A stretch of 36,138 nucleotides of DNA, taken from NCBI GenBank assembly GCA_944329445.1, contig CALVIH010000010.1:1-36138 (forward strand), in the 5' to 3' direction. Position 1 is the first letter of the stretch. Each line of letters begins with the position of its first letter. A program made the position numbers and the translations under genes. Under the pieces are notes generated by a model that made no database searches, was not told where the DNA came from, and saw only the letters and a program-made list of their open reading frames with translations. The DNA is from an uncultured Bacilli bacterium (GTDB lineage Bacteria; Bacillota_I; Bacilli_A; RF39; UBA660). Below are positions 1-36,138 of the stretch, piece by piece.

Positions 1-6
1 TATAAT

Positions 7-34
7 ATCATATACCCCCCCCCCCACTTGTCAA
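7..34 (-). promoter_or_regulatory. Promoter with an 11-G homopolymer in its spacer (candidate phase-variable switch)
   Basis: On the minus strand, -35 TTGACA (34-29) is followed by a 16-bp spacer and a -10-like TATGAT (12-7), which matches TATAAT at 5 of 6 positions. The spacer holds an uninterrupted run of 11 G (plus-strand C at 15-25), the only such tract in this AT-rich window. It reads leftward, so the gene it drives lies outside the window. It follows directly after the terminator of the thioredoxin-like lipoprotein gene. Slippage to 12 G would give the optimal 17-bp spacer. The promoter call is fairly good. Phase variation is inferred by analogy with poly-G/C spacer promoters of other bacteria. 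Confidence 0.55.
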
Positions 35-66
35 TTAAATTATGCTGTTGATAATTTATTACTAAA

Positions 67-91
67 AAAGAAGCTATTTATCAGCTTCTTT
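67..91 (-). terminator. Rho-independent terminator of the rpsB-tsf-lipoprotein operon
   Basis: A perfect 9-bp stem (AAAGAAGCT/AGCTTCTTT on the plus strand) encloses a 7-nt loop and is followed on the minus strand by a short T tract. The TAG stop codon of the lipoprotein gene (74-76) lies inside the hairpin. Confidence 0.85.
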
Positions 92-661
92 TGTCGTTGT
101 TTCTTCTATTAACATTTTATTAATTAAACTAGAAAAATTATCTTTTAAAGTATTTTTTTGTTCGTCCGTTATTATTTCTTCACTATCAGAGTTAATGGTT
201 CCGATGTATACACCAACTATGTTTCCTTTGTTTACAAATATTATCGTTGGGGCACTTATTCTTTTGTTCCCCTCATCATCAGATGCTATATAATCTGATA
301 AAAGATTAGCTAGTTCTTGATACTCTGTTGTATTATTATCTCTTATGTCCTTAAAGTTATAGTATAAAATACTTTCAACGTTTTTATCCTTAGCAACTTC
401 ATCCAAGACTGGAACTATTTCCTTACACAAACTACATGTTGGAAACCCAAGATATATAATACCAGTGCCATCGTTAATTGTATCTATAACGTTATTATAA
501 GTAGCATATTCGTAAATATTATCTTTTTTTACTTCGCTATATTCATCTTTAAATCTGATACTATCCGTACTAATATCATCTTCTACTTTTGTAACTTCTA
601 TGGTATCACAACCAGTTAATATAAGTAAAAAAGTTAGTACTACTGCCACTAACTTTTTCAT
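74..661 (-). CDS. Thioredoxin-like lipoprotein
   Basis: A predicted secreted, membrane-anchored protein of 195 aa. The N terminus is a lipoprotein signal peptide: two Lys, a hydrophobic stretch at residues 4-16, and lipobox LTGC with Cys18 as the lipid-bearing residue. A thioredoxin-fold segment follows at about residues 65-160, with CSLC (Cys76, Cys79) after the strand GIIYLGFPT and a later strand APTIIFVNKGNIVGVYIG, where the Pro before T matches the cis-Pro position of thioredoxins. The family is similar to bacteriocin-transport accessory or thiol-disulfide proteins. Substrate unknown. It starts 2 nt after the tsf stop, with GGTGA upstream of the ATG, so it is probably co-transcribed with rpsB-tsf. 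A redox role outside the membrane is inferred. Confidence 0.8.
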   Translation of the reverse strand: MKKLVAVVLTFLLILTGCDTIEVTKVEDDISTDSIRFKDEYSEVKKDNIYEYATYNNVIDTINDGTGIIYLGFPTCSLCKEIVPVLDEVAKDKNVESILYYNFKDIRDNNTTEYQELANLLSDYIASDDEGNKRISAPTIIFVNKGNIVGVYIGTINSDSEEIITDEQKNTLKDNFSSLINKMLIEETTTKEADK

Positions 662-663
662 TA

Positions 664-1536
664 TTATTCACCATTCATTTGAGCAGCTACTTCTTCAGCA
701 AAATTTTCTTGACGCTTTTCTAATCCTTCACCAACTTCGTACCTGATAACATCGATAATTTTACCACCATTATTGCTAACAAATTTTCCAACGGTAACAC
801 TATTATCCTTAACAAAGTCTTGTTCTTCAAGACATATTTCTTTATAGTACTTATTAATTCTACCCATTACCATCTTTTCAGCAATATTAGCTGGTTTTCC
901 TTCTGCCATTGCTTGCTCAGTTAAAATTTTCTTTTCGTTTTCTACTTGATCAGCTGGTACTTGTTCTTTAGTAACATATTCTGGGCGCATTGCAGCAGCA
1001 TGCATAGAAACATCTTTTGCAACTTCTTCAGACGCACCTTTAAGTAATGTTAAAACAGAAATTTTACCTCCCATATGAATGTATGAACCAAAATATTCAT
1101 CATCATTTTTCTCAAGTAATGTAAATCTTCTAAATGAAATTTTTTCTCCAATTGTTGCGGTCATTGAAGTAACATAATCATTTAACGTACCTTGATCATA
1201 AGAAAGAGCTAATGCCTCTTCGTTTGTCTTAGCATTACTACTTAAGATTGTTGTAGCAACGTCATCCATGAACTTTTGAAACTTTTCGTTCTTTGCGACG
1301 AAATCAGTTTCACAGTTAATTTCAAGAATAACTGCTTTATTACCATCTATTTTAATGGTAGATAAACCTTCAGCAGCAATTCTTCCTGCCTTTTTAGCAG
1401 CCTTCGCAATACCCTTTTCTCTTAACCATTCGGTTGCCTTCTTAATATCATTATCATTTTCTTCTAGAGCCTTTTTACAATCCATCATACCAGCTCCAGA
1501 GATATCTCTTAATTCTCTAATTAAACTTGCGTTCAT
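664..1536 (-). CDS. tsf: Translation elongation factor Ts
   Basis: Nucleotide exchange factor that regenerates EF-Tu-GTP. It is 290 aa, the usual length. The N-terminal UBA-like domain (about residues 1-50) has the hallmark IRELRDISGAGMMDCKKALEE, split here only by I/R at the start. The EF-Tu-contacting TDFVAKNEKF motif follows at about residue 80, then the core domains, where PADQVENEK and the C-terminal helix are recognisable. I chose the ATG at 1536 because it has a strong AAAAGGAG site and starts with the family's MNASLIREL. The reading frame continues 15 codons upstream without family similarity. It lies 55 nt downstream of rpsB, the classic rpsB-tsf pair. Confidence 0.97.
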   Translation of the reverse strand: MNASLIRELRDISGAGMMDCKKALEENDNDIKKATEWLREKGIAKAAKKAGRIAAEGLSTIKIDGNKAVILEINCETDFVAKNEKFQKFMDDVATTILSSNAKTNEEALALSYDQGTLNDYVTSMTATIGEKISFRRFTLLEKNDDEYFGSYIHMGGKISVLTLLKGASEEVAKDVSMHAAAMRPEYVTKEQVPADQVENEKKILTEQAMAEGKPANIAEKMVMGRINKYYKEICLEEQDFVKDNSVTVGKFVSNNGGKIIDVIRYEVGEGLEKRQENFAEEVAAQMNGE

Positions 1537-1561
1537 ATCCTTCTTCTCCTTTTTATAATTA

Positions 1562-1584
1562 AAGATGATTCTAACGATCATCTT
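1562..1584 (-). promoter_or_regulatory. Hairpin between rpsB and tsf (possible attenuator)
   Basis: A perfect 8-bp stem (AAGATGAT/ATCATCTT) with a 7-nt loop sits just after the rpsB stop. It lacks the U tract of a true terminator, because TAATTATAAAAAGGAG follows. It could partly terminate transcription, protect the 3' end of rpsB mRNA, or shape tsf translation. The structure is seen; the function is inferred. Confidence 0.5.
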
Positions 1585-1591
1585 ATATTTA

Positions 1592-2641
1592 TTATTTTGT
1601 TAAAGCTTTAACTAATTCATCTTTCTTTAATTTTGAATAACCTTCAATCTTAGCTTCTTTTGCCATAGCCTTTAATTCTACTACGGTTTTCTTTGCTAAA
1701 TCAACAACTTCTTCTTTAGCTTTACTAGCTACCTTCTTTACTGTTTTCTTAGCCTCTTCTACCTTAGGTTCTGCTTCTTTAGAAGCCTTTTTTACCTTTT
1801 CTTTTACTTCTTCTATCTTTTCTTCTACTACTGGAGTAACTTCCTTTACTTTCTTTTCTATAACTTCTTTAACGTCCTTAGCTAATTCTTTAACATCACT
1901 TACTACTTCCTTTGCAGCAGCCTTTGCTTTATCTTCTTCTGTTACGTAATCTTCAGTTGGTTTATTTGTTGCTTCACAAATAGCATTATTTAAAACTCCA
2001 AGCACGATTTTAACGGCACGAATAGCATCATCATTACCAGGAATCACGTAATCTACTAAATCTGGATCACAGTTAGTATCTACGATACCAAATACTGGTA
2101 TGTTTAATTTATGTGCTTCATTTATTGCGTTAAGTTCCTTTTTAGGATCAACGATAATCATTGCTTGTGGTAACTTTTTCATTTCTCTTAATCCGCAAAA
2201 ATAAGAGTTTAACTTATCATATTCTTTACGAATCTTAACTACTTCTTTCTTAGGTAACTTATCAAAAGTTCCATCTTTCTCCATTTTTTCAATTTGATCC
2301 AAACGGTTAATTCTTCTTCTAATCGTTCTAAAGTTAGTTAAAGTACCTCCTAACCAACGTTTTGAAACGTAGTAACTATCAGATCTTTTTGCTTCTTCTT
2401 CAGTAGCTTCCCCAGCTTGCTTTTTAGTTCCTACAAAAATAACCTTTCCACCGTTTGCGGCAATTTCCTTTAAAGCTTCATATGCTTCTTCGATTTTCTT
2501 TACTGTTTTTTGTAAGTCTATGATATAAATATCATCCCTTGCAGTAAAGATATACTCTTTCATTTTTGGGTTCCATCTTTTAGTTTGGTGACCAAAATGA
2601 ACACCTGCTTCTAAAAGATAGCTCATTGATACAACTGGCAT
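1592..2641 (-). CDS. rpsB: 30S ribosomal protein S2 with long helical C-terminal extension
   Basis: Small-subunit ribosomal protein; S2 joins the head/body region late in assembly and contacts S1 in many bacteria. Residues 1 to about 230 are a normal S2: [19 protein letters not shown] near the start, RWLGGTLTN at about 95-103, and [19 protein letters not shown] at about 188-206. The protein is 349 aa, about 100 longer than typical. Residues 235-312 are Lys/Glu/Ala/Val-rich and look like one long charged helix. Residues 313-349 resemble a Rho N-terminal/SAP-like helical motif ([19 protein letters not shown], then [11 protein letters not shown]). The ATG at 2641 has a strong AGGAGG site. The extension may bind RNA (inference). 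Confidence 0.96.
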
Positions 2642-2682
2642 TTCTTTTTTCCTCCTTTGTTTTCTCCTCCAAGCTTTTCATC

Positions 2683-2720
2683 TTTGCAAACTCATCCTCT
2701 TCGGACACGTGAGGTGCAAA
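2683..2720 (-). promoter_or_regulatory. Structured rpsB leader (candidate S2 autoregulatory element)
   Basis: The roughly 120-nt rpsB 5' UTR folds on paper into a two-part stem. An outer 6-bp helix TTTGCA/TGCAAA (plus 2715-2720 with 2683-2688) and an inner CCTC/GAGG helix (2711-2714 with 2696-2699) are separated by a one-sided bulge and close an 11-nt loop. A separate 8-bp hairpin TTTTTCTT/AAGAAAAA lies nearer the transcription start. S2 represses its own operon through such leaders in other bacteria. I could not match this one to a known class. Confidence 0.45.
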
Positions 2721-2768
2721 TCCAAACTTGTGTGTATTTTTTTCTTTCCTTTAAGAAAAACCATGCAT

Positions 2769-2798
2769 ATTATAACACATATTTATTATATGTTACAA
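2769..2798 (-). promoter_or_regulatory. rpsB operon promoter
   Basis: -35 TTGTAA (2798-2793), 18-bp spacer, extended -10 TGT-TATAAT (-10 hexamer 2774-2769). The predicted start near 2762 gives a leader of about 120 nt. Confidence 0.75.
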
Positions 2799-2823
2799 GG
2801 TGTTTTTTTATATTTTATAAAGA

Positions 2824-2849
2824 AAATCAAGCTAATTAAAGCCCGATTT
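2824..2849 (-). terminator. Terminator downstream of the Cys-rich gene
   Basis: A 10-bp stem with two G-U pairs (minus AAATCGGGCT/AGCTTGATTT) closes a 6-nt loop and is followed by a broken T run. A second weaker hairpin (TTTGATT/AATCAAA) lies just upstream. It separates the Cys-rich gene from rpsB. Confidence 0.65.
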
Positions 2850-2916
2850 CCTCATTTGATTCTTATTGTTTAATCAAACTATTAATGTGATTTTTTTATT
2901 TTTACGCTTTATAACA

Positions 2917-3549
2917 CTAAAAGCCCATACAAGAATTTATCCAGTCCAAGGCAAACTTACTATCAACATATGGTTTATCATTTACTATATTAATATACCA
3001 ATCATATTTTTCTTTTTCCATACAAGTTAGTGTTTCTTTATTTTTAATTTTTTTCTTCAAATATTCAGAATCTTCTTTTAATCTATCAAGTAGATATGTT
3101 TCAGTTTCTATTCCTGTGTACTCTTCTAATATTCTTGCTAGGCGGTCATGAAACAAAAGACAATCATAAACAAAACTTTCTGCGTCAGCAGTCTGTTCAC
3201 AAGGTCCACCTATTTTAGTTGGTTTAACACTTCTACCAAATAAAGGCCTTTGTTCTTCTTCTAATTTGCAACCACTATCTAATAAATTAACACAGGGTCC
3301 ACCTTTACCTAATATATCTATAACATCAATACCTTCATCTCTTGCCTTTAAATATAAAATAAACGTCCAAGCATCACCACAAAAACCAGTAGTAGGCTGG
3401 CATGAAATTAATGCATTTCCTTGTTTTAAAAGTTCTTTTATTTTTTCAACTTCTAATCCTGTTCTTTTATCATAAAACTGTCTTATAGAATATATACAGC
3501 CTACTGTTTTACAGCATGCTCCCCTTACATTTGGCGCACATAATTTCAT
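2917..3549 (-). CDS. Cysteine-rich conserved hypothetical protein, possible metal-binding
   Basis: A 210-aa soluble protein with 12 Cys, at residues 4, 12, 13, 18, 50, 57, 86, 94, 117, 130, 166 and 207. No signal peptide or membrane segment is visible. The layout GACCKTVGC near the start, GGPC at about 83-86, then DSGCKLEEEQRP followed by GR at about 92-106, resembles Firmicutes proteins related to the putative zinc/iron-chelating (YkgJ-type) group, where a GC-L...RP segment follows a CC pair. I do not recognise a specific function. It is monocistronic, with its own good promoter (3607-3634) and terminator. The ATG at 3549 follows a poor ribosome site and is the only ATG before the first Cys cluster. 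Confidence 0.75.
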   Translation of the reverse strand: MKLCAPNVRGACCKTVGCIYSIRQFYDKRTGLEVEKIKELLKQGNALISCQPTTGFCGDAWTFILYLKARDEGIDVIDILGKGGPCVNLLDSGCKLEEEQRPLFGRSVKPTKIGGPCEQTADAESFVYDCLLFHDRLARILEEYTGIETETYLLDRLKEDSEYLKKKIKNKETLTCMEKEKYDWYINIVNDKPYVDSKFALDWINSCMGF

Positions 3550-3606
3550 CTTTATAAGTTTCCATTTTAATGTTTTCCCCCATCAAATACAAAAAATATT
3601 ATGGTT

Positions 3607-3634
3607 ATTATACTTATTGTATTTAAAAAGTCAA
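3607..3634 (-). promoter_or_regulatory. Promoter of the Cys-rich gene
   Basis: -35 TTGACT (3634-3629), 16-bp spacer, -10 TATAAT (3612-3607). The -35 forms part of the 3' arm of the upstream terminator hairpin at 3625-3654. Confidence 0.75.
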
Positions 3635-3654
3635 GAAATCAAATCAGACTTTTT
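3625..3654 (-). terminator. Probable terminator of the priA operon
   Basis: An 8-bp stem AAAAAGTC/GACTTTTT with a 14-nt loop that has an inner GA/TC pairing. Its 3' arm runs into T's on the minus strand. It lies about 140 nt after the last gene and overlaps the next promoter's -35. Confidence 0.5.
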
Positions 3655-3794
3655 ATGACTTTTATAAACCATTTTATTGCTTTTTTCTTCTTTTACAATG
3701 AAATATATCCAAGATATTTATGGCCATCTGGTATACTATCTTCCTTAAATTATCTTTTCTTTATAAAGAATTATACAGCTACAAGTTAAACAGT
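3655..3794. other. Non-coding stretch between the MazG-like gene and the next promoter
   Basis: About 140 nt with no convincing gene on either strand. It holds a 14-bp palindrome TTCTTTATAAAGAA near 3758-3771 and a TATAAT-like box (3770-3775, minus) without a recognisable -35. It is most simply the 3' UTR of the priA operon. A small RNA cannot be excluded. Confidence 0.4.
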
Positions 3795-4142
3795 CTAATT
3801 TTTGTCTGCGTCACTTTGATCTACCGTTTTAATTAAAAACGTCTTCGTATCAAAGCCACCTTTTGCCTCTTTTTTTTGCTTTCTTGCATCTTCAATGTCA
3901 TTAAACGAAATATTATTTACCTCAGCTTTTTTCAACATTACCTCAAGTAAGTCTGCTAACTCTTCTTTTATTTCATCAGGTGTTCTAGATGCTATAACTT
4001 CTTTTACTTCTTCTAAAAGCTTATTATCTAATGCATTTTCAAAATCATTATCATTTAATGTCTCGATTAATGCATATTCACCATTCTTTTCTATTTTATC
4101 TGGGATTTTATCTCTTACTAATTTATTAAATATCTTCTGCAT
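3795..4142 (-). CDS. MazG-like / phosphoribosyl-ATP pyrophosphohydrolase-like nucleotide pyrophosphatase
   Basis: A 115-aa all-alpha NTP pyrophosphohydrolase of the MazG/PRA-PH superfamily, predicted to hydrolyse non-canonical nucleoside triphosphates to monophosphate and PPi. The family hallmark FNKLVRDKIPDKI is at residues 5-17. The metal-binding helices carry EEVKE at about 44-48 and EELADLLEV at about 60-68. No his genes are nearby, so a histidine-biosynthetic role is unlikely. It overlaps the upstream HD-domain gene by 17 nt, which suggests translational coupling and a shared nucleotide clean-up role. The C-terminal tail after residue 95 is not conserved as far as I can judge. Confidence 0.85.
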   Translation of the reverse strand: MQKIFNKLVRDKIPDKIEKNGEYALIETLNDNDFENALDNKLLEEVKEVIASRTPDEIKEELADLLEVMLKKAEVNNISFNDIEDARKQKKEAKGGFDTKTFLIKTVDQSDADKN

Positions 4143-4776
4143 TCTTAATTTCCTTTATGTTTTTAATATCTTCTATTAAAGTTTTAAATATTTCGTCATC
4201 ATCGTACTTAGGTCTGTCATATTCTACCCAAAAATCACTAGCACAATTAGAAGCTTTATCTATTTCAGATGCTCTGTTTCCATAAAAAGGTAAGTCTTCT
4301 CTTGCTCTTTCGTATGAAAAAACGCCTTTTAGGTCATAGACCTTAGCCTGAAAATCACATTCTATTTTATCAATGTGATAACAAAAGACAGACTCTTTTG
4401 TTGTTTGATCATTATACTCATTTAAAAGTTCTTCTATTTCTCTTTGTTTAAATAAACCATTCGTTATCTTTTTAACGTACTTTTTACCAAGCTCTTTTTT
4501 CTCATCTTTCGTAATATCGGTTCTTATGGTAAGGTCTCCCATCAATATTTCCTCTAGCTCGTGAAGGGATAACATTCTAAGAACTTTATACATATCTAAA
4601 TCAAGTTTATACTCACTATCAATTGCAATTGCTAAAATTAAGCATCCATATATGTGCTCTGCTACTGACTCTAATCTTTCCTTTTTTATTTCCATTTCTA
4701 TCCAACCGGTTCTTACCTTTTCCTTTAGCTTGTTAGCCAGTAAGTAAAATCTTATAATATTACCATTTTTGTTCAT
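4126..4776 (-). CDS. HD-domain hydrolase, YfbR / 5'-deoxynucleotidase-like
   Basis: A 216-aa protein of the HD phosphohydrolase superfamily that resembles YfbR-type 5'-deoxynucleotidases, which remove phosphate from (d)NMPs. Visible signs are FYLLANKLKEKVRTGWI at the start, SVAEHIYG at about 37-44 (first metal His), SLHELEEILMGDLT at about 69-82 (the HD position reads HE here), and a later HIDKIECDFQAKVYDL segment with the downstream Asp. The HE in place of canonical HD is known in this subgroup. The ATG at 4776 has an AGGAGG site that overlaps the TAG stop of priA. Operon priA-HD-MazG. The substrate is inferred from the family. Confidence 0.8.
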   Translation of the reverse strand: MNKNGNIIRFYLLANKLKEKVRTGWIEMEIKKERLESVAEHIYGCLILAIAIDSEYKLDLDMYKVLRMLSLHELEEILMGDLTIRTDITKDEKKELGKKYVKKITNGLFKQREIEELLNEYNDQTTKESVFCYHIDKIECDFQAKVYDLKGVFSYERAREDLPFYGNRASEIDKASNCASDFWVEYDRPKYDDDEIFKTLIEDIKNIKEIKNAEDI

Positions 4777-4784
4777 AATTCCTC

Positions 4785-6950
4785 CTATAAATTAATCGGG
4801 TTAAAGTCAAGTTCTATTTTTAGCTTGCTATTTCCCTCGTATATTTTTATTAAATCATTTAAGGCAGTATATAGTTTTTCATCCTTTTTATATTTTAAAA
4901 TAACCTGGAAATTAAAGTTTTTATTTACTTTTAGAACGCTAGCCATTGAAGGACCTAAAATACTTGTCGTACTACTTAATTTTTTCCTTAAAAACAAACT
5001 TACCTTCTTTGCTTCGTTTATTCCATAGTCAAAATCTTTAGATGTTATTTTAATTAGCATAATAAAGCAATATGGTGGATAATTAAGTTTTTTTCTAATA
5101 AACATTTCCCTTGCAAAAAATCCTTTATAATCATGATTTTTTGCACAAACAATACTATAGTGTTCCGGATTATAAGTTTGAACTATAGCTACTCCTTCTT
5201 TTTCGGCACGTCCGGCACGCCCTATTACTTGATCAAGTAGGCTAAACGTTTGCTCACTACTTCTAAAGTTTGGAATGTTAAGCCCTTGATCCGCATTTAT
5301 CACACCAACTAAGGTAACGTTTGGAAAATTAAGACCTTTAGCAATCATTTGGGTACCTACTAATATATCATATTTTCCATCGTTAAAATCATTAATTATT
5401 TTAAAATGAGAACCTTTTTTACTAGTTGTGTCAGCGTCCATTCTAACAACGTTTGCGAAAGGAAATAAGGTTTTTATTTCCTCTTCTATCATTTGTGTTC
5501 CAGAGCCTACCTCTCTTACCTTCCCCTCTTTACAACTAGGGCACGTTTCCTTTCTTACTTCCGCATAGCCACAATAATGGCACCTCATCATCCCAGAAGT
5601 TTTATGATAAGTTAAAGTTATATCACAATTAGGACACTTAAAAACGTAACCACAGGAAGGACAAGTTAAATAATTAGCATATCCCCTTCTGTTTAATAAA
5701 AGCATTATTTGTTCTTTTCTATTTAAACGTTCTTTGATGCTTCTTATTAAACTTTCTGAAAATAATTTATTTCCCTTTCGAATTTCTTTTTTCATGTCCA
5801 CTATTTCAACTTTAGGAAGCGGTTTATCATTAACCCTTTTGTCTAATTCAAGGAATCTATAATAACCTTTCTTTGCCCTCGCAAAACTTTCAATCGTAGG
5901 TGTTGCACTACCAAGCACAACTGGGCAATTATGAGTTTTAGATCTTTTGGAAGCAATATCTAACGTGCTATACCTTGGATTATTTTCCTGTTTATAACTT
6001 TCCGAGTGTTCCTCATCAATTATTATTATACCAATGTTTTTAAGTGGCGCAAAAATGGCAGATCTAGCCCCAATAACTAACTTTACTTCACCACGGTTAA
6101 TCCTTCTAAATTCATCATACCTTTCACCATCTGATAATGAGGAATGAAGAATTGCGATAAGAGACCCAAAAACGCCCTTAAAACGAGCGGTTATTTGAGG
6201 GGTTAAACTTATTTCTGGAACCAATATTATAGCGGTTTTACCTTGTTTTAAAACCTCTTTTACAACGTCTATATAAACTTCTGTTTTACCAGAGCCAGTA
6301 ACACCATAAAGGAGATAAACCAAAGTGTTATTAAGTCCTTGTTTTATCTCGTTTGATACTTTTTGCTGGCTTTGGGTAAGAGTTACAGTCTTTAAATCAA
6401 CCGTTCCAGAAACCTTCCGATAGATCTCTTCTTTAAACTCCATTACAATATTTTTTTCCATAAGTTTTTTTAGTGATGACCTACTTTTTATCTCACTTTT
6501 CAAAACCAACTCATTATCTGTTAAAAGCTTAATTATTTCTAATTGTGCTTTAGTTTTTACCTCATTGTGATTAACGTTTTCATTTAATTTTACATATGTT
6601 TTGGTTTTAGCTTTAGCACTCGTCTTATGGTTTGCTTTCAAAGCTTTAGGAAGCATCGCTTGATAGGTGTATATCAAAGAGCACAAATAGCGTTCACTCA
6701 TGAATTTACCAAGCTTAATTAACTCGTCATTTAACACTGGTTCTTCATCAATGACCTTAAGAACACCCTTAACGTCATAATCTTCTGGTTTTACGTCATA
6801 ATCTAAAACAAACCCCTCAACAATACGGTTTGAAAATGGCACCAAAACACGTTTACCTATTATGTTATTACATGCGTCTTTAGAGACATGATAAGTAAAA
6901 GTCATGTCGTTTGATTTTACTCTGGTTTCAATTAGAACTTTTACATACAT
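4785..6950 (-). CDS. priA: Primosomal protein N' (replication restart helicase PriA)
   Basis: Superfamily 2 3'-5' helicase that recognises stalled forks and recombination intermediates and reloads the replisome. It is 721 aa, near the usual length. The N-terminal 3'-DNA-end-binding domain occupies about 1-105. Walker A GVTGSGKTEVY is at about 217-227 and the DEEH box at about 315. The zinc domain has four CxxC pairs (CPSC, CPNC, CHYC, CPSC) between about 430 and 475. Motifs GTQMIAKGLNFPNVTLVGV and QVIGRAGRAEKEG follow. I chose the ATG at 6950, which has an AAAGGAG site 8 nt away; the longer form would need a TTG start. It leads the operon with the HD and MazG-like genes. Confidence 0.97.
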   Translation of the reverse strand: MYVKVLIETRVKSNDMTFTYHVSKDACNNIIGKRVLVPFSNRIVEGFVLDYDVKPEDYDVKGVLKVIDEEPVLNDELIKLGKFMSERYLCSLIYTYQAMLPKALKANHKTSAKAKTKTYVKLNENVNHNEVKTKAQLEIIKLLTDNELVLKSEIKSRSSLKKLMEKNIVMEFKEEIYRKVSGTVDLKTVTLTQSQQKVSNEIKQGLNNTLVYLLYGVTGSGKTEVYIDVVKEVLKQGKTAIILVPEISLTPQITARFKGVFGSLIAILHSSLSDGERYDEFRRINRGEVKLVIGARSAIFAPLKNIGIIIIDEEHSESYKQENNPRYSTLDIASKRSKTHNCPVVLGSATPTIESFARAKKGYYRFLELDKRVNDKPLPKVEIVDMKKEIRKGNKLFSESLIRSIKERLNRKEQIMLLLNRRGYANYLTCPSCGYVFKCPNCDITLTYHKTSGMMRCHYCGYAEVRKETCPSCKEGKVREVGSGTQMIEEEIKTLFPFANVVRMDADTTSKKGSHFKIINDFNDGKYDILVGTQMIAKGLNFPNVTLVGVINADQGLNIPNFRSSEQTFSLLDQVIGRAGRAEKEGVAIVQTYNPEHYSIVCAKNHDYKGFFAREMFIRKKLNYPPYCFIMLIKITSKDFDYGINEAKKVSLFLRKKLSSTTSILGPSMASVLKVNKNFNFQVILKYKKDEKLYTALNDLIKIYEGNSKLKIELDFNPINL

Positions 6951-6975
6951 ACCATCATCTCCTTTATACAAAATA

Positions 6976-7013
6976 ATTATACCAAAAAAAGAAGACTAAA
7001 TTAAGTCTTCTTT
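6976..7013 (-). terminator. Terminator of the Cys-repeat gene, merged with the priA -10 element
   Basis: A 9-bp stem (plus AAAGAAGAC/GTCTTCTTT, 6988-6996 with 7005-7013) with an 8-nt loop is followed by a T7 run on the minus strand. The T run passes straight into TGG-TATAAT (-10 hexamer 6981-6976), the extended -10 of priA. No good -35 is present, as that position falls in the hairpin loop. Confidence 0.85.
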
Positions 7014-7034
7014 CCCCTTTTATTCTTTTATAAA

Positions 7035-8906
7035 CTAATTATATTGTCTTTTATTTCCAGTATACGTCCATCCATCAAGCGATGTTTGAGTTGACCATTT
7101 ATACTTTTGTTCACAGTAAGTTTTATATGTTTTTTCAGCTTTCTTACTATCCGTTGTCTCCACTGTTTTAATACAAGTGGTTCCGTCTAAAGTATAACCA
7201 GTATCGCATGAATACGTTACCTTCTGCGTAACGGTAGTCTTAGTACATTTCTTACCGTTTAACGTATATCCTGGATAATCCTCACACGTATACTTAGTAT
7301 CAGAATTAGTTATAGCACAATGAAGTTTATCTTCCGTCTGTACGCTTCCACTTGGACAAGAGCATACTTTAACTTTGGTTTTAACGGTACATTTAGTTCC
7401 GTTTAACGTATAAGTTTTAGTTGAAGTATTTTCTGGGCAATAATAGTCATGATATTTAACACACTTATTACCATCTATCATATCAAGACCAGCTGGACAG
7501 TAGTATTCAGTCGTCGTCTTGTTACAATACTTAGGATCAGAAGTTGCTGTTCCAATACCATCACAGTTGTACGTTGTGGTTGTTTTCGTACAGGTTTTCT
7601 TTGATTCATCTAACTTGTAATCAGAACCATACTTAGAGCAACTATACTCATCATACCATCTAGAACATACGTCACCGTTTTCATCATATCCAGCTGGACA
7701 AACTTTCGTTATGGTAGTTGCCTTTCTACATTTGTTTCCGTCATACAATGAATATCCTGGATATGCATCACATGAATACGTAGGATCTCCGTTTGCTACC
7801 TTTTTAAATCTCCAGTATTTATAAACGATTCTCGTAGTGGTACAAGTTTTACAAACAGGTTCCGACCATGAATCAACTTGTTCTAATTTTTCGTCTTCCC
7901 CAACAAATTGTAAATTAGATTCCGTTGTTGTAAGCGTTGATACGTATACCCATTTATAACCCGAATAAATTACATCAGCGTTAATTACGTCATAATTTTG
8001 GACTTCTTTATAGCTTACATCTTGTCTTTTTGTTGTTTTAACGGCACCTTTAACATCGTAACTATTAACTTTATTAGCGGTTACCTTCTGGGTTACAGTT
8101 CTTTTATTTGCACTATAAGTAGTTTTCTTGTAACCAGCATTAATGGTGGAAGTTTTATAATCAGTTCTACAAGTTGCATCTATAAGATCAGTAGAACTTG
8201 TAACAACCGGTTTAGCATCCTTAGTATCAGTAGAAGTTACGTTTGTTATGTTTTTCTTTGCATCCACCTTAATTACCTCAGAGCCATGCTTTATACACGT
8301 ATCTCCCGCTAGATAATATCCAGAAGGACAAACGTACTTATCGAATTTTTCGGTACACTCGTTTTTTACGAATTGATACTCATAAATGGTATTAGTTTTT
8401 TTAGTAGTTACCTTTCCTGTGTTCTTAGTTGTCTTTTTTGTTATATCACCAGCGTATCCAGACTTTGACGTAGTAGCTAAAATCTGACATTGGTCACTAC
8501 AAATATCATAACATCCATAATGCTCAATTATATAATCTTGTTTATCCGTACATGATAAATATACCTTTATTATGTATTCGTTTTCTAACTTGGTAATTTC
8601 AACGTATGAATCATCTTCACTACAATATTTACCATTAGAATCCATAAGCGGTAATATAAGCTTATTATCGATCATTTCCTTTAAGGTCATTCGCTTTGAA
8701 GAATTAATATCCTTAGGTAATCTTTCTAAAGTATAATAAGACTTTGCAACATCCTTCATCCTGTCAATGTTATCAGCGAAAATCTGATTGTTAAGTGGTT
8801 TTAAATCAGGCATCGGAAATAACCAAATAAGTAAAAAGATAAACACAATAATTAGAATTAGTCTTATAAGTAAATCTTTTATGGTTAAGCCTCTTTTTTC
8901 TTCCAT
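7035..8906 (-). CDS. Large cysteine-repeat surface-type protein with prepilin-like N terminus
   Basis: A 623-aa protein of unknown function. The N terminus, KRG followed by LTIKDLLIRL and then about 15 hydrophobic residues, resembles a class III (type IV prepilin) signal, but has Asp where prepilins keep Glu at +5. It may instead be a plain signal anchor. Residues about 45-150 are a globular stalk-like segment ending in a Cys cluster (CYDICSDQC). The rest is Thr/Lys-rich with roughly nine degenerate repeats of the form CPxGYxLxGxxCxK, giving 31 Cys in all. It ends in an aromatic tail (YKWS, LDGWTYTG). No LPxTG sorting signal is visible. The ATG at 8906 follows a GGGGAG site. It is monocistronic, and exported adhesin or pseudopilin roles are inference only. 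Confidence 0.8.
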   Translation of the reverse strand: MEEKRGLTIKDLLIRLILIIVFIFLLIWLFPMPDLKPLNNQIFADNIDRMKDVAKSYYTLERLPKDINSSKRMTLKEMIDNKLILPLMDSNGKYCSEDDSYVEITKLENEYIIKVYLSCTDKQDYIIEHYGCYDICSDQCQILATTSKSGYAGDITKKTTKNTGKVTTKKTNTIYEYQFVKNECTEKFDKYVCPSGYYLAGDTCIKHGSEVIKVDAKKNITNVTSTDTKDAKPVVTSSTDLIDATCRTDYKTSTINAGYKKTTYSANKRTVTQKVTANKVNSYDVKGAVKTTKRQDVSYKEVQNYDVINADVIYSGYKWVYVSTLTTTESNLQFVGEDEKLEQVDSWSEPVCKTCTTTRIVYKYWRFKKVANGDPTYSCDAYPGYSLYDGNKCRKATTITKVCPAGYDENGDVCSRWYDEYSCSKYGSDYKLDESKKTCTKTTTTYNCDGIGTATSDPKYCNKTTTEYYCPAGLDMIDGNKCVKYHDYYCPENTSTKTYTLNGTKCTVKTKVKVCSCPSGSVQTEDKLHCAITNSDTKYTCEDYPGYTLNGKKCTKTTVTQKVTYSCDTGYTLDGTTCIKTVETTDSKKAEKTYKTYCEQKYKWSTQTSLDGWTYTGNKRQYN

Positions 8907-8936
8907 CAAAACTCCCCCTTTGTTTGAATGCCATAT

Positions 8937-8965
8937 ATACTAGCACAAAAGTCATAAAATGTCAA
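8937..8965 (-). promoter_or_regulatory. Promoter of the Cys-repeat gene
   Basis: Consensus -35 TTGACA (8965-8960), 17-bp spacer, extended -10 TGC-TAGTAT (8942-8937). Confidence 0.7.
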
Positions 8966-9026
8966 CATTTATACAAGTACACAAAAACTACTCTTCTCTA
9001 TAATTATAATACTTTAAATATATAAA

Positions 9027-9056
9027 AAAAAGACCTATTCAAGATCAAATCTTTTT
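9027..9056 (-). terminator. Terminator of the addB-addA-glyA-folD-smr operon
   Basis: A 10-bp stem (minus AAAAAGATTT/AGGTCTTTTT, two G-U pairs) encloses a 10-nt loop and ends in a T run. The TAG stop of smr (9035-9037) straddles the loop and 3' arm. Confidence 0.7.
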
Positions 9057-9319
9057 TTTATGTATACAAGTGTACAACCTGGATTGTAATGATTAATGTG
9101 AAAGTCCTCAACATGTTTATTAGATTTTAAAACTTTATATGTTTCATCCTTTAAAGCCCCAGTTCCTACACCATGAATTATAATAACTTTTTCGTTTTTA
9201 AGCAAGTAATTATCCTCAACGAATTCTTTTATTAAAACCCTCGCTGAACTTCTTATTTCACCATGCAGATCTAAGGATGGTAAATTGGTTATAAAAACAT
9301 CATCCATGGAAGTTTTCAT
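9035..9319 (-). CDS. Stand-alone Smr-domain protein
   Basis: A 94-aa protein that is essentially one Smr (small MutS-related) domain. It has LDLHGEIRSSARVLIKEFV at about 16-34, carrying the LDxHG motif, and IIIHGVGTGALKDETYKVL at about 47-65, carrying the HGxGxG motif. Smr domains occur at the C terminus of MutS2 and alone; several are endonucleases acting on branched DNA or on mRNA in ribosome rescue. Here there is no MutS2 part. It is the last gene of the addBA-glyA-folD operon, 2 nt after folD. A nuclease role is inferred from the family. Confidence 0.85.
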   Translation of the reverse strand: MKTSMDDVFITNLPSLDLHGEIRSSARVLIKEFVEDNYLLKNEKVIIIHGVGTGALKDETYKVLKSNKHVEDFHINHYNPGCTLVYIKKRFDLE

Positions 9320-9321
9320 AA

Positions 9322-10158
9322 CTATCTATTTTGTACCCGATAAGCCTTAACAACGTTTTTTAAAAGCGATGCAACCGTCATCGGACCAACTCCCCCTGGT
9401 ACTGGTGTTATTAACGATGCTTTTTTACTTACTTCCTTAAAATCAACGTCGCCACATAAAGAATCATTTTCTTTGTTTATACCAACGTCAATTACAACAA
9501 CACCATCTTTTACCATGTCCTTAGTAATTAAGTTAGGATGTCCTGCCGCCACAATAAGTACGTCGGCGCGCTTGGTATAATCCTTTATGTTAACGCTCTT
9601 AGAGTGACAAATGCTTACGGTAGCATCCTGTTGAAGCAAAAGCTGAATAAGTGGTTTACCAACTAAGTTACTTCTGCCAACAATGCAAACGTCTTTTCCT
9701 TTAAGTGGGACATTATACATTTTTAATAATTCCATAACCCCCATCGGAGTACATGATACCAAGCACTCGTTTTCTAAAACTAAGTTTCCAACGTTTTGAT
9801 AAGTAAGTCCGTCAACGTCTTTTAAAGGACTGATTTCGTTTATGATTTTACCTTCGTCAAAACCACTCGGAAGTGGTAATTGAACTAGTATTCCGTTTAC
9901 TAAATCATCTTCGTTTAACCTTCTTATCTCATTTATTATTAATTCTTCTGATATGGTTTCTGGAAGATTAATTTCAGTAAAATTAATCCCAACCATCTCA
10001 CAAGCCTTTTTTTTGTTTCTTACGTATATTTTACTGGCTTTATTATCACCAACCATAATAACGGCAAGGGACGGGGTAAGACCATCTTTTTCTATTTCTT
10101 TTTTTATGTTCTTTTTTAACTCTAAACTAGCTGTTACACCATCTATTATGTTATTCAT
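9322..10158 (-). CDS. folD: Bifunctional methylenetetrahydrofolate dehydrogenase / methenyl-THF cyclohydrolase
   Basis: Interconverts 5,10-methylene-THF, 5,10-methenyl-THF and 10-formyl-THF with NADP. It is 278 aa, typical length. Visible signatures are [14 protein letters not shown] (catalytic Tyr and Lys) at about 43-56, GILVQLPLP at about 88-96, the Rossmann [10 protein letters not shown] at about 155-164, and [11 protein letters not shown] near 250. The ATG at 10158 has a GGAGG site 6 nt away and overlaps the glyA stop by 8 nt; the longer reading frame lacks similarity. It follows glyA directly: SHMT makes methylene-THF and FolD oxidises it, so the pair supplies one-carbon units. Confidence 0.97.
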
Positions 10159-11389
10159 AATGCACCTCCGTATAAATCGGATGCTCATCGCATAACTTTT
10201 TAACCCTTAACTTTAAGTCCTCTAATATTTTTTTGTTATCATAATTAGTTAAGCAAGTACTAATTATTTTTCCAACCTCTTTAAAGTCGTTTTCATCAAA
10301 GCCACGAGTTGTCATTGCAGCGGTACCAAGCCTTATACCACTTGTTATAAATGGTGTTGTAGGATCATAAGGAATCATGTTTTTGTTGCAAGTTATACCG
10401 ATGTCATCCAATATTTCCTCTGCTTCCTTACCGGTTAAGTTAACGGATTTTTTAACGTCTATTAAAATCAAATGATTATCAGTTCCGTTAGTAATAACCT
10501 TAAATCCCTCTAGTTTTAAAACATCACATAAAACCTTTGCGTTTTTAACCACCCTTTTTTGGTACTTAATAAAATCAGGTGTCATCGCTTCTTCAAAACA
10601 AACTGCTTTGGCAGCTATAACGTGCATTAATGGTCCACCTTGAATTCCAGGGAACACGGTTTTGTTAACCTTTTTTATTATTTGTTCATTATTGGTTAAA
10701 ATAATTCCTCCCCTTGGCCCTCTTAACGTTTTATGCGTAGTTGAAGTTACAACGTCAGCATAACGGCAAGGATTTTGATGAAGACCAGCCGCAACAATAC
10801 CAGCAATATGAGCCATATCAACCATAAGGTAAGCACCACAAGCCCTTGCTATACTTTTAAATTCAGCAAAATCAATCGCTCTTGAATAAGCTGAAGCCCC
10901 TGCTAAAATTAGCTTAGGTTTTTCTTTCATGGCAAGTTTTCTTAACGCATCATAGTTAATCTGACACGTCTCTTTTTCTACCCCGTAATGAACAAATTTA
11001 TAATCTTGGCCAGAAAAGCTAAGATCATGGCCATGAGTTAGGTGACCACCCTCATCCAAGCTCATCGAAAGAATTTTATCACCTTTTTTTAATAGCGCAC
11101 GATAAACCGCCATGTTGGCACTAGAACCAGAGTGAGGTTGTACGTTCGCGTACCTAACGCCAAATAATTTGGTTACCGCATCAATGGCCATGTTCTCTAT
11201 TTCATCAACGAACTTACACCCACCATAATACCTTTTACCAGGATATCCTTCTGCGTATTTATTAGTTAAAATACTTCCTTGAGCCTTAAGCACGTTTTCA
11301 CTTACGAAATTTTCAGAAGCGATTAGCTCTATCGTGTTTTGTTGTCTTTCTTTTTCTTTTTCAATAACTTTAAAAACATTGTCAACCAT
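10151..11389 (-). CDS. glyA: Serine hydroxymethyltransferase
   Basis: PLP enzyme converting serine and THF to glycine and 5,10-methylene-THF. It is 412 aa, the family length. The start region has [17 protein letters not shown], then [18 protein letters not shown], the substrate-binding [14 protein letters not shown], and [16 protein letters not shown] with the PLP-binding Lys. The C-terminal [14 protein letters not shown] is intact. It starts 12 nt after addA. The addA stop TAG lies inside the glyA ribosome site (TAGGAGATGATGTAA-ATG), so the two are tightly coupled. Confidence 0.98.
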
Positions 11390-11401
11390 TTACATCATCT
11401 C

Positions 11402-14400
11402 CTAAACCATTATAAATTTTTTTAGTTTTATAGAGTATATGAACTTTCTAACCTTTTTAGCATTCATCTTTTGGGTAAGTGCAATTTCATACAAATCTAG
11501 TTGTTTTTTATAAAGTTCTTTAAGCTCGTCTAAAAATGAGACATCATCACTCTTATAATCAATGATGGTGTAAACTCCGTCTTTAACGAACAATAAATCC
11601 ATTACTCCACTAGTTAATATCTTACCACTTTTTGCCGATTTATCATAGTACGATGCTGGAATTTCAAAATTAATAGGCATTTCTTTGTAAACTTCATCGC
11701 TCAAAAGAACCTCATCGTATAAATCAGAATTTAAAAACGCAAACAAGTCATCTAATTTTAATAATTTCTTTTCTTCTTCGGTAATTTTACCGTTTAAAAC
11801 AATGCTATCAAGCTCGTTTTCTAAATCTTTTATACCATATTTTTTTATTGGTAATAACTCTAGGACACGATGGTAAAGCGTCCCAAGACTTGTACCACCT
11901 ATTTTTTCTTTCATAAAGCGTGGTCTTTTTATAAAATTATGCTCCCCTTTTAGATCACTTACGCTTACGTAAAGAGGTAAATAAACTTTATCCTTATCCC
12001 ATTCATAACCAGATACTTTATCGTACCAATCATAATCAAATTGCTCTTTAGTTTTAGTTTCAAATTTCAAGAACTCTTTTTCATCTATTTCTTTTTGATC
12101 ATAAACCTTTAATATTACTTTTGATTCGGTTGCGAACGTCGTTGGAATAACCATGCTAAGGCTTCTTAAATCCCTTAAGGAAGGATGTCTTAGTAAAGGA
12201 GCGATTAATATGTCTAAATAGTTTTTAACGCCATTTAAATATAGTTTAGAAACAAGTGTTTTATCACCCATCTTTGATGATGCCCGAGTAACAAGGTTCG
12301 TTAAGTTACTAGTAAAACCAGTTATTATTAACTTTTCCTTAGCGCGGGTTAAAGCAACATATAAAACCCGTAGTTCTTCAGATAGCATCTTGCTTTTTTC
12401 ATACTCTTTAAAAGCCATTATTGGAACTGATTCGTACTTTATTTTATAATCGTTATCTCTTATGTTACATACAAAACCTAAACTATCATTTATCATAACA
12501 TCGCTTCTTACGTCTTTAAAGTTAAAGTTTTTACCAGTTTCACTTAATATTACTACCGGATACTCAAGTCCCTTTGATTTATGAATGGTTGTTATTAACA
12601 CGTTATCTCCGTCTGATAATGGGTTTACTCCTTCTAAAGAACCTTTATTTAAAATAACGTTTTCTAAATATTCTATAAAATCATGTAAACTATTTTTATC
12701 TTTGTTTTCAAACTTTACGGCATGATTTATCATTTGCATTAAGTTTTTAAACCTTGAGGTTCCACCTTTTTGCGATGAAAGTATTTCTAAAACATTAAAG
12801 TCATTATATATCTTAGAAAGTGTCTTACTTATTAAATTGTAATTAGAGTATTTTCGAATGTTTAAAATCGCATTAAAGAAATTAGACAACGCTAAGTTAG
12901 AAGAACCTTTTAAAGATTCATACAAGCTAACGTTTTTATTATCAGCACGAATACTTGCCACCTCATCTAAACTAACGTTAACAAGGGAAGAATTTAAAAC
13001 ACTCATTAAAGAAACGTCATCAAACGGATTATCAATCGTTTTAAGAAGGCTTATAACGAGCTTAACCTCATAGTTATCAAAATATTCTAAAGCTGACTCT
13101 AAATAAACACTTACGCCTCTTTTTTTCAAAGCACTCGCGAAAACATCCGCGTTTTTTAAAGATCTTAAGAGGATTACTACGTCACTTGGTTTTATCTTTC
13201 TCCATAAGTTAAGCTTGTTGTCAAAAACTTTATACCCAGAAAATAACAACGCCTTTATTTTGTCTGCTACAACGATGGCTTCTTTTTGCGTTTTGGTAAG
13301 ATCGTCTTCTTCGTCTTCACTTTTTTCCATCCCATCTATTATTAAAACCTCAGTTTCTAAATTCTTACCTTCTTCAAACGAAGCACCTAAATAAAGTTTT
13401 TCATCATGGTCATAATTTACTTCTCCAAATGATTCACTCATCGTGTTTTCGAAAATAAAGTTACAAAAATCCAAGACTTCTTTTCTACTTCTGAAATTTT
13501 TAGATAAGGTAATTAAGTTAGGGAACCCATCTTTTTTGGCTTCCTTTTTATCTTCGTTAAATATCTCAGGGCACGCGCTCCTAAACCGATAAATGCTTTG
13601 CTTTACGTCTCCAACGATAAATAAATTTTCGTTATTATTAGAAATAGCATTAAAAATAACGTTTTGTAAGTTATTAGTATCCTGATACTCATCGATTAAT
13701 ATTTCCTTGTAACGTTTTGATAATGACTTTGCAAGAGGAGTTTTCTTTCCGTCCTTAATCAATAAGTCAATCACAAAGTGTGCTATGTCACTAAAAGAAA
13801 ACGAATTTACCAGTTTTTTTTCTCGTAACAAATCCTCTCTATAATCTTTTACGATTTCAAATAGCGTTTTTACTACGTTTTTTGTTTTTCTTTGTTCGTC
13901 AAAGAAGGTTTCGTTATTAATGAAGGATAATTCATTATAGTTTTTTCGTATGTCCTTTTTTAGATCGTCCCTTATCGTTTTATATTTAATCATTACCGCG
14001 TCGTCTTTATGTCCCTTTGGCGTTCTTAAGGTATCAAACTCTATGGTCCTAAGCCTTCTTTCTAAATCATCAAAATTACTAATCAAAAGAAAATCCGTAA
14101 CGTAGTTTTTTTCCTTTCGAACAAGTTCCAAGACCTTATCAAAATCATCCGAAGCATCATAAAGTTCTTCTATAAGTTCACTATAAAGTCCCCCGTAAGA
14201 CGCCATCTTATCTTTTATTTGTTTTAAGAGTAAATCCATGTAAAAAGTATTTTTTTCATCATAGTTATTAATTGCTTTACTTATGAATTCATCAGGAAAA
14301 GCAATGGTATCTAAAAACGACGAAACTTTTAAAACAACGTTTTTTATTAAAGCGGTGGTGTTTGCGTTAAACATATCCAAAACTTCTACGTAATTATCAT

Positions 14401-14839
14401 ACTTTTTAAACGCGTTTTTTAAAGTACGTTTTAACACCTTATCACTTAAGATTGTTTCTTCTTCATTTGATAAAATATTAAAGTTTTTTTCTATTTGTAA
14501 CTTGCTAAAGTTAGATTTAACAACGTCCCCATAAAAAGCATCCATCGTGGTTATTTTAGCTAGTGGTACTAATGCCAACTCTTTTTTTAAACGTTTATCA
14601 TCATTGCTGTTTAAATACGCTTTTTGTAGTTTTTCTTTTATTCTTACTCGCATTTCTTCTGCAGCAGCGTTAGTAAAAGTAACGATTAAAAGTTCACTTA
14701 CACTTACACCCTCTTCTATAAGTTTCATAACCCGCTCCGATAGAACCGCTGTTTTACCAGATCCTGCAGCAGCACTAACAATTATTTTTCCACCGCGCTT
14801 TTCGATGGCGCTTTTTTGATCAATGGTCCAACTGGGCAT
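11402..14839 (-). CDS. addA: ATP-dependent helicase/nuclease subunit A
   Basis: Helicase-nuclease subunit of the AddAB (RexAB) complex, which resects double-strand breaks for RecA loading. It is 1145 aa. UvrD/Rep superfamily 1 motifs are intact: Walker A SAAAGSGKTAVL at about 22-33, DEYQDTNNLQ (Walker B) at about 385, GDVKQSIYRFR, TTIHKSKGLEYPVVIL and VLYVALTRAKEKLIITG. The C-terminal RecB-type nuclease domain carries SGVMDLLF and TIIDYKSDD, with catalytic Asp and Asp-x-Lys, at about 1080-1110. I chose the ATG at 14839, which has AGAAGGTGAT upstream; the longer form would start with GTG. It overlaps the end of addB by 20 nt. Confidence 0.96.
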   Translation of the reverse strand: MPSWTIDQKSAIEKRGGKIIVSAAAGSGKTAVLSERVMKLIEEGVSVSELLIVTFTNAAAEEMRVRIKEKLQKAYLNSNDDKRLKKELALVPLAKITTMDAFYGDVVKSNFSKLQIEKNFNILSNEEETILSDKVLKRTLKNAFKKYDNYVEVLDMFNANTTALIKNVVLKVSSFLDTIAFPDEFISKAINNYDEKNTFYMDLLLKQIKDKMASYGGLYSELIEELYDASDDFDKVLELVRKEKNYVTDFLLISNFDDLERRLRTIEFDTLRTPKGHKDDAVMIKYKTIRDDLKKDIRKNYNELSFINNETFFDEQRKTKNVVKTLFEIVKDYREDLLREKKLVNSFSFSDIAHFVIDLLIKDGKKTPLAKSLSKRYKEILIDEYQDTNNLQNVIFNAISNNNENLFIVGDVKQSIYRFRSACPEIFNEDKKEAKKDGFPNLITLSKNFRSRKEVLDFCNFIFENTMSESFGEVNYDHDEKLYLGASFEEGKNLETEVLIIDGMEKSEDEEDDLTKTQKEAIVVADKIKALLFSGYKVFDNKLNLWRKIKPSDVVILLRSLKNADVFASALKKRGVSVYLESALEYFDNYEVKLVISLLKTIDNPFDDVSLMSVLNSSLVNVSLDEVASIRADNKNVSLYESLKGSSNLALSNFFNAILNIRKYSNYNLISKTLSKIYNDFNVLEILSSQKGGTSRFKNLMQMINHAVKFENKDKNSLHDFIEYLENVILNKGSLEGVNPLSDGDNVLITTIHKSKGLEYPVVILSETGKNFNFKDVRSDVMINDSLGFVCNIRDNDYKIKYESVPIMAFKEYEKSKMLSEELRVLYVALTRAKEKLIITGFTSNLTNLVTRASSKMGDKTLVSKLYLNGVKNYLDILIAPLLRHPSLRDLRSLSMVIPTTFATESKVILKVYDQKEIDEKEFLKFETKTKEQFDYDWYDKVSGYEWDKDKVYLPLYVSVSDLKGEHNFIKRPRFMKEKIGGTSLGTLYHRVLELLPIKKYGIKDLENELDSIVLNGKITEEEKKLLKLDDLFAFLNSDLYDEVLLSDEVYKEMPINFEIPASYYDKSAKSGKILTSGVMDLLFVKDGVYTIIDYKSDDVSFLDELKELYKKQLDLYEIALTQKMNAKKVRKFIYSIKLKKFIMV

Positions 14840-17705
14840 CACTATCACCTTCTAACATCATTAAAATCTCACTATTCTTAAAGTTCATCGGTTTTCTTTT
14901 CTTTGAGACTTTTTCATCAAATTTACATACAGAAGCATACTTACAATAAGCACATGAATCAATTCTTCCACCAATTGGGTTTGCGTAAATCTGTCCCTTT
15001 GTAATTTGACTTGCAAAATTCTTTATAACGCTTTTAGCCTTGCCAAAAATAAGGTCTAAGGATTCATTATCAAACAAGTATTCTTCATTTAATTTACCCC
15101 TTGTGGTAACCGATATAAAATCACCTATTTGTTCTTCTCCAAGAGCGTTTAAAACGTCCTTATCACGATTTACAAGGCCATTCATTTTTAGTCTATCATC
15201 AATCAACTTGCTTTTTTCCTCTATAGATATTCCGCGTGATGAGGTGCACTCCTTAACACCAGCTGGATAATAAAGGATCGCGGATGGTGCAAGCTTTTTT
15301 TTCGTAATATTATCCTTGTTTTCTTTTATCGCTAAAAGATACAAAAGCATTTGAAGATTAAGTCCCATTAATATGTCGTCTAAACGAAACTTTTTATCAC
15401 CAGTTTTATAATCTATTATTCGGTAATAATACTTATCTTCATCTTCGTAAACGTCTATTCTATCCGCTATACCAGAGATGGTTAACTTTTTATCATCAAA
15501 GTTTATTACGATTGGTTTTATTATGTTATTATCATCTATCTTAAACTCAAAATACTTTGGTTTAAAAAGACTTACGTCCGTTTCCTTTAAAATGTTTTTA
15601 ATTATTAACACCGCGTTAAATCCCAATTTTTTTATAACGTACTTAACCGTTTCATCGGTAATTTCGTTTTCACTTAAATACTCGTCCTCATACTTAATAA
15701 CAAAATCAAGTATGTTTTTCTCATTTACTTTATCAAAATCATTTCTTATTATTTTTTCAAGGATAAAATGTACGAAAGTACCAATCTTTCGGTTATCAAA
15801 AACATACTTTTCCTTTATTTTAAGCTTAAGTCCCTTTTCACAAAAATGTGCAAAAGGACATTTCGCATAAGTCTCAATTTGACTTGGACTTAAAAATATG
15901 TCATTACCGTAAAGTTTAAAAGCAGTATTTTCCAGGATGGTATAATTCAAATCATTTTTGTTTGACTCGTTAATCTTATTAAAAGTTTCATCATCATAGG
16001 GCATCATTCTATCATCTGATAACTTAAGTGCATAATCCATCCTTATTAAATGCTTATCATACAACTTATCATAAGTTATTTTTTTTAAGTTTAAATCGTT
16101 TAAATAAGAAGAAGGCAGCTTAAGTTTTAAATCCAACCCTAATTTATGATTGGTTATGGTAACCGAATCACTTTGTATTAATCTGTAAAAATAAAAGTGT
16201 TCGTCTTTTTCGTGTTTCTCTAAAAGGTTGGTTAAAGACTCTTCTAAAACGTCATATTCATCAAGCAACCCTTTTATGTTAAAACGCATTGGTATAAGAT
16301 CATTTTGTGCGCCAATTATATACACGTACTTTTTATTAAAAAAGGGAGCATCTTTTAAAGAAGATATGGTAACGGTATCATTCATTAGAATTATCTTAGA
16401 AGTTTCAAAAGAAACGTTCTTAAGGATGTTTAATACGTCTGATAAAGCCGTTTCTTCACCCAGGTAATCATTTATATAATCAAGTGTGTTAGTCAGCTTT
16501 AAAGCACCTTCATAATCTTCATCGAAGAGTTTTTCAATTATTCCTTCCTCACTTAAATACGTGTAAATGTTTTTTAGAATTTCCGTGGTAGATCGTTCTT
16601 CTACCAAATTTTCTAACAAATACTTAATCGGGGTAATCACGTTATCCTTGGCTTCATTTAATCTTTCTAAATCTGATTTATCAATTTCACTTAATTTATT
16701 TTTATCGCCGTTTGGATTATGAGTAAACGCTTTATAAAAATCTTCATCCTCTAGGTTCCAGCTATAAACGTAATTATCGAATTTATCAACCATTATGGAA
16801 GACTCATTAATAAGCCCTAACTTTAATAAAGAAATAAAGTTTTTAGAACTAAAGTCCCCTTCTAATATCATGCAAAAAAGTTTAACAAAACGATTAGTCA
16901 AAGTACCAGTTACTTCCTTTTTACTAAACGGATGGTTAAATAAAGTATCAAAATACGGATAATAATCTTCCAAAGCGTTAGTTACTATTAAAAAGTCATT
17001 ATAACTAGCACCATCCATTATTCTTTTAGAAACATCATTACTTATAAACTCAACTTCGTCTGATACGTCGTTTAAAACCTTGTAGTTAATTTCTTTTTTC
17101 ATAACATCTTCGATGTTTTCTTTTATTTCTAAACCGAACTTTTTTAACTCATCAATGGTGTTTTTATTTTCTCCTCCCAAAAATAAAGAAACTTCTCCCT
17201 CTTCATTCATCTTTTTTATTAATGGATATATAACATCATCCATGTCGCAGACGTTTAAAACTAAATAGCTATTATTAAACGATGCTTTTTCTAGTACGTA
17301 AAAATATAATAACCATTCGTTTATAAGTAAGTGATCATCAAGTCTTTTTTCGTATGCTTCATATATTGATGATAAGTCTTTTATCTTATCAGAATCATTT
17401 AAACTTAGCATCTTAAAATCTTTATAAGTACTTATTAAATCATTTACTATTGATAAGTCATTTTTATATAGCGTTAATTTATCACTAACATTTTTTAGCG
17501 CATCGTACATGATGATATAATTTTCTTCTTTTGTTACAAGATGTTTATTACCATCGTAAGAGTTTAATAGAAAATTCTTTAACGTTAACAAGTTAAACGA
17601 TTTATCTAAAAATTTTCTTTTATAATAAATTTCATATTTAGAAGGTATTATAACCGTTAAATTATCTGCTTTTAAAATGTCTTCCATCGATACTATCTTA
17701 ATCAT
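14820..17705 (-). CDS. addB: ATP-dependent helicase/nuclease subunit B, AddB/RexB-like
   Basis: Partner of AddA. It is 961 aa, shorter than B. subtilis AddB (about 1166). The C-terminal nuclease is intact: ISGIADRIDVYED then RIIDYKTGDKKF near residues 740-770. Its flanking Fe-S ligands are present: one Cys in ETYAKCPFAHFC and a CAYCKYASVC cluster (C-x2-C-x5-C) near the end. The N terminus (TVIIPSKYEIYYKRKFL) has no GxxGxGKT, so the subunit probably does not bind ATP there, as in RexB-like proteins. The stop is TGA. The ATG at 17705 has AGAAGGTG 6 nt upstream. First gene of a five-gene operon. Confidence 0.9.
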   Translation of the reverse strand: MIKIVSMEDILKADNLTVIIPSKYEIYYKRKFLDKSFNLLTLKNFLLNSYDGNKHLVTKEENYIIMYDALKNVSDKLTLYKNDLSIVNDLISTYKDFKMLSLNDSDKIKDLSSIYEAYEKRLDDHLLINEWLLYFYVLEKASFNNSYLVLNVCDMDDVIYPLIKKMNEEGEVSLFLGGENKNTIDELKKFGLEIKENIEDVMKKEINYKVLNDVSDEVEFISNDVSKRIMDGASYNDFLIVTNALEDYYPYFDTLFNHPFSKKEVTGTLTNRFVKLFCMILEGDFSSKNFISLLKLGLINESSIMVDKFDNYVYSWNLEDEDFYKAFTHNPNGDKNKLSEIDKSDLERLNEAKDNVITPIKYLLENLVEERSTTEILKNIYTYLSEEGIIEKLFDEDYEGALKLTNTLDYINDYLGEETALSDVLNILKNVSFETSKIILMNDTVTISSLKDAPFFNKKYVYIIGAQNDLIPMRFNIKGLLDEYDVLEESLTNLLEKHEKDEHFYFYRLIQSDSVTITNHKLGLDLKLKLPSSYLNDLNLKKITYDKLYDKHLIRMDYALKLSDDRMMPYDDETFNKINESNKNDLNYTILENTAFKLYGNDIFLSPSQIETYAKCPFAHFCEKGLKLKIKEKYVFDNRKIGTFVHFILEKIIRNDFDKVNEKNILDFVIKYEDEYLSENEITDETVKYVIKKLGFNAVLIIKNILKETDVSLFKPKYFEFKIDDNNIIKPIVINFDDKKLTISGIADRIDVYEDEDKYYYRIIDYKTGDKKFRLDDILMGLNLQMLLYLLAIKENKDNITKKKLAPSAILYYPAGVKECTSSRGISIEEKSKLIDDRLKMNGLVNRDKDVLNALGEEQIGDFISVTTRGKLNEEYLFDNESLDLIFGKAKSVIKNFASQITKGQIYANPIGGRIDSCAYCKYASVCKFDEKVSKKRKPMNFKNSEILMMLEGDSDAQLDH

Positions 17706-17729
17706 ACATAACACCTTCTTCTAAATAAT

Positions 17730-17738
17730 ATTATAGCA
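17730..17738 (-). promoter_or_regulatory. addB operon promoter (extended -10)
   Basis: TGC-TATAAT (-10 hexamer 17735-17730) lies 25 nt upstream of the addB start, with no convincing -35. It follows closely on the T run of the preceding terminator. Confidence 0.6.
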
Positions 17739-17751
17739 AAATAAGACAAGA

Positions 17752-17777
17752 AAAAAAATGCAATTTAGCATTCTTTT
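17752..17777 (-). terminator. Terminator of the coiled-coil hypothetical gene
   Basis: A 10-bp stem (minus AAAAGAATGC/GCATTTTTTT, one G-U) with a 6-nt loop, continuing into T's. The gene's TAA stop overlaps the foot of the 5' arm. Confidence 0.8.
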
Positions 17778-18642
17778 AATTCAATTTATTCTTTAAATTC
17801 TTACGCAATTTATTTTTAGCAGCTTTAGAAAGAACAAACACTTGTTTATAAGTCTTATCATATAAACCAAAAGTATTTTGACTCAAATCGTACGCTTCTT
17901 CATCAGCGTAAAACACCTCATCATCAGGATAAGATTCCAACCTAGAGAAAGCCTCTAAAATAGCCTCTTTACTAACATCATCACAACTTGCGTTTAACCC
18001 ATCTTTAACACCATTTAAAAGTAAATCATATTTGATTTTCTCCTTGGTTATTTTAGCTTCATAAGCCTTAATATATTCTAGTGAAGTACCAACGTGATGA
18101 ACACGGTTTTTTCTTCTTGCTTCATCTTGTTTAAACATATAATAATTTGTGTTTATGTCATTAGTCAACTCATTAACAATTTCTTTATCTTTAAGTGTTT
18201 TAGATTTTGTATATATCTTGTTAAGAACATTAAGTTTTTTCTCTGCGTAAGTCATTAACTTACTAAATTCCTCATTGTTTAAACTTAATATTTTTTTGAA
18301 CGTTTTTGAATAAACATTTTTTATAATTTTAAGATTTTCTATTTTTTCTAATATTCGTCTAGTCTTTACCTTTTTCTCTAGAGAATCTATTTGTTCTTCT
18401 AACATTTGTTCAAAGTTGTTTAACCATTCTTGTTTTTTCTCATTGGTTATTGTTACTTCGTTTTTATACCAATTATAAATATCAAATAGCGCTGCAAAAG
18501 CAGCATCACGTTTGTTTTCCGCATTTATGTATTTTCTATCCTTGGTATAGTTAGAACCATTTCCTTCTCCACGTTCCTGAAAAGCCGTGTTAGCATAACT
18601 TTCATAACCATCAAAATCTTTTTTTATTTTTTTATAAGTCAT
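17776..18642 (-). CDS. Hypothetical coiled-coil protein
   Basis: I do not recognise this 288-aa protein. It is Lys/Glu-rich and appears almost entirely helical, with likely coiled-coil stretches at about 70-110 (EEQIDSLEKKVKTRRILEKI) and about 110-165. There is no signal peptide or membrane segment. Notable segments are RRKNRVHHVGTSLEYIKAYE (about 180-200), an acidic patch YPDDEVFYADEEAYDL (about 238-253) and a basic C terminus. Monocistronic, with its own promoter and terminator. The ATG at 18642 follows a GAGGTGG site. A cytosolic structural or nucleic-acid-associated role is possible but not shown. Confidence 0.75.
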   Translation of the reverse strand: MTYKKIKKDFDGYESYANTAFQERGEGNGSNYTKDRKYINAENKRDAAFAALFDIYNWYKNEVTITNEKKQEWLNNFEQMLEEQIDSLEKKVKTRRILEKIENLKIIKNVYSKTFKKILSLNNEEFSKLMTYAEKKLNVLNKIYTKSKTLKDKEIVNELTNDINTNYYMFKQDEARRKNRVHHVGTSLEYIKAYEAKITKEKIKYDLLLNGVKDGLNASCDDVSKEAILEAFSRLESYPDDEVFYADEEAYDLSQNTFGLYDKTYKQVFVLSKAAKNKLRKNLKNKLN

Positions 18643-18696
18643 TTTACCACCTCAATTTTAAAGACCTATATATAATATTCCACATCTGGGGATATT

Positions 18697-18705
18697 ATTA
18701 TAACA
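18697..18705 (-). promoter_or_regulatory. Promoter of the coiled-coil gene (extended -10)
   Basis: TGT-TATAAT (hexamer 18702-18697), with a weak -35 candidate TTAATC 18 bp upstream. The 5' UTR is about 50 nt and contains an imperfect AATATT...AATATT hairpin of unknown meaning. Confidence 0.6.
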
Positions 18706-18751
18706 CACTTTTTTACTTTTGATTAAAAAACATGAAATTCAAAATAAAAAA

Positions 18752-18767
18752 GAGCCTTGTATGGCTC
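18752..18767 (-). terminator. ppdK terminator
   Basis: A 5-bp GC-rich stem (GAGCC/GGCTC) with a 6-nt loop is followed on the minus strand by a T run (TTTTTTATTTT), just after the ppdK stop. Confidence 0.85.
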
Positions 18768-18774
18768 CTTATAA

Positions 18775-21402
18775 TTATTTATTTTCGTTAATTTTTGCTT
18801 GCGCAGCTGCTAATCTTGCTATAGGTACTCTAAATGGAGAGCAAGATACATAGTCAAGACCAATCTTGTGGCAGAACTCAACAGATGAAGGATCTCCACC
18901 ATGCTCACCACAAATACCAACGTGTAAGTTTGGATTAACAGGTTTACCTAATTTAATAGCAGTTTCCATTAACTTACCAACACCAACTTGGTCTAACTTT
19001 GCAAATGGGTCGTTTTCAAAAATCTTATTATCATAATAAGCATCTAAGAACTTACCAGCATCATCCCTTGAGAATCCATAGGTCATTTGCGTTAAGTCGT
19101 TGGTTCCAAAGCAGAAGAAGTCAGCTTCTTTAGCTATTTCATCAGCGGTTAAAGCAGCCCTTGGAATTTCAATCATGGTACCAACTTCGTATTCTAAATC
19201 GATACCTGATGCTTTGATTTCAGCGTCAGCAGTTTCTACTACTACGTTCTTAACGAATTTTAATTCTTTTACTTCACAGATAAGTGGAATCATAATTTCA
19301 GGCTTAATATCCCAGTCTGGATGTTTTTCCTTTACGTTTATTGCCGCACGAATAACAGCCTTAGTTTGCATTCTAGCTATTTCTGGATAAGTAACCGCAA
19401 GACGGCATCCACGATGTCCCATCATTGGGTTAAACTCATGAAGTGAATCAATTAAAATTTTGATTTCCTCAACAGTCTTACCTTGAGCGTCCGCAAGCTT
19501 TTTAATATCAGCTTCTTCGGTTGGAACAAACTCATGTAAAGGTGGATCCAAGAATCTAATTGTTACTGGATAACCTTGTAAAGCTTCGTACAATGCTTCA
19601 AAGTCATTTTGTTGATATGGTAAGATTTTTTCAAGTGCTGCTTCCCTTTGTTCTACTGTATCAGAACAAATCATTTCTCTAAACGCAGCAATTCTATCTT
19701 CCTCGAAGAACATGTGCTCAGTACGACAAAGTCCTATACCTTCAGCACCTAATTCACGAGCCTTAATAGCGTCTGCTGGAGTATCAGCGTTTGTTCTTAC
19801 CTTTAACGTTCTGTATTTATCAGCCCAATTCATAACACGTTCAAACTCTCCTGCGATAGTAGCATCAACGGTTGGAATTTGACCATCATAAATGTTACCA
19901 GTTGAACCATCAATTGAGATGTAATCTCCTTCATGATAAGTTTTACCAGCTAAGGTAAACTTTTTGTTTTCTTCGTCCATTGCGATGTCTCCGCAACCAG
20001 AAACACAGCAAGTACCCATACCACGAGCAACAACTGCAGCATGGCTTGTCATACCACCACGAACGGTTAAAATACCTTGAGAAGCTTTCATACCAGTAAT
20101 GTCTTCTGGAGATGTTTCAAGTCTAACTAAAACAACTTTTTCTCCTCTAGCATTCCATTCTACAGCATCTTCTGCGGTAAACACGATCTTACCACATGCT
20201 GCACCTGGAGATGCACCAAGTCCCTTACCTACTGGAGTGCTTTCTTTTAATACCTTTGCATCAAATTGTGGGTGAAGTAAAGTATCTAAGTTACGAGGAT
20301 CAATCATTGCAACAGCCTCTTCCTCAGTACGCATTCCTTCATCTACTAGATCACAAGCAATCTTTAAAGCTGCTTGAGCAGTTCTTTTACCATTTCTAGT
20401 TTGTAACATGTATAACTTACCATGTTCAACGGTAAATTCCATATCTTGCATATCTCTATAATGGTTTTCTAGAGTTTTGCATACTTCTTTAAATTGTTTA
20501 AATGCTTCTGGGAATTTTTCTTCCATTTCAGCAATATGCATAGGTGTTCTAACACCTGCAACAACGTCTTCACCTTGTGCGTTAGTTAAGAATTCACCAA
20601 ACAAACCTTTTTCACCAGTCGCAGGATCACGTGTAAACGCAACACCAGTACCGCAGTCATCACCCATGTTACCAAACGCCATGGCTTGAACGTTAACGGC
20701 AGTACCCCATGAATATGGAATATCATTATCCCTTCTATAAACGTTAGCTCTTGGGTTATCCCATGATCTAAATACGGCTTTAACTGCTCCCATTAATTGT
20801 TCTTTAGGATCATCTGGGAAATCAGTTCCAACCTTTTCTTTATATTCAGCTTTAAATTGGTTAGCTAATTCCTTTAAATCTTCAGCGTCAAGTTCAACGT
20901 CTTGTGTAACGCCTTTCTTTTCTTTCATTGCATCAATAAGTTGTTCAAAATATTTTTTACCAACTTCCATAACTACGTCTGAATACATTTGAATGAATCT
21001 TCTGTAGCAGTCCCAAGCCCAACGTGGATTATTAGACTTTTCAGCAATAACGTTAACTACGTCTTCGTTTAAACCTAAGTTTAAAATAGTATCCATCATA
21101 CCTGGCATAGAAGCTCTAGCACCAGATCTTACAGAAACTAAAAGTGGATTTTCTTTGTCACCAAACTTCTTTCCAGTAATCTCTTCCATCTTACCGATGT
21201 ACTCATTAATTTGAGCCTGAATTTCATCATTGATTTCTTTTCCGTCTTCATAGTACTGAGTACATGCTTCCGTAGTTATTGTGAAACCTTGTGGTACTGG
21301 AAGACCAATATTAGTCATTTCTGCTAAGTTAGCACCCTTACCACCAAGAAGGTTTCTCATGTCTGCGTTTCCTTCTTTAAAAAGGTAAACCCATTTTTTC
21401 AT
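18775..21402 (-). CDS. ppdK: Pyruvate, phosphate dikinase
   Basis: Reversibly converts pyruvate, ATP and Pi to PEP, AMP and PPi. In fermentative anaerobes it often runs in the glycolytic direction to gain ATP from PPi. It is 875 aa, the full family length. The nucleotide-binding domain starts with LLGGKGANLAEMTNIGLPVP at about 19-38. The phosphohistidine domain carries GGMTSHAAVVARGMG with the catalytic His at about 455. The C-terminal PEP-binding barrel has GICGEHGGDPSSVEFCH with the catalytic Cys near 830. The ATG at 21402 has an AAGGAGG site. Monocistronic. The promoter's position inside the upstream terminator may couple its level to xerC read-through. Confidence 0.98.
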   Translation of the reverse strand: MKKWVYLFKEGNADMRNLLGGKGANLAEMTNIGLPVPQGFTITTEACTQYYEDGKEINDEIQAQINEYIGKMEEITGKKFGDKENPLLVSVRSGARASMPGMMDTILNLGLNEDVVNVIAEKSNNPRWAWDCYRRFIQMYSDVVMEVGKKYFEQLIDAMKEKKGVTQDVELDAEDLKELANQFKAEYKEKVGTDFPDDPKEQLMGAVKAVFRSWDNPRANVYRRDNDIPYSWGTAVNVQAMAFGNMGDDCGTGVAFTRDPATGEKGLFGEFLTNAQGEDVVAGVRTPMHIAEMEEKFPEAFKQFKEVCKTLENHYRDMQDMEFTVEHGKLYMLQTRNGKRTAQAALKIACDLVDEGMRTEEEAVAMIDPRNLDTLLHPQFDAKVLKESTPVGKGLGASPGAACGKIVFTAEDAVEWNARGEKVVLVRLETSPEDITGMKASQGILTVRGGMTSHAAVVARGMGTCCVSGCGDIAMDEENKKFTLAGKTYHEGDYISIDGSTGNIYDGQIPTVDATIAGEFERVMNWADKYRTLKVRTNADTPADAIKARELGAEGIGLCRTEHMFFEEDRIAAFREMICSDTVEQREAALEKILPYQQNDFEALYEALQGYPVTIRFLDPPLHEFVPTEEADIKKLADAQGKTVEEIKILIDSLHEFNPMMGHRGCRLAVTYPEIARMQTKAVIRAAINVKEKHPDWDIKPEIMIPLICEVKELKFVKNVVVETADAEIKASGIDLEYEVGTMIEIPRAALTADEIAKEADFFCFGTNDLTQMTYGFSRDDAGKFLDAYYDNKIFENDPFAKLDQVGVGKLMETAIKLGKPVNPNLHVGICGEHGGDPSSVEFCHKIGLDYVSCSPFRVPIARLAAAQAKINENK

Positions 21403-21435
21403 TTACATTCCTCCTTCTTTAGTCAATACAAGTTT

Positions 21436-21465
21436 ATTATAGCACAAAAAAAATAGCACTTACAA
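21436..21465 (-). promoter_or_regulatory. ppdK promoter nested in the xerC terminator
   Basis: -35 TTGTAA (21465-21460), 18-bp spacer, extended -10 TGC-TATAAT (hexamer 21441-21436). The -35 lies in the loop and 3' arm of the terminator at 21454-21477. The predicted leader is about 27 nt. Confidence 0.75.
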
Positions 21466-21477
21466 TAATAAATGCTA
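21454..21477 (-). terminator. Terminator of the xerC-type gene
   Basis: A 9-bp stem with one G-U pair (minus TAGCATTTA/TAAGTGCTA), a 6-nt loop and a T8 run. It lies about 95 nt after the xerC stop. Confidence 0.9.
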
Positions 21478-21571
21478 CGATTTTACAATAAAATTTATGT
21501 AATTGATAACAATATAATTCTTAAGAACAAAATAATTTATTAACCAAAATATCCTTATTTCTTTTTACTAA

Positions 21572-22471
21572 TCATCTTTCTTTACTCCTTGGATGACATT
21601 TTAAGTATACAGCACGTAATCTTTCGTTTGAAACATGCGTATAAACCTGCGTTGATTCAAGTGATTCGTGGCCTAAAAGTTCTTGAACGGTCCTGATGTC
21701 ACAACCTTCATTTAATAAGTGTGTTGCAAAAGAATGTCTTAACATGTGGGGAGAGACATGTTTCTTTAGCGACGCTTTTTTTACAATGCCATCAATTATT
21801 TTTTCTACTCCACGGGTGGTTATTTTTCCTCCGTGCTCATTTATTATTAAATACTCACTAGAGGTATGGTGCTTTTCTAAAAGCTTTTTTCTTCCGTCAT
21901 TCAAAAACATGTTTATTGCTTCTAAACAATAATCACCAAAAGGATCCATCCTTTCCTTGTTCCCTTTTCCTAGTATTTTGATTTCCTTCCTGTAAAAATC
22001 TATGTCGCTTAACTTTATGTTAACGAGTTCACTTACCCTTACTCCAGTCGCGTACAAAACCTCCAATATAACTTTATTTCTTTGACCTAAAGGTGTATTT
22101 ATATCAGGAACGTTAAAAATAACTTCTAGTTCTTCTACTCCCAAATACTTAGGTAACCTACGTTCTTTTTTAGGGGTTGAGACATACTTAAACGGATTGG
22201 TTTTAATTAAGTCATTGTTAAACAAGTATTTATAAAAACTTCTAAGGGACGATAATTTTCTAGCAATAGAATTTCTAGATAATTTCTTGTTATATAACTC
22301 CATTAAATAACCTTTAATAAAATCATAATCAATATCTAAATAACCAAAACCTTCTTTATCTAAATACTCTTTAAATTCTAATATGTCTATCTCATAATTT
22401 TTAGTAGTGTTTAAAGAATAATTTTTTTCATTATTTAAATAATCTAAAAATTCTTTTATCATATTTTTCAT
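21572..22471 (-). CDS. xerC: Tyrosine recombinase, XerC-type
   Basis: Site-specific recombinase that resolves chromosome dimers at dif with a partner Xer protein. It is 299 aa, the usual length. The N-terminal SAM-like core-binding domain (about 1-90) includes NYSLNTTKNYEIDI and RKLSSLRSFYKYLF. The catalytic residues are all present: Arg in ATGVRVSELVNIKLSDIDF, Lys in KGNKERMDP, His and Arg in SPHMLRHSFATHLL, His in LLGHESLESTQ, and Tyr in VYTHV. The C-terminal HPRSKER is closer to XerC (HPRA) than XerD. Stop is TGA. The ATG at 22471 follows GGTGGT. No mobile-element context, so a housekeeping role is likely. Confidence 0.92.
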   Translation of the reverse strand: MKNMIKEFLDYLNNEKNYSLNTTKNYEIDILEFKEYLDKEGFGYLDIDYDFIKGYLMELYNKKLSRNSIARKLSSLRSFYKYLFNNDLIKTNPFKYVSTPKKERRLPKYLGVEELEVIFNVPDINTPLGQRNKVILEVLYATGVRVSELVNIKLSDIDFYRKEIKILGKGNKERMDPFGDYCLEAINMFLNDGRKKLLEKHHTSSEYLIINEHGGKITTRGVEKIIDGIVKKASLKKHVSPHMLRHSFATHLLNEGCDIRTVQELLGHESLESTQVYTHVSNERLRAVYLKCHPRSKER

Positions 22472-22486
22472 ATTACCACCACATTA

Positions 22487-22495
22487 ATTATATCA
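22487..22495 (-). promoter_or_regulatory. xerC promoter (extended -10)
   Basis: TGA-TATAAT (hexamer 22492-22487) begins at the end of the T run of the preceding terminator. No clear -35. Confidence 0.6.
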
Positions 22496-22500
22496 CAAAA

Positions 22501-22532
22501 AAAGATGATTACATTTTCATGTCATCATCTTT
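22501..22532 (-). terminator. Terminator of the larger unknown paralogue
   Basis: A 9-bp stem AAAGATGAT/ATCATCTTT, extended by AC/GT after one mismatch, with an 8-nt loop and a T run. The TAA stop (22509-22511) lies within its 3' arm. Confidence 0.88.
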
Positions 22533-23810
22533 TTCTATTAATAAACCAGCATCACTATAACTAATATCCCCATTTTCTAAACTCTCTATTAGTTCATCTA
22601 AATCCGCAATTTTTTTATTAAAATAATCAATTAATTCTTGATCATTTCTTATTAGAGATTCTTCCAAGGACTTTTCCAAATCATACTTGCTAACTTTCAA
22701 ACGAATTAACTCCTCATAATGCATTTTAGATTTAGGAGTTTTATTACGTAAATTTTCGAAGTTTAACATTAAGGTATTTAATTCTAATATTCTCTCTTTA
22801 CATCTATCATAATCGATTTCATAATCGTTTTTCTTATTGTAGCGATAAAGTTCATCATCTGATTTTTCTTGTATCGATTTTTTTAAGTTCATTTGTTCAA
22901 TTAACAACGTAATTATTTTTTGATATATTTCAGACGTTGATGATTTTAATTTTTCTTTTAAATCTTTCATAACTTCATCGTCGGTTTTAACTTTAGTTTC
23001 AAGCTTGATTTCTTCGGTTTTTGATTGTTCAAAAGTGAAGCCATACTTTTCTGCAAAAAAAGTTTTATTTTGTTGTAGCAACTCATCAAAAATATATTTA
23101 TATTTTTTACTACTTATCCCTTCCTTAAGTTCTTTATCTTTCAAGAATTTAATTTCACAACCGGTTATTTCATTTATTTTAATTTTGTATTTTTTTATTA
23201 AAGCTAGTGTATTTCTTTTCAATAAATAATTTTCAAAAATATATTCTATAAGTTTTTCTAGTACTTCTGGAAGCACTCTTAAACCTTTTTCTCTAGATAA
23301 AAACAAATAATCTTTCTTCTCTAATACATCATCCAAGTATCTAGCTAGTTTGTTATTCTCATCCAATGATAATAATTTAAATAATTCTTTAAAAAATCGC
23401 TTTTTTAAGTCTGTTGCATCATCTTTTTTATCATATTCTTCTAATGGTATACGTAATGATAACAAGCTTTTTAATGACTCAGATTTATTTGCATAAACTA
23501 CATCAGCATCATTGTAAAATAAAACTGGCAAATCACTTTTTCCCATTCTTATGTTTTTGGTACTTTTTCTTATGAAAAAACAACCTTTAAGATTTTTTTC
23601 ATCAATAACAAAACACTCATTAATAAATGCTTGTACGTTTTTTGGTAATGATTTAAATAAATATTCTTCATCTATACATGAATAACTATCACAACCATAA
23701 GTAGTAAACTTATCAATGAAGTTTAAACTCCCCTTGTATAAAGGACATATTTCTTCTTTACCATTTTTTAATTTTCCTTTAAAACATAAAACATAAACAT
23801 TATCTTTCAT
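22509..23810 (-). CDS. Hypothetical protein, larger member of a local paralogous pair
   Basis: A 433-aa protein I do not recognise. Residues about 1-115 share order and motifs with the neighbouring gene at 23873-24661: Y-L-FKG at the start, LFK-LPxNVxxFI at about 50-65, L-GxxFFI at about 73-80, and a PVxF-x2-D-DVxY segment at about 93-105. The central part is Lys/Leu-rich. Residues about 270-425 are strongly helical and likely coiled-coil. No signal peptide or membrane segment. Its Cys residues (9, 22, 39, 45, 67, 77) are not shared with the paralogue. The ATG at 23810 follows a GGAGG site. Monocistronic. Function unknown. Confidence 0.8.
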   Translation of the reverse strand: MKDNVYVLCFKGKLKNGKEEICPLYKGSLNFIDKFTTYGCDSYSCIDEEYLFKSLPKNVQAFINECFVIDEKNLKGCFFIRKSTKNIRMGKSDLPVLFYNDADVVYANKSESLKSLLSLRIPLEEYDKKDDATDLKKRFFKELFKLLSLDENNKLARYLDDVLEKKDYLFLSREKGLRVLPEVLEKLIEYIFENYLLKRNTLALIKKYKIKINEITGCEIKFLKDKELKEGISSKKYKYIFDELLQQNKTFFAEKYGFTFEQSKTEEIKLETKVKTDDEVMKDLKEKLKSSTSEIYQKIITLLIEQMNLKKSIQEKSDDELYRYNKKNDYEIDYDRCKERILELNTLMLNFENLRNKTPKSKMHYEELIRLKVSKYDLEKSLEESLIRNDQELIDYFNKKIADLDELIESLENGDISYSDAGLLIEKDDDMKM

Positions 23811-23848
23811 ACTGCCTCCACTAATAATAGTTTATCATTAAAACTTTA

Positions 23849-23854
23849 ATTATA
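23849..23854 (-). promoter_or_regulatory. -10 box of the larger paralogue
   Basis: TATAAT on the minus strand just after the T-rich tail of the preceding terminator. No good -35 seen. Confidence 0.45.
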
Positions 23855-23862
23855 CAAACAAA

Positions 23863-23883
23863 AGAACCTTTTTTACTGGTTCT
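23863..23883 (-). terminator. Terminator of the smaller unknown paralogue
   Basis: AGAACC/GGTTCT stem with a 9-nt loop that contains the TAA stop codon, then TTTGTTTG on the minus strand. The stem matches that of the rubrerythrin terminator at 31828. Confidence 0.8.
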
Positions 23884-24661
23884 CTTCGTATTCTTTTTTG
23901 TATTTATTTTTAAACGAGCTTAAGTTTTCGTTCATTTCAAACAAAACGATATCCATGTTAAGATCCTTGTTCTTTCTTTCAATCATTTTAGCATAATTTA
24001 TTAAAGTTTTTCCATCACTAACCGTTTTGAATAATTTTTTAAAAGCAAATGCTAAGTTTCTTCTTGACTCTATGGTCTGAGATAATTTCTTTCCCAATAC
24101 CTTTATGTTATCATCATCGGTTGCAATAGACGCAATATATAAATTATCATGGTCTAAATTATACAAAGCACGTTTAGCGTCATAGGTGTCAATCATTTTT
24201 AATATTGGTTTATCTTTAACATAAGTTTCGTATAAGTAAGTAAAAAACTCATACTTTTTTTCATTAACGTATGAAGTTGGTGTGTTTAATAGTACGTTTT
24301 GGAAGTCAAAATAACTCATCTTTACTTTACATATTAAATCAAAGAGTTCTTTTGGTTCTACGTACAAGACATCAATATCATCCTCGAAAATAACGTTCAT
24401 TATTGGCGTAAAGTCATTATCAGTAATAAAAAAGCGTCTGCCTAGTGATTCGTTACTTTCAAAATCAACACCAAATCCGAGTTCTTTTTTTATGAACGAA
24501 TTAACGTTTACCGGTAAGTTTTTAAATAAGTCAACAAAATCAACCGAGTTACTCGTATACATGTCAAGTTCTTTTAAGTATAATGAAACAATAGGAAACT
24601 CATGATCATGTCCGTATTTGTTAGTTCCTTTAAAATAAAGTGTGTACTTTTTATTAGCCAT
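23873..24661 (-). CDS. Hypothetical protein, smaller member of a local paralogous pair
   Basis: A 262-aa protein of unknown function. Its first 115 residues align by eye with the gene at 22509-23810: YTLYFKG at 6-12, LFKNLPVNVNSFIKKELG at about 45-62, LGRRFFI at about 73-79, and NVIFEDDIDVLYVEP at about 88-102. The remainder is helical, without the long coiled coil of its paralogue, and ends in a charged helix (ENLSSFKNKYKKEYEENQ). No export signal. It has its own promoter and terminator, so the pair lies in tandem but is transcribed separately. The ATG at 24661 follows GGTGGTG. Likely a lineage-specific duplication. Confidence 0.8.
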   Translation of the reverse strand: MANKKYTLYFKGTNKYGHDHEFPIVSLYLKELDMYTSNSVDFVDLFKNLPVNVNSFIKKELGFGVDFESNESLGRRFFITDNDFTPIMNVIFEDDIDVLYVEPKELFDLICKVKMSYFDFQNVLLNTPTSYVNEKKYEFFTYLYETYVKDKPILKMIDTYDAKRALYNLDHDNLYIASIATDDDNIKVLGKKLSQTIESRRNLAFAFKKLFKTVSDGKTLINYAKMIERKNKDLNMDIVLFEMNENLSSFKNKYKKEYEENQ

Positions 24662-24686
24662 ATAACACCACCCCTATTCTGTGATA

Positions 24687-24716
24687 ATAATAACACTTTT
24701 AAAGGCAGAAAGTCAA
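24687..24716 (-). promoter_or_regulatory. Promoter of the smaller paralogue
   Basis: -35 TTGACT (24716-24711), 18-bp spacer, extended -10 TGT-TATTAT (24692-24687). Confidence 0.7.
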
Positions 24717-24722
24717 TTTAAA

Positions 24723-24750
24723 AAACTTATATACCCAATTATATAAGTTT
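24723..24750 (-). terminator. gtrA-like gene terminator
   Basis: A perfect 10-bp stem AAACTTATAT/ATATAAGTTT with an 8-nt loop, then a T run. The TAA stop (24739-24741) is inside the hairpin. Confidence 0.85.
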
Positions 24751-25209
24751 GTTCTTTTTAAATACAAATAATTTATTAGTAACGTAGTTATACATAAACA
24801 TAATAAGAGACCCTATTATTTTAGCTTTCATGTTCCCTATTTCAAAATTATTAATTAATATTGATAAAACAAGTGAGTCAAGTGGAAATCCTATTACTCT
24901 TACTATTATAAAATTAGTAAGCTGCTCTAGTTTTCTTCTTTTAGTTATTGGTCTTGCTTTAAATATACTTTGATCCCATATGTATAAAACAGAAAAAGAA
25001 ATAACGTATGAAAAAAGATTTGCAACTAAATAATTACCATCCGTTATTAAATCCACAATAAAAAACACCAAGTATAAAATACCCGTACAAACAAGTGATA
25101 CTAAGCAATACTTTATAAATTCTTCATTTTTATAATAAAACTTTTCTAGTTTTGATTTCTTTTTAAATATTCTTTTAAATATGTTTTTTTCTTTCTTAAA
25201 AATACTCAT
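24739..25209 (-). CDS. GtrA-like membrane protein
   Basis: A 156-aa integral membrane protein of the GtrA family, small four-helix proteins linked to transfer of lipid-linked sugars across the membrane for O-antigen, teichoic acid or wall glycan modification. A basic N-terminal stretch (about 1-28) precedes FIKYCLVSLVCTGILYLVFF (TM1), a second helix from VANLFSYVISFSVLYIW, and two more around FPLDSLVLSILI and KIIGSLIMFMYNYVTN. The typical C-terminal NKLFVFK is present. Promoter 25237-25265 is good. No glycosyltransferase is beside it, so its sugar is unknown. Confidence 0.9.
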   Translation of the reverse strand: MSIFKKEKNIFKRIFKKKSKLEKFYYKNEEFIKYCLVSLVCTGILYLVFFIVDLITDGNYLVANLFSYVISFSVLYIWDQSIFKARPITKRRKLEQLTNFIIVRVIGFPLDSLVLSILINNFEIGNMKAKIIGSLIMFMYNYVTNKLFVFKKNKLI

Positions 25210-25236
25210 AATAACTTCCTTTTTAAACTACATAGA

Positions 25237-25265
25237 ATTATAGCATAAAAAAATAACGTAGACAA
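25237..25265 (-). promoter_or_regulatory. gtrA-like gene promoter
   Basis: -35 TTGTCT (25265-25260), 17-bp spacer, extended -10 TGC-TATAAT (hexamer 25242-25237). Confidence 0.75.
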
Positions 25266-25333
25266 TTATTTTATGTTTTTATAGTGCATCTATTTATACT
25301 TCCAAGATCCTTATGGTTAAGAAAATAAAAAAA

Positions 25334-25352
25334 AGAAGCTTATCTTGCTTCT
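25334..25352 (-). terminator. spoVS terminator
   Basis: AGAAGC/GCTTCT stem with a 7-nt loop that holds the spoVS TAA stop, followed by a T8 run on the minus strand. Confidence 0.9.
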
Positions 25353-25600
25353 ACGATTAACTTAATTGCGGTTCTTTCCTCGCCTTCTATTACGATGTCC
25401 GTAAAGGCTGGAATACACACTAAATTTTTACCAGATGGAGCCACAAAGCCCCTTGCTATTGCGATTGCTTTAATAGCTTGGTTTAGAGCTCCTGCTCCTA
25501 TTGCTTGTATTTCAACGGTACCTTTTTCTCTAAATACGTTAGCGAGTGCTCCTGCTACGCTACTTGGATTTGACTTTGATGAAACTTTAAGTGTTTCCAT
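25340..25600 (-). CDS. spoVS: Stage V sporulation protein S (Alba-like)
   Basis: An 86-aa, highly conserved Alba-fold protein. In Bacillus, SpoVS affects septation, coat assembly and stage V progression, and the Alba fold suggests nucleic-acid binding. The sequence is near-canonical: LKVSSKSNPSSVAGALANV at 4-22, IQAIGAGALNQAIKAIAIAR at about 31-50 and the ending RTAIKLIVEAR. The ATG at 25600 has an AAGGAGG site. It stands alone with its own -10 (TATAAT, 25633-25628) and terminator. No other sporulation gene is in the window, so here it may have a vegetative, chromosome- or RNA-related role. Confidence 0.96.
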   Translation of the reverse strand: METLKVSSKSNPSSVAGALANVFREKGTVEIQAIGAGALNQAIKAIAIARGFVAPSGKNLVCIPAFTDIVIEGEERTAIKLIVEAR

Positions 25601-25665
25601 GAATTTTTCCTCCTTAATATTTTAGTCATTATAAATATATTAAAAAAGAGGAAAAATATTATCTT

Positions 25666-26670
25666 TTAATTTATATTAATATTAAAATTTTTTTCGTCAA
25701 ATTCAATTGGCATATATTTATTATTTCTTTTATGTTTTATTACTAATTCAACACAATACGCTACAACTTCATTCGACATAAAAGGAAGTAAAAAACCATT
25801 TTCAGGATCAAATAAAGGTTTAGAGATATTTTCCAATAATAATATCATATTATCTTCTGAAATATTATTTTTTTTCATATTTTCACATAAAAAATTATAA
25901 TAAGTGATTATTAAAAAGAAAGATATTTTGTTAGATAACTCTAGAATTTTATCAATTCTTTTATCATCGATTTTATAGTGATTAAATACATCATGATATA
26001 AATCATCCAAGTTTAATATAAATCTTTTTACGTTATCTTCAGAATTATATTTTGATAAATCTTTTATTAAGCCATAAAGATTCATTTCAAAATACATTTT
26101 AGACATATTTTTCTCGCCAACAATTTTCTCTAAAATATCACACACATATTTAAATTCTTTATAATTTAATTCATTAACCCCAAATAATCTTTCGTTTAAT
26201 AATTCGGTATATCCCTCATTTAAAGCTACGCCATGGAATATATATTTATCCTCATCTAAATATGAATAATCCGCAAAGCCAGATCGTTTATGTTCCCCAA
26301 AATCATATGAAGATGCCATATGTAAAAATTCATGACTCAATGTTCTTTTTTTTGCCTTTTCACCAAGTCCTATTATATTGTTAAGTATATCATATCTTCC
26401 GTTTCTATTAACATCATCAATTTTCTCAACACTTAAACTTTTAACATTATTAACCAAGCAATATAAATTAACATCAGGATATGTTCGAATAATTTTCTTA
26501 TAATATTTTTTAAATAAAGTTGTATAATTTATTTTTTCTTTTTTAATCTTCTTGTATTTTAAACTATCTTTTATCTTAAAAAAATAATTTTTTCTTATAA
26601 CTTTATATTTTTCTTTTAATTCATCTACATAATATATAATTCTATTTTTTATTATGTCACTTTTCTTCAT
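25666..26670 (-). CDS. Putative zinc metallopeptidase (HExxH, gluzincin-like)
   Basis: A 334-aa protein with zincin motif HEFLH at 113-117 and a downstream NEGYTELL at 151-158, where Glu152 could be the third zinc ligand as in gluzincins. The spacing of about 35 residues is longer than in thermolysin. No signal peptide is visible: the N terminus is basic and the body is charged and helical, so it may be cytosolic. The C-terminal part (about 190-334) is helical and unassigned. AT content and Asn/Lys/Ile use are higher than in most neighbours. Last gene of the methyltransferase operon, 13 nt after the HAD gene. Specific family not recognised. Confidence 0.75.
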   Translation of the reverse strand: MKKSDIIKNRIIYYVDELKEKYKVIRKNYFFKIKDSLKYKKIKKEKINYTTLFKKYYKKIIRTYPDVNLYCLVNNVKSLSVEKIDDVNRNGRYDILNNIIGLGEKAKKRTLSHEFLHMASSYDFGEHKRSGFADYSYLDEDKYIFHGVALNEGYTELLNERLFGVNELNYKEFKYVCDILEKIVGEKNMSKMYFEMNLYGLIKDLSKYNSEDNVKRFILNLDDLYHDVFNHYKIDDKRIDKILELSNKISFFLIITYYNFLCENMKKNNISEDNMILLLENISKPLFDPENGFLLPFMSNEVVAYCVELVIKHKRNNKYMPIEFDEKNFNININ

Positions 26671-26683
26671 ATTATTATACCTC

Positions 26684-27184
26684 TTACTGATTAAACATAT
26701 CTATTACTTCAGAAAGATGAGTTATTTCAGGATAATCACTACCTTCTAATTCTTTTACAAACTTAATTCCAATACCAAGCTTTTTCTGCCACTCTTTAAT
26801 GTTACCGGAATAATCATCAATTAATATTGCCGCGGATGCATTAACGACCTCTGTTTTAGGTATTTCTTTTGGAACAGAAACAATCGTAACTTGTGGTAAG
26901 TTTTTGTGTAAATACTTTATCTTTTCCACCATTTCATTAGTTGAGTTAATATGTGTTAAGATGTACACGTTAAATTTTTTAGATGCACAGATCTTTTTTA
27001 TTTCGTTTATACTATCATTAATCGGTTCTGTTTCTTCTATTAGTTTTTTCCAATCATGCTCTCTAAAAAAAGCCATTACTTTTTCTTGATCTTTTAAATC
27101 AATTCCTCTTTTATTTAACTCCTCATATGATTTCGTCATGGTATCTAATATTACACCATCAAAGTCTATGTATAATTGTTTCAT
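26684..27184 (-). CDS. HAD-superfamily hydrolase, 5'(3')-deoxyribonucleotidase-like
   Basis: A 166-aa HAD phosphatase. Motif I is DFDGVILD (Asp7 nucleophile, Asp9 acid/base), motif II is the Thr of YILTHINS at about 75-82, a Lys follows near 105-111, and motif IV is ILIDDYSGN at about 121-129. The short cap and the NIKEWQKKLGIGIKF tail fit the NT5C-type deoxyribonucleotidase-like group, which dephosphorylates dUMP/dTMP-type substrates. The start overlaps the end of the upstream pseudouridine synthase by 26 nt, and a GGAGAT site lies inside that gene, so translation is probably coupled. Substrate inferred. Confidence 0.85.
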   Translation of the reverse strand: MKQLYIDFDGVILDTMTKSYEELNKRGIDLKDQEKVMAFFREHDWKKLIEETEPINDSINEIKKICASKKFNVYILTHINSTNEMVEKIKYLHKNLPQVTIVSVPKEIPKTEVVNASAAILIDDYSGNIKEWQKKLGIGIKFVKELEGSDYPEITHLSEVIDMFNQ

Positions 27185-27836
27185 CTTCTATCTCCTTCCA
27201 CTTTGGTAATAATTTAAATTCTAGTACTTCTTTTCTTACCGGGTGATTAAAAGATAACTTATAAGCATAAAGTCTTATTTGTTCATTATTCTTGCTGCCA
27301 TATAACTGATCACCATATAACGGATATCCTAAATATTTAAATTGTAATCTTATTTGGTGGTGACGACCCGTTATTAAGTTTATTTTAACAATGGTTTTAT
27401 CCTTATAATACCCCACTACTTCAAAAGTAAGCTTTGATAATTTAGCTCCTTCAAAATGTTCATCCACGACTTTACTTTTACCCGTTTTAGAATCTTTATA
27501 TAAATAATTTATTAATTCATCAGTTTTCTTTTTTAATATACCATCAAGTACCGCGACATAAGTTTTATTAAACTTATGATTTTTAATTTCCTCGTTTAGT
27601 CTTTTCGCGGCTTTAGAAGTTCTTGCAAAAACCATTATTCCACCAACTGGTCTATCAAGTCTATGAACAAGCCCTATGTATACGTTACCAGGCTTATTAT
27701 ATTTTTCTTTTACATATTCTTTTACAAGTGTTAACAAATCTTTATCTCCGGTAATATCACTTTGCGATAAAACGTTAGGTTTCTTTTCAACAACTATTAT
27801 TTGGTTATCTTCATATAAAACGTTTAACTTATTCAT
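27159..27836 (-). CDS. RluA-family pseudouridine synthase (first of two)
   Basis: Converts uridine to pseudouridine in rRNA or tRNA. It is 225 aa with only the catalytic domain; the S4 RNA-binding domain of RluD-type enzymes is absent. The catalytic motif VHRLDRPVGG (Asp nucleophile) is at about 70-79, then FARTSKAAKRLN, KTYVAVLDG, and INLITGRHHQIRLQFKYLGYPL in place of the usual TGRTHQIR. I chose the ATG at 27836, which overlaps the methyltransferase stop by 8 nt and begins with family-like MNKLNVLYED; upstream codons look non-native. Stop is TGA. Pairing with an rRNA-type methyltransferase fits ribosomal RNA modification. Confidence 0.9.
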   Translation of the reverse strand: MNKLNVLYEDNQIIVVEKKPNVLSQSDITGDKDLLTLVKEYVKEKYNKPGNVYIGLVHRLDRPVGGIMVFARTSKAAKRLNEEIKNHKFNKTYVAVLDGILKKKTDELINYLYKDSKTGKSKVVDEHFEGAKLSKLTFEVVGYYKDKTIVKINLITGRHHQIRLQFKYLGYPLYGDQLYGSKNNEQIRLYAYKLSFNHPVRKEVLEFKLLPKWKEIEDETIIHRL

Positions 27837-28695
27837 CTTCCCATAAACCATAAATACCACATGGTAAAACAAGTGTGCTATCCGTCATCGGAAGCCCTAC
27901 TTCACCTGATGATATTTTCCCTTTGAATCTTTTATTTATAGTTAAACTAAGAATGTTTTCAAGGACTTTAGATGACATTCCTGTTGTATATGAATTTATT
28001 AAAAAGAATAATGGATTATCACTTAACACTTCTTCACATAATTTTATTAAATCGTACAAGCTATCTTCAATGTTCCATACCTCACCATTTGCTCCCCTTC
28101 CATATGAAGGAGGATCCATAATAATAGCATCATACTTATTACCACGTCTTATTTCCCTTTTAACAAACTTTATAACGTCATCTACTATAAACCTAACGTA
28201 TCTATCGGTTAAATTAGATGATTGAATATTTTCTTTTGCCCAGGATACCATTCCTTTTGATGAATCTACGTGAACAACGTCCGCTCCTGCATATGCGCAC
28301 GCTACCGTTGCCCCACCAGTATACGCAAATAAGTTAAGAACTTTTATTTTTCTATTAGCATTTTTTATTTTATCAACCATAAAGTCCCAGTTAACCGCTT
28401 GTTCAGGAAATAAACCAGTATGTTTAAAACCCATTTGTTTAATGTTAAAAGTTAAGTTTTTATATTTTACTTGCCAAGCCTCTTTAATATCTTTTAGATT
28501 TTCCCAGTGACCTCCACCTTTATTGCTTCTAAGATACTTAGCATTGGCTTTCTTCCATAATTCTGGATGAGTTTTTTCTTTCCATACAATTTGTGGATCT
28601 GGTCTATCTAAAACATAATTTCCCCAACGTTCTAATTTTCTGCCATCAGCCATATCTAATATTTCATAGTCTTTCCAGTCATTTGCAATTCTCAA
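27829..28695 (-). CDS. Class I SAM-dependent methyltransferase, RlmI/RlmK-like (COG1092 type)
   Basis: A 288-aa Rossmann-fold methyltransferase resembling the rRNA m5C/m7G enzymes RlmI/RlmK but lacking an N-terminal PUA domain. Motif I VLNLFAYTGGATVACAYAG is at about 118-136, VDSSKGMVSWAKEN (motif II) follows, and IIMDPPSYGRG (motif IV, DPPS) is at about 190. It ends with LPCGIYGLW. I chose a TTG start at 28695, which has an AGAGGTGG site 5 nt upstream and gives the family-like RIANDWKDYEILD. The longer frame to 28749 has no such site. Leads the operon with RluA, HAD and metallopeptidase genes. Confidence 0.88.
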   Translation of the reverse strand: MRIANDWKDYEILDMADGRKLERWGNYVLDRPDPQIVWKEKTHPELWKKANAKYLRSNKGGGHWENLKDIKEAWQVKYKNLTFNIKQMGFKHTGLFPEQAVNWDFMVDKIKNANRKIKVLNLFAYTGGATVACAYAGADVVHVDSSKGMVSWAKENIQSSNLTDRYVRFIVDDVIKFVKREIRRGNKYDAIIMDPPSYGRGANGEVWNIEDSLYDLIKLCEEVLSDNPLFFLINSYTTGMSSKVLENILSLTINKRFKGKISSGEVGLPMTDSTLVLPCGIYGLWEDE

Positions 28696-28754
28696 GATAA
28701 CCACCTCTAAATTTAATTTTATCATTAATACTATTTTTTTTAAAGGCAAAAAAT

Positions 28755-28780
28755 ATCATGCCAACTTAAGTTGACATGAT
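28755..28780 (-). terminator. Terminator of the ribokinase operon (26-bp near-perfect palindrome)
   Basis: The 13-nt arms pair throughout with one G-U (minus ATCATGTCAACTT and its complement), leaving only a tight central loop, and are followed by ATTTTTT on the minus strand. The arms are longer than those of other terminators here, so a protein-binding site is a secondary possibility. Confidence 0.8.
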
Positions 28781-28795
28781 AAAATTAATTTAAAA

Positions 28796-29722
28796 CTAAA
28801 TACTAACACTACCACTTGAATGCTTTTTTATGTAACTATCTAATTCTTCTTTGTACGGCATTCCATCTTGAGCTCCTTTTTTTTGAATCTTCATACTGGA
28901 TGCGTAACAAGCTCTTACAACTGCATCATAAAGTGAATAACCACTTGTTAAACAAGCAACTAAATTACCATTAAAAGTATCACCAGCACCGGTGGTATCT
29001 TCTATCTTTTCAGTGCTAAAAGCTGGAACATGTACAACTTCAAAACCATCATAATATATAACACCATCACTACCAAGTGTTACAATTAATTTATTTGGAT
29101 ATTTCTTGATACAAGAAATAATGTTATCCGTTGCAAATAAAGTTTCACATTCTTTTTTATTTGCGGTTATGTACGTAACCTTATCAATTAAACTTTTGTT
29201 TTCTTCATCTGTTACCTTTAACTTCTCTGGCCTGCAAGGTGTTAAAACAAGAGGAATATTATTTTCATAACAAAAATTAATCAAATAAATGGAAACCTCT
29301 TTTGGAACTTTTAACTGAGCAACAACCATCTTTGAATTCAAAATTACATCTTTATACCCGTCAATCATATCTTTTGTAAAACTATTTATTGCGCCAGAAA
29401 AACGAGCTATATCATTATCCTTATTTTTTTCATCAATTACAATCTTTGCATAGTCATTCCGTAATTCTTCAACAACCTCAACATTATTAGTTAAAACACC
29501 ATTATAGACAAGGTTTTCTATTATTTTATCTCCTATGTCGTCCTTTCCTATCCTTGATATCATGGTTACTTTAGCACCCGCTCTTGAAGCAGCAACCGCC
29601 TGATTTGCACCTTTACCACCAGGTACTATAAGAGATGGTGAGGAAGGAACATTACCATTTTCATCTTTATAATAAAATAAGTCTAAAGAACAACCACCAA
29701 ACACACATATATCATACATCAT
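28796..29722 (-). CDS. rbsK: Ribokinase (PfkB family)
   Basis: Phosphorylates D-ribose to ribose 5-phosphate. It is 308 aa. PfkB signature 1 is PGGKGANQAVAASRAGAKV at about 34-52; signature 2 is DTTGAGDTFNGNL at about 243-255, with the catalytic Asp in GAGD. The FGGCSLDLFY start matches the substrate-binding GSxxxD strand of the family. The ATG (29722) overlaps the TGA of the upstream gene as ATGA; a second ATG 3 nt later has better spacing from AGAAGGTG. No ribose transporter is nearby, so ribose probably comes from nucleoside salvage. A related sugar is possible. Confidence 0.88.
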   Translation of the reverse strand: MMYDICVFGGCSLDLFYYKDENGNVPSSPSLIVPGGKGANQAVAASRAGAKVTMISRIGKDDIGDKIIENLVYNGVLTNNVEVVEELRNDYAKIVIDEKNKDNDIARFSGAINSFTKDMIDGYKDVILNSKMVVAQLKVPKEVSIYLINFCYENNIPLVLTPCRPEKLKVTDEENKSLIDKVTYITANKKECETLFATDNIISCIKKYPNKLIVTLGSDGVIYYDGFEVVHVPAFSTEKIEDTTGAGDTFNGNLVACLTSGYSLYDAVVRACYASSMKIQKKGAQDGMPYKEELDSYIKKHSSGSVSI

Positions 29723-30480
29723 AAAACACCTTCTTTTGCATACTCATTCATGTTCTCACATATTAAGTTATCACAATACTTTTTAGCCTTATCATAGTCT
29801 TTTTTACTTCTTATGGTCCAACCTAAAACAAGCTTACTTTTTCTTTTGTTTTTAACATAATTATTTGGTAAAGCATTAATATCATAAGATATAAAATCAG
29901 TTCTTAAAAAGATATCCGCAAACAAGCTTCTAGCTAAATTTTTCCTTAAGTTATTTACGTTTTTATCATGTTTAAAATCACTGGATAATAACCCTCTTAT
30001 ATAATTATTTTTCTTCTTTTTAAACCATAAAACAGATACTGGATTAAAACTTTGAATTGCAAATAAACCATTATAATTATCTAAAAGACTTGAGAGTTTA
30101 CTTTCTAACTTACCATTAAAATTACCCGTCTTAGTTTCTATTAATAATCCAACCTTTCCATCTACTAACCTTAACACTTCTTCAAATAAAGGTATTTTGT
30201 ATTTGGTATCAAACAAATTATACTTTAATAATTCATCATAAGTACAATCTTCTATTATTTTATTAACACCACACACCCTTTTTAAATTATCATCATGAAA
30301 CACTACTAATTTATTATCCTTAGTTAGATGAACATCTAATTCTATTGTGTAATTATACCTAATCGCTTTTTTAAAAGCAGGAATACTATTTTCGGGTATT
30401 TTATTTTTCATATTATGATAACCACGATGTGCAATTAAGTTATCTTTTAAAAAGGTTAAGTCTTTCATTTTATTAACCAT
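29719..30480 (-). CDS. Glycerophosphodiester phosphodiesterase
   Basis: Hydrolyses glycerophosphodiesters to glycerol 3-phosphate and an alcohol (GDPD family, UgpQ-like). It is 253 aa, cytosolic by sequence. The TIM-barrel active-site residues are all visible: AHRGYHNMKNKIPENSIPAF (His, Arg and the Glu-Asn pair) at about 17-36, TIELDVHLTKDNKLVVFHDD (Glu, Asp, His) at about 45-64, and LLIETKT at about 113-119. The C terminus carries LGWTIRSKKDYDKA, where the family has W-T. It starts 2 nt after the Spx-like gene and overlaps rbsK by 4 nt. Likely recycles phospholipid head groups. Confidence 0.92.
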   Translation of the reverse strand: MVNKMKDLTFLKDNLIAHRGYHNMKNKIPENSIPAFKKAIRYNYTIELDVHLTKDNKLVVFHDDNLKRVCGVNKIIEDCTYDELLKYNLFDTKYKIPLFEEVLRLVDGKVGLLIETKTGNFNGKLESKLSSLLDNYNGLFAIQSFNPVSVLWFKKKKNNYIRGLLSSDFKHDKNVNNLRKNLARSLFADIFLRTDFISYDINALPNNYVKNKRKSKLVLGWTIRSKKDYDKAKKYCDNLICENMNEYAKEGVL

Positions 30481-30482
30481 TA

Positions 30483-30836
30483 CTATCTTATTAAATCATG
30501 CCACTGTTTTTCCTTAAATCCAACGTAAACCTTATCATCAGTAACAAGAATAGGTCTTTTAACAAGCATACCATTTGAAGAAAGTACGTTTAACTTTTCG
30601 TCATAAGACATATTAGGAAGCTTATCTTTTAATCCTAATTCTTTATACACTAAACCACTCGTATTAAAAAATGATTTTATATCCATACCAGATAGTTTAA
30701 CAAATCTATCTAGTTCCTCTTTGTTAGGATTATTTAGTTTTATATCTCTTAACTCATACTTAATATTGTTACTTTCAAGAAACTTTTTTGCTTTTTTACA
30801 AGTAGAGCACGTCGGATAGCATAAAAATACATTCAT
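30483..30836 (-). CDS. Spx/ArsC-family protein (YusI/YffB-like)
   Basis: A 117-aa thioredoxin-fold protein. CSTC is at residues 10-13 (after YPT), FNTSGLVYKELGLKDKL at about 57-73, GMLVKRPILV at about 89-98 and VGFKEKQWHDL near the end. This is the arsenate-reductase-like branch close to Spx/MgsR. The CxxC suggests thiol chemistry or redox sensing. The family's RNA-polymerase-binding role belongs to true Spx, and I cannot tell whether it applies. The start ATG overlaps the upstream stop by one base (TAATG), so it is translationally coupled to the pseudouridine synthase. Confidence 0.88.
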   Translation of the reverse strand: MNVFLCYPTCSTCKKAKKFLESNNIKYELRDIKLNNPNKEELDRFVKLSGMDIKSFFNTSGLVYKELGLKDKLPNMSYDEKLNVLSSNGMLVKRPILVTDDKVYVGFKEKQWHDLIR

Positions 30837-31510
30837 TATTTTACCTCCTTAAATAACATTTCGAACTCTGTTGGTACTTTACTATTAAATTCCATTTTCT
30901 GTTTTGTTTTAGGATTTATTATAACAAGACTTTCAGCATGAAGCATAAGTCTTTTTGCACGATCTTTTTTATCACCATATTTTTTATCACCTAGGATTGG
31001 ACGTCCAATGTCTCTCATGTGAACCCTTATCTGGTTTTTTCTTCCGGTTTTAATTTCAATTGCAAGCATTGAGTACTCATTATTCTCTTTTATTACTTTG
31101 TAATTAGTAATTGCTAACTTCCCGTTTTTCTTATCATTGGTAGAATACACCATTAAGTTTTTTGTTTCTTTTAAATATGATCTAATACTTGCTACTTTCT
31201 TTTTTAAAACACCTTCTACCACCGCTATATAACCTCTTTTTATAACCAAGTTATCCCAATTATTTTGATACATATACTTAACCTTTTGGTCTTTAGCAAA
31301 TAAAACAATACCAGAAGTATCCTTATCAAGCCGGTTAATAATAAACACCTTCAACTTAGGATTACTTTTTTTTACATAATCTGATACTTCATGAAACAAG
31401 GTCTTTTCTTTTTCTTTAGGCGTTGATACCGTTAATAACCCAGTTGGTTTATTAACCACTAGAATCTCTTTATCCTCGTATATTATGTCTAACTTTCTTT
31501 TCTTTTTCAT
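30836..31510 (-). CDS. RluA-family pseudouridine synthase (second of two)
   Basis: A 224-aa pseudouridine synthase catalytic domain without an S4 domain. The catalytic motif reads INRLDKDTSGIVLFAKDQ (Asp nucleophile) at about 78-95; the usual leading His is replaced by Asn. KRGYIAVVEGVL and IKTGRKNQIRVHMRDIGRPILGD follow, close to RluA/RluD class signatures. It differs from the first copy (27159-27836) in most positions, so they are old paralogues with different target uridines. I chose the ATG at 31510 with a GAGG site 6 nt upstream. First gene of the operon with Spx-like, GDPD and ribokinase genes. Confidence 0.9.
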   Translation of the reverse strand: MKKKRKLDIIYEDKEILVVNKPTGLLTVSTPKEKEKTLFHEVSDYVKKSNPKLKVFIINRLDKDTSGIVLFAKDQKVKYMYQNNWDNLVIKRGYIAVVEGVLKKKVASIRSYLKETKNLMVYSTNDKKNGKLAITNYKVIKENNEYSMLAIEIKTGRKNQIRVHMRDIGRPILGDKKYGDKKDRAKRLMLHAESLVIINPKTKQKMEFNSKVPTEFEMLFKEVK

Positions 31511-31527
31511 AAGATACCTCATAACTA

Positions 31528-31559
31528 ATTATAACATAAAAAGAAGTTATTAAACTTCT
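31528..31559 (-). terminator. Terminator of the small membrane gene, merged with the next promoter
   Basis: AGAAGT/ACTTCT stem (31542-31547 with 31554-31559) whose loop contains the TAA stop, followed on the minus strand by TTTTTATG and then TGT-TATAAT (hexamer 31533-31528), the extended -10 of the downstream operon. Confidence 0.8.
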
Positions 31560-31768
31560 TTTAAAAATATAAATATAACAATTATAACTAATAATAGTAT
31601 TGATATTCCAAGTAACACAAATAAAATCTTAGTGGTTTTATCCAACTTTGACTTTAACTGAATCACCGACAAATCCAAGTATTCAGTACGTTGCAATAAT
31701 TCTTCGTTTTTCTTATTAATCTCATCTAAGTTTAAAATTTCCGTTTTGTCAGTTACCTTCTTATTCAT
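31550..31768 (-). CDS. Small single-pass membrane protein
   Basis: A 72-aa hypothetical protein. Residues 13-45 form a charged helix with heptad-like hydrophobics (LDEINKKNEELLQRTEYLDL), likely a short coiled coil. Residues about 47-69 are one transmembrane helix (ILFVLLGISILLLVIIVIF), followed by a short LKEV tail. The orientation, N terminus inside, is a guess. The ATG has an AGGAG site, and the gene has its own promoter and terminator, so it is very likely real. Function unknown. Confidence 0.8.
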   Translation of the reverse strand: MNKKVTDKTEILNLDEINKKNEELLQRTEYLDLSVIQLKSKLDKTTKILFVLLGISILLLVIIVIFIFLKEV

Positions 31769-31793
31769 AATTTATACTCCTATCATAATTAAA

Positions 31794-31822
31794 ATAATAA
31801 CATGATAAGAGCTTTTTTACAA
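31794..31822 (-). promoter_or_regulatory. Promoter of the small membrane gene
   Basis: -35 TTGTAA (31822-31817), 17-bp spacer, extended -10 TGT-TATTAT (31799-31794), starting in the T run of the rubrerythrin terminator. Confidence 0.7.
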
Positions 31823-31827
31823 GAAAA

Positions 31828-31850
31828 AAAGAACCTTTAACTGGTTCTTT
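31828..31850 (-). terminator. perR-rubrerythrin operon terminator
   Basis: A perfect 8-bp stem AAAGAACC/GGTTCTTT with a 7-nt loop and a T run on the minus strand. Confidence 0.92.
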
Positions 31851-31857
31851 TAAAATA

Positions 31858-32397
31858 TTAATAATTTTGAGATCTTAATTCAAAATAGCTTTGAGGATGA
31901 GAGCATACTGGACATACTTTTGGAGCTTCTTTACCAGTATAAACATATCCACAGTTTCTACAAATCCATACTGTTTCCTCACCCTTTTTGAATACTAAAT
32001 CATTATTAACATTACCAAGTAATGTCATGTAGCGATCTTCATGGTTCTTTTCAATTTTTGCAACTTCTTCAAAAAGATAAGCAATATGGTCAAATCCTTC
32101 TTCTTTAGCTGTTTTAGCAAACTCAGTATACATTTCTGTCCACTCATAGTTTTCACCTTCAGCAGCAGCTTTTAAGTTTTCAGAAGTAGTTCCAATTTCA
32201 CCACCATTAAGTAGTTTAAACCACATCTTAGCATGTTCTTTTTCGTTGTTTGCGGTTTCTTCAAAAATACTTGCTATTTGTTCATAGCCTTCTTTTTTTG
32301 CTTTACTTGCAAAGTAAGTATACTTGTTTCTAGCTTGGCTTTCCCCAGCAAAAGCAGTCATTAAATTTTCATATGTCTTTGATTCTTTTAGTTCCAT
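31858..32397 (-). CDS. rbr: Rubrerythrin
   Basis: Di-iron peroxidase of anaerobes that reduces hydrogen peroxide to water. It is 179 aa. The N-terminal four-helix di-iron domain has [20 protein letters not shown] (Glu ligands) at about 10-29, [14 protein letters not shown] at about 46-59 and [19 protein letters not shown] at about 114-132. The C-terminal rubredoxin-like domain has [20 protein letters not shown] with both CxxC iron ligands at about 145-164. The ATG at 32397 lies just past the perR stop (32400). Co-transcribed with perR, so it is presumably de-repressed by peroxide. Typical oxygen defence of a strict anaerobe. Confidence 0.96.
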
Positions 32398-32399
32398 AA

Positions 32400-32786
32400 T
32401 CAACAATTCCTTCCTTTCATACAATCATTACATATTCCATTTATATTAAAATTACAATCTGTAATTTTAAAACCCGTCTGATTTTCAACTTCTTTTACTT
32501 CATTACCATTTAGTAACAAATCAACATCACGTACTTTCCCACAGCATTCACATATAATATGATTATGATTTGTTAACGTCTTATCAAATCTATCATTACC
32601 ATCTTTCATAAGTACTTTTCTAATCTTTCCTTCATCCACAAGCGTATTCAAATTTCTATATACGGTACCTAAACTTATGTTAGGTATTTTTTTCTTTACC
32701 ATGTTATAAATTTCTTTTGCATCAGGATGATTACATGATGAAAGTACAACGTTTAAAATTTCATCTCTTTGTCTTGAATATCTCAT
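32400..32786 (-). CDS. perR: Fur-family peroxide-responsive repressor, PerR-like
   Basis: A 128-aa metal-dependent repressor. The winged-helix DNA-binding domain (about 1-75) includes [12 protein letters not shown] and [15 protein letters not shown]. The sensing site has [18 protein letters not shown], with Asp where PerR (unlike most Fur) has its sensory-site Asp, and HNH ligands. Structural zinc Cys pairs are CECC and CNDC. The short N terminus ([11 protein letters not shown]) is PerR-like for anaerobes. A palindromic operator overlaps its own transcription start, so it is probably autoregulated, and rubrerythrin is downstream. Assignment as PerR rather than Fur or Zur rests on the Asp and the partner gene. 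Confidence 0.9.
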
Positions 32787-32797
32787 TTTGTTCTCCT

Positions 32798-32818
32798 AAA
32801 TAGTAATGATTACTATTT
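32798..32818. promoter_or_regulatory. PerR-box-like operator
   Basis: A perfect 21-bp palindrome: half-site AAATAGTAAT, one central base, and its reverse complement. The inner 7-1-7 layout matches the Per/Fur box architecture (TTATAATnATTATAA type, 5 of 7 per half). It covers the predicted transcription start of perR-rbr. Confidence 0.85.
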
Positions 32819-32819
32819 A

Positions 32820-32848
32820 ATTATAATTTAAAGCAAAACAAATGTCAA
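32820..32848 (-). promoter_or_regulatory. perR-rbr promoter (full consensus)
   Basis: -35 TTGACA (32848-32843), 17-bp spacer, -10 TATAAT (32825-32820). It is the only fully consensus promoter in the window and sits 2 bp after the AI-2E-family gene stop. Strong constitutive activity held down by the operator is the expected logic. Confidence 0.92.
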
Positions 32849-32850
32849 TA

Positions 32851-33960
32851 TTATTTTGCCTCTTTTTTACTAAGTCTCCAATTAACATAATCTCTTAATA
32901 AACTATATAAAATTGATGATGTTGGTATACTTATAATCATTCCTAAAAAGCCATAAACACTTCCTCCGATTAAGGCTGCAACAAGTGTCCATAACGCTGG
33001 TAATCCTACTGATTTACCAACTATTCTTGGGTAAGTAAAGTTCTCATCAATTTGTTGTAATACAAAGAATATTACTACGTACCAAGCCGCCATAATAGGA
33101 CTAGTTACCGCGATTAATAAGACTCCAACAACAAGCGCAATGAAAGCGCCTATATATGGTACTAATGCGGTTACGGCAAACACAACGGAAATAATTAAAG
33201 CGTATGGATATTTAAATATACTAAGTACAATAAATAATAACGTTGCTATTAAAGCAGCATCCAAACATTGACCGCTAATAAAATTAGTGAACGTTGTATT
33301 ACTTAGTTTTACTATTTTAACAGCCTTTTTAGTTACGCTTTCACCAAATAAGGCCGTAATTAATTTCTTTATCTGTCTAACTAGGTTTTCTTTATCAAGT
33401 AATATATATATCGACAATATAAAACCAAAGAAGAAAGTAACCAATCTAGATATCAAAGTACCTAAAAAACCAACTATCATTGAAACTATGTTACCAGCAG
33501 AAGCAACAGATGTGCTAACAACACTTTTTATATCTATTTGGTTTAGATATTTTTCCATACTAGGGTATAAATCCTCTAGTTTAGCCATTAAATCATTCAC
33601 CCAATCAAGGCTGGTCGGTAACGATTTACTAATGGTGCTTACGGCCTGAATAAGTTCTGGTATAACCAAAAACATTATTAAACCAAGAATTCCAAATATT
33701 AAAACCAAAGAAATAATAAGTGAAATAATTCTAATTAATTTCTTTTTCTTTCTTTTTTCTATTTTAAAAATCTTTCTTTCTATCTGTTTCATCGGTACGT
33801 TAATTATAAAAGCTATTGCCCCACCAACAATAACGGGCATTAATAATTTAAAGATAAAACTAATTAAATCTAAGAAAATTTTATAATTAAACACCACCCA
33901 TAAAACAACTCCAAATATAATAATTAACTCAACTATTTGTCTTTTTGTTTTTTTTACCAT
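32851..33960 (-). CDS. AI-2E family transporter (YdgG/TqsA/PerM-type permease)
   Basis: A 369-aa integral membrane protein of the AI-2 exporter superfamily, whose members export autoinducer-2 or act as Na+/H+ antiporters. About eight transmembrane helices are visible: two at 10-55, one at about 75-107, then from about 155 onward. Family motifs include ALVPYIGAFIALVVGVLLI, QQIDENFTYPRIVGKSVGL and GGSVYGFLGMIISIP, all in the C-terminal half. The hydrophilic region at about 108-150 is the usual variable extracytoplasmic loop. No luxS is seen, so AI-2 as cargo is not supported here. An extended -10 (TGT-TATAAT, 33992-33987) over the corA stop could give an internal promoter. Confidence 0.9.
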   Translation of the reverse strand: MVKKTKRQIVELIIIFGVVLWVVFNYKIFLDLISFIFKLLMPVIVGGAIAFIINVPMKQIERKIFKIEKRKKKKLIRIISLIISLVLIFGILGLIMFLVIPELIQAVSTISKSLPTSLDWVNDLMAKLEDLYPSMEKYLNQIDIKSVVSTSVASAGNIVSMIVGFLGTLISRLVTFFFGFILSIYILLDKENLVRQIKKLITALFGESVTKKAVKIVKLSNTTFTNFISGQCLDAALIATLLFIVLSIFKYPYALIISVVFAVTALVPYIGAFIALVVGVLLIAVTSPIMAAWYVVIFFVLQQIDENFTYPRIVGKSVGLPALWTLVAALIGGSVYGFLGMIISIPTSSILYSLLRDYVNWRLSKKEAK

Positions 33961-33987
33961 ACTTACGATACCTACTTTCTAATATTA

Positions 33988-34929
33988 TTATAACATGTTT
34001 TTCTTTTTTAGTATAAGTGCAATAATAATTGATAAAACGAAAGAAAAAACAATTATTAAAATAAAACTTACACTAGAAGATCCAATTTTACCCAAAGGAA
34101 CGTTCATACCGATAAAAGATGCTACCATGGTTGGAATTGAAAACACAATGGTAATACCCGCTAAAAACTTCATTACGTCATTCAAATTATTTGAAATTAT
34201 AGTTGCGTACGTATCAGTCATACTAGTTAATATTTCACGGTATATATTAGCCATCTCTATGGCTTGTTTATTTTCTATCATCGCATCTTCCATAAGGTCA
34301 GTATCATCCTCATAAAGTGGTAACACGTTACCTTTTGATAACTTTTCCAAAACAACGTCATTAGCTTTTAACGAAGTCGAAAAATAAACAAGTGTCTTTT
34401 CAATGTTAAGTAAGTCTATAAGTTCTTTATTATTAGTTGATTTATACAAGGTTTTTTCTTTTTTGTTAATGTAATTATTAATTGAGGTAAGCTCCTTTTG
34501 ATATATTCCCGCAACCCTAAGTAATATTTGAATAACAAACTTAGTCTTTTTTTTAATGTCAAAGTTCTTTACTCTATTATTTTTAAAATCATTTAGTAAT
34601 GCCTGCTTTTTTAGTGAGATGGTTATAAAATAACCATCATTATTAATTATTATGCCTAATGGGTCAGTATTATATTTGTGTTTGTACCTTGTATCTGTAA
34701 TATATGGAGTATCAACAACTATTAACGTTGCGTTATCCCCCTCTTCTATACGTGGTAGTTCTTCATCATCTAATAGCTTGGTTAATAAATCTAAATCCGT
34801 ATTAGTTTTATTTGATACGTCTTCCAACTCTTCATAACTTGGATTAACCACGTCTATCCAGCATCCTGGTTGTAACTCTTTTAACTCTATAAAATCCCTG
34901 TTACTATCAGTTGTATATATATTTATCAC
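33988..34929 (-). CDS. corA: CorA-like Mg2+ / divalent cation channel
   Basis: A 313-aa CorA-family pentameric channel. The N-terminal cytoplasmic alpha/beta domain includes the CWIDVVNPSYEELE start typical of this branch. A long helical stalk (about 145-245) has IYREILTSMTDTYATIISNNLNDVMKFL split across its end. TM1 is followed by the signature GMN (SFIGMNVP) at about 273-280, and TM2 by a basic tail KKKNML. I accept a GTG start at 34929, because an AGGAG site lies 7 nt upstream and no ATG fits. 22 nt after def. Mg2+ uptake is the likeliest job; Co/Ni is possible. Confidence 0.93.
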   Translation of the reverse strand: MINIYTTDSNRDFIELKELQPGCWIDVVNPSYEELEDVSNKTNTDLDLLTKLLDDEELPRIEEGDNATLIVVDTPYITDTRYKHKYNTDPLGIIINNDGYFITISLKKQALLNDFKNNRVKNFDIKKKTKFVIQILLRVAGIYQKELTSINNYINKKEKTLYKSTNNKELIDLLNIEKTLVYFSTSLKANDVVLEKLSKGNVLPLYEDDTDLMEDAMIENKQAIEMANIYREILTSMTDTYATIISNNLNDVMKFLAGITIVFSIPTMVASFIGMNVPLGKIGSSSVSFILIIVFSFVLSIIIALILKKKNML

Positions 34930-34951
34930 ACTATCACTCCTATCTTTTACA

Positions 34952-35539
34952 TCATCTTAACGGATGTTTATAACTACAAGTCTTTGATATAACCTTATAT
35001 TTATTTTCTAGCTTTTGCCTAAATTTTCTTCTTTCTTCAAGCGGCATATTATATATCTTATCAGCTATATCCATATGTAAAATACCAAATAAATGGTCGT
35101 ACTCATGAGAAAACACCGTGGCTTTAAACCCTTCAAACTCTTCTTCTTTTATATTAAAGTCTTCATCGTAATATATTACTTTTATATAGTATGGTCTTTT
35201 AACCCGTCCCATGTTATCCATGCAACTTGCACAATTTTCCCAATAATACGTTTCTCCTTTTTCTTCCACTATCTTAGGATTTATCATAACTATTTTTTTA
35301 TCCTCAAAATCTTTTTCTTTTGCAACATCATATTCTTCTGTTTTCATTATGTAAATAATCTTCTTGGGAATACCAATTTGAATGGAAGCGAGAGCTATCA
35401 TGTTACCATCTTCTCTACAATAGTTAGCCACCACATCTATATCGTGTTTTAATTCAGGATCTTTCTTTTTTACGTCTTTTGACCGTTGCCTTAAATAAGC
35501 CTCATCCTTTTCAATGGTTCTTAACCTATATTTTTCCAT
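34952..35539 (-). CDS. def: Divergent peptide deformylase
   Basis: Removes the N-formyl group from new proteins using a metal ion. It is 195 aa. Motif 3 HEYDH is intact (145-149). Motif 2 reads ENCAS (101-105) instead of EGC-L/V-S but keeps the metal Cys103. Motif 1 reads MIALASIQIG (47-56) instead of GxGxAAxQxG: the Gly pair is lost but catalytic Gln54 is kept. All five key residues (Gln, Cys, His, Glu, His) remain, so activity is plausible, perhaps with altered specificity. A second, canonical deformylase may exist elsewhere. The ATG at 35539 has an AGGAG site. Operon with the phosphatase and corA. Confidence 0.85.
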   Translation of the reverse strand: MEKYRLRTIEKDEAYLRQRSKDVKKKDPELKHDIDVVANYCREDGNMIALASIQIGIPKKIIYIMKTEEYDVAKEKDFEDKKIVMINPKIVEEKGETYYWENCASCMDNMGRVKRPYYIKVIYYDEDFNIKEEEFEGFKATVFSHEYDHLFGILHMDIADKIYNMPLEERRKFRQKLENKYKVISKTCSYKHPLR

Positions 35540-35550
35540 GGTATTATCTC

Positions 35551-36084
35551 CTATATATCATATTCATAAACACTAGCATTTTCTGGTTTAAACGAATAAA
35601 AATCAGTTTTATCATCGTATCCTACGATGATAAAATGCAAGGCTCTTAAAACGGCTGAATGAGTAACTACTAACACCGTCTTATTAGAATGTTTACTTTT
35701 TAATTTGTTAAAAAATTCATCAGTTCTTTCTAAAATCTCTTTTACCGGTTCTACACCATTAAAGTTAGAGTTTTTATTTAAATCCCAAAAATTAAGCTTC
35801 AAATACTCTTTATGATCTTTACCCTCATAATTTCCCATGTTTCTTTCAATTAAAAGATTATCAAATAACATCGGGCACGTATTGTTAGTTATTATTTCCG
35901 CCGTTTGAACCGCTCTTTTTAAAGGTGAAGTAATGCATAAATCAAATCTTACACCAGATAATTTTTCCTTTAAGTCCAACGCTTGTTTAATACCATTTTC
36001 ATTTAATGAGATATCTGACATGCCTTGAACTAAACCCTTATCATTCCAATCGGTTTTAGCGTGTCTTACCAGTATTAATTTCAT
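35551..36084 (-). CDS. Histidine phosphatase family protein (phosphoglycerate mutase-like)
   Basis: A 177-aa member of the branch 2/1 histidine phosphatases (CobC/PhoE/GpmB-like). LVRHAKTDWNDKGLVQG, with Arg7 and the phospho-acceptor His8, is at the N terminus. The second Arg is in SPLKRAVQTAEII at about 58-70, the acid Glu in ERNMGNYEG at about 84-92, and the second His in VVTHSAVLRAL at about 139-149. It lacks the insertions of true glycolytic GpmA, so it is probably a general phosphatase. I chose the ATG at 36084, with GGTGGTG 6 nt upstream; the longer form needs GTG. A TATAAT (36131-36126) lies upstream, and its -35 would be outside the window. Confidence 0.9.
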   Translation of the reverse strand: MKLILVRHAKTDWNDKGLVQGMSDISLNENGIKQALDLKEKLSGVRFDLCITSPLKRAVQTAEIITNNTCPMLFDNLLIERNMGNYEGKDHKEYLKLNFWDLNKNSNFNGVEPVKEILERTDEFFNKLKSKHSNKTVLVVTHSAVLRALHFIIVGYDDKTDFYSFKPENASVYEYDI

Positions 36085-36125
36085 ATGTTTCACCACCCGT
36101 CGTTACATTTTACATTACTAATTTT

Positions 36126-36131
36126 ATTATA
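36126..36131 (-). promoter_or_regulatory. -10 box of the phosphatase-def-corA operon
   Basis: TATAAT on the minus strand, 42 nt upstream of the phosphatase ATG. The -35 position falls beyond the window's right edge. Confidence 0.5.
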
Positions 36132-36138
36132 ACGCAAA

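Follow-up and report, generated by a model that had tools for sequence, protein, structure and literature searches.

Here we report that the promoter-like element at the first positions of a 36,138-nucleotide stretch (hereafter the window, which is the entire contig C10 of a metagenome-assembled genome of 1,167,751 bases in 59 contigs) belongs to a promoter system that is found at many loci and across the genus, with about a dozen copies in its own genome and up to about 30 in relatives. The module consists, in order, of a DnaA-box-like site, a TTGAC -35 element, a pure G tract, and an extended -10 element TGnTATTATnAACA. As the best explanation, and a probable one, we propose that this dispersed module makes its target genes phase-variable through slippage in the poly-G tract. 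Poly-G spacer promoters have been described in a small number of spirochaetes and Gram-negative bacteria, where they occur at single loci or in small families. The first-pass annotation had recognized a promoter with a poly-G spacer, and this part stands; the multi-locus, genus-wide nature of the element and its upstream DnaA-box-like site had been missed.

The window copy and its recurrence

The features discussed below are as follows (window positions, unless a contig is named).

1-57, minus strand: dispersed promoter module, repeated at C9 and partly at C37 (contig end)
2-7, minus strand: TATTAT, the -10 hexamer conserved family-wide, with its TGA extension at window 8-10
7-12, minus strand: TATGAT, the -10 element of the first-pass annotation, probably not the -10
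15-25, minus strand: variable spacer with a pure G11 tract, G10 in the own-genome copies at C9 and C37
29-34, minus strand: -35 hexamer TTGACA, class B (AGT between hexamer and tract)
46-54, minus strand: DnaA-box-like TTATCAACA, which lies 38 bp from the -10 and departs from TTWTNCACA at one position
66-92, no strand given: terminator-like hairpin that ends the upstream gene and sets the module apart from it
74-661, minus strand: thioredoxin-like lipoprotein gene, upstream of the module and not its target, used as synteny anchor
1-57 in the window, 2725-3720 in C9 (L168), and 1-717 in C11 (L187): junction regions

Read on the minus strand from position 34 to 2, the window gives TTGACA AGT GGGGGGGGGGG TATATGA TATTAT, and the letters agree with the earlier description of TTGACA, G11, and TATGAT with 16 bp between the two hexamers. 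That no comparable run exists elsewhere was likewise borne out, the longest other G/C runs in the 36-kb window being C5 and G4, while a first-order model predicts about 5e-4 runs of at least 11 bases. The promoter hexamers alone are not significant because, despite a promoter-scanner score of 11/12 for the window pair, three promoter-like sites were seen in 700 bases versus a mean of 3.8 in shuffled sequences. The G11 tract is thus real and exceptional, and the hexamers are unexceptional in AT-rich DNA. The contig stops 14 bases beyond the tract. On the other side, the hairpin was scored on the plus strand (one found versus 0.1 expected), and by direct reading its minus strand likewise finishes with a T run; the thioredoxin-like gene has orthologs across the genus and matches PF00085 with an E-value of 0.0016, below the cut-off.

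A genome-wide scan for other G/C runs in promoter spacers, which had been proposed as a check, revealed that 11 of the 12 tracts of at least eight G in this 1.17-Mb genome occupy the same promoter context, namely TTGAC, 0-4 bases, G8-11, and an extended TATTAT-type -10 where the contig continues. An additional copy with an interrupted tract (G5AG6) is located at C7:205. The modules at C9 and C37 are 98% identical to the window copy over 57 bp and 96% identical over 47 bp, respectively. Outside the module, the genome has a single G8 tract (G000:C12:7935, L065 4936), which lies 9 bases before an ATG of a 692-aa repeat protein and could act at translation.

Among the 59 genomes searched, 16 contain the pattern with at least eight G, namely the own genome, 12 of its 17 congeners, and three further genera in the same family. 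The 23 genomes from other families all lack it, and a reversed control pattern gave zero hits across all 59. A scan of named genomes returned 30 stretches with the pattern, nearly all from uncultured Bacilli or metagenome-assembled genomes. The relatives of the own genome are mostly deposited under the name uncultured Bacilli, and several come from samples with the label 'Lapin'. About 30 module copies are present in the congener G014, and one of its contigs carries seven tract-bearing promoters, each preceding a tandem paralog of about 215 aa. Other arrangements were also observed. In another genus of the family (G034; L194, L195, and L239), G9-11 is followed by TAGTTATnG TATAAT with no obvious upstream box, and these copies precede pairs of secreted proteins. 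A second module class combines Gn and TATAAT or TACAAT, at spacers of 15 to 20, with a long common leader AATCCACATTC..AAGAAGGG (L192 (G012:C6) 800-6340; L056 7738 (G000:C4)).

Promoter anatomy and the DnaA-box-like site

We collected 102 distinct copies of the module and aligned the 95 copies of the own genus at the -10 element. The TG of the extended -10 is present in 94 of them, and TATTAT in nearly all (with A at the fourth position in five), followed by nAACA, whereas TATGAT, located five bases upstream of TATTAT, is found in 46 copies only. Because of this difference in conservation, the -10 element is most likely the TATTAT at window positions 2-7, as part of an extended TGnTATTAT, and the previously assigned TATGAT was rejected. 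The window spacer would therefore be 21 bp, not 16 bp, and the earlier expectation that gain of one G creates an optimal 17-bp spacing no longer applies, as expansion would lengthen the spacer further.

The copies were divided into class A (TTGAC, up to two bases, then G) and class B (TTGACA followed by two or three bases). In class A, 67 of 82 assembled copies have a spacer of 16-17 bp, with tracts of 7-11 G and a mode of 9; in class B, which includes the window copy, 19 of 20 have assembled spacers of 18-21 bp (for four G034 copies TATTGT was counted as the -10; with TATAAT their spacers would be 18-21 bp). Within the own genome, the spacers span 14-21 bp. The proposal that spacing matters is thus upheld for class A, which seems to work best at 16-17 bp, and a single 17-bp optimum for every copy was rejected in view of class B. 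Longer tracts in class A go with a shorter remainder of the spacer (rho -0.52, n=76). This is evidence only for constrained total spacing, since the copies are related to one another and part of the correlation arises trivially from base changes at the edge of the tract. Together, the class A spacing and the extended -10 show the sequence hallmarks of a working promoter with constrained spacing. A homopolymer between the -35 and -10 elements, as in the porA and tp0126 promoters, is present in the window copy and about 100 others.

In most copies the DnaA-box consensus, TTWTNCACA, is matched upstream of the -35 element, by TTTTCCACA or by one of its variants. In the 95 bp preceding each of 88 promoters, boxes of the strict pattern were found 67 times in forward and once in reverse orientation, and 60 of the 67 forward boxes end 35-37 bp before the -10. 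This fixed position and orientation hold across the family, the window copy having one mismatch; the whole 36-kb window contains two matches to the consensus, and the same type of 9-mer clusters around the dnaA gene of this genome. The distance from the box to the -10 is about 36 bp in both classes despite the TTGACA of class B being shifted about 3 bp further upstream, which suggests that a box-binding protein, rather than the -35 element alone, positions the polymerase. This putative protein may be DnaA, which acts as a transcription factor in other systems (PMC8203912, PMC4447404). Our literature search found nothing on a DnaA box together with phase-variable promoters. More tentatively, DnaA may bind the box, so that surface phase variation might be coupled to the replication cycle and to DnaA activity; the G tract would then determine how far DnaA lies from the polymerase. 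We consider this extended scenario possible but doubtful.

Target genes

For 94 copies the downstream gene lies in the available DNA, and signal or membrane segments were called by simple rules. By these rules, 77 of the 94 targets have an N-terminal signal or membrane segment, including 54 array-type proteins with a short N-terminal hydrophobic helix, 10 proteins with the MGVxKNxVGRPS motif, and 13 others. The targets thus look mostly surface-exposed or secreted, in line with the initial guess of a surface protein, and some are cytoplasmic, such as an acetyltransferase and a sigma factor. In the tandem arrays, each gene has its own promoter module. The model of an array protein (mean pLDDT 84) has an N-terminal helix and a beta-rich domain, with no confident structural match. 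Array proteins give only weak profile matches, to SipW, camelysin, and DUF11; for SipW/TasA (camelysin) the best E-values were 0.03 (TIGR04088) and 2.3e-4 (PF12389, 3 of 18 members), none shown to exceed the curated cut-off. The label 'SipW/TasA family' was therefore rejected as unproven.

Two further targets in the own genome are of a different kind. One is a second sigma-70 factor with a long C-terminal extension in addition to regions 1.2 to 4, which is found under a poly-G promoter in three species (L057 3357-5585 (G000:C5), L089 (G007), and L114 (G012)). The other is a small protein that by reading resembles YukD, with no profile match, and is followed by small genes; both of those tested encode WXG100 proteins. 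This operon, of the type VII secretion type, has a poly-G promoter in two species (L058 5105-7375 (G000:C6) and L100 (G014)).

The window contig ends before the target gene of its promoter, which had been placed to the left of the window. In G005, G009, and G013, the thioredoxin-like lipoprotein gene is followed by an MGVxKNxVGRPS (MGV) gene, with frr next in G009 and G013; in G004, G011, G012, G014, and G017, frr directly follows the thioredoxin-like gene. In the own genome, contig C9 has the order fmt-promoter-MGV-frr, and C11 begins 21 bases before a second MGV gene, which is followed by rlmN; fmt adjoins rlmN in several relatives. Exchanging partners at the repeated promoter among C9, C10, and C11 restores both conserved gene orders, trx-frr and fmt-rlmN. 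For this reason C9 probably reflects a chimeric assembly across the repeated promoter, and the most likely target of the window promoter is the 295-aa MGV gene currently placed at C9:2725-3612; less probably, the repeat mediated a genuine rearrangement. Synteny thus agrees with a target on the left and points to a protein with a single transmembrane segment, encoded before frr. In G010:C31 (L110, L160), the thioredoxin-like gene is separated from the poly-G promoter by an IS30-like transposase. The 18-bp inverted repeat GGAAATTCGACTTTTGGG flanks the transposase, and a G8 run adjoins one end.

Tract-length differences and the proposed mechanism

The variable tract length proposed earlier was found in comparisons of paralogous and cross-species copies; near-identical copies differ by 1-3 G. 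Within the own genome, the window tract is G11 and those at C9 and C37 are G10. In G014, tracts of G10 and G9 were found in two copies that differ by two substitutions and one indel across 140 flanking bases, and tracts of G7 and G9 in two regions that share 97% identity over 636 bp. In G005, the tracts of a pair with similar promoter flanks are G6 and G9, which places TTGACA and TAATAT 16 and 19 bp apart. The promoters of the sigma-factor orthologs have spacers of 14 (own), 16 (G007), and 17 bp (G012). Overall, 14 of 37 closest-paralog pairs differ in tract length versus about six expected from the indel rate in the flanks, a modest excess, and the 37 pairs are non-independent. Since both MutS and MutL are present, no repair defect would raise slippage, and loss of mismatch repair was rejected as its driver.

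The anatomy, recurrence, spacing, tract differences, and target classes described above are observations; slippage in populations, an effect on transcription, and a role of the box protein are our inferences. Slippage during replication would alter both how far the upstream elements lie from the -10 and their helical phase relative to it, so that each target could be tuned or switched independently and reversibly by its own tract. As class B spacers are assembled at 18-21 bp and that of the window is 21 bp, the window copy is predicted to be in a weak or off state, unless the box protein compensates.

Several observations speak against phase variation, including the cytoplasmic targets, a window spacer not near 17 bp, the presence of MutS and MutL, the modest excess of tract changes, and the near-uniform tracts of G014 (G9 in 27 of 31). 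In Treponema pallidum tprL, poly-G lengths of 7-11 coexist, with G9 dominant (PMC7864442); both this range and this mode match those found here, and uniform consensus lengths are for that reason not decisive. The main rival is a fixed regulon, in which the G tract is a structural spacer whose length is under selection and does not switch, and control is exerted by the box protein (DnaA or another) or a dedicated sigma factor. It would account for the same distance from box to -10 in both classes, the tight class A spacing, the G014 tracts, the intact mismatch repair, and an interrupted G009 copy (ACTCAGTG6 versus ACTCG9) that keeps the overall spacing. However, a promoter with a box and a spacer needs no pure G run, which is rare in DNA of 30% GC; near-identical copies differ in their tracts, and the own-genome spacers are widely spread, which makes a fixed regulon rather unlikely.

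Two other explanations bear on the repeats and on the tract itself. The repeated promoter could be a recombination hotspot that spreads or shuffles surface genes by homologous recombination, the G tract being incidental, and the repeats do join different neighbours on C9, C10, and C11 and in G005; but these junctions may be assembly chimeras, and the many diverged copies in G014 and elsewhere conserve promoter elements rather than long identical repeats, so that we give this scenario very little credence. The length of a long G run may be wrong by about one base in a short-read assembly, and the window tract lies close to a contig end; yet the same architecture occurs inside contigs from independent metagenome projects. 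An assembly or sequencing artefact is thus extremely improbable and, for the existence of the tract, effectively refuted, while its exact length, G10 or G11, is uncertain. Phase variation through the G tract remains our preferred reading.

In tract position, the module appears closest to Neisseria meningitidis porA and T. pallidum tp0126, in which poly-G also lies between the -35 and -10 elements and a total of about 17 bp is optimal (PMC7864442), compared with the modal 16-17 bp of class A. Those promoters are single loci, whereas one genome can hold up to about 30 copies of the present module, which also has a DnaA-box-like site and an extended TATTAT -10. In serving a paralogous family, it seems most similar to T. 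pallidum tprE/G/J/L, surface-protein genes with a poly-G of 7-11 in each promoter (PMC7864442) and, in tprL, the same mode of G9; the tpr tract, however, directly precedes the transcription start (by 4 nt in tprL) and is not in the core spacer. With respect to a regulator site beyond the tract, the nearest counterpart is probably Bordetella fim2/fim3/fimX, where a C-stretch between the regulator site and the -10 sets their distance (PMC1891110); in contrast to this Bvg-controlled system, the site here resembles a DnaA box and a recognizable TTGAC is present. Mycoplasma gallisepticum vlhA genes also form surface-gene arrays with a repeat-bearing promoter for each gene, but their repeats are GAA and lie upstream of the promoters (PMC6258824), whereas here poly-G is inside the core spacer. 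Our literature search returned no match for RF39 together with phase variation.

Here, uncultured Bacilli with small genomes carry the module at between a dozen and about 30 loci each, mostly before surface-type proteins and also before a second sigma factor and an operon for WXG100 secretion. Changes in poly-G length during DNA copying probably turn these targets up, down, or off. If real, this would be a population-diversification system in a little-studied lineage, one that can be checked in existing reads by counting G. The conserved DnaA-box-like site offers a testable link between replication control and surface variation, and, if the DnaA reading is true, one gut-type lineage of Bacilli would tie a large combinatorial surface repertoire to replication.
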